Below, in pieces: positions 1 through 64,000 of a DNA stretch of 64,000 bases. The DNA is taken from NCBI GenBank assembly GCA_021201825.1, contig JAJQED010000017.1, positions 1-64,000 on the forward strand. Direction: 5' to 3'. Source of the stretch: Alistipes sp. GTDB taxonomy: Bacteria > Bacteroidota > Bacteroidia > Bacteroidales > Rikenellaceae. The notes under the pieces were generated by a model. It was not told the origin of the DNA. It worked only from the letters and a program-made list of their open reading frames with translations, and searched no databases. Numbering within the stretch: position 1 is the first letter of the stretch; each line of letters begins with the position of its first letter. The position numbers and the translations under genes were made by a program.

Positions 1-91
1 CCCCCTATATAATACCAATTCTTTCTGTAAAAGTTCATGATATGAAATACCACCGTTATTTTATTATTAATCGTTTGTCGTGGATGAATAC

Positions 92-99
92 CAAAGGTA
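92..99 (-). promoter_or_regulatory. Candidate -7 element reading left out of the window
   Basis: On the minus strand the octamer TACCTTTG matches the Bacteroidota -7 consensus TAnnTTTG. It lies just downstream of the DUF1573 stop and would drive a gene beyond the left edge. No convincing -33 TTTG is seen. The rest of bases 1-111 is AT-rich and holds no gene. Confidence 0.3.
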
Positions 100-111
100 G
101 TAAATTTTTGA

Positions 112-582
112 TTATTCCACCTCGGCCGTGACCACAACCTGTTTCTGGATAAGCGAAGCGTCCTGTGCCGAGGAAATTTTAATTATCAGGGTCTTATATA
201 CCCAGCCCTTTAAACCCCGCGAATCGAATTCCATTTCCACATCGGCGGCCTCCCCGCTTTTCAACGGGCGGCGCGGATAGTCCAGGTCCACACAGCCGCA
301 TGTCTTATCCACATCCACTATAACTACCGGACCGGCACCTTCGTTCAACAGCCTCAGGGGCTTTAACACTATTTCCCCGCTCCCGACACGTCCGAAGTTT
401 ACCGTATCGGCGGCAGGCGCCTGCTCGGTATCCGAGAGGGTTATTAACTGAAGATTGGAATTGCTTGCCGGTGTCCCGGTATGTGCGGCAACGGTTTGCG
501 AGCCGGTACGCGCTCCGCACCCAGATATGGGAACGGTGACGATACTAACGAAAAGGAGTATGAGTATTCGCGGTTTTATCAT
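112..582 (-). CDS. DUF1573 domain lipoprotein
   Basis: A secreted lipoprotein of about 156 residues. A hydrophobic signal is followed by lipobox ISGC near residue 22 and a single Ig-like DUF1573 domain. The domain carries the family hallmark DKTCGCVDLDYP and the later GWVYKTLIIKI strand. The family is common in Bacteroidota and its function is unclear; a periplasmic binding or structural role is inferred. The ORF track starts at 603, but the internal ATG (MIKPRILILLF) gives a clean signal peptide and is preferred. It sits 45 bases downstream of nusB on the same strand and is probably co-transcribed with it. The family call is secure, the function is not. Confidence 0.85.
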   Translation of the reverse strand: MIKPRILILLFVSIVTVPISGCGARTGSQTVAAHTGTPASNSNLQLITLSDTEQAPAADTVNFGRVGSGEIVLKPLRLLNEGAGPVVIVDVDKTCGCVDLDYPRRPLKSGEAADVEMEFDSRGLKGWVYKTLIIKISSAQDASLIQKQVVVTAEVE

Positions 583-627
583 GGTCAGAGCTTTTGTCAC
601 CATCCTGCAACCAGCCTGCCAACCGTG

Positions 628-1566
628 TCAGAGCAGGCCACGGCCGGTCTTCACGACCCTACCCTCCTCTTTCAGCACGTTGATGACCTTGTCCAGGACC
701 CCGTTAATGAAATGGCTGCTGCCGGGGGTGCTGTAAAATTTCGATATCTCTATAAATTCGTCCAGGGTGACTTTGACCGGGATGGATTCGAACGAGGTCA
801 GTTCGGCTATAGCGGCCGCCATTATCACGTTGTCCATAAAAGCGATACGCTCCACGTCCCAGTTCTGGGTGAATTTCTCGATATATTGCAGGTAATCGTT
901 GTAATTGACTACCGTACGGCGGAACAGTTCCTTATAGAATTCCCGGTCATCCTCGTTCTTGAATTTGGAGCTTATTGGCAAGTCCGGCTGACCGCGACGG
1001 GAAGAGGTTACGGTTTTCAGCACCAGTATCAGGGCGAAATCTATATCGTCCGTCCAAAATGCCGATTGCTCCTCGACTACCTGTTCCAGCAGTTCGTTAT
1101 CGTTGACCTCGTTCAGATAGAAATCCTCCACCAGTTTACGGTCCTCATTATACGATGCCTCGGGCATTTGCATATATTCCGCGTAATAGTCGCTCTTTAT
1201 TAGCGATTCATAGAGGCTTTTTATCAACTCCGGATACATTATCCAACCGAGCGACTTCTTTTCCAGGTAGGCATTCAGCTTATCGCTGCGCTCTATCTGG
1301 CCGATGAGCTGGTTGTCTATGAAACGGGTATTGGGATTGAGGTCCTCCTTTGTGGGAAGTTTCTTGGATTTGGCCAGTTCTATGCGGGATTCGGCATAAC
1401 GCTTGACTTCCACGACGAGCCAAAGCAGCTGGTTATAAAGGTCGTAGGTCTTGTCGACGCTGGCGGTAAGGTTTTTCTCCGACATGATAAGCGAGTCCGA
1501 TTCCGATTTGAAGTGTGCGTAAAGGGCCTTGACAACCTTTATCCTGAGCAATCTCCGGCTAAGCAT
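628..1566 (-). CDS. nusB: Transcription antitermination factor NusB (long Bacteroidota form)
   Basis: NusB binds boxA RNA with NusE (S10) and supports antitermination, chiefly in rRNA operons. The N-terminus MLSRRLLRIKVVKALYAH is the standard NusB start. The C-terminal third holds the RNA-binding helical core: ERIAFMDNVIMAAAIAEL, then VTLDEFIEISKFYST, then SSHFINGVLDKVI. At 312 aa it is about twice the E. coli length; the extra middle part is usual in Bacteroidota. The protein ends close to its core with a short KTGRGLL tail. A -7 element lies about 30 bases upstream, and DUF1573 follows in the same direction. Confidence 0.95.
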   Translation of the reverse strand: MLSRRLLRIKVVKALYAHFKSESDSLIMSEKNLTASVDKTYDLYNQLLWLVVEVKRYAESRIELAKSKKLPTKEDLNPNTRFIDNQLIGQIERSDKLNAYLEKKSLGWIMYPELIKSLYESLIKSDYYAEYMQMPEASYNEDRKLVEDFYLNEVNDNELLEQVVEEQSAFWTDDIDFALILVLKTVTSSRRGQPDLPISSKFKNEDDREFYKELFRRTVVNYNDYLQYIEKFTQNWDVERIAFMDNVIMAAAIAELTSFESIPVKVTLDEFIEISKFYSTPGSSHFINGVLDKVINVLKEEGRVVKTGRGLL

Positions 1567-1596
1567 GATATATTAGAACTTATGAATAATCCGGCA

Positions 1597-1604
1597 CAAA
1601 CGTA
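1597..1604 (-). promoter_or_regulatory. Candidate -7 element of nusB
   Basis: The minus strand reads TACGTTTG, a full match to TAnnTTTG, 31 bases before the nusB ATG. No clear TTTG at -33 is visible, so this rests on the -7 box and its position. Confidence 0.35.
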
Positions 1605-1700
1605 CGGATTTTTTTCCTTTAATTCCCACCGCTAACATAAAATTAATACATTTTCGTCCCTCTCGCGTCCGTTCCGGGGAGGGATACCGGCTTAATTTTA

Positions 1701-1708
1701 TACTTTTG
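1701..1708 (+). promoter_or_regulatory. Candidate -7 element of the BaiN-like gene
   Basis: TACTTTTG matches TAnnTTTG and ends 22 bases before the ATG at 1731. No convincing -33 box is seen at the expected spacing. Confidence 0.4.
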
Positions 1709-1730
1709 CCCCAAAACCACAGCACTGCGA

Positions 1731-2987
1731 ATGTACGATGTAGTTATAATAGGTGCCGGGGCGGCGGGCCTTATGGCCGCCGGGCAGGCGGCGTCACGGG
1801 GAATGAAGACGCTGGTTATCGAGAAGATGGAAAAGGCGGCCCGAAAGGTGCGTATCACGGGCAAAGGCCGCTGTAATGTCACCAACACCCGCCCGCGGGA
1901 CGAATTCCTCGCACATGTACGGGCCGGTGCCGGATTTTTTGCCGGGTCGTTCGACCGTTTTTCCAACCGCGATACCATCCGTTTTTTCAAGCAGGAAGGG
2001 GTGCCGCTGGCATATGAGCGGGGTGAAAGGGTTTTCCCGAAGAGCGGCAAGGCATGGGACATCGCCGACGCACTATACGATTACGCACGGGAATCCGGGG
2101 CGGAATTTATGTTCCACACCAAAGCTACCGGCATCAAGACCGTAGCCGGCAAGGTTAACGGTGTAGAGATCGAGACCCGCAAGGGTTTCTCGCGCAAGGT
2201 GGAATGCCGCAACGCGATCGTTTGCACCGGCGGAGCCTCCTATCCCTCCACGGGCTCTACCGGGGACGGGTATATTTTGGCGAACGACCTTGGCCATGAG
2301 ATCGAACCGGTCCGCCCGTCGTTAGTGCCTTTGGTTGCTTCGGGAGACGTCGTCGCACATTTACAGGGGTTGAAACTGCGGAATGTCCGTGTAACGCTTT
2401 ATATCGACGGCCACCCGTCGGAGGAAGAATTCGGAGAAATGGAATTCGGATCCCGGGGACTGGAGGGAGCCGTAATTTTGCGGCTGAGCCGCAATGCCGT
2501 GGACGCGCTTATCGAAGATAAACAGGTCGAAATTGGCCTCGACCTTAAACCGGCGCTCGACCCCGGTACGCTCGAGGCCCGGATCGCCCGGGAACTCGAA
2601 GCCGATACGGCCCTCATGGTCGGCGACCTGCTTCGCAAGCTTCTTCCCGGGCAGCTCGTCACCGTATTCTGCGGCCTACTCGGGCTTGAAAGGGAAGCTC
2701 AAGCGGGAAATTTGACCGATGACGATAATCAAGCTATCATTAATACCCTGAAAGACTTCCGGATACCTATTGCAGATTACCGCCCTTTCAAGGAAGCTGT
2801 GATCACGGCAGGCGGTGTAAGCACCGACGAAGTGAACCCGGTCACATTGGAGTCCAAACTGGTCAAAGGACTTTATTTCGCCGGGGAAGTTCTGGATATA
2901 GACGCGGATACAGGCGGATATAATCTCCAAATCGCTTTCTCGACCGGATATGTAGCCGGCCAACTCGGAAAACAGGATAATCAATGA
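1731..2987 (+). CDS. BaiN/HI0933-family NAD(P)/FAD-dependent oxidoreductase
   Basis: A cytosolic flavoprotein of 418 aa, normal for the BaiN/RdsA/HI0933 family. An N-terminal FAD-binding Rossmann motif (IIGAGAAGLMAAGQA) is followed by GKGRCNVTN near residue 46, a typical family signature. The C-terminal FAD-closing motifs are also present: ITAGGVSTDEVNP and GLYFAGEVLD. Family members are annotated as aminoacetone oxidase-like or bile-acid BaiN-like, but the substrate of most is unknown, so no reaction is assigned here. The next gene starts inside its stop region (ATGA overlap), implying translational coupling. Confidence 0.9.
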   Translation: MYDVVIIGAGAAGLMAAGQAASRGMKTLVIEKMEKAARKVRITGKGRCNVTNTRPRDEFLAHVRAGAGFFAGSFDRFSNRDTIRFFKQEGVPLAYERGERVFPKSGKAWDIADALYDYARESGAEFMFHTKATGIKTVAGKVNGVEIETRKGFSRKVECRNAIVCTGGASYPSTGSTGDGYILANDLGHEIEPVRPSLVPLVASGDVVAHLQGLKLRNVRVTLYIDGHPSEEEFGEMEFGSRGLEGAVILRLSRNAVDALIEDKQVEIGLDLKPALDPGTLEARIARELEADTALMVGDLLRKLLPGQLVTVFCGLLGLEREAQAGNLTDDDNQAIINTLKDFRIPIADYRPFKEAVITAGGVSTDEVNPVTLESKLVKGLYFAGEVLDIDADTGGYNLQIAFSTGYVAGQLGKQDNQ

Positions 2988-3514
2988 CCGGGAATATAGC
3001 AAAAATAAAAAAGCTTCCCTGCCGGGTCTCCCCGTATCTCAGGGTACGCCATTTCCGGGGACGCGGGATACACTCCCCGTTCGTCTACGGAATTATACGC
3101 AATGCTTTGATTTTCGGTAAGGGTTTCTACGGTCAAAGGGACCGCCTCTATACTTACCTCAAACTTATAGGGGTTCCGGGCCGTACGGCCATGAAACTGC
3201 AAAACCTGCATAATTATTGCGAATACAGCTCAGCGGCGGTCTATTCCTCAGCCGGACGGGAAGTGCTGGGTTCCGGGGAACCGGCTTTGATGATATTTAC
3301 CACATCATGCCCGGCCCGGCAGATAGCGGATGCGATCCGAGAGACCGGCCCCACAACCGGTGCGGTAGCGATAATCTCGCCCCGAAGCGAATCGGCCCGC
3401 TTTCGCATTTGCAAGGAGCTGGCCCGGAGGGAAGACTGCATCAGTATCGACACCCGTGGCGTGATGCTGTTTTTTTACGGCAGTGGCCATGCCCCGAGGC
3501 ACTATAAACTGTAA
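2984..3514 (+). CDS. Degenerate methyltransferase-like hypothetical protein
   Basis: A 176-aa protein overlapping the flavoprotein stop by four bases. The N-terminus has GRGIHSPFVYGIIRNAL, a motif of Bacteroidota class I SAM-methyltransferase-like proteins. The C-terminus has CISIDTRGVMLFFYGSG followed by HYKL, which resembles the end of the same family. The middle is short and I see no clear glycine-rich SAM-binding motif. Members I recall are about 230-260 aa, so this one seems to have lost part of its core. It may be a shortened non-catalytic homologue or an in-frame deletion product. Its function is unknown; context links it to the flavoprotein and the cobalamin adenosyltransferase downstream. 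Confidence 0.6.
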   Translation: MTGNIAKIKKLPCRVSPYLRVRHFRGRGIHSPFVYGIIRNALIFGKGFYGQRDRLYTYLKLIGVPGRTAMKLQNLHNYCEYSSAAVYSSAGREVLGSGEPALMIFTTSCPARQIADAIRETGPTTGAVAIISPRSESARFRICKELARREDCISIDTRGVMLFFYGSGHAPRHYKL

Positions 3515-3524
3515 ACTTCGAGTT

Positions 3525-4091
3525 ATGAAAATATATACGAAAAAAGGCGACACCGGAACAACTTCCCTTTCCTACGGCGAAAGGGTCAGTAAGGACGACC
3601 CCAGGGTGGAAGCTTACGGGACGGTGGACGAACTGTCGGCTTTTATCGCCTACCTGCGCGACAGTATGGACCCCGTTAAAACCTTTCTCGACGAGTACCG
3701 CGACGATCTTGCCGTGGTGCTCAACGATCTTATGAGCGTCGAAGCACTGCTCGCGTCCGGTGATATCTCCCAGTCCAAGATAGCCGACATTTCCCCCGAC
3801 CAGACGGGTTACCTCGAGAAAAGGATAGACTATATATCCGAGCAACTGCAGCCGCTCACCCGGTTCACCATACCGGGCGGCCATCCGCTGGTTTCGCTTT
3901 GCCACATCTGCCGGACCGTATGCCGCCGGGCCGAACGGCAGGCGGTTCATGCCGCCGCCGCATTCGACATTCCCTCCGGTGCGATGGCATACCTTAACAG
4001 GCTCTCGGATTACCTCTACCAACTGGGCCGCAAACTATCCGAGGAATACGCCGTAACGGAAGTATTATGGGAACCGGTCTACAAGCGATAA
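3525..4091 (+). CDS. Cob(I)yrinic acid a,c-diamide adenosyltransferase, PduO type
   Basis: Transfers the adenosyl group of ATP to cob(I)alamin or corrinoid, forming adenosylcobalamin. The 188-aa protein begins with the PduO signature YTKKGDTGTTSL, which includes the ATP-binding region. It continues with VEAYGTVDELSAF, FTIPGGHP, VCRRAER (the arginines contact ATP) and LNRLSDYLYQLGR. The ORF track extends upstream to 3483, but the conserved start is MKIYTKKGD at 3525, 10 bases after the previous stop. No cobalamin riboswitch or corrin-synthesis gene is nearby, so it may serve corrinoid salvage. It probably forms one transcript with the two genes upstream. Confidence 0.95.
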   Translation: MKIYTKKGDTGTTSLSYGERVSKDDPRVEAYGTVDELSAFIAYLRDSMDPVKTFLDEYRDDLAVVLNDLMSVEALLASGDISQSKIADISPDQTGYLEKRIDYISEQLQPLTRFTIPGGHPLVSLCHICRTVCRRAERQAVHAAAAFDIPSGAMAYLNRLSDYLYQLGRKLSEEYAVTEVLWEPVYKR

Positions 4092-4177
4092 CCCGCTGTA
4101 AAACGGTGCGTTAATAACAAAACGAAGAAATAACGTAAAATAATTGCGTCATAATTCCCGGATTTACGAAATTTTAA

Positions 4178-4185
4178 TATTTTTG
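4178..4185 (+). promoter_or_regulatory. Candidate -7 element of the DUF2795 gene
   Basis: TATTTTTG matches TAnnTTTG and would place transcription start about 45 bases before the ATG at 4237. No good -33 match is seen. Confidence 0.4.
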
Positions 4186-4236
4186 TGCCTCTTTTACATA
4201 GCCGTTATAATTTTAATTGACCTTTAAATCGCTATT

Positions 4237-4458
4237 ATGTACTGGACTTTAGAGTTGGCATCGAAATTAGAGGATGCTCCCTGGCCCGCCTCCAAGGAGG
4301 AATTGATAGACTATGCCATTCGTTCGGGTGCCCCTCTCGAAGTTATAGAGAACCTTAACGAGATCGAGGACGAAGGCGAGATATACGAGAGCATCGAAGA
4401 TATATGGCCGGACTATCCGAGCAAAGACGATTTCTTCTTCAACGAGGACGAATATTAG
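4237..4458 (+). CDS. DUF2795 family small acidic protein
   Basis: A 73-aa, strongly acidic cytosolic protein. It starts MYWTLELASKLEDAPWP and contains the DUF2795 pattern KEELIDYAIRSGAPLEV followed by NLNEIEDEGEIYESIEDIWP. Close homologues of this length are widespread in Bacteroidota. DUF2795 has no established function. The gene is monocistronic, with its own -7 box and a strong terminator, which suggests high independent expression. The call to family is firm; no function is proposed. Confidence 0.9.
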   Translation: MYWTLELASKLEDAPWPASKEELIDYAIRSGAPLEVIENLNEIEDEGEIYESIEDIWPDYPSKDDFFFNEDEY

Positions 4459-4505
4459 GCGCCTTTTTCCGCTAAATTCACAAAACAACGCCCTTATAAA
4501 TTTAC

Positions 4506-4533
4506 AAAAGCGACCTGCATAGGGTCGCTTTTT
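4506..4533 (+). terminator. Terminator of the DUF2795 gene
   Basis: The arms AAAAGCGACC and GGTCGCTTTT form a 10-bp stem with a 7-base loop. It sits 47 bases after the stop codon and runs into a T-rich tract. Confidence 0.85.
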
Positions 4534-4688
4534 GTATTAAAAGTTACAGGAACCCGGATCGAATTGAACCCGAGCTGGTAAATGAAAAGGCACTTACCCA
4601 AATAATAATTTACAGATCAAATGGCTATCGGAAAATGGGATTAAAGGGAAAAGGAATCTATTGAAAAATATTCAAAGGATATTATATG

Positions 4689-4696
4689 TATTTTTG
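4689..4696 (+). promoter_or_regulatory. Candidate -7 element of the M48 protease gene
   Basis: TATTTTTG matches TAnnTTTG and ends 30 bases before the ATG at 4727. A TTG lies 25 bases upstream, slightly beyond the usual spacing. Confidence 0.4.
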
Positions 4697-4726
4697 CAGC
4701 GAAAGTTCTTATAACCCGTATTGAGT

Positions 4727-5521
4727 ATGAAAAAATTTATTATCCTTTTAGTTACTATTGCCCTTGCCTGCCCGTATGCCGGGGCGCAGATCAAGGTCGG
4801 CGGTAAGACCCTCGACAAAAAAACCACAAAACTTATCGAAGCCGGCACGGACGTGGTCTCTGCGGTAACACTCTCGGACAGCGATATCATCAGGCTGAGC
4901 CGGGAAGCGGTCGAGTGGATGGATGCCAATAACGCTATCGCCGGGGAGGACACCGAGTACGGTGCGCGGTTGAAACGCCTAACGGAGAACATTACGGAGG
5001 CCGAGGGGCTGCCGTTGAATTTCAAAGTTTACCATGTGGTGGACGTGAATGCGTTCGCGTGCGGCGACGGGAGCATCCGGGTTTTCAGCTCTCTTATGGA
5101 TATTATGGACGACGATGAGCTGATGGCCATTATCGGCCATGAAATCGGCCATGTGGTCCATACCGACGTTAAGGACGCCATGAAAACGGCTTATCTGGCT
5201 TCGGCTGCCGTGAATGCGGCAGGTGCGGCCGGGGGAACGGCCGCCAAACTATCCGAGTCGGAACTCGGCGAATTGGCTCAGGCTTTCACAGGGGCCCAGT
5301 TCTCACAAAAACAGGAGTTTGCCGCGGATGATTACGGCTTCAAATTCGCCGTCGATAACGGGTTTAGCCCCTACGGTATGGCCAGTTCGCTTGAGAAACT
5401 TCTCGAACTTTCGCAGGGCGAAAAAGCCTCCACCGTCCGGCAAATGTTCTCGTCCCACCCCGACACCGAAAAGAGGGCCGTGCGCATGCGGGAAAAAGCC
5501 GAGGCATATACCCAGCAGTAA
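4727..5521 (+). CDS. Secreted M48-family zinc metalloprotease
   Basis: A 264-aa exported protease. A signal peptide (MKKFIILLVTIALACPYAG) ends near residue 20. The zinc motif HEIGH (in MAIIGHEIGHVVHTD) lies near residue 138, and a third-ligand region follows in EFAADDYGFKF. SHPDTEKRAVRM near the C-terminus is typical of periplasmic M48 proteins of the BepA/LoiP type, which degrade or help assemble outer-membrane proteins. There is no TPR extension, so LoiP-like is the closer comparison. The ORF track begins at a TTG, but the ATG two codons in directly precedes the signal peptide and is preferred. It is monocistronic. Confidence 0.92.
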   Translation: MKKFIILLVTIALACPYAGAQIKVGGKTLDKKTTKLIEAGTDVVSAVTLSDSDIIRLSREAVEWMDANNAIAGEDTEYGARLKRLTENITEAEGLPLNFKVYHVVDVNAFACGDGSIRVFSSLMDIMDDDELMAIIGHEIGHVVHTDVKDAMKTAYLASAAVNAAGAAGGTAAKLSESELGELAQAFTGAQFSQKQEFAADDYGFKFAVDNGFSPYGMASSLEKLLELSQGEKASTVRQMFSSHPDTEKRAVRMREKAEAYTQQ

Positions 5522-5533
5522 ACCGGGCCGTAT

Positions 5534-5564
5534 TTTGCGGGAACGGCAATATTGACTATATTTG
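5534..5564 (+). promoter_or_regulatory. Promoter of tRNA-Gln
   Basis: TTTG at 5534-5537 and TATATTTG at 5557-5564 are separated by 19 bases, an exact match to the Bacteroidota housekeeping sigma consensus TTTG-N19-TAnnTTTG. The tRNA starts 22 bases downstream. Confidence 0.75.
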
Positions 5565-5585
5565 CACTGCTTAAAAATCGAGCGC

Positions 5586-5656
5586 TGAGCCATGGTGTAA
5601 TGGTAACACTGCAGATTTTGGTTCTGTCATTCTGGGTTCGAGTCCCGGTGGCTCAA
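5586..5656 (+). tRNA. tRNA-Gln (anticodon TTG)
   Basis: Acceptor arms TGAGCCA and TGGCTCA pair fully, with discriminator A. The anticodon stem GCAGA/TCTGT closes the loop TTTTGGT, whose anticodon TTG reads CAA (and CAG by wobble). The T arm CTGGG-TTCGAGT-CCCGG is canonical. CCA is not complete in the genome (CTCAACA follows), so the end would be added or trimmed enzymatically. The gene stands alone between its own promoter and terminator. Confidence 0.95.
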
Positions 5657-5669
5657 CAGAACAAACAAG

Positions 5670-5700
5670 AAACCGGCTGGTATCCAGCCGGTTTACTTTT
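5670..5700 (+). terminator. Terminator of tRNA-Gln
   Basis: AAACCGGCTGG and CCAGCCGGTTT form a perfect 11-bp stem with a TAT loop, followed by ACTTTT. It begins 14 bases after the tRNA. Confidence 0.85.
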
Positions 5701-5723
5701 AAGTTATCATAAAGGGGCATTCC

Positions 5724-6155
5724 CTACCCTATACTCGTTTCCATAAAATAGTGATGGATACCGGCTTCGAAGAACGGTTCGCCCTTTTTTATAAATCCGA
5801 AACTCTCGTAAAAGCCGGTCAGGTGCGATTGGGCATGCAGGATTATTCGGGTATTCTCCAGGCTGGTTACATATTCCATTATAAATTGCAGGAAGCGGCG
5901 GCCGGTGCCGTTGCCCCGGAATTGCTCCCTGACCGCAAGCCTCTCGATCTTGACGGCTCCTTTAACGAACCTTATCCGGGCCGTAGCGAACGGCTCATCG
6001 CCGTAGAGACCAAGGAAATGCGTAGCCGACAGATCCAGGCCGTCGAATTCCTCTGCATACGGGCAACATTGGCCGTCCACGAAAACGATGCTCCGCACAC
6101 AAAACGCTTTGTGCAGTTCTTCCGCCGTAATTACTATTTTATATTCGGGTTCCAT
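5724..6155 (-). CDS. GNAT family N-acetyltransferase
   Basis: A 143-aa cytosolic acetyl-CoA-dependent transferase. Motif A is visible as IERLAVREQFRGNGTGRRF, with the RGNGTG pyrophosphate-binding loop. LHAQSHLTGFYESFGF is the late GNAT motif. The overall pattern (AFCVRSIVFVDGQ..., ATARIRF) resembles ElaA-like or arylalkylamine-type GNATs. The acceptor substrate cannot be predicted. It lies 11 bases downstream of the sulfatase maturase on the same strand and is probably co-transcribed. Confidence 0.88.
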   Translation of the reverse strand: MEPEYKIVITAEELHKAFCVRSIVFVDGQCCPYAEEFDGLDLSATHFLGLYGDEPFATARIRFVKGAVKIERLAVREQFRGNGTGRRFLQFIMEYVTSLENTRIILHAQSHLTGFYESFGFIKKGEPFFEAGIHHYFMETSIG

Positions 6156-6166
6156 ATTTGTCCGCT

Positions 6167-7435
6167 TTATATAATCCCGAGCCTCTGGCGGGCGAACTGC
6201 ATAACCAGCGCGGGTGGCTGCCGCTTGGCAAGCAGTTCGGCCATATATTTCATATACGGTTCCACATGGCGGAATATCATCTTATATCCGTCACACAGGG
6301 CGTTCTTCATCCCATCCCCGGTTTTGGCCGGGTCGAACCGGTGCTTGGGACATTCCCCACGGCATGCGAAATACCATTGGCATGCCCGGCATTCGCGTGG
6401 CAGGGAATTACGTTTATCGAGGCCGAAAGCGAAGTGCTGGCGGGATTTGAGGGCCTCCAGAAGCGTGGTTTCATTTATATTGCCTATGCGGTGTTGGGGA
6501 TAGACGAAATGGTCGCAGGAGTAAATATCGCCGTTATGCTCCACCACAAGGTTGTCGCCGCAGGTTTCCGAAAAACTGCAAAGCGAAGCAGGAACCCCGG
6601 CCCACTGGCCCAATAGCACATCGAACAACTGGACGTAATATCTCCCGACGTCGCCGATTATCCAGCAGTCGAAAACGTCGGTCATAAACCGCCCGTAGCC
6701 CTCCGGGGTCACCGACCATTCCGCAAGCCGTGAACCTTCTGTTCTCGGGGGCACGATAACGGGGCGCTTTCCCCCCGGCACGTCTTTCACATACTCCAGC
6801 ACGGGCAGGAACTGCATATATTTACTCCCAAGGGATTTGAAGAACCGGTAGACCTCCGCTCCCCGGCCCGCGCTTAGTTTATTGACTGTAGTAAGGGTAT
6901 TGAATTCTACCCCCTCGGCGGCCATCATTTCTACTGCCTGCATCACCCGCTCGAAAGTCGGTCTGCCCCCCTTATCAACCCGGAAAGGGTCATGTATATC
7001 CTGCGGCCCGTCAAGCGAGACGCCGATCAAAAAGTCGTTGTCACGGAAGAACCGGCACCACTCCCGGTTAACCAATATGCCGTTGGTCTGCAGGTTATTC
7101 TCTATTTTTTTATCACCGGCGTATTTTTTCTGGTATTCGACCGCCCGCCGGTAGTAATCCAGCCCGGCGATAAGCGGCTCTCCCCCGTGCCAGCTGAACA
7201 TAACTGTTTCGGCGCTGTTGCATTCGATGTACTGCTTGACGTACATCTCCAACAGCTCGTAGCTCATGGCCGGTTCCACCCGGCCGTAAATATCGGCTTT
7301 GTCGAGATAGTAGCAATAGTGGCAGTCCAGGTTACACAGCGAGCCTACTGGCTTGACCATGGTCGAAAACTGCCTCCGGGCAGTAGCCTTTACGGCGTCC
7401 TGGAACGTTATTGATTTACGGGGATTGCGGGACAT
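6167..7435 (-). CDS. Anaerobic sulfatase-maturating radical SAM enzyme (anSME)
   Basis: Oxidises the active-site Cys or Ser of sulfatases to formylglycine without oxygen. The radical SAM motif CNLDCHYC binds the catalytic cluster. The SPASM-like C-terminus provides Cys ligands for two auxiliary clusters (SETCGDNLVVEHNGDIYSC, then CRACQWYFACRGECPKH). MVKPVGSLCNLDCHYCYYL is a strong anSME signature. The length (about 422 aa) is normal. The ORF track opens with a TTG at 7459; the ATG at 7435 is preferred. No sulfatase gene is in this window, so the targets must lie elsewhere. Confidence 0.93.
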   Translation of the reverse strand: MSRNPRKSITFQDAVKATARRQFSTMVKPVGSLCNLDCHYCYYLDKADIYGRVEPAMSYELLEMYVKQYIECNSAETVMFSWHGGEPLIAGLDYYRRAVEYQKKYAGDKKIENNLQTNGILVNREWCRFFRDNDFLIGVSLDGPQDIHDPFRVDKGGRPTFERVMQAVEMMAAEGVEFNTLTTVNKLSAGRGAEVYRFFKSLGSKYMQFLPVLEYVKDVPGGKRPVIVPPRTEGSRLAEWSVTPEGYGRFMTDVFDCWIIGDVGRYYVQLFDVLLGQWAGVPASLCSFSETCGDNLVVEHNGDIYSCDHFVYPQHRIGNINETTLLEALKSRQHFAFGLDKRNSLPRECRACQWYFACRGECPKHRFDPAKTGDGMKNALCDGYKMIFRHVEPYMKYMAELLAKRQPPALVMQFARQRLGII

Positions 7436-7506
7436 TCTGTTCGGGTTAAACTTCGGCAAAATTAATCATTATAATCCTAACGTCACAGACACCCCCATAT
7501 ATATAT

Positions 7507-8319
7507 TTAATCCCCGAAATATTCTATTTCGCGTACCCAAACCCCGTACAGCGACCCGTCCGAGTAAAGTTCACGGCGTATCCAGTTCCCGTGGTTGTCA
7601 TACTTATACCGGGCCTCGGTTATGCCCTCCCAGGTTTTTACTTCCGGGTGTGAAGAGTCAGTAAGAATATCGACGGTCCGTACCATGTCCCCGTTCCGGT
7701 CGTATTCTTCCCGGAACGAATCCCCGGAGCGCAAACGCATTACATCGCCGTCATACTCCATTGTGACACTTCCTTCCCTTATTAGCCGGCCACGCCGGTC
7801 AAATTCGAATTGGGTTACCACCCTCCCGGTATCTCCTATGATGGTTATCAGTTTTTCCGGATATCCGCGCTTGCCGTATTCATAGGAGGCTTCCCAGTCG
7901 GTCCCGGCGCCGTAATATTTCTCCAACCGGCCGGCCTGGTCATATTCATAATGGACCCAGCTTATGCTGTTTTTCAAAAGGTTCTGGTATTCGCTGCTCA
8001 ACACACGGGTACCCGTTTCATCGAACACGTATGTATCCCGCTGACTAAGTCTGCTCCCGCCCTCGGCGAACGTCTCCTCAAGGGTAATATTACCCTGACG
8101 GTTGTAGTGGCTCACGATCACGATATCGAAGTCCGTATTACGGTCCGGGTCGTCGGGATCGTCTCCCTCGTTGATATTAATATATCGGCTGGTTACCACG
8201 GCTACATCGCCTTTCAGGTTATTCTCCTGCCGGTCAGTCGGAACGCTGTAACGGGGCCTGCTTACAAAACAGGCCGTCGTGCAAAAAAGGGACAGGGCTG
8301 TCAGGGCTAAAATCCTCAT
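7507..8319 (-). CDS. Lipoprotein with RHS/YD-like repeats
   Basis: A 270-aa secreted protein. The signal MRILALTALSLFCTTAC ends in a lipobox-like TTAC. Beyond it, short beta segments recur in the YD/RHS style: VSHYNRQGNITLEETF, YEYDQAGRLEKYYG, FEFDRRGRLIREG, YKYDNHGNWIRRE. Such stand-alone YD-like lipoproteins are common in Bacteroidota and mostly uncharacterised. They are too short to be RHS toxins, and no toxin domain is seen. The ATG at 8319 is chosen over the TTG at 8337. The gene lies downstream of the fimbrial operon terminator and upstream of anSME. Confidence 0.75.
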   Translation of the reverse strand: MRILALTALSLFCTTACFVSRPRYSVPTDRQENNLKGDVAVVTSRYININEGDDPDDPDRNTDFDIVIVSHYNRQGNITLEETFAEGGSRLSQRDTYVFDETGTRVLSSEYQNLLKNSISWVHYEYDQAGRLEKYYGAGTDWEASYEYGKRGYPEKLITIIGDTGRVVTQFEFDRRGRLIREGSVTMEYDGDVMRLRSGDSFREEYDRNGDMVRTVDILTDSSHPEVKTWEGITEARYKYDNHGNWIRRELYSDGSLYGVWVREIEYFGD

Positions 8320-8358
8320 AATATTAGGTTTGTCCAAATATAGACAAAATTCCCATTA

Positions 8359-8395
8359 ATACGATGGGGAAGCCATACAGGCTTCCCCATCGTAT
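8359..8395 (-). terminator. Terminator hairpin of the fimbrial operon
   Basis: A perfect 16-bp inverted repeat (ATACGATGGGGAAGCC and complement) with a 5-base loop starts about 17 bases after the tip-gene stop. There is no long T run on the minus strand, so it may pause or protect the 3' end rather than act as a classic intrinsic terminator. Confidence 0.65.
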
Positions 8396-8411
8396 CATGC
8401 CTGAAGATCGA

Positions 8412-10619
8412 TCAATCCTCCCGGAGTACCACGTCCACGATCCATGCCCAAAGGTTGCCCATCATCACCTCGGCCGGATTGGCGGGGTCGATGGTGAGGG
8501 CCGCCGCGCTGGAGGTATCGATGTCGAGAAGATATCCTCCCGAGCCTGCATTGACGTTACTGTATATATCACAGTCCCCGCAAAGGATTATCCGGCGGTC
8601 GGGGTCTACCATCAGGGCGTAGTTGCCTCCGTTGCCGGTCAGCAACAAGGGCTGGAATCCGGCCGCCGCTGCCGCAGTGGGGTCTATCCCGCCGTAGGTA
8701 TCGTCCCGGCAGTTATAATCGAACGTATCGGGAAGCGTACCGAACGGCCCGTACCTTATGAAATCCGGTGCGTCGGTTCCTGCAAAGGTATAGTCTACTA
8801 CAGCGGTCTCGGGGACCCGGTTCAGGCCGAGCAGCGCCATTACGGTGTAGTTTGTTCCCGAGGTATTGTTCGCGGCCGTATTGTCGAACTGTACTATCAG
8901 CACCCGGTGCTCGTCTTCCTCGAGCCATTCGAGGATCGACTCGGCCTGTGCGGCCGTGGGATACCTGCCATAGGTAAGGTACAATACGTCGCTTCCCTGG
9001 TAATAATTCCGGGGCATGGTATTGTCCAGGCTCAAACCGGTAATATATATACCGTTCATATCCACGGTCTTACCGGGACCGAAATTCTGGGGTCCGTAAG
9101 CCAGCGTTCCGACAAGCATATAGCCCAGTCCCTGTGCACGTTCTCCCGGGGTGGGATTCCATCCGCTTCCTGTTACGAAATTACCCAGCGTGCCGATGTC
9201 AAGTGTGGAATTAAAAACACTTACCGCCCCGTTGCCGTAACTTGCCGGTCCTTGTGATACGGACAGCACTATGCGGAGCCGTCCGGCCGCGATGACCAGA
9301 TATTCGGTTTCGGCCGTAGCGGCATCGTATGCGGCGAGTGCCGTGAACGTAATTTCCGTGCCGTCGGAGGATATCGCGACGTTGAACAACCCGTCCGGAT
9401 CGTCGAAATCCTCCCCGAGGGTGATGTAGGTGCTCTCATCTGTTATATTGCCGTCCTCATCTCCCCAGTAAGCCCTGTAGGTGTCCAGACTGGTGTCCAC
9501 CCCGATACTGTCTTCGGAACCGGCCGCATATCCGAGCCGCACCGAACGGCGGGTTACCCCGAAATAGTCGTAATCGTCGAATACCATATCGAGGGTCACC
9601 TCGTCCCAGACCTGTATTTCGACCTCTATGCCCGTAGACGGGTTGACGGCCGCCTCGTCGTCCGTTGACCAGCCAGGAGCCAGCACCCCGGAGATATTGA
9701 ACCGGTAGAGGTGGTTCCGCAGGACCTGCCCGAACAGGGCGTCGTCCGGGTCGCCGCTATCGTCGTCCGGTATAAAATCCATCCGGTAATAGGTGGTCAC
9801 CGAACTTCCGTCATACAGGCCGCCAACTACCACCGATGTGGCCCCGAGCCGCCTGTCGGCCGCATCCGGTATGGCCGACTCGGGTATATATATCTGGTCG
9901 GTAAGCGAAGTGCCGGTAACGGCATAAGTACCGGTATCGACCGTTCCCGCCCCCGCAGGAACCGATGCGGTGCTTACCGAATTGTCCGTAAGTTCATCGG
10001 GGATAACCTGTATCTCATCCGTCGCCCGGTAGACTTTTACAGAGGTAAGGGTAAAGTTCGTAGCGGAATTATAAATATCCACCTTGGCCACGGAACGCAC
10101 CAGTACGGCATCGTCCACGGTAGTATCGGCCGTAAGCGCGGACAGGTCCACTACCCCGCTCATCGGCAGGACGTCATCGAAACCGGCCGAGGTATAGGCC
10201 ATAACTACGGCCTCTTTTACCTGGTCTTCCGTCATTCCGGCGGTAAGGCCGTTAAGGGCATCCGATGCGTTGGCTACCAGATAAAGCCTCAACGGGTTCG
10301 CCGAGGGCTGTAAACGTGCGAGAAATTCGTAGTCGTAATTATCCGAAGAGCTTCCGGCCGTCAGGGAATACCCACCTACGATGTACCGGTACACATAACC
10401 CGAGCCGGAATTCTCGAATACCAGAACGCTAATCTCGCTGACCTCTTCCTCCGCAACCGCCCGGGTACCCGTAGCCGAGGCACCGGGTGTATTGATTAGC
10501 AGCCGGAGCTTGACACCGGTGAAATCCTCATCCGGGCCCGTGGCCGGTTCCCTCGTGCAGGATACCGCCGCCAATGCAAGCAGGAATGCGGTCAATAGGT
10601 ATCTTATCTTTATCGCCAT
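8412..10619 (-). CDS. Fimbrial tip-type lipoprotein: FimA/Mfa-like N-terminus plus large C-terminal domain
   Basis: A 735-aa exported lipoprotein (signal to LALAAVSC) and the last gene of the fimbrial operon. Residues to about 350 resemble FimA/Mfa1-like subunits: GVKLRLLINTPGA, TRAVAEEEVSEISVLVF, then LRLYLVANASDAL. A BACON-like Ig segment follows near residues 370-480 (YLVIAAGRLRIVLSVSQG). The last 240 residues form a separate domain with alternating strand/helix pattern (DVLYLTYGRYPTAAQAESI, EDEHRVLIVQFD, then LLLTGNGGNYALMVDPDRR). That part resembles a GATase-like or VWA-like fold by eye only. Position and size suggest a tip adhesin. The ATG at 10619 is chosen because it starts the signal peptide. 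Confidence 0.75.
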   Translation of the reverse strand: MAIKIRYLLTAFLLALAAVSCTREPATGPDEDFTGVKLRLLINTPGASATGTRAVAEEEVSEISVLVFENSGSGYVYRYIVGGYSLTAGSSSDNYDYEFLARLQPSANPLRLYLVANASDALNGLTAGMTEDQVKEAVVMAYTSAGFDDVLPMSGVVDLSALTADTTVDDAVLVRSVAKVDIYNSATNFTLTSVKVYRATDEIQVIPDELTDNSVSTASVPAGAGTVDTGTYAVTGTSLTDQIYIPESAIPDAADRRLGATSVVVGGLYDGSSVTTYYRMDFIPDDDSGDPDDALFGQVLRNHLYRFNISGVLAPGWSTDDEAAVNPSTGIEVEIQVWDEVTLDMVFDDYDYFGVTRRSVRLGYAAGSEDSIGVDTSLDTYRAYWGDEDGNITDESTYITLGEDFDDPDGLFNVAISSDGTEITFTALAAYDAATAETEYLVIAAGRLRIVLSVSQGPASYGNGAVSVFNSTLDIGTLGNFVTGSGWNPTPGERAQGLGYMLVGTLAYGPQNFGPGKTVDMNGIYITGLSLDNTMPRNYYQGSDVLYLTYGRYPTAAQAESILEWLEEDEHRVLIVQFDNTAANNTSGTNYTVMALLGLNRVPETAVVDYTFAGTDAPDFIRYGPFGTLPDTFDYNCRDDTYGGIDPTAAAAAGFQPLLLTGNGGNYALMVDPDRRIILCGDCDIYSNVNAGSGGYLLDIDTSSAAALTIDPANPAEVMMGNLWAWIVDVVLRED

Positions 10620-10629
10620 AGTTGTCTGT

Positions 10630-11535
10630 TTACTTTCGCGGGACGGGTTCCACTCCTGCCGTGTCCCACGGGTCCACCGAAACATAGAATCCGTCGCTCT
10701 CGTCGAACAGGATATAGATGGGTACCGTGATCTCGTTAACTCCTTCCACGTTTATCCCGTTATCGGCAAGGAACTGTGCGAGGCCCACCGTCGCGATCAC
10801 TTCCCCCTCGTCCAAGTCGCGGACCTGCAGCTCTATCGGGTTGTCATTGCCGAAGCGCAACAGGTCGAACATGGCCTCGATCTCCCCCGTCGACGGCTCC
10901 CGGGTCCATTGCGGGTAGATCACCGAAGATTCACCCGTGGTATCCATCGCGAAATCGTAGCCGACGGCCACGTTGGTAAGGCTTATTATCCCCTTTCCTG
11001 TATCACCGGCGGAGATCACCCCCGTATAGTCCCCGATATGGACCTCCATATTAATATGGGCCGATACGAACATCACCGTATCGGTGGCCTCCCGGCGGCT
11101 TTCGATCGTAACCGTCCGCCGGCCGAAATAGAGCGGATCGAAGTCGGTAATGGTATCGCCCGCGAAGTATTGCCTCTGGTAAAGCCGCGCATCGGTAAGC
11201 GGGTCTGTCGTGGTAAACGAGGAATATCCGTCCACATTCCCCCAGCAGACGACCGTATAGGTCCCGTCGGCCAATTCCGGTACGATACCCTGATACCGGT
11301 CCAGCTCTGCCTCCGAAAGCACCCGGGCCAATACCTCCCGGCCGTCCATATCGTAGAAATAAACATCGACGCTCCCGATCTTCTCCCGGAATATATCCGT
11401 CGTCCCGTTACCGGGATAATAGAAAACCAGCCCGTAACCGCCCTCTGCAGGGCAGTCGTCCAGGTTCTCCTTTACACACCCCGCCAGCAGGCAGGCCAGC
11501 AGGGCGGCAAACAATCCGGTTCTCGACAGGGGCAT
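10630..11535 (-). CDS. FimB/Mfa2 family fimbrial anchor lipoprotein
   Basis: A 301-aa lipoprotein. Signal LFAALLACLLAGC is followed by VKENLDDCPAEGGYGLVF, the Mfa2/FimB hallmark with a second Cys-Pro after the lipid cysteine. DVYFYDMDGREVLARV is the first beta strand pair of the fimbrillin-like fold. Mfa2/FimB proteins end and anchor the fimbrial shaft in the outer membrane and limit its length. A GTG at 11541 and an ATG at 11535 are both possible; ATG is chosen. It is the middle gene of the operon, with gaps of 9 bases upstream and 10 bases downstream. Confidence 0.88.
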   Translation of the reverse strand: MPLSRTGLFAALLACLLAGCVKENLDDCPAEGGYGLVFYYPGNGTTDIFREKIGSVDVYFYDMDGREVLARVLSEAELDRYQGIVPELADGTYTVVCWGNVDGYSSFTTTDPLTDARLYQRQYFAGDTITDFDPLYFGRRTVTIESRREATDTVMFVSAHINMEVHIGDYTGVISAGDTGKGIISLTNVAVGYDFAMDTTGESSVIYPQWTREPSTGEIEAMFDLLRFGNDNPIELQVRDLDEGEVIATVGLAQFLADNGINVEGVNEITVPIYILFDESDGFYVSVDPWDTAGVEPVPRK

Positions 11536-11544
11536 CGCCACGTG

Positions 11545-12726
11545 TTATATGATAGGCGTTACGTTCACCGTTTCCCACTCGGCAACTTCAACATGCACCC
11601 AAACATTTATCGTTTCCGGTTCGGGGAACAGGTCCAGGTCGTCGTCCGAAAATTCGATAGCGGATATCTTATATATGGTATTCCTGTCGAACCTGGTCAG
11701 GTCCGTACCGCCCATCCGGAAGCCGGTAATGGTCAGGTACTGGTCTTCGAGGTCAGTCCCCCCGGAAGTGGTAACATCAGTGAGTTTGAGGATAATATGC
11801 GGCACCGGACTGGAATCCCCGAACACCTGGTAGGCCCAAACCCCGTTCACGGGAGTGAACGTGGCCTCGCCTCCGGTTATTACCGCCGGTGTATCCAGGT
11901 AGTCGAACATGGTCGTGTAATAATTATATGCGAAACTTGAATTGTCCACATCGTAAGCGTCCACGTCCGAACCGTTATTCATAGGTGCATACCCGTCCAT
12001 ATCGAGAGACAGGGGTGCTTTCTGGTAGTAATCGTTTATATAGATCCCATCGAGGGTGAAAGAACCGAACGTTCCGGTATATACGATCTCTTCGATCTCT
12101 ATCCTCGCCACAATGGGCGATATGGTAACGTTTGCATACTGGTCGTCCGCCGCCGGGGTGGCTTCGCCGTTCCATCCGTCGGAGTAGGTGCCGTAGGTTT
12201 GTAGTGCGGCCTGTCCGTCCATTACGGAAACGAGTCTGTCGATGCCCGTTACTCCGGTAACTGCCGGGTAGGAAACCTGCTGGATATCCAGCACTACGGC
12301 TTTGACCGCGCTCAACCGCCCCCCGATGTTCATGGGGAACGACGGGCCGTTATTCTCCTGGTCCACCGAATTGTAGTTCCCGACCACATATACCTGCGTC
12401 ACGGCCGTATTCACATCTTCCACGAGGTACCCCTCCTCGAGGTCCGAGATAGTTATATCCTGTCCGCTCGGCCCGGCGGTGATCACGTCATATATCAGCG
12501 GGTCTTCTTCGCCGTTGACGAAATAGACAATGGCCGTATAGAGTTCGGCCGAGGTATCGGTCGCGGTCGCCTCGTCGGCACGCGACTTCGGCGACGTATT
12601 TATCTTAAGGTATACCGTGGTTCCCTCTCCCGGTTTTACGGTAAGATCGCCCGGCTCCTTGCTCGAACAAGCCATCAGGACCAGGCACGATATGAAAACT
12701 GCGGATTTCAAAACTTTAGAGATCAT
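11545..12726 (-). CDS. Major fimbrillin, FimA/Mfa1 type
   Basis: A 393-aa lipoprotein precursor with lipobox CLVLMAC. The mature N-terminus contains TTVYLKINTSPKSRADEA; the Arg in this region is a plausible gingipain-like cleavage site before shaft polymerisation by donor-strand exchange, as known for FimA. Further support is the fimbrillin pattern AELYTAIVYFVNGEE and AVTQVYVVGNYNSV. The C-terminal strands INVWVHVEVAEWETVNVTPII include the W-x-x-V ending common to Bacteroidales fimbrillins. As first gene of the operon it is the likely shaft subunit. Roles are inferred from order and family. Confidence 0.85.
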   Translation of the reverse strand: MISKVLKSAVFISCLVLMACSSKEPGDLTVKPGEGTTVYLKINTSPKSRADEATATDTSAELYTAIVYFVNGEEDPLIYDVITAGPSGQDITISDLEEGYLVEDVNTAVTQVYVVGNYNSVDQENNGPSFPMNIGGRLSAVKAVVLDIQQVSYPAVTGVTGIDRLVSVMDGQAALQTYGTYSDGWNGEATPAADDQYANVTISPIVARIEIEEIVYTGTFGSFTLDGIYINDYYQKAPLSLDMDGYAPMNNGSDVDAYDVDNSSFAYNYYTTMFDYLDTPAVITGGEATFTPVNGVWAYQVFGDSSPVPHIILKLTDVTTSGGTDLEDQYLTITGFRMGGTDLTRFDRNTIYKISAIEFSDDDLDLFPEPETINVWVHVEVAEWETVNVTPII

Positions 12727-13026
12727 ATTCTGTCATTTTATGGATTTTCCACAATACCGATGCACTTTCTGTGCCACTGGAGGACAGGTTTGCAGTGTTA
12801 CGCACCCGGGGCCTGTCAATTTTCGGTCCGGGATATTTAATAACCGCTTAACAACCGCACCGCACCGGGGGCACACGCGTGCCGCTCGCAGCCCGGTTTA
12901 ACGGAAAATTAACCTTGCCATAAAAAACCGGTGATGTTTTAATCTCTTTTTGGTAACGGGAAGTTTAACCCTACTTAATATTAGCCGGGTAGATTTGCCC
13001 ACGGAAACAAGACTAACGTATACCCT
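12727..13026 (+). other. Divergent intergenic region, fimbriae / TonB receptor
   Basis: About 300 bases without a gene between two divergent operons. It holds the TonB-receptor promoter near its right end. No clear minus-strand promoter or invertible-promoter inverted repeats for the fimbrial operon are visible. Confidence 0.6.
12964..12997 (+). promoter_or_regulatory. Candidate promoter of the TonB receptor operon
   Basis: TAGATTTG at 12990-12997 fully matches TAnnTTTG. A TTTA at 12964 serves as a weak -33 box with 22-base spacing. It ends 29 bases before the ATG. Confidence 0.5.
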
Positions 13027-15897
13027 ATGAAGAACAAAGACCTTTTGAGGAAAACACTTTCCGTTTTATCCGCTTTATTACTGCTCCACTCGGCCGACCT
13101 GCGTGCCGGGTCCGTCACCGAAACGGAGGACGGGGTGCCGGGAATTTACGGCATCGTTCTCGACTCCCACTCCATGGAACCAATCATCGGGGCAAGCGTG
13201 ATCCTGTCCGGAACATATACCGGTACGGCTACCGATGCCCACGGCCATTTCTCTTTTCCCGGCCTCCGGCCCGGAGAGTACGCACTCGAAATAAGAATGC
13301 TTTCTTATAAGGATTTTATCTCTGACGGCATCACCCTACGGCAGGGCCAGCGGGTCGAGATCGAGGTACAGCTGACCGAGGAGGTAAGTACGCTCGACAA
13401 TGTGGTCGTAGTCGCCCACATGCCGGTCGGCACTGACGCAGGGCTATTGAATAGGATGCGGGCCTCCAATGTTGTTGCAAGCGGCGTGTCTTCCCAACAG
13501 ATAGCCCGTACGCAGGATAAGGACGCCTCGGAGGTGGTCAAAAGGATACCCGGCATCTCGATAATAGACGATAAGTTCGTGATAGTGCGCGGGCTTAACC
13601 AGCGCTATAACAACACCTGGATCAACGGCACCCCGGCACCCAGTTCCGACGCCGACTCCCGGGCATTCTCTTTCGACATCATACCCAGCTCCCAGATCGA
13701 AAATATAATGGTCGTCAAAACCCCGGCTGCCGAATACCCGGCCGATTACGCCGGGGGATTCGTAATGGTCCGCACCAGGATTGCCACCGAAAAGAACAAC
13801 TACCAGATATCCTACGGGACCGGAATAAACGACAAGACCCATTTCAAGGACTTCTATTACCTCAAAGGCAGCGGCACCGATTTCCTGGGCTTCGACAACG
13901 GCCTGAGGGATCTGAAGAACGTGCCGGCAAAGATTCTCGACACTGATATCGAAATAATCGACAGGGTCAGCCGTAACGGGTTCAACAACGACTGGCAGAT
14001 ACGCAAACGCAACCCCCTGCCCGACCAGAAACTAAATATGGCCCTGAACAACTCCTACGGCCTGAAGAACGGGGAAAGGCTGAACATGGCCCTCGCACTC
14101 AATTACAGCCTGATGTCCAAGACCATTACCGATATGCAGAACTCCCAGTTCGGGGTCTACAACGCCACGAACGACGCGCCCAATGAGAGGTTCTCCTATA
14201 CGGATAACGTATACACGACCGACGCAAGGCTGGGAGCGATGGCCAATTTTTCCTATACCACCCGGGGAGACAACGGCAGGGTAAGCATGTACGAATTCCG
14301 CAACATGGTGAACCAGCTGGGCCAGAACCGCTATACCAACCGTGAGGGAACGCGGAACATCAGCGGACTCTACCATGAATACCACGAGGAATTCCTGTAT
14401 CAGAGCCGTCTGGCCTACAACAGCCAGTTATCGGGTGACCACATGTTCGGCACGGCGGCGGAAGACCGCCTGGACTGGAACGTCGGTTACGCCTATTCCA
14501 ACCGCTACCAGCCCGACCGCAGGAAGATCGAAAAACAAAAAGACGAAACCAACAATATCGACGAGTATACCATCAATCCGGGTAAAGTCGAAAGGATATA
14601 TACTTGGCTCGACGAACACGGGGGCAGCGGATCGGTAAATTATAAACGCAATTTAAATATCGGGGCCCTAACCGGCATTAACTTCCGGGCCGGCCTGTTC
14701 GCAGACTTCAAGACACGCAAATACCGGACAAGGGATTTTGCCTATACATGGAACCTGAACAGCCAGATACTTCCCGTCGGAATAGGCTCACTACCTCTCG
14801 ATGAAATTTTCACGCAGCAGTACCTCGGCAACGACGGCATCCATATCCAGGACAATACGAAGAACACCAATAATTATAACGCCGAGAACCTTATCTCCGC
14901 AGCTTATGTGGCGGTGAACATCCCGGTCGATAAGTTTAATATTTACGCAGGCCTGCGTTTCGAGCGGACCGACATTACGGTTACCCATTTTTTGCAGGCA
15001 GGTACCGATGTCAACGAGAAAAAGGATTACGACTACAACAACCTTTTTCCCTCGTTCAACGCTTCATATGACATCAACGAAAATTCGCTCTTAAGGGCCG
15101 CTTACGGGATGACGGTGAACAGGCAGGAATTCCGCGAACTATCAACGTCGACCTATTACGACTTCGATATCTTCAGCTTCGTTACCGGTAATCCGGACCT
15201 TAAACAGGCCACGATCCATAACGCCGACCTGCGGTACGAATTATATCCATCGTCCGGGGAGGTGGTTAGCGTCGCCGTATTCTATAAATATTTCCGGAAC
15301 CCTATCGAATGGACCTATGTCGATGCCGGGGGATCGTACCAGTACAGTTTCACCAATGCCAACAGCGCCACCACTTACGGCATTGAGATCGACCTGCGGA
15401 AAAACCTGGCATTTATGGGACTGCGCGATCTGCTTTTCACCATGAATGCGGCCGTGATGCGAAGCCGCGTAAAGTTCGAGGACAAAAGCCAGGACCATAA
15501 CCGCCCGATGCAGGGACAATCACCCTACCTGGTAAACGGCGGTTTGTTCTACCAGCATAAGCAGGGGCTGTTCTCTGCCGGTGTTCTGTATAACCGTATC
15601 GGCAAGAGGATAGTGGGTCTCGGCAAGGTCCAGTCCTCCGACGGGGAATCGTTCAATAATAACCTGCCGGATATGTACGAACTGCCCCGCGACGCGGTCG
15701 ACGTGCTGGCCGGTGTGAAGCTAAGCCGGATATTCGACCTGAAGTTCGCCGCCCGTGACATTCTCGCCCAAAAAGTAGTATACCGACAGGAACCCAAATT
15801 CCTCGACAGTAACGGCAAAGTGCAGACCCGCAAGCAGTATCCCCGTTCGTACAAACCGGGCCGCAGTTTTTCCCTCACCCTTAACGCTACATTCTAA
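13027..15897 (+). CDS. TonB-dependent outer-membrane receptor with CarboxypepD_reg domain
   Basis: A 956-aa active transporter of the outer membrane. A signal peptide is followed by a carboxypeptidase-regulatory-like domain (GIVLDSHSMEPIIGASVIL to about residue 120). Next come a TonB-box-like stretch, the plug (EVVKRIPGISIIDDKFVIV, then NTWINGTPAPSS) and a 22-strand barrel ending in the aromatic-type SFSLTLNATF. The plug motif IVRGLNQRYNNTWING is typical of a receptor subgroup paired with a beta-helix lipoprotein rather than SusD. The substrate is unknown; such pairs are often suspected in metal or phosphate-linked uptake. The partner gene starts 31 bases downstream. Confidence 0.93.
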   Translation: MKNKDLLRKTLSVLSALLLLHSADLRAGSVTETEDGVPGIYGIVLDSHSMEPIIGASVILSGTYTGTATDAHGHFSFPGLRPGEYALEIRMLSYKDFISDGITLRQGQRVEIEVQLTEEVSTLDNVVVVAHMPVGTDAGLLNRMRASNVVASGVSSQQIARTQDKDASEVVKRIPGISIIDDKFVIVRGLNQRYNNTWINGTPAPSSDADSRAFSFDIIPSSQIENIMVVKTPAAEYPADYAGGFVMVRTRIATEKNNYQISYGTGINDKTHFKDFYYLKGSGTDFLGFDNGLRDLKNVPAKILDTDIEIIDRVSRNGFNNDWQIRKRNPLPDQKLNMALNNSYGLKNGERLNMALALNYSLMSKTITDMQNSQFGVYNATNDAPNERFSYTDNVYTTDARLGAMANFSYTTRGDNGRVSMYEFRNMVNQLGQNRYTNREGTRNISGLYHEYHEEFLYQSRLAYNSQLSGDHMFGTAAEDRLDWNVGYAYSNRYQPDRRKIEKQKDETNNIDEYTINPGKVERIYTWLDEHGGSGSVNYKRNLNIGALTGINFRAGLFADFKTRKYRTRDFAYTWNLNSQILPVGIGSLPLDEIFTQQYLGNDGIHIQDNTKNTNNYNAENLISAAYVAVNIPVDKFNIYAGLRFERTDITVTHFLQAGTDVNEKKDYDYNNLFPSFNASYDINENSLLRAAYGMTVNRQEFRELSTSTYYDFDIFSFVTGNPDLKQATIHNADLRYELYPSSGEVVSVAVFYKYFRNPIEWTYVDAGGSYQYSFTNANSATTYGIEIDLRKNLAFMGLRDLLFTMNAAVMRSRVKFEDKSQDHNRPMQGQSPYLVNGGLFYQHKQGLFSAGVLYNRIGKRIVGLGKVQSSDGESFNNNLPDMYELPRDAVDVLAGVKLSRIFDLKFAARDILAQKVVYRQEPKFLDSNGKVQTRKQYPRSYKPGRSFSLTLNATF

Positions 15898-15928
15898 CAC
15901 GACTAAACCTTTAATATAATTCAAAGAG

Positions 15929-17536
15929 ATGAAAAAGTTATTTTCAGTTCTATTTATCGCAACGGCCCTTTTTGCCGCCTGTTCGAGCGACGACGACAAA
16001 GGCGATAACACGCCCGATCCCACTGAAGAGGGCCTGGTATTTGTCGAAAACGGGGTATACTACCTCGGAAACGGCAACCAGAATTATTATGTTCCCAAGG
16101 GTGATTATTCCCTCGACGCTTCAAAGACCTATATAATACGCGGATGGGTATATATCGAAGACGGTTCCAGCATTACCATTCCTGCCGGCACGATCCTGAA
16201 AGGACAGTCGGCCAACGAACAGGCCGAAGGATCTTCCCTTATCATCCAAAGGGGAGGTAAGATCTACGCTCGAGGTACTGCCACCAACCCTATTGTTTTC
16301 ACTTCCGACAAGGAACCCGGGAAGCGTAAACCCGGCGACTGGGGAGGCGTGATCATCTGCGGCAAGGCTCCGAACAACCGGGGTAACAACATGCAGATAG
16401 AAGGAGGACCCACTTCCTACCACGGGGGCGACGATCCGGAAGACGACTCGGGCGTTTTCACCTACTGCCGTATAGAATTCGCCGGTTATCCGTTCGACAC
16501 CGATATGGAGATCAACGGTCTTACGCTGGGTTCGGTCGGCAATGGAACCGAAATGCACCACATACAGGTTTCATACAGCAACGACGACAGCTTCGAATGG
16601 TTCGGCGGTACCGTGAACTGTTCACACCTGGTTGCCTACCACGGCTGGGACGACGACTTCGATACCGACAACGGTTTCAGCGGAACCTTGCAGTACCTGC
16701 TCAGTGTTCGCCATCCCATGATCGCCGACCAGTCCCTATCGAACGGTTTCGAATCTGATAACTGGTCCGACGGCACCCGTGACCCGACCCCGATCACTTC
16801 GGCCAAATTCGCCAACGTCACCCTCGTAGGTCCCATCGGACAGGACGACGCTTTCTATAACCTCTCGGGCCAGGGCCAATATATCACTGCCGGCCACCTT
16901 TATCCGGACAACGGTTCGGGTGTGGGCCAGTACCAGGCCGGTATCCAGATCCGCCGCAGTTCCAACATTTCTATCTACAACACCCTGGTTATGGGTTGGC
17001 CCGTGGGCATGATGATCGACAACGATAAATACAGCGAAACACAGGAACTGGCAGCGGAGAACCCCAACCGCTTCGGCAACATCTTCTTTGCCGGTTATAC
17101 CGATAACAGCGCCGTTGCTTTCGACAACAACGCTCCCGGTGCAAGCCCGATACTGGGCAGCGACCGCAACAAGAGTTTCGCCGACTATTACAACAATAAC
17201 GGCCAGGCAGCAGACGACGATACAGGCAAGGTATCTTTCACCCACGACTTCATAATGAACACCATGCCCGGCGCCCGGCTTTTCTCTACCAACGCGGCGG
17301 TAGGCCTTAAAGACCCGGTGAGCGTGAAGAACGTAAGCCAGAACTCTTTCGACATCAATGCCGGCCAGAACTACGGGCCGACTTCCGGCAGTCCACTGGT
17401 CAGCGGCACGTTTACCCTACCGTCCGGTCTCGGCTTCAATGAACAAGGCAGCAATTTCGTGGGTGCATTCTCAAGCGAAACCGACAACTGGATGGCCGAC
17501 TGGACCGAATTCGATCCTCAGAACGCGGTATACTAA
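15929..17536 (+). CDS. Beta-helix-like surface lipoprotein paired with the TonB receptor
   Basis: A 535-aa lipoprotein (LFIATALFAAC, followed by an acidic SSDDDKGD export-like signal typical of surface lipoproteins). Repeated motifs suggest a right-handed beta-helix: GSSITIPAGTILKG, GKIYARGTATNPIVF and WGGVIICGKAPNN, then HIQVSYSNDDSFEWFGGT and CSHLVAYHGWDDDFDTDNG. The Asp-rich turns could bind cations, which is an inference. Homologues regularly follow this type of TonB receptor in Bacteroidota. No catalytic triad is evident. It ends with a terminator, closing a two-gene operon. Cell-surface location and partnership with the receptor are likely; the ligand is unknown. Confidence 0.82.
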   Translation: MKKLFSVLFIATALFAACSSDDDKGDNTPDPTEEGLVFVENGVYYLGNGNQNYYVPKGDYSLDASKTYIIRGWVYIEDGSSITIPAGTILKGQSANEQAEGSSLIIQRGGKIYARGTATNPIVFTSDKEPGKRKPGDWGGVIICGKAPNNRGNNMQIEGGPTSYHGGDDPEDDSGVFTYCRIEFAGYPFDTDMEINGLTLGSVGNGTEMHHIQVSYSNDDSFEWFGGTVNCSHLVAYHGWDDDFDTDNGFSGTLQYLLSVRHPMIADQSLSNGFESDNWSDGTRDPTPITSAKFANVTLVGPIGQDDAFYNLSGQGQYITAGHLYPDNGSGVGQYQAGIQIRRSSNISIYNTLVMGWPVGMMIDNDKYSETQELAAENPNRFGNIFFAGYTDNSAVAFDNNAPGASPILGSDRNKSFADYYNNNGQAADDDTGKVSFTHDFIMNTMPGARLFSTNAAVGLKDPVSVKNVSQNSFDINAGQNYGPTSGSPLVSGTFTLPSGLGFNEQGSNFVGAFSSETDNWMADWTEFDPQNAVY

Positions 17537-17565
17537 CTTGTTTCCCACAATTTTTTACCGTCCCG

Positions 17566-17593
17566 GGGACGCCTTTCCAAGGCGTCCCTTTTT
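17566..17593 (+). terminator. Terminator of the TonB receptor operon
   Basis: GGGACGCCTT and AAGGCGTCCC form a perfect 10-bp stem with a TCC loop, followed by TTTTT. It starts 29 bases after the stop codon. Confidence 0.88.
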
Positions 17594-17714
17594 ACCGGAT
17601 ACCGTAGGGTAAAAGAAATTTAACCGTATGACCGTTAAAACCGCAAAAATTTAATTACTTTGTACCTTGGTTGTTATACCAGCTGCTGCTTACAAACAAT
17701 TCATACAAACTACC

Positions 17715-19220
17715 ATGTTACGAAAACTCAGGCGGGTTTTAGGCGGGATATTCCTGGCTTTAATCACGTTATTGTTCCTCGATTTCACCGGTGCACTGCA
17801 CGGTGTACTGGGCTGGACGGCCGATGTCCAGCTTGTCCCGGCCATCCTGTCGGGAAGTTTAATTATCCTTGCCGTACTGCTTGTGGTCACCCTGTTGCTG
17901 GGCCGGGTTTATTGTTCTGTTATATGCCCTCTGGGCGTGATGCAGGATGTCTGTTCCTGGAGCGCTGGCAGGGTAAACAAGAAAAGGCGGTATTCCTATT
18001 CGCGGGCTGTGAGCTGGCTCCGGTACACGGTGCTCGGTATTTTCATTATAGCCCTGGTCGCCCACGTCGCGGCGCTCGTCACCCTTATCGAGCCATACAG
18101 CGCCTACGGGAGGATAGCCACCAATATTTTCGCGCCGGTTTACCGGCTCGGCAATAACCTGCTGGCATATTTTGCCGCCCGGGTGGACAGTTATGCATTT
18201 TACCATACGGACGTATGGGTGAAAGGTTTCGGTTCGCTGGCCGTTGCCCTCATCACGCTGATCGTTATCGGACTGCTGGCCTGGCGCAACGGCAGGACAT
18301 GGTGCAATACCGTTTGCCCGGTGGGAACACTGCTGGGTTTCATATCGAGGTTCTCGGTGCTTAAACCCGTCATCGACCCGGCTAAATGTACAAAATGCAG
18401 CCAGTGTTCACGGGTTTGCAAGGCATCATGTATAGACTACGACAATTACGCCATAGACCACAGCAGGTGTGTGACCTGCATGAACTGCATCGACAAATGC
18501 AAATTCGACGCCCTGCATTACACCGCCAAACGCTATAAGCTCAATGCGGCTGCGGAGAACGCGGCTGACGATACGGCAGAAGGCGGCACAAACAATGGAA
18601 TGTCCCGGCGCGGCTTCCTCTCGGTTGCCGGTATACTTGCCGTCTCGAACACCGTTAAGGCCCAGGCCCCAATCGCCGACGGCGGCCTTGCGGTCATAGA
18701 GGACAAGAAGATCCCCGACCGGCAGACGGCGGTCCTGCCCCCGGGCTCTGACAACGCCCGCCATATGAAGATCCATTGCACGGGCTGCCAGCTGTGCGTG
18801 TCGGCCTGCCCGAACAATATACTGCGGCCGTCGAATAAATTCTCTACTTTTATGCAGCCCGAGATGTCTTTCGAGCGGGGTTACTGCCGCCCGGAATGTA
18901 CCCGGTGCTCGGAGGTGTGTCCTACGGGGGCTATCCGGCGCATCACCCCGGTCGAGAAGTCTTCGATCCAGGTCGGGCGCGCGGTATGGATCAAGGAGAA
19001 CTGCGTGGTCAACCGTGACGAAGAACCGTGTACAGCCTGTGAACGGCACTGCCCTACCGGTGCGATCACGCTCATTTCACGCAACAACGACGACAAGCTG
19101 AAAATACCCGTGGTGGATACGGAGATTTGTATCGGTTGCGGGGCCTGCGAAAATCTCTGCCCGTCCCGTCCGTTCAGCGCCATCTATGTGGAGGGCATCG
19201 AGAGGCACAGGACGATCTAA
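17715..19220 (+). CDS. Membrane-bound polyferredoxin (NapH/NapG-like fusion)
   Basis: A 501-aa electron-transfer protein. About four transmembrane segments lie in residues 1-200, with NapH-type motifs GRVYCSVICPLGV and NGRTWCNTVCPVGT. Ferredoxin motifs follow: CTKCSQCSRVCKASC and CVTCMNCIDKC. Near residue 295 there is an RR-hydrophobic segment (MSRRGFLSVAGILAVSN) resembling a Tat signal. Four more Cys motifs follow (CTGCQLCVSACP, CTRCSEVCP, CTACERHCP, CIGCGACENLCP). This looks like a NapH-like protein fused to a NapG-like exported ferredoxin. The ATG at 17715 is preferred to the TTG at 17667. It lies 18 bases upstream of an Fe-S aldo/keto reductase and probably feeds it electrons. Confidence 0.85.
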   Translation: MLRKLRRVLGGIFLALITLLFLDFTGALHGVLGWTADVQLVPAILSGSLIILAVLLVVTLLLGRVYCSVICPLGVMQDVCSWSAGRVNKKRRYSYSRAVSWLRYTVLGIFIIALVAHVAALVTLIEPYSAYGRIATNIFAPVYRLGNNLLAYFAARVDSYAFYHTDVWVKGFGSLAVALITLIVIGLLAWRNGRTWCNTVCPVGTLLGFISRFSVLKPVIDPAKCTKCSQCSRVCKASCIDYDNYAIDHSRCVTCMNCIDKCKFDALHYTAKRYKLNAAAENAADDTAEGGTNNGMSRRGFLSVAGILAVSNTVKAQAPIADGGLAVIEDKKIPDRQTAVLPPGSDNARHMKIHCTGCQLCVSACPNNILRPSNKFSTFMQPEMSFERGYCRPECTRCSEVCPTGAIRRITPVEKSSIQVGRAVWIKENCVVNRDEEPCTACERHCPTGAITLISRNNDDKLKIPVVDTEICIGCGACENLCPSRPFSAIYVEGIERHRTI

Positions 19221-19238
19221 CCCTGAAAAACGAAAGAA

Positions 19239-20615
19239 ATGTCACAGGATAACAAAAAAAATATATCGCGCAGGGATTTCATAAAGACCCTCGGGGCCGG
19301 GGCGGTCGTCACGTCCGCCGCATTGGCCGGTTGCAAGCCCAAGGGGCAGACCAATACAAGCAGTATTACAGGCGAGGTTCCCACCGATAAAATGACTTAC
19401 CGGACCAACCGCCATACCGGGGACAAAGTATCCCTGTTGGGCTACGGTTGCATGCGCTGGCCGATGAAAGACGGCGAAGTGGATCAGGATGCTGTCAACG
19501 ACCTGGTTGATTATGCCCTGGACCACGGCATCAATTACTTCGACACCGCACCGGGTTACCTACGTGGCCTCTCGGAGGCGGCCACGGGTGCGGCCCTGAA
19601 GCGGCATCCGCGCGAGAAATATTTCATCGCCACCAAACTTTCGAACATGGCGCAGGATAAATATGCCCGCAGCCGCGAGGGTTCGATCGCGATGTACCGG
19701 CAGTCGTTCGAGCGGATGCAGATAGATTATATAGACTACTATCTGCTTCATTCCATCGGCGGGGACAATGTAGCGGGGGTAAAGGAGCGGTTCGTGGATA
19801 ACGGGATGATCGACTTCCTGTTGGAGGAAAAGGAAGCGGGCCGGATACGCAACCTCGGATGGTCTTTCCACGGAGACGTGGAGGCGTTCGACTACCTGCT
19901 GGCTTACAATAACATACAATGGGATTTCGCCATGATCCAGCTGAACTATATGGACTGGCACCATGCCACCGGGCGCAATGTAAATGCCGAATACCTCTAT
20001 ACCGAACTGGAGAAGAAGAACGTGCCGGCCATCGTGATGGAACCGTTGCTGGGCGGCCGCCTGTCCCGGCTCAACTCACTGAGCCAGGCCCCGTTACGGC
20101 AACTGCACCCGGACGACACCCCGGCCAAATGGGCGTTCCGGTATGCCGGAAGCCCGGACAATATCCTAACCGTACTCAGCGGGATGACTTACCTCGAGCA
20201 TTTACAGGAGAATATACGTACCTATTCGCCGCTCGAGCCGCTCACACCGGCCGAGTACGATGCCCTGGAAGAGGTTACACAGCTCATGCTCAACGACGAC
20301 TTCATACCGTGTACCGAATGCCAGTACTGTATGCCCTGCCCTTACGGGATAGACATACCAGGCGTTTTTTCGCATTACAACCGCGTTGTGAACGAACAAC
20401 GGATGCCGGAAGATGCGGGTGATCCTAACTACCGAAAATACCGGCGGCAATTCCTTATAGGTTATGACAGGAGCGTGGAGGGCACCAGACAAGCAAATCA
20501 CTGCATCGGCTGCGGCATCTGCAAACCTGAATGCCCGCAGAGAATACCTATCCCCGATGAGATGAACCGTATCGACGAGTTCGTGGAAAAATTACGGCTC
20601 GAGGGTAAAATATAG
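19239..20615 (+). CDS. Tat-exported aldo/keto reductase with C-terminal 4Fe-4S domain
   Basis: A 458-aa protein. The Tat signal SRRDFIKTLGAGAVVTSAA ends in LAGC, so it may also be lipidated. The aldo/keto reductase barrel follows: LLGYGCMRWPM, INYFDTAPGYLRG (catalytic Asp and Tyr), IATKLSN (Lys) and YYLLHS (His). The C-terminus has CTECQYCMPCPYGIDIP and CIGCGICKPECPQRIP, a two-cluster ferredoxin domain. Fe-S AKRs of this type are widespread in anaerobes, with unknown substrates. Coupling to the membrane polyferredoxin upstream suggests extracytoplasmic reduction or oxidation driven by quinol or ferredoxin electrons; this is inference. Confidence 0.88.
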   Translation: MSQDNKKNISRRDFIKTLGAGAVVTSAALAGCKPKGQTNTSSITGEVPTDKMTYRTNRHTGDKVSLLGYGCMRWPMKDGEVDQDAVNDLVDYALDHGINYFDTAPGYLRGLSEAATGAALKRHPREKYFIATKLSNMAQDKYARSREGSIAMYRQSFERMQIDYIDYYLLHSIGGDNVAGVKERFVDNGMIDFLLEEKEAGRIRNLGWSFHGDVEAFDYLLAYNNIQWDFAMIQLNYMDWHHATGRNVNAEYLYTELEKKNVPAIVMEPLLGGRLSRLNSLSQAPLRQLHPDDTPAKWAFRYAGSPDNILTVLSGMTYLEHLQENIRTYSPLEPLTPAEYDALEEVTQLMLNDDFIPCTECQYCMPCPYGIDIPGVFSHYNRVVNEQRMPEDAGDPNYRKYRRQFLIGYDRSVEGTRQANHCIGCGICKPECPQRIPIPDEMNRIDEFVEKLRLEGKI

Positions 20616-20630
20616 ACGGCCGAATGGCCA

Positions 20631-20666
20631 AAAGGAATAGCCGGGCTTTAGCCCGGCTATTCCTTT
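20631..20666. terminator. Bidirectional terminator between AKR and abgT
   Basis: AAAGGAATAGCCGGGC and its complement form a perfect 16-bp stem with a TTTA loop between convergent genes. The far arm reaches into the abgT stop codon. Confidence 0.85.
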
Positions 20667-21639
20667 AAATGCCGTTATAGAATATTCCAGACCCCGGACC
20701 CAGCGGCAACCCGGTTAGGATCCAAACAATAAGCAACACTATCCAAACCACGAAGAACGAGATGGAATAAGGCAACATCGTGGATATAAGGGTTCCTATA
20801 CCGGCCTGCTTGTCGTATTTCTCGAAGTAAACGATTATCAGGGCAAAAAAGCTCATCATGGGGGAAATTATATTGGTCACGCTGTCACCGATACGGTAGA
20901 CGGCCTGCGACAGTTCGGGTGAGTAACCCATGAGCATGAACATGGGGACGAAGACCGGGGCCAGTATAGCCCACTTCGCGGAAGCGCTGCCCATGAACAT
21001 ATTAAGGAAAGCCGAAAAGAGTATGAACAACACCATCAGCGGTATCATCGGCATGTTTATGCCCTGCAGCCAGTTTGCCCCGTCTATGGCGAGAATCAGC
21101 CCGAGGTTGCTCCAACGGAACCAGGCGACGAACTGAGCCGCAAAGAATACCAGCACAAGGAACGATACCAGGGTTTTGAAACTGTCCGTCATCCCTTTGA
21201 TCACGTCGCCGTCCGACCGGAACTTTTTCGTCACAACCCCGTAAGCGATTCCTACCGTAGTGGTTATGAGAAACAGCACGGCAATGAAACCGGTCAGGCT
21301 TCTGGTGCTGCGTGCCCCGGGCCGCATGCTGACTTTCGTGATCGTATTGGTCGGCATCCTCTCCAATATCGCTTCTGACCTCGGGTATATCCTGATAATC
21401 CCCAGCAGGATACGGTGCAGGCACTCGACAGATACAAGGTTATCGACCTCTACCGGCTGTCCGGTTGCCGGATGTACGGCAGTCCACCCCATCAGGCTTC
21501 CTATCCAGGAGACCAGGAGTACGACCAGTGCAAGCAAACCGAACAGGGACGCCGGATGCGGCAGGGCATTGCCCGCACGTTCCACGAACATGAGAAACCG
21601 TCCCTTACCTTTTTTATTACCCGCTGTAATCCCGCTCAT
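20665..21639 (-). pseudogene. Scrambled AbgT-family transporter gene
   Basis: The 324-aa open frame is an AbgT-type (aminobenzoyl-glutamate) permease that has lost its middle; intact members are about 500 aa. The N-terminus (to LHRILLG, about residue 81) and the C-terminus are well conserved. The C-terminal part runs from about GFIAVLFLITTTVGIAYG through MGSASAKWAILAPVFVPMF to GDSVTNIISPMMSFF. Between them about 30 residues are nonsense in this frame. The opposite strand there encodes a real AbgT helix (LTFVIVLVGILSNIASD). Thus one segment is inverted and its two flanks are deleted. A functional transporter is unlikely. It could be true decay or an assembly or amplification chimera. Confidence 0.85.
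21296..21403 (+). other. Inverted internal fragment of abgT
   Basis: Read on the plus strand these ~108 bases encode RLLVLRAPGRMLTFVI and continue as GILSNIASDLGYILIIP. That is the conserved AbgT segment usually found just after the region where the N-terminal fragment ends. The surrounding gene is on the minus strand, so this piece is flipped. Junctions lie near 21296 and 21403; exact breakpoints are blurred by a few bases. Confidence 0.8.
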
Positions 21640-21749
21640 AGGCTTTTATCAAGGATGGGAATATACCCAAATCCCCCGGAAAATCCAAAACGGGGGACAC
21701 TGCAGCCTATTTTTTATGCCCGATTATTTGGCGGAAACGATTTAAATAC

Positions 21750-21929
21750 GGACTTTTGTTATGCCTGCCCACCGGAACCGCTATCTGTGCGGCCCGCTGC
21801 GGCAGGTGATTTAGGGTTTATTCAATATTATTGTGGAATATTGCAGTATAGGCCATGATGAAGCAGGCTTTAGCGGCATAGGCCGCATTATAGACAGTGC
21901 CGCGCGGGAATTATCCCGCGCGGTTTTTT
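21750..21929 (+). ncRNA. Candidate small RNA ending at an orphan terminator
   Basis: A strong plus-strand terminator closes a stretch with no open reading frame and no plus-strand gene upstream for over 1.1 kb. The stretch contains GCCTGC, which can pair either with GGCAGG (21801) or with GCAGGC (21863). That would allow two exclusive folds. No promoter with TAnnTTTG was found, so the 5' end is a guess. It could instead be the leftover of a lost gene. Confidence 0.3.
21900..21929 (+). terminator. Orphan intrinsic terminator
   Basis: CCGCGCGGGA and TCCCGCGCGG form a perfect 10-bp stem with an ATTA loop, followed by TTTTTT. No plus-strand gene precedes it. Confidence 0.85.
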
Positions 21930-22072
21930 ATACTGTAAAAAAATCCCCCTTTAATATATTTATTACCCGATTCCGGCATTTGTTTTTTATCTTAGCAAAG
22001 TCTTTTGATCCTGCCAGGCCCCTTTAACCCACAGATCCGGCCGCAGGCCCGTAAACCATAACATGTTACTCT

Positions 22073-22109
22073 CCGCACGGAGGAATCATGCCCGACGATT
22101 TCCGTGCGG
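22073..22109 (+). promoter_or_regulatory. Leader hairpin upstream of the radical SAM gene
   Basis: CCGCACGGA and TCCGTGCGG form a perfect 9-bp stem around a 19-base loop, 24 bases before the ATG at 22134. There is no T run, so a role in leader stability or translation control is more likely than termination. Confidence 0.4.
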
Positions 22110-22133
22110 CCCGAACCGATTAATGAAAAAACT

Positions 22134-23334
22134 ATGGCCGTAAAACGTAAGGGAAGTTCTTTCCGTAAAATGAGTACCGAAAGGAAACTCGAATCAATAT
22201 TTTTGTTCGTCACCGGACGGTGCAACGCCAAATGCGCCATGTGCTTCTATGCCGGCGATATGGACGATAGGCTCGGGGAGCTGACGTTCGACGAGATACG
22301 CAAAATCTCCGAGACCGCCAGGGATATAAACAAGCTGTGGATATCCGGCGGTGAGCCTACCCTGCGGGAAGACCTGCCCGAGATCATCGAGATGTTCTAC
22401 CGCAATAACCACATAAAGGATATCAACTGGCCAACCAACGGGTTGCAGGCCGACCGGGTCATCGAATGGGTCAGGCGCATCCGCAAGAGCTGTCCGGACT
22501 GTAACGTATCGATCAGCGTTTCGATGGACGGCTTCACCGATACGCACGACAAACAGCGCGGCGTTCCGGGCAATTTCTATAAGGCACTCGACCAGATACG
22601 ATAACTTCGCCGACGACGGCTATGTGCTGCAAACGCTCGCCACGGTGATCACCAAATATAACGTGGAGCAGATTTACGACCTGATGTACTGGATCTACGG
22701 CCGTTTCAAATCCTCGAATCATATCATAGAGGCCGCCCGGGGAGAGACCCGTGAAGAGGGGGTAAAGGTGCTGAACGAGCAGTCGCTCCGCGCGATCCAG
22801 GACGAAGTGGCACCCATGTATTCGGCTTACGCCAAACGGATGTCCGAGGGGGTAAGTTTTCTACGTAAGCCCGTCACCCGCTTTATTTACCAGGGTTTTC
22901 TGCGCACCATGTTCAACATCCGCGCGGATAATCTCGAGGGGCCCAAGCCGTGGGGTATGGACTGCACGGCCGGAGAAACCACCCTTGTTATCGATTATGA
23001 CGGGCGGTTCCGCGCCTGTGAACTCCGTCCGCAGCTGGGGAACGTTAAGGATTACGGCTGTGACGTGCAGGCCATAATGAACAGCGAGGCCATGAAAAAC
23101 GAGATCGAGGCCATAGGTTGCGGCCATAAGGCAAACTGTTGGTGTACTCACGGCTGCTGGATTTCGGCTTCCCTTGCGTTCAATCCCAAACAGATGATCA
23201 AAAAAGTGTGGCAGGGCTATCGGGAGACCCGCAAGCTCAACAAACCTCTGAATATTACCGAAGAGCGGCTTCAGGCCCTCGAAGTTAAATACAACGTCGA
23301 CAGGGAGAAACTGGCGGCCATAGGTGTAATATGA
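22134..23334 (+). pseudogene. Radical SAM/SPASM-like protein, split by a frameshift
   Basis: Two adjacent ORFs are halves of one gene. The first, ending at TAA 22602-22604, has the radical SAM motif CNAKCAMC and ISGGEPTLREDLPEI. In the next frame the sequence continues without a gap as YDNFADDGYVLQTLATVITKYN, then CTAGETTLVIDYDGRF, then CGHKANCWCTHGCW, a SPASM-like cysteine domain. The whole would be about 400 aa. The shift from frame 0 to +1 needs one extra or two missing bases near 22595-22605. It could be a real mutation or a base error. The downstream glycosyltransferase overlaps its stop by four bases, so the pair was an operon. The substrate is unknown. Confidence 0.8.
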
Positions 23335-24611
23335 GGATACTGATTGTAACGAGGGGCTCGCAGGGTGATATCTACCCGTTCATCGCCCTTGCCACGGAAC
23401 TCAGGGGCCGGGGGCACCGGGTGACGTTCAGCCTGCCGCGCATTTTCGAAGAGCATGCCCGAAAAGCCGGACTGACCTATATCTTGCAGGACGAAGACGA
23501 TATTGGCGGGATGATAAACCGCACGGCCGAAACCAAACAAAAGGCCCGGGAAGTTCTGCGGTGGATGCGGGGAGTGATCGATATGCAGTTCCGGCAGCTG
23601 GTCCCGCTAATGGAAGAGCACGACCTGCTGATCGCTGCCAATACCGAATTCGCCGCTGCCAGCGTTGCCGAATATTGCGGCAAGCCCATTATCCGCACGG
23701 CGTTCGGGCCGTTCCTGCCCAGCCGGAACATCCCGCCGGCCGTAATGCCGTTCCCGAAACCGGGGAAGATACTTAGTCCCATGTTCTTCTGGAAGTTGCT
23801 CAACGTGAGCACAAACTTTATGGTACGGAAGACCATCAACCGCAACCGGGCGTCGCTCGGCATGGAACCGGTGAAGAATTTCGGGTACCACACGGCGGAG
23901 TACTGCGATAATTTTTTGCTCTACAGCCCCACCCTCGGCAGTACCGACCCGGACTGGAGCAGTAAATACCAATGGGCCATCGGCGGATACAGCTTCAACG
24001 ACTCTATGGAATACGACAAAAGGGAATTCGATCGGCTGATGACGTTTATCAAGGGAGACGACCGCCCTACCCTTTTCTTCACCCTGGGCAGCTGCAATGA
24101 CAAGAACCGGGACCGGTTCTGCAGTATGCTCGCACAGATTTGCCTTGCGGAGGATTATAAACTGGTGATCGGCTCGGGGTGGTCCGGGACCGGGACCCAC
24201 CTGGAGGGCAACGACTCTTTTTACGTCCTTAGTTCGACCATCCCCCATAATTTGTTCCTGCCGCATTGTGCGGCGGCCATCCACCACGGCGGCTGCGGCA
24301 CAACCCACAGCATGGCAAGGGCCGGGATACCGCAGATGGTCGTACCGATATTCGTAGACCAGCACTATTGGGGTTACCGGGTAACCACTCTCGGCCTTGG
24401 TCCTGCAAGGGCAAAACTTGGCAAGATAAAACGGGCCGAACTGCACAGGCGGATAAAGGACCTGATGACCAACCCGGCCTATAAGCAGAACGCCGCCGAT
24501 ACCGGGGCAAAGTTACGGGCGGAACACGGACCGCAGGCCCTTTGCGATTATATCGAGCGGAACTATCCCCAGACAGTCGGTGAAAAACAGGAGGAACGGC
24601 ATGCTTATTAG
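23331..24611 (+). CDS. GT1-family (UGT-like) glycosyltransferase
   Basis: A 426-aa GT-B enzyme likely transferring a sugar from a nucleotide donor to a lipid or small molecule. The N-terminus ILIVTRGSQGDIYPFIALA is the acceptor-domain start of sterol-glucosyltransferase-like enzymes. The donor motif is HHGGCGTTHSMARAGIP near residue 322, followed by QMVVPIFVDQHYWG. No signal peptide is present, so it acts in the cytosol or at the inner membrane face. It starts inside the radical SAM stop (ATGA) and overlaps a 29-codon ORF at its end. The tight coupling suggests a small biosynthetic unit, product unknown, now possibly broken by the radical SAM frameshift. Confidence 0.88.
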   Translation: MRILIVTRGSQGDIYPFIALATELRGRGHRVTFSLPRIFEEHARKAGLTYILQDEDDIGGMINRTAETKQKAREVLRWMRGVIDMQFRQLVPLMEEHDLLIAANTEFAAASVAEYCGKPIIRTAFGPFLPSRNIPPAVMPFPKPGKILSPMFFWKLLNVSTNFMVRKTINRNRASLGMEPVKNFGYHTAEYCDNFLLYSPTLGSTDPDWSSKYQWAIGGYSFNDSMEYDKREFDRLMTFIKGDDRPTLFFTLGSCNDKNRDRFCSMLAQICLAEDYKLVIGSGWSGTGTHLEGNDSFYVLSSTIPHNLFLPHCAAAIHHGGCGTTHSMARAGIPQMVVPIFVDQHYWGYRVTTLGLGPARAKLGKIKRAELHRRIKDLMTNPAYKQNAADTGAKLRAEHGPQALCDYIERNYPQTVGEKQEERHAY

Positions 24612-24690
24612 CGCATTACTGGGACTGATAGCCGCCCTGATATACCGGATCTTCAAAAAGAAGAAAAAAGAGACGGGCGGGGACATGTAA
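24601..24690 (+). CDS. 29-aa single-pass membrane microprotein
   Basis: A short ORF (MLISALLGLIAALIYRIF, then KKKKKE and an acidic tail) missed by the ORF track. It overlaps the last 11 bases of the glycosyltransferase and has a strong Shine-Dalgarno AGGAGG 7-8 bases upstream of its ATG. That is unusual in Bacteroidota and supports translation. One transmembrane helix with a lysine-rich cytosolic side is predicted by inspection. It may anchor or regulate the glycosyltransferase or radical SAM protein. Similar tiny hydrophobic-plus-lysine ORFs do occur by chance, so conservation is needed. Confidence 0.6.
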   Translation: MLISALLGLIAALIYRIFKKKKKETGGDM

Positions 24691-24728
24691 GCGGGGGCCC
24701 GGCGTGGATGCCCGGCCTGCAAAGTAAT

Positions 24729-25622
24729 TTACCTTTCCGTCTCGTAAAGCTGGCGGATAATACCGTCCACCAGCCCTACTTTAGGAACGATCACCTCCGG
24801 GACCCCGGCCGAGACGGCGGCCTTGTAGAACAGGCCGAGGGCCGACAGTATAACGTCGGCGCGGTAGGAATTCAATCCTGCTTTTTCCATTCGTTCCGTG
24901 AACGAAAGGCTGGCCAGTTTATAATACAGGGTCTTGAGTTCCCCGGTACGGACCGGTTCGCCGATTTTTTTCTTTAGAAGTTTATGGACCTTGTTTATGT
25001 TGCCCCCGGTACCGATAATGGCGGCCGGTTTGAAACGGATGCCGATCTGCTCCAGATGGGCCGCGAAACGGGCCATCTCTTTCTCATCGGTACCCTTGCT
25101 GAGTATCCTCACGGTTCCCAACCGGAACGACTTGGATGAGATCTCCTTATGGTCGCTGTAAACGATTATTTCCGTACTGCCGCCCCCCACGTCCATATAA
25201 ACGTAGTTCTTATCCGGGTCGACAAATGTGTCGAACTCCCCGGCCTTATAGACGAGTTTGGCTTCTTCGATGCCGGTGATTATCTCCACCTTTATCCCGC
25301 TCGCCTTTTTGATGCACTTGATAATTTCCTTGCCGTTGGCCGCCTCGCGCATGGCGCTGGTGGCGCAGGCCCGGTACTTATCTACTTTATATGCCGTAAG
25401 CAGATGGGCGAAACCCTGCATGGCTTCCGAGAGCAGCTTTTTCTTTTCGCCCTCTATCTTCCCCTGTGTAAAAACGTCCTCTCCCAACCGGATAGGGACC
25501 CGGATATAGGCCGCTTTTTTGAACTCGGTCTCGTCGGTGTAAGCCTCGATATATTTGATCAGTAACCTTATCGCGTTGGAGCCTATATCGATGGCTCCCA
25601 GTATCTCGTTGGATTTAGGCAT
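24729..25622 (-). CDS. Exopolyphosphatase/guanosine pentaphosphatase, Ppx/GppA family
   Basis: Hydrolyses polyphosphate ends or pppGpp. The ASKHA-fold ATPase motifs are present: AIDIGSNAIRLLI (phosphate 1), YVYMDVGGGSTEIIV (phosphate 2) and AIIGTGGNINKVHKL (adenosine-like). The 297-aa length matches short Ppx forms lacking the C-terminal HD-like domain. The ORF track begins at 25652; the ATG at 25622 overlaps the ppk1 stop by only eight bases and starts the conserved core, so it is chosen. Coupling to ppk1 places synthesis and breakdown of polyphosphate in one transcript. Confidence 0.93.
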   Translation of the reverse strand: MPKSNEILGAIDIGSNAIRLLIKYIEAYTDETEFKKAAYIRVPIRLGEDVFTQGKIEGEKKKLLSEAMQGFAHLLTAYKVDKYRACATSAMREAANGKEIIKCIKKASGIKVEIITGIEEAKLVYKAGEFDTFVDPDKNYVYMDVGGGSTEIIVYSDHKEISSKSFRLGTVRILSKGTDEKEMARFAAHLEQIGIRFKPAAIIGTGGNINKVHKLLKKKIGEPVRTGELKTLYYKLASLSFTERMEKAGLNSYRADVILSALGLFYKAAVSAGVPEVIVPKVGLVDGIIRQLYETER

Positions 25623-27708
25623 CGGCTGGGGACGTTTGGTTGTAGTAGTCATACAAGGCCGTCTGGCTGCGTACGGGCTCCGACCCGTCCGACGGGCGGC
25701 GGATGTACATTTTCTTTTCGGAGCGGGTCAGCATCCGGGCTTTGACGTTATCGCTCCATTCTATTTCGAAGACGTCGCAAACGGTCTTGCGCAACCGTGG
25801 CTGTAAAATCGGCACTGCCGCCTCGATACGGCGGTCGAGGTTACGGGTCATAATATCGGCGCTGCTTATATAAACTTTAGGGTTGCCGCCGTTGCAGAAT
25901 ATCATGAACCTGGCATGTTCCAGCAAAGCATCCACTATGCTTATAACCTCGATATTGCCGTTTTCGGGCGGCCTGAGCGAACACGCCCCGCGGACTATCA
26001 GCCTGAACCTGACCCCGACCTCGGAGGCACGGTAAAAGTTAAGTATCATCCCCTCGTCCGTAAGGCTGTTGAACTTGCCGTAAAGGAACGCCTCCTGACC
26101 CTTACGGGTATTCTTTATCTCCTGCTCCAACAGGAAGTTTATATCGTCGCGCAGGTGGTACGGCGAAACCATCATCCGACGGAAGTCCGGCTGACGGGCA
26201 AACGGGTTATCCAGTATGTCGAAAAGTTTCTGGGCGTCGTGTACGATATCGGCATTGCATGTAAGGAGCCCGAAATCGCTGTACAGGCGTGCTGTCGCCT
26301 CGTTGAAGTTACCGGTTCCCGCGTATACGTAGCCCTTGCGTCCTTTGGCCCCCTCCCGTCGTTCGACCAGTATTATCTTGCAATGCACCTTGAGGTCCTC
26401 CGTGCTGTGGATCACGCGTATATTCTCGGATTGGAGCAGGTTGGAATCAAGGATATTTTTCTCCTCGTCGAACCGGGCCTTTAGCTCCATCATTACCGTT
26501 ACCCGCTTGCCGTTCTTGGCCGCGTTGACCAGGGCGTTTATAACCTTGGAATGCTCTGCCGTACGGTAAAGGGTGATGGAAATCGATTCTACCTGCGGGT
26601 CGATAGCCACCTCGCGCAGGAAATCGATAACATGCTGGAACGTATGGTAGGGAAAGTTCAGCAGTATATCCTTTTTGCGCATCGTTTTCAGGATGCTCGT
26701 ATAGGGTACGATGTCTGGATGCAGCATCGGCTTGGGCTTTTTGCTCTCCAGTTCGGGCCGGATAGAGGGGAAGTCCATCAAATCGGACATCATGTGGTAA
26801 CGCCCGCCCGGATTGAGCGTCTCCTTGAGGCGCAGGCCCAGTTTGCTCGCGATAATGTTCAAAAGGTCGGGCGGCATCTCCTTATCGTATATCAGCCTTA
26901 TAGGGTGGCCGTGGTGACGTTGGGTCAGACCGGTCTCCATCTTTTCGACGAAACTCTTGTGCACGTCGTCGTCCAGCGAGAACTCGGCATCCCTGATTAT
27001 CTTGAACGTATAGGCCGAGATGTTTTCGTAGGTGAACATGAAAAATATCTCCTCGAGGCAGAGCCGTATGATATCGTCGAGGAAGATCACGTCCGTGCGG
27101 CCCGCCTGCTCGGACGGCAGGACCACAAACCGTGGGCACGCCTCGCTGACCGGGATCTGTATTACGGAGTAGCGGAACGGCTGGTTGCTCTTGCCGGTAT
27201 CCATCCTAACGGCAAGGTATATCTTCCCGTCGGGCAGGAAAGGCATCTTCTCCGATTTGCGGATAATCAGCGGCACGATGCGCGGGGAAACGACCGAAGC
27301 GAAATATTCCTGGCAGAACTCAACCTGCCGCTGGCTAAGTTGTTTTTCGTTCACGAAATGGACGTTCTGCCCGGCCAGCTCGTCCAGGACATTGTCGTAG
27401 GTCCGCATAAACATCTCCTGCAACTGCCACACCTTGAGGTTGATCCTTGAAAGCAACTCGGTGGGTGTGAAGCCTCCGGTGAGCCTGCGGTGCTTCTTGC
27501 GGCGGGTCTTCTCCATACGCAGGATATTGGCCACGCGGACCTTTATGAACTCGTCCTGGTTATTAGAAAAGATACCGAGGAAGCGCAGCCGCTGCATAAG
27601 CGGCACGTTCGGATCCTGGGCCTCCTGCAGAACCCTCTCGTTGAAATGCAGCCAGCTTAGTTCCCTGTTGTAGAATTTAGAGGCGTTGCTGTCGTTAAGA
27701 CCACTCAT
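25615..27708 (-). CDS. ppk1: Polyphosphate kinase 1
   Basis: Makes polyphosphate from ATP at the inner membrane face. At 697 aa it is the expected PPK1 length. The N-terminal domain begins YNRELSWLHFNERVLQEA, a PPK1 signature. The catalytic region contains IRVIHSTEDLKVHCKIILV, carrying the autophosphorylated histidine region, and YAGTGNFNEATARLYSDFG (PLD-like fold). The C-terminus has DIMTRNLDRRIEAAVPI. All key motifs appear intact. It is the first gene of a ppk1-ppx operon with a -7 box about 50 bases upstream. Confidence 0.97.
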   Translation of the reverse strand: MSGLNDSNASKFYNRELSWLHFNERVLQEAQDPNVPLMQRLRFLGIFSNNQDEFIKVRVANILRMEKTRRKKHRRLTGGFTPTELLSRINLKVWQLQEMFMRTYDNVLDELAGQNVHFVNEKQLSQRQVEFCQEYFASVVSPRIVPLIIRKSEKMPFLPDGKIYLAVRMDTGKSNQPFRYSVIQIPVSEACPRFVVLPSEQAGRTDVIFLDDIIRLCLEEIFFMFTYENISAYTFKIIRDAEFSLDDDVHKSFVEKMETGLTQRHHGHPIRLIYDKEMPPDLLNIIASKLGLRLKETLNPGGRYHMMSDLMDFPSIRPELESKKPKPMLHPDIVPYTSILKTMRKKDILLNFPYHTFQHVIDFLREVAIDPQVESISITLYRTAEHSKVINALVNAAKNGKRVTVMMELKARFDEEKNILDSNLLQSENIRVIHSTEDLKVHCKIILVERREGAKGRKGYVYAGTGNFNEATARLYSDFGLLTCNADIVHDAQKLFDILDNPFARQPDFRRMMVSPYHLRDDINFLLEQEIKNTRKGQEAFLYGKFNSLTDEGMILNFYRASEVGVRFRLIVRGACSLRPPENGNIEVISIVDALLEHARFMIFCNGGNPKVYISSADIMTRNLDRRIEAAVPILQPRLRKTVCDVFEIEWSDNVKARMLTRSEKKMYIRRPSDGSEPVRSQTALYDYYNQTSPADA

Positions 27709-27760
27709 AATCGTTCCTGTTATAGCTTTTGTATAAGCCGGGTAGCCTTGTGTATTTTTA

Positions 27761-27768
27761 CAAAACTA
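27761..27768 (-). promoter_or_regulatory. Candidate -7 element of ppk1
   Basis: TAGTTTTG on the minus strand matches TAnnTTTG, 52 bases before the ppk1 ATG. No TTTG is seen at -33. Confidence 0.35.
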
Positions 27769-27865
27769 AGAAACAATAATTGTTCCTGCGAAAAAATCGC
27801 ACGGTTACGGCGCTCGGAGGTGGTTATTTAATATTTAGTTAACCTGCCGCATGCGACAGGGGCCA

Positions 27866-28393
27866 TTACCGGTTGCCGGGTTTGATCCCTTTTATTCCGC
27901 GGCTGTAGAGTTCCTCGATGCGGTTGAAGTCTTTGGCGCTCCTGGTGCGGAAGAGAAGCGCGGCGATACAGATACCTATGGCGAGACAGAATAGCAGGGA
28001 TGAGGTCAGGATGAAATTGTATGCCATATCCTGCAGTAACCCAGATGTGTCCTGCCCCGGACCGGCTTCATAAACCCGTATCCCGGCGAGCATCGTACGG
28101 TAGGCATATAACCCCGGTATCATGGTTATGCACGCAGGCAGGGTGAAGACCACGGGCGGGGTATGTATCCGGTGGGCCAGCACAAGCCCCGCCAGCCCTA
28201 TCAGCACGGCTCCGCACAGGGTGGAACTTACAAGGCCGAAACCGGCCTGTAAAAGCACGAAGCGCAGGGCATGACCCATACCGCCGAGCAGGCCCGCCAC
28301 GGGTATTGCCCTGCGCGGGGTCTCGAACAGCAGGGCGAACCCGGCCGCCACGAAAAAACTAAGGAACGCGTCCCTCAATACCTCCGGTGCCAT
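27866..28393 (-). CDS. Threonine/serine exporter subunit, ThrE C-terminal domain (DUF3815)
   Basis: A 175-aa integral membrane protein with four to five hydrophobic helices. It contains VVFTLPACITMIPGLYAYRTM, characteristic of the DUF3815/ThrE_2 half of threonine/serine exporters. In Corynebacterium ThrE both halves are fused; here they are separate genes three bases apart, as in many Bacteroidota and Firmicutes. The two products are expected to form one inner-membrane exporter. The substrate is inferred from the family only. Confidence 0.88.
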   Translation of the reverse strand: MAPEVLRDAFLSFFVAAGFALLFETPRRAIPVAGLLGGMGHALRFVLLQAGFGLVSSTLCGAVLIGLAGLVLAHRIHTPPVVFTLPACITMIPGLYAYRTMLAGIRVYEAGPGQDTSGLLQDMAYNFILTSSLLFCLAIGICIAALLFRTRSAKDFNRIEELYSRGIKGIKPGNR

Positions 28394-28396
28394 CCG

Positions 28397-29182
28397 TCAG
28401 AAATTATTTATACCAATCAGTGTCATACTTATAAACATCCCGACGGCTATCGAGAGCAATATAAAGCTCCCCAGCACTCCACGGGCTACGGCCGTCGGGT
28501 AATAACCCTTCACCAGGTCGATTATACAGTTTATCAGCGGCACCCCCGGAATGAGGAAAAGCACCGCCGTGGCAACGGCAGTATCCGGATTGGAACCCAG
28601 CCCGAACAGGGCGTCCAGCCCCGATATCACCGTCGTAACAAATGCCGCACAAAGAATGGCCACCATAAGGTTGAACCGGTGGGTGACCATGGTCTGGCGC
28701 AGGATAAGCCCAAGGAATGCGGCAACAGCCGCAATGCCGCCGTCCACAATGTTCCCTCCGGCAAGCAAGCACAGGCATCCACAGGCAACGGCGACACCGA
28801 CACGGATAAGCCACACATTATGACGCGGCGTACTGCGTACCATCTCGACCTGGCGTTCGAGCTCCCGGAAGCTCATGGCTCCCTCGTAATATTTCCATGT
28901 TAAGAGGCTTACCTGTGTGACGATCCCGAAATGGGTGCCGTGATGAACTACCCGCTTTATTGCCGTTGCGGTACTGCGCGGATCGGACCTGTCGGTAACG
29001 GTGACGGACAGGGCCGTGAACGAAAAGAAGATTTCCATGTCAAACCCCGCTTTTTCCGCGATCCGCTGAACGTTGCGGTCCACCCTGTCGCAGTGGGCGC
29101 CGGACTCCATCAGCATGGTCCCCACCCCGAGTATCAAGCCGGCAAATTCGCGCGGGTCTATTTTCTCCTTACATTCGGCCAT
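28397..29182 (-). CDS. Threonine/serine exporter subunit, ThrE N-terminal domain (DUF1212)
   Basis: A protein of about 261 aa. A soluble N-terminal part (FAGLILGVGTMLMESGAHCDRV) carries the ESGA motif conserved in ThrE. About five transmembrane helices follow, including LFLIPGVPLINCIIDLVKGY, another family motif. The ATG at 29182 (MAECKEKIDPREF) is preferred; the ORF-track start is a TTG. It is first of the two-gene exporter operon and divergent from the TetR regulator, with about 200 bases between them. Confidence 0.88.
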   Translation of the reverse strand: MAECKEKIDPREFAGLILGVGTMLMESGAHCDRVDRNVQRIAEKAGFDMEIFFSFTALSVTVTDRSDPRSTATAIKRVVHHGTHFGIVTQVSLLTWKYYEGAMSFRELERQVEMVRSTPRHNVWLIRVGVAVACGCLCLLAGGNIVDGGIAAVAAFLGLILRQTMVTHRFNLMVAILCAAFVTTVISGLDALFGLGSNPDTAVATAVLFLIPGVPLINCIIDLVKGYYPTAVARGVLGSFILLSIAVGMFISMTLIGINNF

Positions 29183-29381
29183 CCCTGACAACATCGCATT
29201 TTCCGGGTGCAAAGATAATCATATTCCATGCAAAACCCCGCCGGAATATCCCAGATGCCGGAAATTCCTTCCGGACACATAGCGGAGAAAAAAAGGTATA
29301 AAATTTGGAAATTATTAATAATCTACTTTAATTTGTGCAATTAATAGACTTATTAAATAATTCCATTAACATAATATACGA

Positions 29382-30020
29382 ATGACTACCAAGTCCGAAG
29401 AGAGCCCGGCACACGGGCAGAACATGGAAGAGAAAATACTCTCGGCGGCAGAGCGGCTTTTTTTCCGCAAAGGCTTCTCCATGACCTCCACTACCGAGAT
29501 TGCTCGCGAAGCCGGATGCAACCAGGCATTGGTCCATTACTACTACAGGACCAAGGAGAAACTGTTCCAGGCCGTGCTGGGTGGCAAGGTCAAAAATGCT
29601 TTCCGGCAGTTCATTTCGATGGAGGTCATGGATGGGACGTTCACCGAGAAACTCGTGAAACTTATCGGCATACATTACGACACGATCCGGGAAAACTCCG
29701 ACATGGCGTTGTTTTTGATAACCGAATTCACGCGTAATCCCGGTATGTTCAGTAACGTACTGGACGAGGTAAGGAACGATGCCGGCGACGCGTTCACAAT
29801 ATTCAAGCGTGAACTGGAAGAGGAGATAAGCGCCGGACGCATCCGCCCCATTGCCATCGAGGATCTAATCCTGAACGTCGTCTCGCTAAACGTATTCCTG
29901 TTTATCGTCAAGCCGGTCTTCGGCCGGATATGGAACGTCGGGGACGAGGAGCTGGAAGCCCTCATAAATAAAAAGAAGAGCGATGTAGCCGATTTCGTCT
30001 TAAACAGTTTACGCCCATAA
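29382..30020 (+). CDS. TetR/AcrR family transcriptional regulator
   Basis: A 212-aa dimeric repressor. The N-terminal helix-turn-helix reads RLFFRKGFSMTSTTEIAREAGCNQALVHYYYRTKEKLFQA, a textbook TetR DNA-binding domain. The C-terminal ligand domain is variable, and its inducer cannot be predicted. It starts a seven-gene operon and probably represses it in response to a substrate of the encoded pump. The next gene begins six bases after its stop. No clear operator palindrome was identified by eye in the upstream AT-rich leader. Confidence 0.92.
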   Translation: MTTKSEESPAHGQNMEEKILSAAERLFFRKGFSMTSTTEIAREAGCNQALVHYYYRTKEKLFQAVLGGKVKNAFRQFISMEVMDGTFTEKLVKLIGIHYDTIRENSDMALFLITEFTRNPGMFSNVLDEVRNDAGDAFTIFKRELEEEISAGRIRPIAIEDLILNVVSLNVFLFIVKPVFGRIWNVGDEELEALINKKKSDVADFVLNSLRP

Positions 30021-30026
30021 TACGAT

Positions 30027-31286
30027 ATGAAAAAAACGATCTTATTACTGCTCATAGCCTGCCGGGGATTACTCTGTTACGGGCAGCTTACAATCGAGCA
30101 GTGCTATGAACTTGCCAGGGAGAACTATCCCGTGATCGCCCGGTACGGGCTGATAAACCTCAGCGAAGATTACGACCTGTCGAACGCCTCCAAGGCATAC
30201 CTGCCGCAATTTTCGCTTTCCGGCAGGGCGACCTACCAGACGGACGTAACGAGCATTCCCATATCCATCGAGGGCTATGATCTGCCGTCGCTTAGCAAGG
30301 ACCAGTACCAGATTCTGGCCGAGGTGTCGCAGAATATCTGGGACGGGGGCACGACCAAAGCCAACAAGGAAGCCATACGGGCGCAGGCAGATGTGGACCG
30401 CTCGCAGTTCGAGGTAGATATGTATGCCATCAGGGACCGTATCAACGACCTGTTCTTCGGGATCCTGCTGCTCGACGAGCAGATAAGGCTGACCGGCCTG
30501 TATATCGATGATCTGGAGATCAGCTACCAACTCGTTATGAGCTATATGGCAAACGGGGTAGCCAACCAGGCCGATGTGGATGCCGTGCGCGTCGAACAAC
30601 TCTCCGCCGGACAGAACATGACGGAGCTGCAGACCAACCGGCATGCTTATGTGAAAATGCTCTCCGCCTTTATCGGGTACCGGTTAGAGGATGAAACAGA
30701 ACTGGTAAAACCACCGGTCGCCGCTCCTCCATACACGGGCCTTGCAATCTACCGGCCCGAAATGGACCTTTATGACGCTATGGAACGGCAGGTTGAAACC
30801 CGCAGGCTGGCGATACGGGCGGCAAATATGCCACAGTTCGGGGTATTTCTTCAGGGAGGTTACGGGAAGCCGGGGCTGAACATGCTATCCGACAAGTTCA
30901 AGACTTACGCTCTCGGCGGGGTTCGGCTATCGTGGAACTTCGGTAATTACTATACGCGTAAAAACAACCTGCTCAAAATCGAGTCCGGACTGCGGGAAGT
31001 GGACGTGCAAAGGCAGACGTTCCTGTTCAACAACAGCCTGCAGCAAACCCAGCTCGAGGGACAGTACCGCAAATACCGGGAGATCATGGCCGACGACGAT
31101 GAGATAATCCGCATGAGGGCCAACATCGTCCGGGCCTCGCGGGCCAAACTGGAGAACGGCACCATAGCGGTCACCGACCTGATGCGGGACATGATATCCG
31201 AGCAAAACTCGAGGGTCAACAAAGCCCTGCATGAGATTGAACTGCTGCAGACAATATATTCGATTAAAAACCTGACAAACAATTAA
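30027..31286 (+). CDS. TolC-family outer-membrane efflux protein
   Basis: A 419-aa outer-membrane channel with signal ILLLLIACRGLLCYG. The TolC fold is indicated by the early TIEQCYELARENYPV helix and long amphipathic coiled coils (RDRINDLFFGILLLDEQIRL, SRAKLENGTIAVTDLMRDM). It would form the exit duct of the tripartite exporter encoded with it. Length and helix pattern are normal. It is followed after two bases by the HlyD-like adaptor. Confidence 0.9.
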   Translation: MKKTILLLLIACRGLLCYGQLTIEQCYELARENYPVIARYGLINLSEDYDLSNASKAYLPQFSLSGRATYQTDVTSIPISIEGYDLPSLSKDQYQILAEVSQNIWDGGTTKANKEAIRAQADVDRSQFEVDMYAIRDRINDLFFGILLLDEQIRLTGLYIDDLEISYQLVMSYMANGVANQADVDAVRVEQLSAGQNMTELQTNRHAYVKMLSAFIGYRLEDETELVKPPVAAPPYTGLAIYRPEMDLYDAMERQVETRRLAIRAANMPQFGVFLQGGYGKPGLNMLSDKFKTYALGGVRLSWNFGNYYTRKNNLLKIESGLREVDVQRQTFLFNNSLQQTQLEGQYRKYREIMADDDEIIRMRANIVRASRAKLENGTIAVTDLMRDMISEQNSRVNKALHEIELLQTIYSIKNLTNN

Positions 31287-31288
31287 AG

Positions 31289-32188
31289 ATGAAACCCGTA
31301 TATTATCTTCCCATCGTATGCCTGGCGATACTTGCCTGCCACCGAAACAAATACAATCACGACGCCTCGGGAACGTTCGAGTCTACCGAGATCATCGTAT
31401 CGTCCGAAGCTACGGGACGCATCATGTGGTTGGAAATCACCGAGGGGGATGTACTCCAACTGGGTCAGCAGGTCGGACTGGTTGACACCATACAGCTTCA
31501 CCTGAACCGGGTGCAGCTGGAAGCAAACCGCAAGTCGGTCGGCAGCCGCGTGCTGGACATTCCGCAGCAAATAGCGGCGACCCAGGAGCAGATCGCCACG
31601 CAGCAACGCGAACGCGAACGTACCCAGCGCCTAATCGAAGCCAACGCGGCCAATACCAAACAGCTCGACGATATCGACTCCAATATAGCCGTGCTCCAAA
31701 AACAGTTGGCCGCCCAACGGGAAAGCTTTCAGAGTAGTAACAGCAGCGTCTCGGGGGAATCGGCCGGGGTAGAGGCCCAGATAGAAGCGGTAGAGGACCG
31801 CATAGCACGCAGCCGCATAACCAGTCCGATTTACGGGACTGTACTGGTGAAATACGTCGAAGCGGGGGAATATACAACTACAGGGATGCCGCTATTTAAG
31901 ATCGCCGACACGGACAATATGATACTGCGCGCGTATGTGACCAACGGACAGCTGTCGATGATAAAGGTAGGCCAGCAGGTGGATGTCTATGCCGACTTCG
32001 GCGACGACGGGTCGCGGGTCTATACCGGCACGATTAGCTGGATTTCCGACCAGGCGGAATTTACCCCTAAAACCATACAGACAAAAGACGAACGGGCCAA
32101 CCTGGTCTATGCCGTCAAGATATCCGTCGCCAACGACGGTTACCTGAAGATCGGCATGTACGGGGACGTTAACTTCAACTTCCTATGA
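31289..32188 (+). CDS. HlyD-family periplasmic adaptor lipoprotein
   Basis: A 299-aa membrane-fusion protein. The signal ends CLAILAC, so it is probably lipid-anchored at the inner membrane. The biotinyl-lipoyl halves are ATGRIMWLEITEGDVLQLGQ and RITSPIYGTVLVKYVEAGEY, separated by a coiled-coil hairpin (residues about 70-165, rich in Gln and Glu). A beta-barrel domain follows. It resembles YbhG/YhiI adaptors of ABC exporters. It overlaps the first ATPase gene by four bases (ATGA). Confidence 0.9.
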   Translation: MKPVYYLPIVCLAILACHRNKYNHDASGTFESTEIIVSSEATGRIMWLEITEGDVLQLGQQVGLVDTIQLHLNRVQLEANRKSVGSRVLDIPQQIAATQEQIATQQRERERTQRLIEANAANTKQLDDIDSNIAVLQKQLAAQRESFQSSNSSVSGESAGVEAQIEAVEDRIARSRITSPIYGTVLVKYVEAGEYTTTGMPLFKIADTDNMILRAYVTNGQLSMIKVGQQVDVYADFGDDGSRVYTGTISWISDQAEFTPKTIQTKDERANLVYAVKISVANDGYLKIGMYGDVNFNFL

Positions 32189-33090
32189 CAGCCGTAACCG
32201 CGAACGGTTTGGAGAAAGCCTACGGGCAGGTGCAGGCGCTGGCCGGAGTGAGCCTCGACGTGCCTGCCGGGGAACTGTTCGGGATAATCGGGCCGGACGG
32301 TGCGGGCAAGACCACGCTGTTCCGGATACTGACCACCCTTATACTGGCCGACAAAGGAACGGCGGAGGTGGTGGGGCTGGATGTGGTGAACGATTACAAG
32401 GAGATCCGCAAAAAGGTCGGGTACATGCCCGGTCGTTTCTCGCTCTATCAGGACCTGACCATGGAAGAGAACCTGAGCTTCTTCGCCACCTTGTTCAATA
32501 CCACGATAGAGCAGAATTACGACCTGGTCAAAGATATCTACGTCCAGCTCGAGCCGTTCAAAAACCGCCGGGCCGGGGATCTGTCCGGGGGGATGAAGCA
32601 GAAGCTGGCCCTATGCTGTGCTCTGATCCACAAACCGGAAGTGCTCTTTCTGGACGAACCTACCACGGGTGTAGACCCCGTATCGAGGAAAGAGTTCTGG
32701 GAAATGCTCGGGCGGTTGAAAGTGCAGGGGATAGCCATACTGGTTTCCACCCCCTATATGGACGAGGCGAGCCTATGCGACAGGATTTCGCTGATCAACG
32801 ACGGGAAGTTCCTGATGACCGACTCCCCGCAGAAGATCATAGATTCATACCCGGAAACGATTTGGGCCGTATCGGGCGATAAGATGCCGCGGCTGCTTAC
32901 CGCCCTGCGCAAAATACCCGGTGTTAAGACCGCCTTTGCGTTCGGCGACGTTCACCACGTCACCGTGGACAAGGGGCTAACTACCGGCGAGCTTAAACAA
33001 ACGCTTGAAAAGGACGGCTACACCAATGTGGAAGTCAAAGAGATAAAACCCGGAATAGAGGACGTTTACATGCTGCTTGCGGGAAAATAG
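32185..33090 (+). CDS. ABC exporter ATP-binding protein 1
   Basis: A 301-aa ATPase. Walker A is GPDGAGKTTLF (the PDG form seen in YbhF-type pumps), the signature is LSGGMKQKL, Walker B is VLFLDEPTTGVDP, and the switch region is VSTPYMDEA. A C-terminal extension after residue 225 resembles the regulatory tail of ABC-2 exporters. It works with the second ATPase encoded next; in E. coli YbhF the two are fused. The switch His is replaced by Pro-Tyr context (STPYM), common in the first half of YbhF-like pairs. Confidence 0.93.
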   Translation: MTAVTANGLEKAYGQVQALAGVSLDVPAGELFGIIGPDGAGKTTLFRILTTLILADKGTAEVVGLDVVNDYKEIRKKVGYMPGRFSLYQDLTMEENLSFFATLFNTTIEQNYDLVKDIYVQLEPFKNRRAGDLSGGMKQKLALCCALIHKPEVLFLDEPTTGVDPVSRKEFWEMLGRLKVQGIAILVSTPYMDEASLCDRISLINDGKFLMTDSPQKIIDSYPETIWAVSGDKMPRLLTALRKIPGVKTAFAFGDVHHVTVDKGLTTGELKQTLEKDGYTNVEVKEIKPGIEDVYMLLAGK

Positions 33091-33093
33091 GTT

Positions 33094-33837
33094 ATGGAAA
33101 ATATCGTAATACATACCGACGGGCTGACAAAGAAATTCGGTGATTTCACCGCTGTCGACCACATTTCGTTCGACGTTAAACAGGCGGAGATATTCGGCTT
33201 CCTGGGTGCGAACGGGGCGGGAAAGACCACCGCCATGCGCATGTTGTGCGGCCTGAGCAAACCGACCTCGGGCAAAGCCACGGTCGCCGGGTTCGACGTC
33301 TACCGCCAGAGCGAACAGATCAAGAAGAACATCGGGTATATGAGCCAGAAATTCTCGCTGTATGAAGACCTTAAAGTGCGGGAGAATATACGGCTTTTCG
33401 GGGGTATCTACGGGATGACCGACAAGCAGATAGCCGAGGGTACCGACCGGATGCTCGATTCGCTGGACTTCCAGCAGGAGAGAAATACTCTGGTCAAATC
33501 GCTCCCGCTGGGGTGGAAACAAAAGCTGGCGTTCTCGCTGGCCATATTCCACAACCCGAAGATCGTCTTCCTAGACGAACCCACGGGGGGCGTAGACCCG
33601 GCGACCCGACGCCGCTTCTGGGAGCTGATATACGATGCGGCCGAGAAAGGGATCACCATCTTCGTTACAACACATTACATGGACGAGGCGGAATATTGCA
33701 ACCGGGTCTCCATCATGGTCGACGGACGCATAGACGCACTGGATTTCCCGCATAACCTGAAGGAGCGGTATCATGCGGGGAGCATGGACGAAGTATTCCA
33801 ACAAATTGCCCGCAAGGCCAAACGGGGGGACAATTAG
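33094..33837 (+). CDS. ABC exporter ATP-binding protein 2
   Basis: A 247-aa ATPase with Walker A GANGAGKTTAM, Walker B VFLDEPTGGVDP and switch VTTHYMDEAEYC. The ABC signature is degenerate (LPLGWKQKL in place of LSGGMKQKL), as in the C-terminal half of YbhF-like pumps. That implies an asymmetric heterodimer with ATP-binding protein 1, with one full and one weaker catalytic site. It sits three bases after protein 1 and two bases before the first permease. Confidence 0.92.
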   Translation: MENIVIHTDGLTKKFGDFTAVDHISFDVKQAEIFGFLGANGAGKTTAMRMLCGLSKPTSGKATVAGFDVYRQSEQIKKNIGYMSQKFSLYEDLKVRENIRLFGGIYGMTDKQIAEGTDRMLDSLDFQQERNTLVKSLPLGWKQKLAFSLAIFHNPKIVFLDEPTGGVDPATRRRFWELIYDAAEKGITIFVTTHYMDEAEYCNRVSIMVDGRIDALDFPHNLKERYHAGSMDEVFQQIARKAKRGDN

Positions 33838-33839
33838 CC

Positions 33840-34952
33840 ATGAAACAGTTCTTCGCATTCGTACGAAAGGAGTTCTACCACATCTTCCGGGACCGGCGGA
33901 CGATGCTCATTCTGCTGGCCATGCCCATCGTACTTATAATCCTGTTCGGGTTTGCCATCACCACCGAGGTAAACAATATCCGGATGGGTATATTCGCCCC
34001 CTCGAACGACGATCTCACGCGCCAGATCACCGACCGGTTCCAGTCGAACCCGTACTTCGACCTGGTAGCGTTCGTCACCGATCCCCAGCAGATCGAGACC
34101 TTGTTCCGCAAAAACGAGGCGGATATCGTGCTGGTTTTCGAAGAAGATTTCCAGAATAACCTGCTCCATACCGGTACTGCCGCCGTACAGCTAATTATAG
34201 ACGGGAGCGAGCCGAACACTGCATCCACGATAAACAATTACACTTCGAGCGTGCTGTCCTATATCCAGCAGGAACTGGCCGGCACGAGCAGTGTTAGCGG
34301 CGGGTTCGCCATAGTGCCGCAGGTAAAACTGTTGTACAACCCCCAGATGAAGAGTTCCTATACGTTCGTTCCCGGGGTGATGGGGCTTATCCTGATGCTG
34401 ATCTGTGCCATGATGACCTCTATCTCCATCGTACGGGAAAAGGAACGGGGAACGATGGAGGTATTGCTGGTTTCCCCCATGCGGCCGATCGGCATTATAC
34501 TGGCCAAGGTGGTGCCTTATTTCTGCATATCGGCGTTCAATGTAGTGACGATCCTGCTTCTTGCCGTCTACGTACTGGACGTCCCGCTGGCCGGAAGCCT
34601 GTTCTGGATATCGGTCCTATCGCTGATCTATATCTTCGTGGCGCTGGCCCTGGGGATAATGATATCTTCGGTCGTGGACAACCAGGTCAGCGCCATGCTC
34701 GCATCGGCTATGGGATTGATGATGCCGGTCATGATCCTCTCCGGGATGATATTCCCGATCGAGAACATGCCCAACATATTGCAGTGGCTTTCCAATATCG
34801 TTCCGGCGCGGTGGTATATTACGGCGATCAAGAAAGTGATGATCGAGGGGCTGCCCGTGCGGTTCATCCTAAAGGAGCTGGGGATACTCAGCCTTATGGG
34901 TGTCGTTCTTATCACCGTCAGTTTGAAACTCTTTAAAAACAGACTCGAATAG
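33840..34952 (+). CDS. ABC-2 type permease 1
   Basis: A 370-aa inner-membrane protein of the ABC-2/YhhJ-YbhS type. One N-terminal helix (MLILLAMPIVLIILFGFAI) is followed by a large periplasmic domain of about 140 residues and five C-terminal helices. EKERGTMEVLLVSPMRP is the family coupling motif before the membrane block. It probably pairs with permease 2 to form the translocation path for a drug-like or lipid-like substrate. Confidence 0.9.
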   Translation: MKQFFAFVRKEFYHIFRDRRTMLILLAMPIVLIILFGFAITTEVNNIRMGIFAPSNDDLTRQITDRFQSNPYFDLVAFVTDPQQIETLFRKNEADIVLVFEEDFQNNLLHTGTAAVQLIIDGSEPNTASTINNYTSSVLSYIQQELAGTSSVSGGFAIVPQVKLLYNPQMKSSYTFVPGVMGLILMLICAMMTSISIVREKERGTMEVLLVSPMRPIGIILAKVVPYFCISAFNVVTILLLAVYVLDVPLAGSLFWISVLSLIYIFVALALGIMISSVVDNQVSAMLASAMGLMMPVMILSGMIFPIENMPNILQWLSNIVPARWYITAIKKVMIEGLPVRFILKELGILSLMGVVLITVSLKLFKNRLE

Positions 34953-34954
34953 CC

Positions 34955-36070
34955 ATGATCAGATACCTACTGGAAAAAGAGTTCAAGCAGTTCCTCCGCA
35001 ATTCGTTCCTGCCCCGGCTGGCCATCTTCATGCCCATCATGATGCTTTTGATCATGCCGTGGGCGGCAGACCTGACGACCAAAGAGGTTAAGCTGGTGGT
35101 AGTGGACCGTGACCACTCGTCGTTCTCCGAACGGCTGGTCCGCAAGGCAACTTCGTCCGACTATTTTATAATGTATGCAAACGCCTCCTCATATTCTGAC
35201 GCGATGGAATATATCGAGAAAGGGACCGCCGACGTGATACTGGAAATACCGGACAACTTCGAAAAGGACCTGGTCAAGACAGGCTATGCGGAGGTACTGA
35301 TCTCGGCAAATTCCGTGAACGGCACCAAGGGCTCGCTCGGTAGCGCTTACCTGTCGCAGATCACCGCAAATTTCGCCACGGAGCTTATGGCCGAAACCGG
35401 GCGCAATACTGTTGTCCGGACGGGGACAACGGTACTCGATGTGGTTCCGAATATACGGTACAACCCCACGATGGACTATAAGAAATTTATGGTGCCGGCG
35501 CTGATGGTTATGCTTCTTACCATGATCGGAGGGTTCTTCCCGGCCCTGAATATCGTGATGGAAAAGGAAGCGGGCACCATTGAACAGATAAACGTGACGC
35601 CGATAAGCAAGGTAACTTTTATACTTGCCAAACTAATCCCGTACTGGCTGATGGGCCTTGTGGTCCTTACAATAAGCCTTATTATTGCGTGGCTCGTTTA
35701 CGGGATCGTTCCTGTAGGGAGTTTCGCTTCCATCTATCTCGGGTTCATCATATATATTGTAGCCCTTTCCGGTTTCGGGATCGTCGTTTCGAATTACTCG
35801 TCTACAATGCAGCAGGCAATGTTCATCATGTTCTTCTTCATGATGATATTCATCCTGATGAGCGGTCTTTTCACCCCGGTGAGCAGTATGCCTTATTGGG
35901 CCGAACGGTTCACACTCATTAACCCGCTGCGGTATTTCATCGAGATAATGAGAAGCATATTCTTCAAAGGAAGTTCCATTTCGGACCTGTGGGCGGACTA
36001 TCTGACTCTGGTCGGGTTTGCCGTAGCATCCAATACCTGGGCTGTATTAAGCTACAGAAAGAGTTCCTGA
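34955..36070 (+). CDS. ABC-2 type permease 2
   Basis: A 371-aa paralogue of permease 1 with the same layout: N-terminal helix, periplasmic domain, and the motif EKEAGTIEQINVTPISK before five helices. It is the last gene of the TetR-TolC-HlyD-ATPase-ATPase-permease-permease operon, which makes a complete tripartite ABC exporter of the YbhFSR kind. A terminator follows about 20 bases later. Confidence 0.9.
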   Translation: MIRYLLEKEFKQFLRNSFLPRLAIFMPIMMLLIMPWAADLTTKEVKLVVVDRDHSSFSERLVRKATSSDYFIMYANASSYSDAMEYIEKGTADVILEIPDNFEKDLVKTGYAEVLISANSVNGTKGSLGSAYLSQITANFATELMAETGRNTVVRTGTTVLDVVPNIRYNPTMDYKKFMVPALMVMLLTMIGGFFPALNIVMEKEAGTIEQINVTPISKVTFILAKLIPYWLMGLVVLTISLIIAWLVYGIVPVGSFASIYLGFIIYIVALSGFGIVVSNYSSTMQQAMFIMFFFMMIFILMSGLFTPVSSMPYWAERFTLINPLRYFIEIMRSIFFKGSSISDLWADYLTLVGFAVASNTWAVLSYRKSS

Positions 36071-36090
36071 TAATTTCTTATGCACACCGA

Positions 36091-36134
36091 GGGACCGGCT
36101 TTGCGTTTTTTCGCGTGGCCGGTCCGATTTTTTA
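36091..36134 (+). terminator. Terminator of the ABC exporter operon
   Basis: GGACCGGC (36092) pairs with GCCGGTCC (36118); a smaller GCG/CGC pairing sits inside the loop, and TTTTTT follows. Confidence 0.85.
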
Positions 36135-36245
36135 ACCCGGGCGCTTTAAAAATCGCTTAATTTCCGATATTTTTACAGGTAGCGCCCGGCTCGAGGTCGG
36201 AGCATAGACTTCCGCAACCAACGAACTTAAATAAAACTACACCGA

Positions 36246-37706
36246 ATGTCCAAACCTAAGAGTACCCTCTCCCGCCGTGATTTCCTCAAAACGGCCGGGG
36301 CGGCAACCGCCGGCCTTATGGTGGCCGGTCCGGCTATAGCCGCCGCTATGGGCGGCACCGGGACTACCGAAGCCCGAAACAGACGAATTAAAGGCGCAAA
36401 CGCCAAATTGAACGTAGCCGCCATCGGGATAGGCTACCGTGGTGCCGATATCATCAACGAGATCTACAACACGGGCCGCGTGAAAGTGGTTGCCCTTTGC
36501 GATGTTGACCCCGAGTCGGCGGAGAGCCGTAAAACCATCGCCAAATTCCCGAAAGCCAAACTCTTCCGGGACTTCCGCAGTATGTTCGACCAGATGGCTG
36601 GCGATATAGACGCCGTGACGGTCGGCACACCGGACCACTCCCACTTCCCGATAACCATGCTGGCCATGTCCCTCGGCAAACACGTCTACGTGGAAAAGCC
36701 GATGGCCCGAACGTTCCGGGAAGCGGAACTGATGATGATGGCGGCCGAAAAATACCCGACCGTGGTTACACAGGTCGGGAACCAGGGCCATTCCCAGGCT
36801 AACTATTTCCAGTTCAAAGCGTGGCTGGAGGCCGGGATCATTAAGGACATTACGGCCGTTACGGCCCATATGAACGACGTTCGTCGCTGGCATTCATGGG
36901 ACACATCCATTGGTAAGTACCCGCCGGCCGAACCCGTACCCGAGGGTATGGATTGGGAAACATGGCTTATGGCACGTCCGTACCATGATTTCAGCCACCT
37001 TTACCATCCGGGAGACTGGCGCAGCTGGTACGATTTCGGGATGGGTGCCCTTGGCGACTGGGGGGCACATATAATCGACACCGTACATGAATTCCTGGAG
37101 CTCGGATTGCCATACGAAGTGGAACCGCTGAAACTCGAGGGACGCAACGATTATTTCTTCCCTCAGGCTTCCACAATCCGTTTCCGGTTCCCCTCGAGGG
37201 GGAGTATGCCGCCGCTGGACCTGACATGGTACGACGGGGCGGACAATATCCCTCCCCTGCCCGACGGCTACGGGGAACAGGAAGTAGACCCCGACATCCC
37301 GGTGTCGATCGTGAACAGCGACGAGCCGTCCAAACTGGCCCCCGGCAAGATACTTTACGGCAAGGAACTTACTTTCAAGGGCGGCACCCATGGCACCACC
37401 CTCTCTATAATCCCGGAAGATAAGGCACGGGATATTGCTCCCAAGCTGCCGGAGGTTCCCGACAGCCCGTCGAACCATTTCGAGAATTTCGTGAATGCCT
37501 GCATGGGAGAGGAACAGACCCGTTCCCCGTTTCAGATTCACGGGCCGCTAAGCCAGGTCTTCTCGCTTGGGGTTATCGTCCAGAGGATCGGGGAAAAGAT
37601 AATTTTCGACCGGCGTACCAAACAGATCACCAATAACAGCTTCGCCAACGCCCTGCTGGCGGGCGAACCACCCCGCAGGGGATGGGAGGAATTTTATAAA
37701 CGATGA
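36246..37706 (+). CDS. Tat-exported Gfo/Idh/MocA family oxidoreductase
   Basis: A 486-aa NAD(P)-dependent sugar dehydrogenase family member. The Tat signal is LSRRDFLKTAGAATAGLMVA. The Rossmann motif is AAIGIGYRGADI, followed by KHVYVEKPMARTF with the family EKP motif. The substrate-side motifs are DWRSWYDFGMGALGDWGAHI and HFENFVNACMG. Exported members usually carry their cofactor tightly bound and act on glycosides or sugar acids. It is followed by the ruined remains of a DUF1080 gene, so it once formed the same dehydrogenase/3-keto-hydrolase pair as at 57.8-60.2 kb. It may now use another hydrolase. Confidence 0.92.
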   Translation: MSKPKSTLSRRDFLKTAGAATAGLMVAGPAIAAAMGGTGTTEARNRRIKGANAKLNVAAIGIGYRGADIINEIYNTGRVKVVALCDVDPESAESRKTIAKFPKAKLFRDFRSMFDQMAGDIDAVTVGTPDHSHFPITMLAMSLGKHVYVEKPMARTFREAELMMMAAEKYPTVVTQVGNQGHSQANYFQFKAWLEAGIIKDITAVTAHMNDVRRWHSWDTSIGKYPPAEPVPEGMDWETWLMARPYHDFSHLYHPGDWRSWYDFGMGALGDWGAHIIDTVHEFLELGLPYEVEPLKLEGRNDYFFPQASTIRFRFPSRGSMPPLDLTWYDGADNIPPLPDGYGEQEVDPDIPVSIVNSDEPSKLAPGKILYGKELTFKGGTHGTTLSIIPEDKARDIAPKLPEVPDSPSNHFENFVNACMGEEQTRSPFQIHGPLSQVFSLGVIVQRIGEKIIFDRRTKQITNNSFANALLAGEPPRRGWEEFYKR

Positions 37707-37716
37707 TACGACCGGC

Positions 37717-37910
37717 ATGAGGAAACTTTTAATGCTGGGAGCAACCGTCCTTACCTTATTTATTCGTGCAGTTCCCCGACCAAGGGCCGCAATGGGTAGA
37801 CCTGTTCGACGGCGAAACGCTTACCGGATAGACTACTGCCGCCGGAATTGCGCCTTTTACCGCCTCTGACCGCATCCTTACGGGCTATCAAGATCCTTGA
37901 GCTCGATTGA
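37717..37910 (+). pseudogene. Decayed DUF1080 (3-keto-disaccharide hydrolase) gene
   Basis: An ATG and hydrophobic signal-like start (MRKLLMLGATVLTLF) run into a frameshift. The shifted frame reads QGPQWVDLFDGETLTG, the classic DUF1080 opening, then TAG where Trp (TGG) is expected. It continues in frame with APFTASDRILTG, another DUF1080 motif. Then about 500-600 bases are missing, and in a further frame the end reads IKILELD-stop, like the usual family C-terminus. Three independent lesions mean a genuine dead gene. It begins 10 bases after the oxidoreductase stop. Confidence 0.85.
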
Positions 37911-37933
37911 ACAATGAACAATTAGATGAATAG

Positions 37934-37957
37934 AACAGGCCGGGAAATCGGCCTGTT
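37934..37957. terminator. Bidirectional terminator, DUF1080 remnant / mnmE
   Basis: AACAGGCCG and CGGCCTGTT form a 9-bp stem with a 6-base loop between convergent transcripts, with a short T run on the plus side. Confidence 0.75.
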
Positions 37958-37971
37958 TTATGATGTATAGG

Positions 37972-39408
37972 CTATTTTCCGATGCAGAACCGGCTGAAAA
38001 TGGATTGCAGTACGTCGGACGGGGTTATTTCCTGTCCGGCGATGGAGGCGAGATGGTAGATCGCATCCCGGATTTCCTCGGCAAGCAGGTCGGCAGACAG
38101 TCCGGCCTCGATACCGTTTTGAGCCCTGTCGAGGGCATCTTTACTTAGCATTAAGGCTTCCAGATGGCGGGAACTGGTAACGACAGTTTCTCCCCGGAAA
38201 ACCGCCGAAGTGTCTACCGCCGAAGATAACGTCTCACGGAGGGAGTCTATACCCTCCCCCGTTTTTGCAGATATCTTTAGGGTCCCGGCAAAATCCACGT
38301 TCATCCCGTCATAGGCTAAAGATTTGACGAACCGGGCACCGATCTGGCCTGTATCCGGAAGAGCCGCAAGCGTATCGGCTTTGTTCAGTAAAAGGAAAAC
38401 CGTCGTATCGGCCGACAGGGGCAACTCGCGCAGTTGGCCCGAAGCGGCAGCGATATCGTATTCACCCTCCGGTCCGGGGCTTACTATATAGAGGACGATC
38501 TTTGCTTTGGAGACAGCCTCCCGGGCCCGCTCCATCCCCATATTCTCCAACACGTCCGCCGACTCGCGCAGCCCGGCGGTATCGCTGAAACGGAACCGGA
38601 CACCGCCGATAATGTGAGTTTGTTCGATAACGTCCCGGGTGGTTCCCGCGATATCCGAGACCATCGCCCTGTCCTCACGAACCAGGGCGTTGAGAAGGGT
38701 GGATTTTCCGGCATTCGGTTCGCCCGCAATCACTACCGGCACTCCCTCCTTTATGATATTCCCCAACTCGTAAGAGGCCGCAAGGGAGGTTATTCTTACC
38801 GATATTTTGCCCATCAGGCCCGTAAGGCGGCTTCGGTCGGCAAACTCTACATCCTCCTCCGAGAAGTCCAGTTCGAGTTCGAGCAAGCTAACCAGTTCCA
38901 AAAGCCGTTCACGCAGATCGCGGAATTCACCTGAATACCCGCCTTTCATCTGGTTCATGGCCAAGCGGTGTGACGCTTTGTCTTCCGATGCAATTATACC
39001 AGCTACGGCCTCGGCCTGTGAGAGGTCCATCTTTCCGTTAAGGTAAGCCCGCATTGTGAACTCGCCGGCCGCAGCCGCTCTGGCCCCGGCTGCGGTGAGT
39101 AATCTAATTATCTGCCGTGTTATATAAGAGGACCCGTGGCAGGAGATTTCCGCCATATCCTCCCCCGTATACGAGCGCGGGGCGCGGTATACCGAGACGA
39201 TCACATCGTCCACGATATCAAGGCCGTCCTTTATGGTGCCGTAATGGAGGGTATAGCCCGTGGAATCCGTCAGTTTCCCTGCCGAAGCCGGGGAGAATAT
39301 TTTCCCGGTTATTTCGAGGGCCTGCGGTCCACTGACGCGGATTACGGACAACGCCCCTCCGGAAGCGGTCGCGGGTGCGGCTATGGTATCGTTTCGGGCG
39401 GACCGCAT
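37972..39408 (-). CDS. mnmE: tRNA modification GTPase MnmE
   Basis: With MnmG it makes the cmnm5/nm5 modification at U34 of certain tRNAs. The 478-aa protein has the TrmE N-terminal domain (TIAAPATASGGALSVIRVSG). The G domain carries G1 AGEPNAGKSTLLNAL, G2 TTRDV, G3 DTAGLR and G4-like LLNKAD. The C-terminal FCIGK ends the protein and supplies the conserved catalytic cysteine. All essentials are present. It follows the transglycosylase by 12 bases, an unusual operon partner for mnmE. Confidence 0.97.
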   Translation of the reverse strand: MRSARNDTIAAPATASGGALSVIRVSGPQALEITGKIFSPASAGKLTDSTGYTLHYGTIKDGLDIVDDVIVSVYRAPRSYTGEDMAEISCHGSSYITRQIIRLLTAAGARAAAAGEFTMRAYLNGKMDLSQAEAVAGIIASEDKASHRLAMNQMKGGYSGEFRDLRERLLELVSLLELELDFSEEDVEFADRSRLTGLMGKISVRITSLAASYELGNIIKEGVPVVIAGEPNAGKSTLLNALVREDRAMVSDIAGTTRDVIEQTHIIGGVRFRFSDTAGLRESADVLENMGMERAREAVSKAKIVLYIVSPGPEGEYDIAAASGQLRELPLSADTTVFLLLNKADTLAALPDTGQIGARFVKSLAYDGMNVDFAGTLKISAKTGEGIDSLRETLSSAVDTSAVFRGETVVTSSRHLEALMLSKDALDRAQNGIEAGLSADLLAEEIRDAIYHLASIAGQEITPSDVLQSIFSRFCIGK

Positions 39409-39420
39409 CGTCGAACGGGA

Positions 39421-40947
39421 TTATTTGTGTATCTCGAGCCGCTGCCCGATCCGAAGCTTATCTGGGTTGGAGAGGTTGTTCCACTGGATTATCTGGTTGG
39501 TGGTAACCCCGAACTGGCGGGCAATGGCACCCAGGGTGTCGCCGCTTTTAACACGGTATTCGGTGGAACTGATATTGAACTGTTTTGTATTGGTGGTCAC
39601 ATCCTGCTTGAGGAACTGCGCGAGGTAGACCGTATCCTTTGCATGGATATCCGCCTCGGCTTCGATATAGCGCACGATCTCGTACTGCGGCAGGGTGAGG
39701 TGGTATGTTTTATTCTCCACGGCCGGGATAATATCGAGTTTATACTGCGGATTGAGCGCACGCAGCACCTCGATCGGTATCTCCATTGTGGAGGACACCT
39801 GCTCCAGGTGCAGCAACCGGTCCACCATCACTGTATCGCGGGCCACGGGCAGGTTGTTGAACACCGGCTCGATACCATGCTGCTGGTGATATGCGAACGC
39901 ATAGGTAGCCCCGATAAACGCCGGGACATATCCCCGGGTCTCTCGAGGCAAGTATTCGTAGATATCCCAGAAAGTGCGGGCGTTGCCCCCTGCGCGTTTG
40001 ATCGCTTTGTTGACGTTCCCCGGACCGCAATTATATGCCGCCAGGGCGAGGGTCCAGTCATTATACATCCGGTAGAGGTCGGCCAAAAAGCGGCAAGCCG
40101 CCCGGGTCGAAGCTACGGGATCGCGGCGCTCGTCTATATATGAAGTGATCTCGAGGCCGTAGGTTTTGCCTGTCCCGTACATGAACTGCCACAATCCGGT
40201 GGCTCCCATTCGGGACACAGCCGTGGGATTGAGCGCCGACTCGATCACGGGCAGCATTCTCAGTTCCAACGGAAGGCCGGCAGCTGCCAGCTCCTCCTCG
40301 ATCATCGGGAAATAGACTTGCGACAGCCCCAGTATCCTTGCCATAGTAACCTTACGGGCCTGCGTATAAGAAACCACATACCGTTTGACGATATCGTTAT
40401 ATCCGAGGTAAATAGGCGAAACCATGGTTTTTAGCCTCACGCTGTATACCGAATCGGGAAGATCGCCCGACATGACGGTCATCGTATCCAGGTCGATAAA
40501 ATCCCGGAAGTAGCTCTCGTAATTGGACGACACGCTGTGTTCATGCCACCGGGAGACCAGGGAATCGAGCGCCTCTGCGGAATTGTCCATATTCAGGGGC
40601 CGGGCATCGTCGAAGACGTTCAGTCCGGCAAGGGCCGCCGAGCCGGCATCGTTGGTCTCGATGTCGTCCCAGGTGAAAACGCTCTCGCCCAGGATTATAT
40701 CTTCTTCCAAAAGCAGATCCGCCTCTTCTTCCTCCGCGGTTTCCGTTTGGACGACTTCGAGCACGAATTCCTGCGGGAGAGCGGCATTTCTTTTTTTCTT
40801 GCCCCCGCCGAGGTTCTTGAAGAACGCTACGAATTTGCCCTCTTTGAAAGATTTTTTACCATTACCGTCGGACGCAAAGGCACCGCCCGTGCCTGCCGTC
40901 ATCAATAGGAGCAATAAAACTGTGAGTGTGGTATATCGGTGTTTCAT
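39421..40947 (-). CDS. MltD-like lytic transglycosylase with LysM
   Basis: A 508-aa exported muramidase-like enzyme that cleaves peptidoglycan to 1,6-anhydro products. A signal peptide (to AGTGGAFA) is followed by a charged linker. The SLT domain near residues 210-340 has catalytic Glu in MLPVIESALNPTAVS, plus GATGLWQFMYGTGK and ALAAYNCGPGNVNKAI. A C-terminal LysM (YRVKSGDTLGAIARQFGV to LRIGQRLEI) binds the wall; a weaker repeat may precede it. It is two bases downstream of the DUF5683 gene, a conserved Bacteroidota neighbourhood with parAB. Confidence 0.93.
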   Translation of the reverse strand: MKHRYTTLTVLLLLLMTAGTGGAFASDGNGKKSFKEGKFVAFFKNLGGGKKKRNAALPQEFVLEVVQTETAEEEEADLLLEEDIILGESVFTWDDIETNDAGSAALAGLNVFDDARPLNMDNSAEALDSLVSRWHEHSVSSNYESYFRDFIDLDTMTVMSGDLPDSVYSVRLKTMVSPIYLGYNDIVKRYVVSYTQARKVTMARILGLSQVYFPMIEEELAAAGLPLELRMLPVIESALNPTAVSRMGATGLWQFMYGTGKTYGLEITSYIDERRDPVASTRAACRFLADLYRMYNDWTLALAAYNCGPGNVNKAIKRAGGNARTFWDIYEYLPRETRGYVPAFIGATYAFAYHQQHGIEPVFNNLPVARDTVMVDRLLHLEQVSSTMEIPIEVLRALNPQYKLDIIPAVENKTYHLTLPQYEIVRYIEAEADIHAKDTVYLAQFLKQDVTTNTKQFNISSTEYRVKSGDTLGAIARQFGVTTNQIIQWNNLSNPDKLRIGQRLEIHK

Positions 40948-40949
40948 AA

Positions 40950-42377
40950 CTAAAAGGTTATGGACATCTGCATTCCGAACGTGCTGCCCCCGCGCATGGT
41001 CAGCGAATTGGTGTTGAGCAGTACGGGGCTTACCCGGACGCTCGCCGTAAGGTCGTCGCTGATATCGTAGGCTTTCATGTGTGCGTCCACATGGGCGTCA
41101 ACGATATTGAGGGCATAGACCAGCCCGGTGAGGATTATACATAGGTCACGGTTGCGCCGGTAACTGTTCTTGATGGTCCGCAGGGATTCGGCGCTCATCG
41201 TAGGGAATTCGCTCGACTCCCCCAACCGGACCGCCTGGTTATAGTTTAGTTTGAACCGCTGGTATCCCCGGTTGTTCCAGTCGATGGTCATGGCCATCGT
41301 TGCAAAACCGCCCAACACGAAAGGTACTTTCCAGTAGCTTTGATTATACACCTGCCCGGCGCCCGGGAAAATAGTCGACAGGGTGGTCGCTTTCTTTATA
41401 TCCGTCGTTGCGCCCGGATAGTTCACCGCACCGTCGCCGACGAAATAGATATAAGACCCGACGGCGGCCGCCATCCATAACTGCCGCGCGGTATTCTTCT
41501 TGATCATATTGTGCTGGATGGGCTCCAGGTCGCTTATAACGTAAGGGTTACCATCGTCGTCCGTACCCATTACCACACGGTCTTTCATCCCGTAATTCCA
41601 GATATGATCGTCATACTGGTTTTTATATTTCTTATATTTCTTCTGTTCACTGAACCAGAAATACGTAGTAGTACCGACCGTTCCGTAAAGCACGGGGATC
41701 TTCCAATACTGGCTGTTATATAACTGTCCGTATCCCGGGACTACGAGCGAAATGGCCGTAACCTTGGAAATACCCATCGAGTCCTTAAAAAAACGGTTGT
41801 GCGGAACGAATTCCGGATCGTTCCACCGGAGTCTGTTCTCGTATCTTTTCCGCTGGCGTTTGTTCAACCCCGCCAGGGAATCGGGAGGGATCATAATCCC
41901 GGCGGCTATAAGCGAGTCGGTCACTATCTTCTCCCGGTAAACGGCCGCCTCGGGATAGGTAAGCCCCAGGGAATCCGCATAATGCATCGTGAGGGCGATC
42001 TCCCTGAACCGCAAAGAGTCCGTCCGGAATTCGGCCTGTATGTTATGAAGCTCGTAAAGGGGAATATCCAACGTTTGGGCCGCGAGGGAATCGCCCATCT
42101 CGTATGCCAGCTCGACCGCAGGCAGACGTTGTGACTGCCGCATGGAATCGAGTCCCCACAGCGAAAGGCCGAGCGAATCGGCCAACATGGAATCCGCCGG
42201 AGTATAGGACTCCGTACCGGCCGCCCTGCGGGCTTCCACGGCACGGGCTACGCCGCCCTCGACCCTGAAATTACGTTTCTGGCCCGGCGACTGCGCATCC
42301 GCCCTCTCCGGCAGGAACAACACCGCCGGCAGGAACAACAAGAACAACAGTATTTCAGCTTTCCACTTTGTCTGCAT
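40950..42377 (-). CDS. DUF5683 domain protein
   Basis: A 475-aa envelope protein with a signal peptide (LLFLLFLPAVLFLP). The long N-terminal half is rich in repeated DSL/ADSLGL motifs. A DUF5683 block begins near KVTAISLVVPGYGQLYNSQYWKIPVLYG, and a second similar GAGQVYNQSYWKVPFVLGG follows. The GYGQLYN/GAGQVYN duplications resemble small membrane or amyloid-like repeats. DUF5683 has no known function but is consistently located between parB and mltD in Bacteroidota. That hints at coupling of envelope growth and chromosome segregation. Confidence 0.85.
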   Translation of the reverse strand: MQTKWKAEILLFLLFLPAVLFLPERADAQSPGQKRNFRVEGGVARAVEARRAAGTESYTPADSMLADSLGLSLWGLDSMRQSQRLPAVELAYEMGDSLAAQTLDIPLYELHNIQAEFRTDSLRFREIALTMHYADSLGLTYPEAAVYREKIVTDSLIAAGIMIPPDSLAGLNKRQRKRYENRLRWNDPEFVPHNRFFKDSMGISKVTAISLVVPGYGQLYNSQYWKIPVLYGTVGTTTYFWFSEQKKYKKYKNQYDDHIWNYGMKDRVVMGTDDDGNPYVISDLEPIQHNMIKKNTARQLWMAAAVGSYIYFVGDGAVNYPGATTDIKKATTLSTIFPGAGQVYNQSYWKVPFVLGGFATMAMTIDWNNRGYQRFKLNYNQAVRLGESSEFPTMSAESLRTIKNSYRRNRDLCIILTGLVYALNIVDAHVDAHMKAYDISDDLTASVRVSPVLLNTNSLTMRGGSTFGMQMSITF

Positions 42378-42456
42378 CTAAACTCCGCTTCCCGGATTCA
42401 CAAGCGCCTTAACAATATCCGGACCTGGCCGCAACCGGAGCGGCCGTCGGCCCGGG

Positions 42457-43332
42457 TCATTTCTTCCCGAACCGTCCCAGGAACTGCTCAATATCGGCAT
42501 CGTTGGAGAAGCCGATAACTATCTTTCCGCCTCCGCCGCTGCGGTTCTTGCGGATGGAAATATCCTGTGAAAAATATTTCTCGAGCTGTTCCACCAGCCT
42601 GCCGTAGCTCTCGGGATATTCGTCCTCCTCGGCCACTGCTTTAACCGCCGGAGCGTCCCCTAATTTTCGGGCCAGCTCCTCGGCCTGACGCACGGACAAT
42701 CCCTTTTTCAGGGTCTTCCTGAGCAGGGCCACCTGTTTCTGTGCCGGAGCGCCGGCAATAGCCTTAGCATGGCCCATGGTGATATATTCTTCCCTCAATG
42801 CCGACTGGACCTCCACCGGAAGTTTAAGCAGTCGCATGTAATTGGCTATGGTCGAACGCTTCTTGCCTACCCTTTCAGACAACGACTCCTGCGTCAGGCC
42901 GCATTCGTCTATAAGCCTCTGCAGGCTCAAGGCCACCTCCATCGGATTAAGGTCCTGGCGCTGGATATTCTCGACAAGGGCCATCTCGTGGAGGGTCTGG
43001 TCATCCACCTCACGGATATATGCCGGTATCGTCTCGAGGCCGGCCAGTTTCGAAGCCCTCCACCGGCGTTCGCCGCTGATGATCGTGAACTTTCCGTCCT
43101 GCTCTTTTTTGACAGTGACCGGCTGAATAACCCCCAACGCCCGTATAGAGTCGGCGAGCTCTTCCAAAGCGGCCTCGTCGAAATGGGTGCGGGGCTGTTT
43201 GGGATTGGGTTGCACCTCGTCGATGCCCACCTCCCGTGTAAGGCTTTTTGTGCCCGTCGCGGGAGCGTTGCGGCTTTCTATTTCGAAGATCGCTCCCAGC
43301 CCCCGGCCGAGTCCCTTATTTTTTGCGTTCAT
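42457..43332 (-). CDS. parB: Chromosome-partitioning protein ParB
   Basis: A 291-aa CTP-dependent DNA clamp that loads at parS. The N-terminal GLGRGLGAIFE motif interacts with ParA. The ParB/Srx domain has ISGERRWRASKLAGL (CTP-binding GERRxR) and ENIQRQDLNPMEVALSLQRL. A helix-turn-helix (LTQESLSERVGKKRSTIANYM) and a C-terminal dimer domain follow. No parS-like palindrome was recognised in the window. It is 39 bases downstream of parA. Confidence 0.96.
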   Translation of the reverse strand: MNAKNKGLGRGLGAIFEIESRNAPATGTKSLTREVGIDEVQPNPKQPRTHFDEAALEELADSIRALGVIQPVTVKKEQDGKFTIISGERRWRASKLAGLETIPAYIREVDDQTLHEMALVENIQRQDLNPMEVALSLQRLIDECGLTQESLSERVGKKRSTIANYMRLLKLPVEVQSALREEYITMGHAKAIAGAPAQKQVALLRKTLKKGLSVRQAEELARKLGDAPAVKAVAEEDEYPESYGRLVEQLEKYFSQDISIRKNRSGGGGKIVIGFSNDADIEQFLGRFGKK

Positions 43333-43371
43333 ACCGTTTTAACTGGTTTTAACCTATTTTATTGCCCGGCA

Positions 43372-44145
43372 TTAAGCCTTGCCGCCCTTGCGGTTCCGTT
43401 TTATGAATTCCTTTGCCAGGTTAAGGTAATTGACGCTCCCGGTCGATGCGGCATCGTACAGCAGGGCCGGTTTGCCGTAGCTCGGAGCTTCGCTCAACCG
43501 GATATTGCGCTGGACGATCGTGTCGAAAGCCAGCGGGCCGAAATGTTCCCTGACCTCCACGGTAACCTGATTGGCCAGCCGCGTACGGGAATACATCGTC
43601 ATCACGAATCCCTCTATCTCCAGGGCCGGGTTGAGCTCTTCTTTCACCATTTTTATAGTATTGAGCAGCTTACCCAACCCCTCCAGTGCGAAGTATTCAC
43701 ACTGAACCGGGATAAGAACGCTGTCGGCCGCCACAAGGGCGTTTACCGTTACGAACCCCAGCGAGGGGGAACAGTCGATAAGTATATAATCGAAAGAATC
43801 CCGGACCGTATCGAGAATTTTCTTCAGGACGAAATGGCCGTTATCCGTATTGGAAAGCTCGGTTTCCGCCCCAACGAGGTTGATACTCGAGGGCATCAGC
43901 CACAGGTTTTTGATCTCATCGCTCTTGAGAATAACGTCCGACGCAGGACTGTCGCCGTTAATTACGTCATAGATGTTACTGCCCGTATTGTCGAAGCCCA
44001 GCCCCGAGGTCGCATTGGCCTGCGGGTCGGCATCCACCACAAGGGTTTTCTTCCCCAGTACGGCAAGGCTCGCGGCAAGGTTGATCGCGGTTGTGGTCTT
44101 ACCCACGCCGCCTTTCTGGTTGGCAAGTGCTACAATTTTTCCCAT
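43372..44145 (-). CDS. parA: Chromosome-partitioning ATPase ParA (Soj)
   Basis: A 257-aa Walker-type ATPase that moves ParB-parS complexes. The deviant Walker A is NQKGGVGKTTTAINLA with signature lysine. The A' motif is TLVVDADPQANATSGLG, and Walker B is YILIDCSPSLG. It has no N-terminal DNA-binding extension, so it is the chromosomal type rather than plasmid type Ia. It heads the operon parA-parB-DUF5683-mltD-mnmE and is divergent from argF. Confidence 0.96.
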   Translation of the reverse strand: MGKIVALANQKGGVGKTTTAINLAASLAVLGKKTLVVDADPQANATSGLGFDNTGSNIYDVINGDSPASDVILKSDEIKNLWLMPSSINLVGAETELSNTDNGHFVLKKILDTVRDSFDYILIDCSPSLGFVTVNALVAADSVLIPVQCEYFALEGLGKLLNTIKMVKEELNPALEIEGFVMTMYSRTRLANQVTVEVREHFGPLAFDTIVQRNIRLSEAPSYGKPALLYDAASTGSVNYLNLAKEFIKRNRKGGKA

Positions 44146-44194
44146 CGTATTTTATTTACGGGCGTTACCAAAATCCAAAACGGGTTATAACGCA

Positions 44195-44202
44195 CAAAAC
44201 TA
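44195..44202 (-). promoter_or_regulatory. Candidate -7 element of parA
   Basis: TAGTTTTG on the minus strand matches TAnnTTTG, 49 bases before the ATG of parA. A -33 box is unclear. Confidence 0.35.
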
Positions 44203-44230
44203 ATCAAAAATCTCCAATCTCTTTTAACCG

Positions 44231-44263
44231 TTTCCCCCCGAGCCGCAAAAATGGTTATCTTTG
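44231..44263 (+). promoter_or_regulatory. Candidate promoter of ornithine carbamoyltransferase gene
   Basis: TTTC at 44231 and TATCTTTG at 44256-44263 are spaced by 21 bases, close to TTTG-N21-TAnnTTTG. A leader of about 100 bases follows before the ATG. Confidence 0.5.
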
Positions 44264-44368
44264 GCAGAGATATGTAATGCGCGGGACGGGTACACCCGAA
44301 CCGGGGCCGCCGCATGGCATAGAAAAGAGGAAACATTCCGGGAATTTAGAATCGTAAAAATAAAAGTT

Positions 44369-45373
44369 ATGGCTGATTTGAAAGGCAGGAGCTTCCTGAA
44401 GATAATGGATTTTTCCGCAGACGAGATAAACAGTTTACTCACCCTTGCGGCACGCCTTAAAGAGGACAAGAAAAAGGGCCGGGAGCGCAAGACGATGGAG
44501 GGCAAGAATATCGTCCTGATATTCGAGAAAGACTCGACACGTACCCGCTGTTCTTTCGAAGTGGCCGCATATGACCAGGGCGCGGGCGTTACTTACCTCG
44601 GCCCTACCGGGTCCCAGATCGGCAAAAAAGAGAGTACGGAAGATACGGCGCGGGTTCTGGGGCGGCTATACGACGGCATCCAGTACCGGGGTTTCGGCCA
44701 GCATATCGTGGAGACCCTGGCACAATATGCAGGGGTACCGGTCTGGAACGGCCTGACGGACGAATCCCACCCAACGCAGGTGCTTGCCGACCTGCTGACA
44801 ATGGCGGAACATTCTTCCAAGTCTTACCAGCAGATGAAGCTCTGCTTCTGTGGTGACGCCAAGAACAACGTTGCCAACTCGCTTATGACCGTATGCGCCA
44901 AACTCGGCATAGACTACACGGCCGTATGTCCGCCGCTTTGCTCACCGGCAAGGGGATTGCTGGCCAGGTGCCGTGAAATAGCCGCTACGACCGGGGCCAA
45001 AATCGAAGTTACGGATAACGTTGCCGACGGGGTCCGGGGCGCGGACTTTATATATACGGACGTATGGGTTTCGATGGGCGAACCCGACGAAATATGGCAG
45101 GAAAGGATAAGGCTGCTCAAACCTTACCAGGTCAACGCGCAGATGATGGAAGCCACGGGCAATCCCGACGTGAAGTTCCTGCACTGCCTGCCCGCGTTCC
45201 ACAACGACAAGACCAAAGTGGCCGGCGATATCCTTGCCAAGTTCGGGATCTGCGAGATGGAAGTCACCGAAGAGGTATTCGAATCCCCCGCATCGGTGGT
45301 CTTCGACCAGGCGGAAAACCGTATGCATACGATCAAGGCCGTTATGGTGGCGACACTTGCCGGGGAATATTAA
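44369..45373 (+). CDS. argF: Ornithine carbamoyltransferase
   Basis: Interconverts ornithine plus carbamoyl phosphate and citrulline. The 334-aa protein has the carbamoyl-phosphate motif [18 protein letters not shown], then [12 protein letters not shown], the ornithine-side [16 protein letters not shown], and catalytic FLHCLPAFH. These are OTCase, not the N-acyl-ornithine transcarbamylase common in Bacteroidetes. Length and motifs look most like the ArcB/catabolic class, but no arcA or arcC is nearby, so direction is open. The ORF-track start at 44261 is a TTG; the ATG at 44369 starts the family-conserved [11 protein letters not shown]. Confidence 0.93.
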
Positions 45374-45433
45374 CGGCGGGCAACGTACCGACGGGTGCGT
45401 ATTTTGCAGCAGTGAAACTTCAACGTGAATGCC

Positions 45434-46384
45434 ATGGCTAACGACGAAAACAAATACCGGGACACTTCCCCGGCCGACGGCAACGGTTCGCCGGCGAACC
45501 GTTGGGATATGAGCGTATCTACCGAAGTTCAACAGCCGGCTCCGGAACCGGAACACCGGGATAACGACATACCGGCAGGCAGTCCGGCTCCTGTGGCGAA
45601 CTACCCTATCTGGATCACCATACTGGCGACCTTAGGCGTATTTATAGTCGCCATGGTCATCGGTCAGCTGACCGTCCTTTTCACAAAGCACGACGGGGAG
45701 AGCGTAAACGGATTCCCGCTGTTTTTGCGCACCGCCATAACTTTCGGGATCACCATCGGGTTCGCCTGGTGGATGGGGCGCCGTAACGGCACCCTGCCGC
45801 GCAGGCCGCTCAGCTTCTCGTTGAAGAAAACCAACCCGACGCTGATACTCTGGGGCCTGGCATTGATAATCCTGACCACTATGGTCCTGGAGCCTCTGTT
45901 GGACCTGTTTCCCCGAGAATATATCGAGCGGGTGAACAGCAATATCGGTTCCGGCGGATGGGCCATGCTTACCACCATTATCGCCATACCAATTTTGGAA
46001 GAGGTTCTGTTCCGGGGGATTATCCAGCAGGAACTGACCGCCGGTTACGGCCGGATAAAAGGGGTGCTGATGGCCGCCGCGATATTCGGGGTCATGCATA
46101 TGAACCCTCCGCAGGCCATAAATGCGTTCTTTATCGGCATTATTCTGGGATACCTTTATATAAGGTCCGGCTCGCTGGTGCCTGCCATAACGATACATGC
46201 CATCAATAATGCCATTGCATTCCTGCTGCTGCAGCTGGTCGGTAACGGTTTGGCCCTGTCCAAAGACCTGTTCCGCTCCGGGACCCTGTACTGGATCGTT
46301 TACGCCATATGCTGCGTGTTGTTGTTACTGGCAGGATGGAAATTGCTCCGCGAACTGAACAAACTCGATAAAACGGACGTTTAA
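45434..46384 (+). CDS. CPBP family intramembrane glutamic endopeptidase
   Basis: A protein of about 316 aa with a disordered polar N-terminus of about 55 residues and seven or eight transmembrane helices. The catalytic motifs are EEVLFRGIIQQEL (EExxxR), FGVMHMNPPQA (FxxxH) and HAINNAIAFLL (HxxxN). CPBP (Rce1-like, Abi) proteases cleave within the membrane; bacterial substrates are mostly unknown. The GTG at 45425 and ATG at 45434 are both possible; ATG is chosen. It begins 60 bases after the OTCase gene and may share its transcript. Confidence 0.9.
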   Translation: MANDENKYRDTSPADGNGSPANRWDMSVSTEVQQPAPEPEHRDNDIPAGSPAPVANYPIWITILATLGVFIVAMVIGQLTVLFTKHDGESVNGFPLFLRTAITFGITIGFAWWMGRRNGTLPRRPLSFSLKKTNPTLILWGLALIILTTMVLEPLLDLFPREYIERVNSNIGSGGWAMLTTIIAIPILEEVLFRGIIQQELTAGYGRIKGVLMAAAIFGVMHMNPPQAINAFFIGIILGYLYIRSGSLVPAITIHAINNAIAFLLLQLVGNGLALSKDLFRSGTLYWIVYAICCVLLLLAGWKLLRELNKLDKTDV

Positions 46385-46413
46385 AACGCCCACGGATAAT
46401 AAAAAAGGGGTCT

Positions 46414-46445
46414 TTTCGTTCTAACGAAATAAAAGTTTACCTTTG
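46414..46445 (+). promoter_or_regulatory. Candidate promoter giving a nearly leaderless mRNA
   Basis: TTTC (46414) and TACCTTTG (46438-46445) are spaced by 20 bases. The -7 box ends six bases before the ATG at 46452, so transcription would begin at or next to the start codon. Confidence 0.5.
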
Positions 46446-46451
46446 CAATTT

Positions 46452-47306
46452 ATGAGAAAAACCGTCTTTTACATATTCCTGATGCTTACCGCCATAGCAG
46501 CGGTCTCCTGCAACCGCAGGGCGGAGACAGGGGATGAAAAGGAGGTTGCAAAGGTAGGCGGCAAGGTCCTGTATGAATCGGACCTTGCGCATCTTTTCAG
46601 TGCGGGTACCACCCCGGAAGACTCTGTCCTGCTGGTCGAATCGTATGTCGATATGTGGATCAAGAAGCAGCTCAAGGTACGCGAGGCCGAAAACTTGTTC
46701 AGCGGCAGCACGGACGAGATAGACCGCCTTGTGGAGGAGTACCGCAATTCGCTGCTTACCCACCGGCTGGAACAATATTACGTCGAAACACGGCTCGATT
46801 CGCTCTACGACGCTTCCACAATAGAACAGTATTACACGGAACACCACGGGGAATTCCTCCTGGACAGGCCTATCGTAAAAGGGGCCATCGTGAGGGTTCC
46901 CGAGAGTTACCGCCAAAAGGCGGAGCTCAAAGCCCTTATGGCCGGACAGGGGGAGAAGTTCCAGGACTTCATCGATACCAGCCTCAAGAACGATTTCGAA
47001 CTGCACTATTTCGAGAACTGGACGGACCTGAGCCATTTTGTGGCCGTCCTGCCGTCGGCCTCGGAGGAAGATGCACAGGGGATATTCACCTCCCGGGAGG
47101 TGATCGAGATAACGGACGGGGGCGATACCTTTTACGTTTACATAACCGACCGTATGGAACCCGGGGAGCCTACCCCGTTGGAACGGGTGACCGAGCTGAT
47201 CTCGAGGGTGCTGTACAACCAGCGAAAACAGGAAATAATCCGCAATGCGGAGGACAGCATATACCAGGCGGCCCTGCGCAGGATGGAGATAGAAATAAAT
47301 TTGTAA
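46452..47306 (+). CDS. Periplasmic PPIase/SurA-N-like lipoprotein
   Basis: A 284-aa protein with lipobox LTAIAAVSC. The pattern EVAKVGGKVLYESDLAHLF resembles the start of SurA/PrsA N-domains, with helical chaperone segments (VDMWIKKQLKVREAENLF). I see no clear parvulin active site, so it is probably a chaperone rather than an isomerase. It directly precedes the SurA-like gene (22 bases), as in many Bacteroidota. The ORF-track TTG at 46443 lies within the promoter; the ATG at 46452 is used. Confidence 0.8.
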   Translation: MRKTVFYIFLMLTAIAAVSCNRRAETGDEKEVAKVGGKVLYESDLAHLFSAGTTPEDSVLLVESYVDMWIKKQLKVREAENLFSGSTDEIDRLVEEYRNSLLTHRLEQYYVETRLDSLYDASTIEQYYTEHHGEFLLDRPIVKGAIVRVPESYRQKAELKALMAGQGEKFQDFIDTSLKNDFELHYFENWTDLSHFVAVLPSASEEDAQGIFTSREVIEITDGGDTFYVYITDRMEPGEPTPLERVTELISRVLYNQRKQEIIRNAEDSIYQAALRRMEIEINL

Positions 47307-47328
47307 CCGCGACCATTACTCAAACGAT

Positions 47329-48738
47329 ATGTTAAAGAAAGTTTTACTGGCAACCCTTACGACCTCGATCCTTTTGACCGGCCTCTGCGGCTCTTCTTAT
47401 GCCCAGGAGAAATTCACCATCGACAAGGTGGTGGCGGTGGTCGGCAACTCGATCATCCTTTATTCCGACGTGGAGGAAGTCATGGAACAGTTCACCCTGG
47501 AGCGCAGGCAGTACGGGTACACCAGCGACAGGAACCCAAAGATAGAGGCCCTCGAGGTGCTTTTAGAGCAGAAGCTGCTCTATAACCAGGCCCTGATCGA
47601 CTCCATCGAGATAAATAAGGTTTATGCCGTAGAGGAGGCCGAAGAGCGCGTAGGCAACATGGTTGCCAGCGTCGGGTCGGTGGCCGCGCTGGAAGAGCAT
47701 TTCCACAGCCCGATATACGAGATCAAGCGGATTATTACAAACCGCCTCGAAGAGCAGAACTATGCCCAGCAAATGCGCCGTGAGCTTAACTCGAAGATCA
47801 CCATCACTCCGGGCGAAGTGGAACGCTATTACCGCAAGCAGCACAAGGACAGCCTGCCGATAATACCAATACAATACGTCTATTCGCAGATCACGAGGTA
47901 CCCCGAATCCACGAGGGAAGCCAAACTGCGCACCCGCGAACAGTTACTGGGCCTGCGTGAAAGGATCATCGAGGGCACCCGGTTCGACGTTCTGGCCCGG
48001 ATGTACTCCGAGGACCCCGGTTCGGCGGCGATGGGAGGTGAAATGGACCCGATGCCGGTGGAGCAGTTCGAACAGCCGTTCGGGCGGGCTCTGGAGAAAT
48101 TGCGGCCCGGACAGGTATCGGAGGTTGTGGAGACCATTTACGGGTTCCACCTCATACAGCTTATCGAAAAGAACGGCAACCTTTACCGCGCGCGCCACAT
48201 CCTTATCCGTCCCCAGTTTACGGGGGAGGAACTGGTGGCCACCAACAAATTCCTCGACAGCCTTGCAACGGCCATCCGTCACGACTCGATAACTTTCGAG
48301 AAAGCGGCTTTGGAATATTCCGAGGACCGTTATTCCAAATATAACGGCGGGTTGGTAAGTAACCTCGAGATGATGGAGAACAACCCTTACTACTTCTCGG
48401 CGAGCGACGCCACTACCAAGCATTATAAAGAAATGCTCGCCCCGGACGATTTCAGGGCTCTCGAGACCCTGCAGCCGGGAGAAATATCCGATGCGTTCCA
48501 GACTTCGGATGCACGGGGCAACAAGATCAGCAAGATCGTCAAACTGCTGGAGATAATTCCCTCCCATCCGGCCAACCTCAAGGAGGACTACCTCGACCTG
48601 GAAGAACGGGCCCTGGCAGAGAAGACCCAGGACGAATACGTCAAGTGGCTCGATAAGAAGATCGACAGTATGTTCATACGTATAGACCCGGAATTCCGGC
48701 TGTACGACGAATTCGAGAACAAATCCTGGTTGAAATAA
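47329..48738 (+). CDS. SurA-like periplasmic peptidylprolyl isomerase
   Basis: A 469-aa outer-membrane-protein chaperone. Signal peptide LLTGLCGSSYAQ is followed by the SurA N-domain (KFTIDKVVAVVGNSIILYSDVEE). Two parvulin domains follow. The first contains ARMYSEDPGSAAMGGEMDPMP and ETIYGFHLIQLIEKNG; the second contains YSEDRYSKYNGGLV. The GG motif in the first domain fits an active rotamase. It would hand unfolded barrel proteins to the BAM machine. It sits in an operon between the PPIase-like lipoprotein and the OstA-like protein. Confidence 0.93.
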   Translation: MLKKVLLATLTTSILLTGLCGSSYAQEKFTIDKVVAVVGNSIILYSDVEEVMEQFTLERRQYGYTSDRNPKIEALEVLLEQKLLYNQALIDSIEINKVYAVEEAEERVGNMVASVGSVAALEEHFHSPIYEIKRIITNRLEEQNYAQQMRRELNSKITITPGEVERYYRKQHKDSLPIIPIQYVYSQITRYPESTREAKLRTREQLLGLRERIIEGTRFDVLARMYSEDPGSAAMGGEMDPMPVEQFEQPFGRALEKLRPGQVSEVVETIYGFHLIQLIEKNGNLYRARHILIRPQFTGEELVATNKFLDSLATAIRHDSITFEKAALEYSEDRYSKYNGGLVSNLEMMENNPYYFSASDATTKHYKEMLAPDDFRALETLQPGEISDAFQTSDARGNKISKIVKLLEIIPSHPANLKEDYLDLEERALAEKTQDEYVKWLDKKIDSMFIRIDPEFRLYDEFENKSWLK

Positions 48739-48750
48739 CCGCCGCGAACG

Positions 48751-51681
48751 TTGAAACGGTTCCCGACAATAATATTATGGTCGTTATTGCTTATGGCGGT
48801 AACGGCCATACTTTTACCCTCCTGCGGGCTGTTGGGACGGGGCGGGAGCCAGGGCGGCCAAACTGTCGGTGAGGGGGCCGATTCAACCTACGTCGAGGAC
48901 ATGGATTCGCTCCGCCGGGCCATACTTGAAGAATTGCTCGGCGAAGATTACAATGCCCTCCCGGACAGCTGGACGGCGGAGTACCAGCGCCGTTTCAAGC
49001 GGGAACGGGAGAAACCGGCCGCAGAGGAAACCGACAGCCTTGTATTCACCACTCCGTTGGAAATAATACCTACGGACAGCCTGTCGGGTGACGGCACCCC
49101 GGCGGAGACGGATGCCGCCGACAGCACAGCTACCGGCCGACGGCCCGGCACCGTGATACCCGCAGAAGATACGGACATTCCCGAGGGGGACAGTGAAGAC
49201 GGGGACGTAGAGGAAGATGCATCCGGAGCGGAAGAAAAACCGGTAATGAAAACCGTCGATTACGAGGCGGACCTGATGAGGAACCTGCAAATAACGGAAG
49301 ACTCCTCGGCCGTGCTGCTGCTCGGCAACGTAATGTTCTACCACAACGGGACGGTGATCACATGTGACAGTGCGGTGCGGTTCAGCGAAAAGCGTATGGA
49401 GCTGTACAAGCGGGTTATTATCAACAGCGGGACCACTTACGTTTACGGTGACCGGGCAGAATATAACGGCGAGGTAAACCTCGCCCGGGTGTACTCTCCC
49501 ATTGTCAAGGTGGTGGACCAGGATGCGGTCCTGTATATATATAATTTCAGTTATAACACCTACACCGAGATCGGCCGCTATTGGGGCGGCGGCACGTTGA
49601 CCCATAACGATAACCAGATGGAATCCCTGCGGGGATATTACAATACCCAGAGCCGGGAGTTCACGGGTGCCGGGGAGGTGGAACTGACTAATCCAGACTA
49701 CAAGCTGGTATCGGATTCGGTCCTTTACAACCTCGACACCGAAATTGCCGAGTTTTTTGTCCCCTCCACTATATGGAACAGCAAGGGTGAGATTCTTCAG
49801 GCCGACCGGGGTAAATACCGCAGTCCCTCGGAAGATTATGATTTCTCCGGCAATTCATATATACTGACGGCCGACCAGGAAATATGGGCGGACAGCATGG
49901 AATATTTTTCGGCGACAGACAATACGGTAATGTACCGCGACATCCAGATCATCGACGAGGAGAACAGCACGATGGCATTCGGGGATTACGGGGAATATTG
50001 GGGCGAGACCGAACACGGGATGCTCACCCGCGACCCTTCCCTGCTTAGTTTCGACAGCGAGGCGGAGAAGCCCGATACGATATACATGCGGTCCGACTCG
50101 ATGTTCTTCTACACTTATCCGTACGACCATGTTTTCGAGGGCTTACAGAATGCCGAACCGGAAGACCGGACGAGCGAATTCGAGGAACGTATCGAACGAC
50201 CCGTGATCGCGATGCCTGACAGTCTCGGCTCGGATTCTCTCGCGAGGGGAGAACTCCTGGAAATCCCGGAGGGTGAAGAGCAGGCCGAAGAGCTGATCGT
50301 AGCGGAGGCGGACCCTGACGAGCAACCGATTGCCGAGGAGCCGGATGACGGCGGACCGCTGGAGGTGATCCCCGACCCGGAACCTGCCCTGTCGAAACGG
50401 CAGCAAAGGAGGGCGGAACGACAGGCGGCTAGAAATATTACCGAAGAAGCCAGCACTCCGGACAATACTCTTCCCGCACCGGAAGAGTCGGAAGCAGACG
50501 GGACAGCTGATCCGGCAGAGCAGACCGAAACGGCGGACGACGCCGATACCGGCGAAGAAACGGACGGGGAGGAAGAAGCGACCGATGTACCTGTCCCGGA
50601 ACTTTATGAAAGCCCGTACGGCGAACTGGCCGGAATACTCCACAGGATGGTAGCGGCCGATTCGACCCAGAGGGCCATGTCCCCGGAAGAGTTCTGGCTC
50701 CATGTCCGGGACGAGATCGCGGCCGATTCCGGCACACTGGACTATTATGCCTACGCCGTCGACGATGCCATGGCATCCGGGGAAGTGGATACCGAAATTA
50801 TCTCCGTGCCTACCGGAGGCCTCGAAGCCATCCTGGAAACGGTAATAACCGAATCGGAACGGGTAGCCGCATCGGTAGTAGAAGTTCAGGCCGCGCAACA
50901 GGCGGAAGAACAGGACAGCGTCCAGCGGGTTTTCTACGGCTACCATGACGTTAGGATATTCAGGGAGGACTTCCAGGCGGTTTGCGACTCAATTGTCGGA
51001 TTCTCCAAGGACTCTACGATGCACCTGCATATCGACCCCGTAATGTGGAGCGACCGCAGCCAGATAGTCTCCGATATAATGATAATCTATACCCGGGACG
51101 AGCAGCTATACAAGGCCGAGTTTTATGGAAGCCCCTTTATGTCGCAGGAAGTGGACAGCACCTTGAACCGTTTCAACCAGATCCGGGGCAGGTTTATGAC
51201 CTCGTGGTTCCGGGACAACGACATTTATAAACACGACGTGTTCGGGAATACACAGTCCCTCTATTACGAAGAGGACGATAATACGGGGGAAATTGAGAAC
51301 TTGTTCTCCTGCGAGTCCGTTGATGCGACCTTCCTGATCGAGGAAAACCAGATAGAGGAAATAACCTACCGGGGGAAACCGGATTTCGCCATTTATCCCA
51401 TTGATATGATCCCGCCGGACGTCGACCCCCTGCTGCCCGGATTCACCTGGCAGCCGCACCGACGGCCGATGAACAAAGAAGCCGTTTTCAACCGGGTAAT
51501 CCGGCCGCGCCGGCGCCTGGAGGTGATGAACATCCCCCAGCCGGAATTCCCGCTTACCGAAAGCATCAACGAACGGAAAGAAGAATTGATCCGGTTGAAC
51601 ATATGGCGTGACCGCAACGATACATTAAGCCCCGATGCACTGGATTTCGTACAGAGGATGGAACTCAAATACTCGGAATAA
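48751..51681 (+). CDS. OstA-like outer-membrane/LPS-transport protein
   Basis: A 976-aa protein. It starts at a TTG and has a signal ending near LLPSCGLLG, so it may be lipidated. OstA-like repeats (SAVLLLGNVMFYHNGTVITC, GTTYVYGDRAEYNG, LYNLDTEIAEFFVPS) resemble LptA/LptD beta-jellyroll segments. Residues about 463-625 are a low-complexity acidic insert rich in Glu, Asp, Ala and Pro. A further OstA-like block follows to the C-terminus. The family is thought to act in lipopolysaccharide transport or outer-membrane assembly. It is the last gene of the operon and ends at a perfect hairpin. Confidence 0.88.
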   Translation: MKRFPTIILWSLLLMAVTAILLPSCGLLGRGGSQGGQTVGEGADSTYVEDMDSLRRAILEELLGEDYNALPDSWTAEYQRRFKREREKPAAEETDSLVFTTPLEIIPTDSLSGDGTPAETDAADSTATGRRPGTVIPAEDTDIPEGDSEDGDVEEDASGAEEKPVMKTVDYEADLMRNLQITEDSSAVLLLGNVMFYHNGTVITCDSAVRFSEKRMELYKRVIINSGTTYVYGDRAEYNGEVNLARVYSPIVKVVDQDAVLYIYNFSYNTYTEIGRYWGGGTLTHNDNQMESLRGYYNTQSREFTGAGEVELTNPDYKLVSDSVLYNLDTEIAEFFVPSTIWNSKGEILQADRGKYRSPSEDYDFSGNSYILTADQEIWADSMEYFSATDNTVMYRDIQIIDEENSTMAFGDYGEYWGETEHGMLTRDPSLLSFDSEAEKPDTIYMRSDSMFFYTYPYDHVFEGLQNAEPEDRTSEFEERIERPVIAMPDSLGSDSLARGELLEIPEGEEQAEELIVAEADPDEQPIAEEPDDGGPLEVIPDPEPALSKRQQRRAERQAARNITEEASTPDNTLPAPEESEADGTADPAEQTETADDADTGEETDGEEEATDVPVPELYESPYGELAGILHRMVAADSTQRAMSPEEFWLHVRDEIAADSGTLDYYAYAVDDAMASGEVDTEIISVPTGGLEAILETVITESERVAASVVEVQAAQQAEEQDSVQRVFYGYHDVRIFREDFQAVCDSIVGFSKDSTMHLHIDPVMWSDRSQIVSDIMIIYTRDEQLYKAEFYGSPFMSQEVDSTLNRFNQIRGRFMTSWFRDNDIYKHDVFGNTQSLYYEEDDNTGEIENLFSCESVDATFLIEENQIEEITYRGKPDFAIYPIDMIPPDVDPLLPGFTWQPHRRPMNKEAVFNRVIRPRRRLEVMNIPQPEFPLTESINERKEELIRLNIWRDRNDTLSPDALDFVQRMELKYSE

Positions 51682-51693
51682 TTTTCCGAAATA

Positions 51694-51729
51694 AAACAGT
51701 AAAGGGGCCATGCGGCCCCTTTACTGTTT
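51694..51729. terminator. Bidirectional terminator, OstA operon / feo operon
   Basis: AAACAGTAAAGGGGCC and its complement form a perfect 16-bp stem with an ATGC loop between convergent operons. Confidence 0.9.
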
Positions 51730-51740
51730 ATTCGGGATAT

Positions 51741-51914
51741 TTATTTATGGCCGCAAAGCGCCTGCGGCTTCCCGTGCCGGGGCGCCGGACAGGAGTTACA
51801 TCCCGGACAGTGGGACTTGTTGCGGTCCTTTCGGCCGAAAGTACGTACGATTGCGGAAATGACATACGCCGCCGTAACGATCCCTATTCCTATTACTATA
51901 TATTCCTGTACCAT
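51741..51914 (-). CDS. FeoB-associated Cys-rich membrane protein
   Basis: A 57-aa protein below the ORF-track cut-off. One N-terminal helix (YIVIGIGIVTAAYVISAIV) is followed by a basic stretch and a cysteine cluster HCPGCNSCPAP and a last Cys near the end. This layout is that of the small membrane proteins often encoded after feoB in Bacteroidota, possibly binding iron or metal at the transporter exit. Its stop (TAA) is 12 bases from the operon terminator and its start is 38 bases after the feoB stop. Confidence 0.85.
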   Translation of the reverse strand: MVQEYIVIGIGIVTAAYVISAIVRTFGRKDRNKSHCPGCNSCPAPRHGKPQALCGHK

Positions 51915-51952
51915 CCTCTATATAACGTTATATTGCGGGTTTATGTTGCCTG

Positions 51953-54499
51953 TCAGACGAACAGCGACCCGACATTGTAGACCAAAAACGCGACTATCCA
52001 CGCGATAAGTGTGTTGAAAAAGAACGAGAACGCGGCCCATTTCCAACTTCCGGTCTCTTTCGCGATAGCCACCAGAGCCGCTATGCACGGGAAGTAAAGC
52101 AGTACAAAGACCAGGAACGACAGTGCCGTAAGGGGGGTAAGATCGGGTTTGCCCGTTACGGGGTCCGGGGCCGTAAGTTTTTCGGAGAGGGAGGCTGACG
52201 GATCCCCGTGGTCGGAATAGAGCACCCCGAGCGTACTTACTACGATCTCTTTGGCCGCCGCGCCCGAAATGAGCGATACGCTCAGCTTCCAATCGAAACC
52301 CAGCGGGCGCATTGCCGGCTCTATGGCCTGTCCTATCCGGCCGATATAGGAATTTTTCTGCTGGAGGTATTCTTCCAATATTTCCTCGTCCATAACAGGC
52401 TCGCCGGGCATACCGATGCGAACTACCTCAACAGGCTGTCCGCCGTCCGGAGCGAACCTTTCCCTTATCTCTTCCGCCTCCTCGTCGCTGAAACGGTAAG
52501 CCAGGTTTCGGGCTTCATGGGTCCCAGGGGCGGCCACTTCCGTGTCTTGTGCAACCGTATCGGGAGTCATTTCATACCGCGGGAAGTAACTCAGGAACCA
52601 AACTATAATGGAAGCCACGAGGATAATACCCCCCATCTTGCGCAGGTACTGTACGGCCTTGTCCCACATATGTCTTACGGTCGAACGGGCCGTGGGCATC
52701 CGGTAAGGCGGGAGTTCCATAACGAACGGGGTCTCGTCCTTATTGAAAATGAACCTGCGGAACAGGCGGGCCACAACCACGGCTACCACTATCCCCGTCA
52801 GGTAAAGCGACAGCATCACCGTCGAGCCGTGGGCAGGAAAGAACGTACCGATTATCAGCACGTAAACCGGCAGCCTCGCACTGCACGATATGAACGGGTT
52901 GACCAGGATCGTTATAAGTCGGCTGCTGTGGCTCTCGATGGTCCGGGTTGCCATAATGGCCGGCACGTTGCACCCGAACCCCATGATAAGCGGGATGAAA
53001 GACTTGCCGTGCAGGCCCATCTTGTGCATCAGCTTGTCCATAATAAACGCCGCACGGGCCATATATCCCGAGTCCTCCATAAAGGAGATGAACAGGTACA
53101 GGATCAGGATATTGGGCAGGAAGACGATCACACCGCCCACTCCGCCGAGGATACCGTCGGCGATCAGGTCCTTGAGCATCCCGTCGTGCATGATGCCCCC
53201 GATCCAGTCCCCGAGGGCGGCCACCCCGTCCTCGATCCACTCCATCGGGTAGGCCCCGAGTTTGAACGTGGCTTCGAACATCAGCCACATGATGAAAATG
53301 AATATCGGGAAGCCGAACAGCTTGTGCGTGACGAAAGAATCGATAATGGCCGTGGTCTGCACCTCGTCCTTAACGGTCGGGGTATAAGTTTCTTTCAGCG
53401 CGCCGGAAATAAAGCCGTACTTGTCGTTTGCGATGGCGGTCTCGAAATCTTCCCCGAGTTGGTTCTCCACGTCTTTGAGCAAGCGGTCGCGGATTGTGAG
53501 CCACTCCCCGTAGTTGGGGTTTCCGGCGAGGGTTCGTTCCGTTTCGGCGTCTTTTTCCAGCAGGCGGATAGCGGCATAGCGGGTCGAGAATTGCTCCAGT
53601 ACGCTCCCCTCCGATTTAAGCGCCCGCTCCATCGCTTCGATAGCCTTTTCGACCTCCGTATTATGGGTGATATGGATATGCTTGACCTGAGGGTCACGGT
53701 TCTCATAGACATCGATCACCCGGTCGAACAACTCCACGATGCCTTTGCCGGTGCGCGAAACGGTCGGCACCACCGGCATCCCGAGCATGTCTCCCAGATG
53801 GTTATAATCCAGCCCGGCCCCGCTCTTTTCCAGCTCGTCGTACATGTTGAGGGCCATGACCATGGTACAGTCCATGTCGATCAGCTCCGTTGTCAGGTAG
53901 AGGTTCCTCTCGAGGTTCGAAGCGGCCACGACGTTTATTACAACGTCGGGAGTATTATCGTACAGGTGCCTCCGGACATAGAGTTCCTCGGGCGAGTAGG
54001 CAGAGAGGGCATAGGTGCCCGGCAGGTCGTATATTTCGAAGCGGTAACCCTTATGGGTGAACGCGCCGCGTTTGGCGTCGACCGTTACCCCGCCATAATT
54101 CCCGACATGTTCATGGCGGCCGGAAGCGGCGTTGAACAGCGAGGTTTTGCCGCTGTTAGGGTTGCCCATAAGGGCGACATGGATCACCCTCTTGCGCGAG
54201 GTGATTACCTGGTGGAAATCATGCTCGACCACCTCCCCACCCCCGTCACGGGAACCGGCCAGGCGGCGGGCCTCCTCCTCGGTGATAACCTCCACCATCG
54301 CCGCCTCGCTGCGCCGCAGGGAAACCTCGTAGTCCATTATTTTATACTTGACAGGGTCACGCAGGGGGGCGTCCAGCACCACCGACACCGTTTTGCCGTG
54401 TACGAACCCCATCTCCATGATCCGGCGGCGGAACGCCCCGTGGCCCAATACCTTGATCACCACGGCGCTCTGGCCGGGTTGTAGTTCCGATAGACGCAT
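51953..54499 (-). CDS. feoB: Ferrous iron transporter FeoB with fused N-terminal FeoA domain
   Basis: An 848-aa inner-membrane Fe(II) importer. Residues 1-75 are a FeoA-type SH3 domain (MRLSELQPGQSAVVIKVLG, MEMGFVHGKTV). The G domain follows: G1 GNPNSGKTSLFN, G2 NYGGVTVDAK, G3 DLPGTYAL and G4-like ALNMYDE. The membrane part has the Gate motifs SCSARLPVYVLIIG and GFGCNVPAIMATR. A linker of about 80 residues lies between helices. FeoA-FeoB fusions are known in Bacteroidota. Its operon also encodes the Cys-rich microprotein, probably from a promoter ending 20 bases upstream. Confidence 0.96.
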   Translation of the reverse strand: MRLSELQPGQSAVVIKVLGHGAFRRRIMEMGFVHGKTVSVVLDAPLRDPVKYKIMDYEVSLRRSEAAMVEVITEEEARRLAGSRDGGGEVVEHDFHQVITSRKRVIHVALMGNPNSGKTSLFNAASGRHEHVGNYGGVTVDAKRGAFTHKGYRFEIYDLPGTYALSAYSPEELYVRRHLYDNTPDVVINVVAASNLERNLYLTTELIDMDCTMVMALNMYDELEKSGAGLDYNHLGDMLGMPVVPTVSRTGKGIVELFDRVIDVYENRDPQVKHIHITHNTEVEKAIEAMERALKSEGSVLEQFSTRYAAIRLLEKDAETERTLAGNPNYGEWLTIRDRLLKDVENQLGEDFETAIANDKYGFISGALKETYTPTVKDEVQTTAIIDSFVTHKLFGFPIFIFIMWLMFEATFKLGAYPMEWIEDGVAALGDWIGGIMHDGMLKDLIADGILGGVGGVIVFLPNILILYLFISFMEDSGYMARAAFIMDKLMHKMGLHGKSFIPLIMGFGCNVPAIMATRTIESHSSRLITILVNPFISCSARLPVYVLIIGTFFPAHGSTVMLSLYLTGIVVAVVVARLFRRFIFNKDETPFVMELPPYRMPTARSTVRHMWDKAVQYLRKMGGIILVASIIVWFLSYFPRYEMTPDTVAQDTEVAAPGTHEARNLAYRFSDEEAEEIRERFAPDGGQPVEVVRIGMPGEPVMDEEILEEYLQQKNSYIGRIGQAIEPAMRPLGFDWKLSVSLISGAAAKEIVVSTLGVLYSDHGDPSASLSEKLTAPDPVTGKPDLTPLTALSFLVFVLLYFPCIAALVAIAKETGSWKWAAFSFFFNTLIAWIVAFLVYNVGSLFV

Positions 54500-54518
54500 T
54501 TGAGACTCTTTAAGGCTT

Positions 54519-54550
54519 CAAATATCGCCAAAAGGTATATCTTTAACAAA
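54519..54550 (-). promoter_or_regulatory. Candidate feoB promoter
   Basis: On the minus strand TTTG (54547-54550) and GATATTTG (54519-54526) are 20 bases apart. The -7 box differs from TAnnTTTG at its first base. It ends about 20 bases before the ATG, leaving a very short leader. No clear Fur box was identified. Confidence 0.4.
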
Positions 54551-54766
54551 AACCGCTAACCGCTTATGATTACCCCGTACGGTAAAAATAACCATTAATG
54601 GGCACCTTACGGGTCAGCCGGAGCTCGGTCTTTACATTTTTGGGGTACTGACCGTACCGTTTACGGATATTATATATATCCGTTTGTTTTACGGCCCGGT
54701 TATTCCATTCGGCATAAGCCATCGCGGATATTTGGGCCGGTCGGTTCCGGCGATCTATCGAAATAC

Positions 54767-54798
54767 TCAAAAAAACAATGCCCGCCGAACGGCAGGCA
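54767..54798 (-). terminator. Terminator of the copper-binding protein gene
   Basis: On the minus strand TGCCTGCCG-TT-CGGCGGGCA (one T-G wobble pair) is followed by TTGTTTTTTTG, 27 bases after the stop. Confidence 0.85.
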
Positions 54799-54824
54799 CT
54801 GAAATACGTGCATTACCCGAAATG

Positions 54825-55214
54825 TCAACAGTTCGGTGAATTCTCCTGCCGGCGCTGTTCGTGCGCCCGGGCATGGGCCTCGATGAACGCGTCGCATTTC
54901 CCGGCGCAATCCCTGCAGGCCTCGGCACACCGCTGGCAATGGTCTTCCTGGAATTTACCGCACTCCTCGGCACAACCCAGACAGATGTTCTTACACAACA
55001 TCAGGACCTCGCGTTTGAACCTGGACCGCTTATATAGGAATTTCATGGCAAAGGAACAGGCTTCGATACAGTCCTTGTCCAGTCGTATGCAATCGGCCAT
55101 CATCTTTACGTTCTCCTCCGTCAGGCAGCTTGTGAAACAGTGGTTACACCTGTGAATACATTCGGTAAGGGCCTCCCGAAGTTCGTGGACGGCCTTTTTA
55201 ACTTCTTCGTTCAT
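54825..55214 (-). CDS. Four-helix-bundle copper-binding protein (DUF326, Csp-like)
   Basis: A 129-aa cytosolic protein with 17 cysteines spaced for inward-facing helices (ECIHRCNHCFTSC, ADCIRLDKDCIEAC, LCKNICLGCAEEC, HCQRCAEACRDCAGKC). DUF326/Csp proteins store Cu(I) in the core of a tetrameric four-helix bundle. There is no signal peptide, so it is the cytosolic Csp3-like form. It is monocistronic, with its own terminator, and lies beside the iron transporter but is not co-transcribed with it. The family call is secure; copper as the native metal is inferred from characterised homologues. Confidence 0.92.
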   Translation of the reverse strand: MNEEVKKAVHELREALTECIHRCNHCFTSCLTEENVKMMADCIRLDKDCIEACSFAMKFLYKRSRFKREVLMLCKNICLGCAEECGKFQEDHCQRCAEACRDCAGKCDAFIEAHARAHEQRRQENSPNC

Positions 55215-55277
55215 AATTTCCGGTTTAATGGTTTTATGAACGGGAAGCGTGCAAAAAAGATACCGGATAACCGTGGG

Positions 55278-56684
55278 CTATATCTTGATCCGGGGTTTGT
55301 ACATATCTGCGGCAGTCAGCCCGCACTCCTTTTTCATCCGGATGCCGTATTCCAGTCCGCTTACCTCCGGGACCACATTGTTGGTCCCGAACGTGAATTT
55401 AACCCCGGCCTGCTTGGCCCGCAGGATAATAGCCTTGTTCGGTATTTGGTACAGTTCGTTTATCTCCAGCGCCTTACCGCTCGCGGCAAGGGCGGTAACG
55501 AACCGGTCTATCCGTGCATCGGTCCAGAAGTAATCGTAGCGTTCGTCCATGGGTGAGGGAAGGAAACACGGGTTGACATAAATATCGACCGGTTCCTGCA
55601 ACACCTCACAGATCTTATCGACTATCAGGTCCATATACTGCTGTTCATCCTCGATCCAGGTCTCCTCGGGGATCCACAATCTCGTGCGGCGCCCCTTATT
55701 GTCGGTGAAAGTCAGGGCGTCCGTAAATACGTAATCGAATTCCGCCCGGACTTCGGGAGAGAACGTGGTAATCCACTCCCTCCCCTCGGCCTGCATGGCA
55801 AGGATGAACGGCTCCATGCGCATCGTATCGAGGAAATCCCGGACCTCATTGTCGTTGGTAATTGTAAAACCGACACCGCAGTTGGGCGCGATGGCATAAT
55901 TGATACCCAGCCGGCGGGACTGTATGGCCGCCTCTTCCTTGGTAAGACCGCCTTTGAGGTGTACATGGTAATCGAGCACGGGGAAATCCTCCTGGTGCAG
56001 GCGGATGATCTCGTCCGTTTGTTCGTCGATGGGCCGGCTGAATGCGGGACGATTCGAGAAGATCACGTCATCCCCGGCGGGAACTTCGACGGTCATATTG
56101 CGGAGCAGTATTTCGCCCCCAGAATCCTGAACAACGGCGAACGTACCGTTCGACAGTACTTTGCCGGCATTTTCTGCCGTGCGGTAAGGGGCGGACGGTT
56201 CTATATATTCGACCACCGGCTCCCCGTTCACCTCTACCCGTATATAATCGCCGGACACTTTGATAGTGAGCGAGAACCACTCCCCGTCGCGAACGAAACT
56301 TTTGGTAAGATTGCGTACGGACACCAGGCTGCCGGTCTTCCGCCACCAAACCGGGGCTTCGGGATCATTATCTATGGCAACGGCGTAGCCTTTACCGTCC
56401 ACACCGTCCGCATGGAACAGTATACGGCCCGTAGCTCCACCGATAGTCATAATTTCGGTGTGCAACAGGAAATCGGTATAGTCACCGTCCTGCAGGACGG
56501 CAGATGACCCGTCGCCCGCAAGGGTAAGTATTCCATCTTCTATACCGTAATTTCCCGCCATGTCGGTAATTTGCCATAGGGACCGGCTGTCGTCGCTCAA
56601 CAGTTTGCGCGGTTTGTCCTGCCCGGTGCAGGCGAACAGCAACAATAAGATAGTTGCCGTAAGTATCAGTTCGAGTCTTTTCAT
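55278..56684 (-). CDS. Lipoprotein fusing a DUF1080 domain to a PHP/amidohydrolase-like domain
   Basis: A 468-aa secreted protein with lipobox ILLLLFAC. Residues about 30-205 form a DUF1080/laminin-G-like jellyroll: LWQITDMAGNYGIEDGILTL, DFLLHTEIM, ATGRILFHADGV, WFSLTIKVSGDYIRVEVNG. This is the 3-keto-disaccharide-hydrolase family fold. Residues about 235-468 contain VLDYHVHLKGGLTKEEA, a metal-binding HxH motif of PHP or amidohydrolase barrels, with LGINYAIAPNCG and VKFTFGTNNVVPE. Domain joining and position beside a DUF1080 locus suggest a two-step surface enzyme. It may alternatively be a PHP phosphoesterase with a carbohydrate-binding jellyroll. The substrate is unknown. Confidence 0.8.
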   Translation of the reverse strand: MKRLELILTATILLLLFACTGQDKPRKLLSDDSRSLWQITDMAGNYGIEDGILTLAGDGSSAVLQDGDYTDFLLHTEIMTIGGATGRILFHADGVDGKGYAVAIDNDPEAPVWWRKTGSLVSVRNLTKSFVRDGEWFSLTIKVSGDYIRVEVNGEPVVEYIEPSAPYRTAENAGKVLSNGTFAVVQDSGGEILLRNMTVEVPAGDDVIFSNRPAFSRPIDEQTDEIIRLHQEDFPVLDYHVHLKGGLTKEEAAIQSRRLGINYAIAPNCGVGFTITNDNEVRDFLDTMRMEPFILAMQAEGREWITTFSPEVRAEFDYVFTDALTFTDNKGRRTRLWIPEETWIEDEQQYMDLIVDKICEVLQEPVDIYVNPCFLPSPMDERYDYFWTDARIDRFVTALAASGKALEINELYQIPNKAIILRAKQAGVKFTFGTNNVVPEVSGLEYGIRMKKECGLTAADMYKPRIKI

Positions 56685-56791
56685 TTTATCGGGTTTTATC
56701 AGGTGCTAAATTAGCGAATTGTATTAAAATAACCCGGTGCGTTAAATTTTTGTCCCGTCCCCTGCCCCGGCGGGATACGGCGGCGGACCGA

Positions 56792-56823
56792 TTTGTATAT
56801 AAAAGAAAAAATTTATACTTTTA
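56792..56823 (+). promoter_or_regulatory. Candidate promoter of the 3-keto-glycoside operon
   Basis: TTTG (56792-56795) and TACTTTTA (56816-56823) are separated by 20 bases. The -7 box differs from TAnnTTTG only in its last base. The leader to the ATG at 56898 is about 70 bases. Confidence 0.45.
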
Positions 56824-56897
56824 ACGTCGCTCAAACCAACTTCCTGGAGTCTGGAATTTAACTATTACGAATCTTAAAACAATTATGCACAGAACGC

Positions 56898-57779
56898 ATG
56901 GACAGACGAGATTTTCTTAAAAAAAGTGCGTTGGCTGCCGCAGGTGCGGTTGCCGGCGGCTCGGTATTGTCATCCCTGCTCGGTCTGGGTGGCTGTACCG
57001 AGAAAGGCCGCCCGGTGAAGCGCATCGGCCTGCAGCTTTACTCCCTCAGGGAAGCTATGGGTACCGACCCCGAGGGGACACTCAAACTTATTTCCGAAAT
57101 GGGGTATAACGAGCTGGAAACGGCTTCGTACCGCGACGGCAAATTCTACGGGTACGACCCGAAAGAATTCCGCAAGATCGCGGCAGACCTGGGGATGAGC
57201 GTTTCGAGCGCGCACCTCGGCCGGGGGTACAACCCGGACGAAGAGGAGCAGATCATGGCATGGTGGGACCAGGCCCTGGACGCACAGGCGGAAGTTGGAG
57301 CGAGGTACACGATCGTACCGGGCATCGGACTGGGAGAGACCCTGGACGATGTTAAATTGATAGCCGATTATTTCAACCGTATCGGTGAAATGGCCAACCA
57401 AAGGGACCAGATGTTCGGTTTCCATAACCACAGCGGCGAGTTCCAGGAGCGGGACGGCCACGTGATCATGGACTACCTGATCGAGAACACCGACCCGGAC
57501 AAGGTGAATTACCAGCTGGACGTTTACTGGGCGAATATGGGCAACCATGACCCGGTAGCCTATATCAACAAGTATGCGGGCAGGTTCCCTACCCTGCATA
57601 TCAAGGACCAGTCCATTATCGGCGAGAGCGGCGACCTGGATTTCGAGGCCATATTCAAAGCGGGATATGCACAGGGCATGAAAGATTTCTATGTGGAAGT
57701 CGAGGAATATACCCTGCCTCCCGAAATCTGTGTGCAGAAGAGCTACGACTACCTGTACAACGCCGACTTTGTTAAATAA
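56898..57779 (+). CDS. Tat-exported sugar phosphate isomerase/epimerase-family protein
   Basis: A 293-aa TIM barrel of the xylose-isomerase-like/IolE family. The Tat signal is MDRRDFLKKSALAAAGAV, possibly lipidated at GLGGC. Barrel motifs are IGLQLYSLREAMG, YNELETASYRDGKFYG, then MFGFHNHSGEFQ with metal-site residues, VNYQLDVYWANMGNHDP, and FPTLHIKDQS. Exported members in Bacteroidota loci with Gfo/Idh and DUF1080 proteins act on oxidised glycosides as epimerases or lyases. The phosphate-sugar name is misleading for a periplasmic protein. It heads a three-gene operon. Confidence 0.88.
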   Translation: MDRRDFLKKSALAAAGAVAGGSVLSSLLGLGGCTEKGRPVKRIGLQLYSLREAMGTDPEGTLKLISEMGYNELETASYRDGKFYGYDPKEFRKIAADLGMSVSSAHLGRGYNPDEEEQIMAWWDQALDAQAEVGARYTIVPGIGLGETLDDVKLIADYFNRIGEMANQRDQMFGFHNHSGEFQERDGHVIMDYLIENTDPDKVNYQLDVYWANMGNHDPVAYINKYAGRFPTLHIKDQSIIGESGDLDFEAIFKAGYAQGMKDFYVEVEEYTLPPEICVQKSYDYLYNADFVK

Positions 57780-57812
57780 AACGAACCTAAAACTTAAAAA
57801 ATCGAATATACC

Positions 57813-59291
57813 ATGTCAGGTAAAAAAATATCAAGGAGGGAATTTCTTACTCGGGGTGCGGCGGGCCTTGCCGCTTTCACTGTGGTTCCGAGTTCGGTGC
57901 TCGGCAAGGCGGCGGGACAGACCGCCCCGTCGGATAAGCTTAATATCGCCGGTGTAGGTGTCGGCGGCCGTGGCGGCGCCGTTATACGTGCTATGGAGAG
58001 CCAGAACATCGTCGGCCTTTGCGACGTTGACTGGAAATATTCCAAAGGGCTTTTCGACCGTTACCCGGATGCCAAGAAATACTGGGACTACCGCAAGATG
58101 TTCGACGAAATTGGTAAATCCATCGATGCAGTGGTTGTCGGCACGGCGGACCATACCCACGCTATCGTTTCGGCCGACGCCATGACGATGGGTAAACACG
58201 TATATTGCGAAAAACCGCTCACGCACAGCGTTTACGAATCCCGCCTGCTCACCAAACTCGCCGCAAAACACCAGGTGGCAACCCAAATGGGTAACCAGGG
58301 TGCTTCCGGCGAAGGGGTACGCAAAGTTTGCGACTGGATATGGAACGGCGAGATCGGAGAGGTTACTAAAGTGGAAGCGTTCACCGACCGCCCCATCTGG
58401 CCGCAGGGCCTTATGCGTCCCGAAAAAGTGGACCCCATTCCCGATACTCTCGACTGGGACCTGTTTATCGGTCCGGCCCCGATGAGGCCTTTCAACCATA
58501 TCTACTCCCCGTGGAACTGGCGCGGATGGTGGGACTTCGGGACCGGCGCGCTCGGCGATATGGCCTGCCATATCCTGCACCCGGTATTCAAAGGCCTGGC
58601 ACTGGGATACCCGACCAAGGCCCAGGGAAGCTCGACCCCGCTGCTGACCGAATGCGCCCCGAACGCCCAGATGGTAAAACTGACGTTCCCCGCACGCGGC
58701 AAAAAATACAGCGTGAAACTTCCCGAGGTGGACGTTTACTGGTATGACGGCGGGCTGCAGCCCCCGCGTCCGGCAGGGGTGCCCGACGGCAAGAACCTGA
58801 ACGATCAGGGCGGCGGCGTTATATTCCATGGCACGAAAGACACGCTTATTTGCGGTTGCTACGGCGTTAACCCGTGGCTGGTTTCGGGACGCAATCCCAA
58901 GGTTCCCGAACGTACCCGCGAAGTGCCGGATGACAATCACTACCTCGATTTCGTACGTGCATGTAAAGAGAGCCCAGAGAACCGTGTCCTCACGGCTTCG
59001 GACTTCTCGGAAGCAGGTCCGTTCAACGAAATGGTTGTAATGGGTGTGCTGGCCGTACGCCTGCAGGGCCTGAACAAGACCCTCGAATGGGACGGCGAGA
59101 ACATGCAGTTCACCAACATCAGCGACACCGACGAGCTGAGGATAATGATCGAGGACGGCTTCAGCATCAAGGACGGCCACCCGACTTTCAACAAGGTATG
59201 GACCGAGCCGTTCAACGCCAAGCAGTTCGCCAACGAGCTGATCAAGCACAACTACAGGGAAGGCTGGAAACTGGCCGATATGCCTAAATAG
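57813..59291 (+). CDS. Tat-exported Gfo/Idh/MocA oxidoreductase (probable glycoside 3-dehydrogenase)
   Basis: A 492-aa protein with Tat signal ISRREFLTRGAAGLAAFTV. The Rossmann motif is AGVGVGGRGGAVI, followed by KHVYCEKPLTHSVYE (EKP motif). The active-site and family motifs are WNWRGWWDFGTGALGDMACHI and the C-terminal NHYLDFVRACKESPE. It is a paralogue of the enzyme at 36.2 kb. Followed by a DUF1080 protein and preceded by an isomerase, it likely oxidises C3 of glycosides, so that the DUF1080 enzyme can cleave the 3-keto product. The reaction is inferred from family and locus. It starts 33 bases after the isomerase. Confidence 0.92.
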   Translation: MSGKKISRREFLTRGAAGLAAFTVVPSSVLGKAAGQTAPSDKLNIAGVGVGGRGGAVIRAMESQNIVGLCDVDWKYSKGLFDRYPDAKKYWDYRKMFDEIGKSIDAVVVGTADHTHAIVSADAMTMGKHVYCEKPLTHSVYESRLLTKLAAKHQVATQMGNQGASGEGVRKVCDWIWNGEIGEVTKVEAFTDRPIWPQGLMRPEKVDPIPDTLDWDLFIGPAPMRPFNHIYSPWNWRGWWDFGTGALGDMACHILHPVFKGLALGYPTKAQGSSTPLLTECAPNAQMVKLTFPARGKKYSVKLPEVDVYWYDGGLQPPRPAGVPDGKNLNDQGGGVIFHGTKDTLICGCYGVNPWLVSGRNPKVPERTREVPDDNHYLDFVRACKESPENRVLTASDFSEAGPFNEMVVMGVLAVRLQGLNKTLEWDGENMQFTNISDTDELRIMIEDGFSIKDGHPTFNKVWTEPFNAKQFANELIKHNYREGWKLADMPK

Positions 59292-59384
59292 AACGAACGG
59301 GTTTCCGGTTGCGGCCGCCACGGCCGCAACCGGGCATACCGCGTAACCTTATAACTATAACAATTATAAAAACCATATTTATTT

Positions 59385-60173
59385 ATGAAAAGAACATTTC
59401 GCATTTTAGGACTGGCCACCGCATCGGTTGCGATGGTTGCCTGCCTGGGCAGGAGCGGTAATTCGGGTGCTTCGGGCGACGCGGTTGCCGACGTTGTGGA
59501 AGACGACGAAAACGTTGTGGTCCTTTTCGACGGCTCTTCGCTGGACGGATGGCGCGGCTACAACCGGGAAGATATCCCCGGACGGTGGACTATCGAAGAC
59601 GGTGCGTTGAAATTCAACGGATCGGGCGGTGGTGAAGCCCAGAGCAACGACGGCGGCGACATTATTTTCGACCGGAAATTCAAGAATTTCGAGCTTACTT
59701 TCGACTGGAAAATTTCCAAAGGGGGTAACTCCGGCGTATTCTTCTACGCCCAGGAGATCCCGGGCCAGCCGATCTATATTTCGGCTCCAGAATACCAGAT
59801 ACTGGACAACGAGAACCACCCGGATGCAAGGCTGGGGGTGAACGGCAACCGTAAATCAGCTTCGCTGTATGACATGATCCCTGCCGATCCGCAGAACGCC
59901 AAACCTTACGGCGAATGGAATACCGGCGGCATCATGGTTTACAAAGGCACTGTAGTTCACTATCAGAACGGCGAACCGGTTGTGGAATACCACCTTTGGA
60001 CCGACCAGTGGAGGGAACTTATCGACAACAGTAAGTTCAGCCAGGAAAAATGGCCTCTCGCATACGAACTGCTGGTCAACCTCGGCGGTGACGAACGCGA
60101 GGGTTATATCGGCTTCCAGGACCATGGTGACGACGTGTGGTTCAAAAACATCAAAGTTAAGATCCTCGACTAA
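59385..60173 (+). CDS. DUF1080 (3-keto-disaccharide hydrolase) lipoprotein
   Basis: A 262-aa exported protein with lipobox ATASVAMVAC. The DUF1080 domain starts VVLFDGSSLDGWRGYNRED and continues GRWTIEDGALKFNGSG, FELTFDWKISKGGNSGVFF, YQILDNENHPD and DVWFKNIKVKILD. All blocks missing from the pseudogene at 37.7 kb are present here. Members cleave 3-keto-glycosides made by an upstream dehydrogenase. It lies 93 bases after the Gfo/Idh gene and ends the operon before a terminator. Confidence 0.9.
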   Translation: MKRTFRILGLATASVAMVACLGRSGNSGASGDAVADVVEDDENVVVLFDGSSLDGWRGYNREDIPGRWTIEDGALKFNGSGGGEAQSNDGGDIIFDRKFKNFELTFDWKISKGGNSGVFFYAQEIPGQPIYISAPEYQILDNENHPDARLGVNGNRKSASLYDMIPADPQNAKPYGEWNTGGIMVYKGTVVHYQNGEPVVEYHLWTDQWRELIDNSKFSQEKWPLAYELLVNLGGDEREGYIGFQDHGDDVWFKNIKVKILD

Positions 60174-60188
60174 CCGTTTAGCGGTTAC

Positions 60189-60225
60189 AAATAAACCCTC
60201 CGGCAAAAGTCGGAGGGTTTATTTT
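60189..60225 (+). terminator. Terminator of the 3-keto-glycoside operon
   Basis: AAATAAACCCTCCG and CGGAGGGTTTATTT form a 14-bp stem with an 8-base loop, followed by more T residues, 16 bases after the DUF1080 stop. Confidence 0.88.
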
Positions 60226-60288
60226 TGGGATGTATGGAAATTATATGACAGGTTATTTTTACCTTCCGGGACGAAAAATTTTCAGGGG

Positions 60289-60858
60289 ATGGCATCGGGA
60301 ATATTAGTGAACCCTTTCAAAAAGATTTCAGGTTTTCGGGCCCTGCTGGTGGGCATGGCGTTTGTCACGGCTACGGCGGTAACCGGTTATTTATGCGGGA
60401 CGGTGTTTGCAGGAAGTTTCCAGGTCAGGTTCATTACGGGGATTACTTTACCGGCCGCCCTCTTATGTCATTTCGGGAGCATTGCCGTTTTGATCTCAAT
60501 CGGGTATACCGTTGCTTTAATTTTGGATAAAAAAATACGGTTCACCGGCCTGGTCGGTGCCATGGCACTATCGCGGTACCCGTATTTACTGGCGGTAACA
60601 CCCGGATTTTTCATACATTCCCGTGAAACGGCGGCGGACGGGAGCATTTTCGAAGCGGCTTTTGATATCGGCCGGATCAGCATGATCATCCTGGCAGGGA
60701 TAATTATGATGGCCGCAGCCTTGTTTGCAACTTACCTTTTGTTCCGGGGATACCGCTACACGACCGGACTAAAAGGCTCCCGGTTGGTTTTCTCATTTGC
60801 CGTTATACTCGTGGCGTCCGAGGTTGTGTGCCGGGTACTGGGAATGGCCGTAATTTAA
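60289..60858 (+). CDS. Yip1-like integral membrane protein
   Basis: A 189-aa protein with about five transmembrane helices (starting ALLVGMAFVTATAVTGYL). MASGILVNPFKKI and the later pattern LSRYPYLLAVTPGFF resemble Yip1-family bacterial membrane proteins. The ORF track extends it to 59980 in frame, but that part lies inside the DUF1080 gene and its terminator, so the ATG at 60289 is used. No function is known. It is convergent with the TIGR03915 gene. Confidence 0.7.
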   Translation: MASGILVNPFKKISGFRALLVGMAFVTATAVTGYLCGTVFAGSFQVRFITGITLPAALLCHFGSIAVLISIGYTVALILDKKIRFTGLVGAMALSRYPYLLAVTPGFFIHSRETAADGSIFEAAFDIGRISMIILAGIIMMAAALFATYLLFRGYRYTTGLKGSRLVFSFAVILVASEVVCRVLGMAVI

Positions 60859-60874
60859 ATCCCTGACAGCCACT

Positions 60875-61645
60875 TCATTCCTGTTTTTCGGTCAGGAACT
60901 TCCAGAAACGCCGTGGCATATGTTGACGCTGGAGGCGGGGGTTGAGCCGCTCTTTGATGGAAAGGGCTTTAAAATAATTCTTCCAAAGAGTTTGGAACAG
61001 CTGTTCGTCCTCGGCCATAAGGCGGGGATCGAGTTTGCCGTCCAAGAGGTGGCCGTCGTCCTCGAGTGTTACCTCGGTGGCATTTTTAAGGTCGTAATAA
61101 TAGCCGTACCGGCGTTTGACATCGTAGATCAGCCACTTTTGGTTCGAAAACCTGCCCGTGAAATATGCTATGGCAAGCGGCAGGGCGTTATACTCCGGCG
61201 AAACGGGGGCGAAAAAAGAATCGTCGCCCGCTTTCTGGAACCGGACGAACTGGCGCAGGAATTCCCCCTCGCGGCTCACCTTATGGGCAAGTTTTCGGAC
61301 CTCGAAAACACATTCGTCCGCAAGGTTATAGGCATAACCGTCGGGCGAATCGAAGATACGGCAAATGTACCGGAACAATAGCATATCGCTTCCCGGCTGT
61401 TCCGAGAGCCATACATGCAATATCATATTCCGGGGTTTCTTCGGCACTTTCTTTTCGATCCCTTTCCAGACGCGGGTAGATTTCGTCCTGTCGGTAACAA
61501 CATCATGGACCTCATCGGCGAACAAGGGAACCGGCTCGCCGTGGGCCAGTAGCTCCCCGGGGACCGTCTTTCGGAAATAGGCGTCGAATACCGCCGTCAA
61601 CAGCCCCTCGAATGTCTTATCGTACCTGAAAACAATCATGGTCAT
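60875..61645 (-). CDS. TIGR03915 family DNA-repair-associated protein
   Basis: A 256-aa protein. The conserved DUF4130/TIGR03915 pattern is seen in IVFRYDKTFEGLLTAVFDAY, EFLRQFVRFQKAGDDSFFA, FSNQKWLIYDVKRRYGYYYD and RQHMPRRFWKFLTEKQ. It is always paired with a TIGR03916 radical SAM protein in such loci and is proposed to act in repair or modification of DNA, without a proven reaction. It overlaps its radical SAM partner by four bases (ATGA). Confidence 0.93.
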   Translation of the reverse strand: MTMIVFRYDKTFEGLLTAVFDAYFRKTVPGELLAHGEPVPLFADEVHDVVTDRTKSTRVWKGIEKKVPKKPRNMILHVWLSEQPGSDMLLFRYICRIFDSPDGYAYNLADECVFEVRKLAHKVSREGEFLRQFVRFQKAGDDSFFAPVSPEYNALPLAIAYFTGRFSNQKWLIYDVKRRYGYYYDLKNATEVTLEDDGHLLDGKLDPRLMAEDEQLFQTLWKNYFKALSIKERLNPRLQRQHMPRRFWKFLTEKQE

Positions 61646-62907
61646 TCGGGAAAGACCAGTACCGCCTGCGATTCGTCGAAACCGCGACGGGGTTTCTTGC
61701 GGGTAAGTTCACGCCGTACGAATTCGGGGTGAACCTCGTTGATACTCGTGGACGTAAGCTCGCCACAGGTGATGAAATACTGGGCTTTTTTCATCACGAC
61801 CCCCAGCTTCTTCAGGGTGGAGGAAGTGATACGTGAAAAGCGCCTCGACGAAACGATGATCTTCGCCGACTTGACCCCGATGCCGGGAACGCGCAGAATG
61901 AGTTCATAATCGGCCCGGTTCAGGTCCACGGGGAAAGCCTCGGGATGCCGCAGGGCCCAGGCCAGTTTGGGGTCTATCTCCAGGTCGAGGTGGGGAAAGG
62001 AGTCGTCCACGATCTCGTCCGACCGGAAGCCGTAGAACCGCATAAGCCAGTCGGCCTGGTAGAGCCGGTTCTCCCGCACCAACGGGGCCTGTTTGAGGGC
62101 CGGCAGCCTGTGATCGTACTGGTTGACCGGTATAAACCCGGAGTAGTAAACCCGTTTCATCGACGGGCGGGTATATAGGGCGCTCGAAAGGCTCAGGATA
62201 TCTTTGTCCGTCTCGTCCGTAGCCCCGACGATCATCTGGGTACTCTGCCCGGCCGGGGCGAAACGCGGCGCATGGCGAGAGCGGCGGCGCTCCTCCACGC
62301 TTTCGAGCACCCCCTGCTGGATGAACTTCATTGGCTGATAGACACTGATATGGTCTTTCTCGGGGGCAAGGAGCTTAAGGTTCTGTTCGGTCGGGATCTC
62401 GATGTTGACACTCAGGCGGTCGGCATACAACCCGGCTTCGTTGACCAACTCCCGGCTGGCCCCGGGAATGCTTTTCATATGGATATACCCGTGATAGCGG
62501 TGGACCGTGCGCAGTTCTTTCACGACCCGCACCATCCGCTCCATCGTATAATCCGGGTCCCGGATCACCCCTGAACTGAGGAACAGCCCCTCTATATAGT
62601 TGCGGCGGTAGAACTCAATGGTCAGCGTCACCAGCTCCTGCACCGTGAACGTGGCGCGCGGCAGGTCGTTGCTCCGGCGGTTTATGCAATAGGCACAGTC
62701 GTAAATGCAGTGGTTCGTGAGCATTATCTTCAGTAGTGAAACACAGCGGCCGTCCTCCGTAAAACTGTGGCAGATTCCCGAGGCGCGCGAACTGCCAAGT
62801 TCGCCCGGCTTGCCCCGACGTGCGGACCCGCTCGATGCACATGACACGTCGTATTTGGCCGACTCGGCCAGCACGGTGAGTTTTTCGAGTATACGGTCTT
62901 TTAACAC
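61642..62907 (-). CDS. TIGR03916 radical SAM protein, putative DNA modification/repair
   Basis: A 421-aa enzyme. The cluster-binding motif is CIYDCAYC, preceded by SLLKIMLTNH. A helix-hairpin-helix near the C-terminus (ELILRVPGIGVKSAKIIVSSRRF) would bind DNA. Two further motifs, ELGSSRASGICHSFTEDG and EPTEQNLKLLAPEKD-like IPTEQNLKLLAPEKD, fit the family. It starts with GTG (62905-62907) and is the upstream gene of the pair. The reaction remains unproven, though an anaerobic DNA-lesion repair role is often suggested. Confidence 0.93.
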   Translation of the reverse strand: MLKDRILEKLTVLAESAKYDVSCASSGSARRGKPGELGSSRASGICHSFTEDGRCVSLLKIMLTNHCIYDCAYCINRRSNDLPRATFTVQELVTLTIEFYRRNYIEGLFLSSGVIRDPDYTMERMVRVVKELRTVHRYHGYIHMKSIPGASRELVNEAGLYADRLSVNIEIPTEQNLKLLAPEKDHISVYQPMKFIQQGVLESVEERRRSRHAPRFAPAGQSTQMIVGATDETDKDILSLSSALYTRPSMKRVYYSGFIPVNQYDHRLPALKQAPLVRENRLYQADWLMRFYGFRSDEIVDDSFPHLDLEIDPKLAWALRHPEAFPVDLNRADYELILRVPGIGVKSAKIIVSSRRFSRITSSTLKKLGVVMKKAQYFITCGELTSTSINEVHPEFVRRELTRKKPRRGFDESQAVLVFPE

Positions 62908-62996
62908 AGCTTCGGAATAATGCGGGACTACCCGGCAAAGTTACGGAAATTTCATGCCGCAACCACCGGGAAGATGTCAGTAAAAACTGGCTTTGA

Positions 62997-64000
62997 TTAT
63001 CTGTTTAAAATATGGGCATTTATAGTCCGGACGGCGCCGTCGAACGAACGGTCGCGGTAGACTTCGAGCCCGGCTTTCTGCAGACGGGCATGTCCCTCGC
63101 AAAGGGCCAGGTAGGCAGGTTCGGCCAGGCCGTAAACCACTTTGGCAAAGCCCTTAATGATCAATAGGTCTGCACATGAAAGCGGTTTGGATCTACGATG
63201 GGTGCACGGCTCCATCGAGCTATAGATAGTGGAACCGGCCAGGCCCACCCCGGCTGCCTCGGCCTTGGCGATGGCCGCCTCCTCGGCATGGTCCGCCGGG
63301 CCCGTTTCATGGGTAAAACCTTGGAAAACCGCACCGTCGGGAGTCACTACAACAGCGCCGACACGGTAAGCCGTATCGCACGGGGGTGACTGGCGGCTGG
63401 CTTCCACGGCCAATTTCAGGAATTCGGCGTCTTTTTCGCACACTGCCGGCGGCACCATATACATCACGGAGGTATTACCCAGTTTAATACTGTCCCGCAG
63501 TACAAGCCGGTTGTCCTTGTTCCACGGGTACTGTCCGTCAGGGACAAACCGGGGAGCGCGGCCGTCTCCCACGAAAAAAGGCGCTGTGGCAAGACGCAGG
63601 CAATCGAAATTACCGGACTTCATATACATACCCAGCACGGAGCTACCCCCCTCGACCAAAAGGACTCTCACCCCAAACGATCCGAGCGTGTCGGAAATGA
63701 TCTCCGGGTCTATGTGCGGGACCGTAATCACCTCGGCCATCCGCTGAATTTCCCTTATCCGCTCCACGGGGGTAGACCGTTCACAGAATACTAATTTGCG
63801 GCCGTTGCCCCGGGTAAAGAAACCGCTCTCGAGGTTCAAATTACCGGACCGGGTAACGGTGACCTTTAACGGTTCCGGTTCCATCCCCGTCTGTGAGCGC
63901 TGCCGGCGGATTTCCGGGTCTTTAATAACGAGTGACGGGTCGTCGGCCCGCACCGTCCCTGCGCCTACAAGGATAGCATCGCAACGGGTCCTGAGAGCCA
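62997..64000 (-). CDS. RibD-like bifunctional protein, reductase domain first (partial, runs off the right edge)
   Basis: The open frame continues past the window: beyond the ORF-track start it reads RCDAILVGAGTVRADDPSL, the RibD reductase motif. The N-terminal part is a RibD_C/DHFR-like reductase (to about FFVGDGRAPRFVPDG), with VRVLLVEGGSSVLG. The C-terminal part is a deaminase: GPADHAEEAAIAKAEAAGV and SSMEPCTHRRSKPLSC, with zinc ligands H, C and C and catalytic E. In E. coli RibD the deaminase comes first, so the order is swapped. A riboflavin-pathway or related pyrimidine role is likely. Confidence 0.85.
   Translation of the reverse strand, partial: ALRTRCDAILVGAGTVRADDPSLVIKDPEIRRQRSQTGMEPEPLKVTVTRSGNLNLESGFFTRGNGRKLVFCERSTPVERIREIQRMAEVITVPHIDPEIISDTLGSFGVRVLLVEGGSSVLGMYMKSGNFDCLRLATAPFFVGDGRAPRFVPDGQYPWNKDNRLVLRDSIKLGNTSVMYMVPPAVCEKDAEFLKLAVEASRQSPPCDTAYRVGAVVVTPDGAVFQGFTHETGPADHAEEAAIAKAEAAGVGLAGSTIYSSMEPCTHRRSKPLSCADLLIIKGFAKVVYGLAEPAYLALCEGHARLQKAGLEVYRDRSFDGAVRTINAHILNR

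Follow-up and report, generated by a model that had tools for sequence, protein, structure and literature searches.

A conserved Bacteroidales lipoprotein fuses a decayed DUF1080 domain to a putative PHP-derived barrel beside a 3-keto-glycoside operon

Gut bacteria process glycosides not only by ordinary hydrolysis but also, as has recently been recognised, by a 3-keto-glycoside route. In an Alistipes sp. contig (JAJQED010000017.1, of which we analysed a 64,000-nucleotide stretch, called the window here), genes of this kind lie divergent from a gene for a two-domain protein. What might that protein do? A first-pass annotation had read it as a lipoprotein that fuses DUF1080 to a PHP/amidohydrolase-like barrel, and had suggested that the two halves catalyse a coupled two-step reaction on an oxidised glycoside. 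The fusion itself was borne out by a PF06439 match, by NCBIfam PHP models, and by HHalign alignment to PolX PHP domains. The coupled reaction did not survive for the window protein, and we propose a different role.

The open reading frame occupies 55278-56684 on the minus strand, exactly the bounds first given, and encodes 468 amino acids with full-length homologues. All features of the fusion described below lie on that strand. A signal peptide with a lipobox Cys covers residues 1-19 (56628-56684). C19 is invariant in an alignment of fusions (25/25), as in a Bacteroidota lipoprotein signal and in agreement with the annotated lipoprotein, and the lipobox of the window protein has an atypical Phe at -2. 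A domain-architecture survey, in which 45 fusions were compared, found a conserved fusion mainly in Bacteroidales. Because the same DUF1080-plus-barrel architecture recurs across this order with 68 invariant columns, the fusion is not a chance one.

The N-terminal half was analysed by profile, by structure, and by residue. PF06439 (3keto-disac_hyd, DUF1080) matches residues 34-199 (56088-56585) with an E value of 1.4e-22 and 81.1 bits, against a curated cut-off of 26.8. The predicted fold is a jellyroll like that of solved DUF1080 members (Foldseek E values of 1e-11 to 3u1x and 1e-10 to 3s5q), and in the full-length model CBM66 sugar-binding modules are among the best Foldseek matches of this jellyroll. 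The Foldseek matches listed for the full-length model (PDB and viral) are to the jellyroll half. In the structure 9fbe, which is bound to 2-hydroxy-3-keto-glucal, BT2157 carries precisely the change of the His of its QDHG motif to Asn, and this substitution identifies that His as H275. BT2157 H275N is reported to lack hydration activity (PMC13273386). All 22 stand-alone relatives of the N-terminal half keep this His together with the Glu and Gln of an E-x-Q motif. The window protein has A101-V102-A103 (56376-56384) in place of E-x-Q and V185-Q186-D187-S188 (56121-56132) at the site of the catalytic His, with no His. The jellyroll is thus catalytically degenerate on both PF06439 motifs.

Such decay is widespread in the family. 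The triad of Glu, Gln, and His is complete in only 8 of the 45 fusions, those of L127 and L133 among them, and in the barrel tree the whole 21-member clade around the window protein has lost triad residues. On the same tree, no fewer than four changes, on branches with good support, are needed to explain the degenerate state. The two halves of triad-keeping fusions diverge equally (identities of 0.56 and 0.58, with an N/C divergence ratio of 1.10); in triad-losing fusions, the N/C ratios are 1.85 and 1.49, the N-terminal half being the faster. An enzyme domain freed from catalytic constraint shows this asymmetry. The profile and residues mark the DUF1080 half as a former 3-keto-glycoside eliminase/hydratase that has lost the catalytic residues. 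Most likely, it would now only bind or position a sugar, as a CBM-like jellyroll.

The C-terminal half (residues 216-468; 55281-56039) was harder to place. Taken alone, it has no match in Pfam, and the window barrel matches a PHP-type NCBIfam model directly only over residues 386-460 (E = 8e-5). NCBIfam PHP models match 12 of 12 diverse members of the barrel family, with a best E value of 2.6e-14, and HHalign aligns the family to the PHP domains of Bacteroidota PolX (97.5%, E = 5e-12). The final 70 residues of that alignment are firm, and mid-domain is less certain than both ends. Neither the profile of the main barrel family nor that of its Tat-exported subfamily (below) gave a PHP match among PDB sequences. 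An AlphaFold2 model of the full-length protein (pLDDT of 77 overall) has seven barrel strands, at residues 237-241, 262-265, 294-298, 318-321, 368-369, 405-409, and 430-433. A model of the barrel only was poor (pLDDT of 58), and its first structure match was the histidinol phosphatase 2yxo (E = 0.01). The Amidohydro_1 profile matches 2 of 12 barrel members, at best with an E value of 0.0011, and does not match the window protein. Some members have weak matches to adenosine deaminase models. A site of HxH plus His plus Asp, as in the amidohydrolase superfamily, is not present, there being no conserved third His. By profile and alignment, the barrel is a member of the PHP superfamily.

Active sites of such barrels sit at the C-terminal ends of the strands. 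In the full-length model, H240/H242, N268, Q298/E300, D322, N371, E407/N409, and N435/N436 are all predicted at or just past these ends. We compared them with the nine metal ligands of canonical PHP proteins, which are H, H, D/H, H, E, H, C/H, D/N, and H (PMC3666897), and of which those in PolX have been probed by mutagenesis (PMC6616362). Counts are for 48 main-family barrels plus 9 of the Tat-exported subfamily, 57 in total. The annotated HxH motif (DYHVHLKGG) is present as H240-V-H242 (55959-55967), corresponds to ligands 1 and 2, and is invariant (57/57). N268 (55881-55883) stands in place of the ligand-4 His, and N371 (55572-55574) in place of the His or Cys of ligand 7, each in 48 of 48 main-family barrels. 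In Q298-A-E300 (55785-55793), E300 is new and Q298 takes the position of the ligand-5 Glu, an assignment that rests on our G-[ILM]-[EQ] register, since HHalign places ligand 5 one residue off. The SDAH motif with ligands 8 and 9 is replaced by N435-N436 (55377-55382; 48/48), and Asn is tolerated at ligand 8 (PMC3666897). Position 324 (ligand 6) is Leu or Met in main-family barrels, position 437 (ligand 9) is variable, and ligand 3 is probably lost. From the canonical nine, H240, H242, and N435 alone remain.

Several of the altered positions are themselves fixed. Residues 240, 242, 244, 268, 298, 300, 302, 322, 371, 435, and 436 are each the same in 48 of 48 main-family barrels, and K244, E300, R302, D322, and N436 are new invariant residues there. 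D322 (55719-55721), at the end of a barrel strand, is invariant in all 57 barrels, and the alignment shows that the PHP-type EIN strand is retained as E407-I-N409 (55458-55466). Of the two active sites that had been supposed, then, the DUF1080 residues are lost, and in the barrel the HxH is kept and the other PHP ligands are gone or changed. The stand-alone, Tat-exported subfamily (nine loci, L111-L119) has HxH in 9/9, His at position 268 in 6/9, and Asp at 435 in 9/9, with Gln at 298, Trp or Cys at 371, and Arg at 437. In these residues, it is an intermediate between canonical PHP proteins and the main family. This suggests, as far as alignments can, that a hydrolase site with three metals was taken apart in steps, and that the pocket became fixed in the meantime.

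The genomic setting agrees with the annotated divergence from a 3-keto operon. Beyond an intergenic region (56685-56897), a complete BT2156-2158-like operon runs on the plus strand. It encodes a xylose-isomerase-like barrel (PF01261) with a Tat-type signal (56898-57779); a glycoside 3-dehydrogenase of the BT_2158 family (NF058561), also with a Tat-type signal (57813-59291), that scores 886 bits against a family cut-off of 750; and a BT2157-like DUF1080 eliminase/hydratase with intact PEYQ and QDHGDD motifs (59385-60173). A BT_2158-family dehydrogenase and a BT2157-like DUF1080 protein are thus adjacent, as in a 3-keto-glycoside locus. A xylose-isomerase-like barrel is also the next gene to the fusion in L021, L030, L131, L134, and Parabacteroides distasonis (L159), and the next gene to stand-alone Tat barrels in L115-L117. 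Such adjacency would rarely arise by chance because the host genome has only three xylose-isomerase-like genes; we estimate about a quarter of a percent per locus, assuming about 2,400 genes for 2.8 Mb. Genes for alpha-L-fucosidase, GH95, and a GH3 enzyme are near some barrel-family copies. Many other homologues adjoin unrelated genes, so the 3-keto link is partial and holds for a subset. A promoter search of the divergent spacer gave weak -7 matches in relatives and, for the window, no match to a conserved promoter, not even a weak -7.

Further loci were noted along the way. At L143, L144, and L145 (about 7894-8937), another type of stand-alone DUF1080 gene is convergent to the fusion gene, and its product ends QSESHP, not QDHG. 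The host genome has a second cluster (G000:C31:109975-112075; L149, L152, and L157), in which a xylose-isomerase-like barrel lies beside a two-DUF1080 protein, and, at C33:194235-195449, an open frame of 1140 amino acids that contains two DUF1080 domains. In the window, a FeoA-like domain is apparently fused ahead of FeoB at 51953-54499 (848 amino acids, read by eye), and the same strand encodes a Cys-rich DUF326 protein (54825-55214) between this FeoB-type gene and the gene of the fusion. At 60875-62907, a gene for a DUF4130 protein overlaps one for a radical-SAM/helix-hairpin-helix protein in an apparent two-gene unit. In the frame at 62997-63953, which may run past the window end, a RibD reductase-type domain precedes a cytidine-deaminase-type domain, whereas RibD usually has them the other way round.

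In Bacteroidales, the fusion is widespread. It was found at full length in 7 of the 61 genomes of a search of relatives, host included; in 3 of 396 genomes of a phylum sample, where strong barrel matches were full-length fusions only; and at 16 loci in a genome-contig search, mostly from Tannerellaceae and other Bacteroidales. Among plasmid records, the full architecture is in P. distasonis only. Counting barrels of every architecture, the family occurs in 42 of 393 Bacteroidales genomes. This order also carries stand-alone barrels, L110 and L121 among them, and two other fusions: a barrel joined to an N-terminal M28 peptidase (L125:5378-7354) and a barrel with a C-terminal part that has no Pfam match and looks GH-like by eye (L124:5743-7560). 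Within the host's own family, the fusion gene occurs in few genomes. In the barrel tree, the window copy falls in a mainly Tannerellaceae clade, and other members from the host family (L004 and L147) are elsewhere. This patchy presence and tree placement suggest that the gene has moved by horizontal transfer.

In the two-step enzyme first proposed, the DUF1080 half would cleave a 3-keto-glycoside and the barrel would process the product. The domain order, the lipoprotein export, and the adjacent 3-keto operon all speak for such coupling, as do the eight other fusions that keep the triad and in which both halves diverge evenly. For the window protein, however, it is hardly credible. In this protein, residues 101 and 103 are Ala and the site that matches H275 holds no His, the entire 21-member clade around it is without the triad, its N-terminal half evolves faster than the barrel, and an intact eliminase/hydratase is encoded next door. 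Nor is the classical PHP phosphoesterase/amidohydrolase site intact, with HxH and one Asn left of nine ligands. On the residue and rate tests, we rejected the coupled enzyme for the window protein. In the eight triad-keeping fusions, the two halves could still be coupled.

Loss of the DUF1080 active site and of the PHP metal cage might instead mean that neither half is catalytic. The protein would then be a lipoprotein of the surface or periplasm that binds or senses sugar, and would capture glycosides or keto-sugars to supply the pathway next door. The amide- and Trp-rich pocket is typical of sugar binding, and the E. coli Pol III PHP domain is a precedent for a conserved, metal-free, structural domain (PMC3666897). 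We consider this unlikely, however, because ligand-binding sites usually drift more than these barrel residues, which are invariant in 48 of 48 and include the charged E300, R302, K244, and D322, and because stand-alone exported barrels are not explained by a mere accessory domain. It also seems improbable that the barrel has remained a metal enzyme, with a mononuclear site reduced to HxH plus E300 or D322, and serves as a hydrolase of the PHP/amidohydrolase type, or as a lactonase, for sugar derivatives. The invariant HxH (57/57), the availability of both acids, the tolerance of Asn at ligand 8 (PMC3666897), and the weak Amidohydro_1 and adenosine deaminase matches in some members would all fit such a site. 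Ligands 4, 6, 7, and 9, and probably 3 and 5, have been lost, however, several of them to amides, and there is no further conserved His.

The reading that we favour, tentatively, is of an exported lipoprotein in which a metal-poor, PHP-derived barrel acts on sugar and a DUF1080 module has been reduced to sugar binding, beside a 3-keto-glycoside pathway. The linkage to that pathway is observed, and a role alongside it is what we infer. The working half would be the barrel, its metal cage rebuilt into an invariant pocket with two His residues (H240 and H242), the amides N268, Q298, N371, N435, and N436, the acids E300, D322, E341, and E407, the bases K244 and R302, and the Trp residues W304 and W387. 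Such a pocket would most likely use metal-poor acid/base chemistry to isomerise a sugar, cleave it as a lyase does, or hydrolyse it, and the substrate would probably be an oxidised (keto) sugar or a uronate-like product of the neighbouring enzymes. The pocket would not hydrolyse phosphoesters or amides, as canonical PHP and amidohydrolase enzymes do. Because the barrel also occurs alone or with other partners, namely an M28 peptidase and a GH-like part, its function need not be 3-keto-specific. A bolder proposal is possible but doubtful: that the PHP fold gave rise to an extracytoplasmic carbohydrate enzyme, which would isomerise or cleave keto-sugars in a metal-free pocket of His, amides, and acids, and which captured a DUF1080 enzyme that then decayed to a sugar-binding module.

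On the favoured reading, a 3-keto-glycoside or related sugar pathway would include an as yet unrecognised component, this conserved lipoprotein, whose Parabacteroides distasonis orthologue is WP_005861479.1. The family also records how a metal-enzyme fold can shed its ligands while its pocket stays invariant and intermediates survive, and how an attached enzyme domain decays repeatedly after fusion. Metal-free PHP domains (in E. coli Pol III), DUF1080 enzymes, and 3-keto pathways are already known. What seems new here is an exported PHP barrel whose pocket is lined with invariant amides and whose fusion partner is a DUF1080 domain in decay. Our literature search found no report of a DUF1080-PHP protein, in agreement with the first-pass annotation, which had not recognised a described enzyme, and no assigned role for the fusion.

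In its setting, the fusion resembles Bacteroides loci of the BT2156-BT2160 type, whose dehydrogenase, DUF1080 protein, and xylose-isomerase-like barrel are here encoded divergently next to it, and to which it is an additional component. With BT2157-type eliminases/hydratases (PF06439; PDB entries 3osd, 8rr2, 9fbe, and 8tda), it shares the jellyroll of its N-terminal half, the Pfam family, secretion, and the genomic setting; however, it lacks the catalytic H275 and the E-x-Q motif and adds the C-terminal barrel. With the PHP superfamily (YcdX, histidinol-phosphatase, and the PolX PHP domain), it shares HxH on strand 1, the EIN strand, a profile match, and, in the full-length model, a predicted barrel of seven strands, whereas of the nine ligands it keeps only the HxH pair and the ligand-8 Asn, is exported, and has no sign of phosphoester chemistry. 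In E. coli DNA polymerase III, which has a variant PHP domain, the fold has likewise been conserved after several metal ligands were lost. In the Pol III domain, however, Arg has often taken the place of a ligand and the role is a structural one, whereas in the fusion barrel they have become invariant amides, in a domain that is exported and sometimes stands alone.
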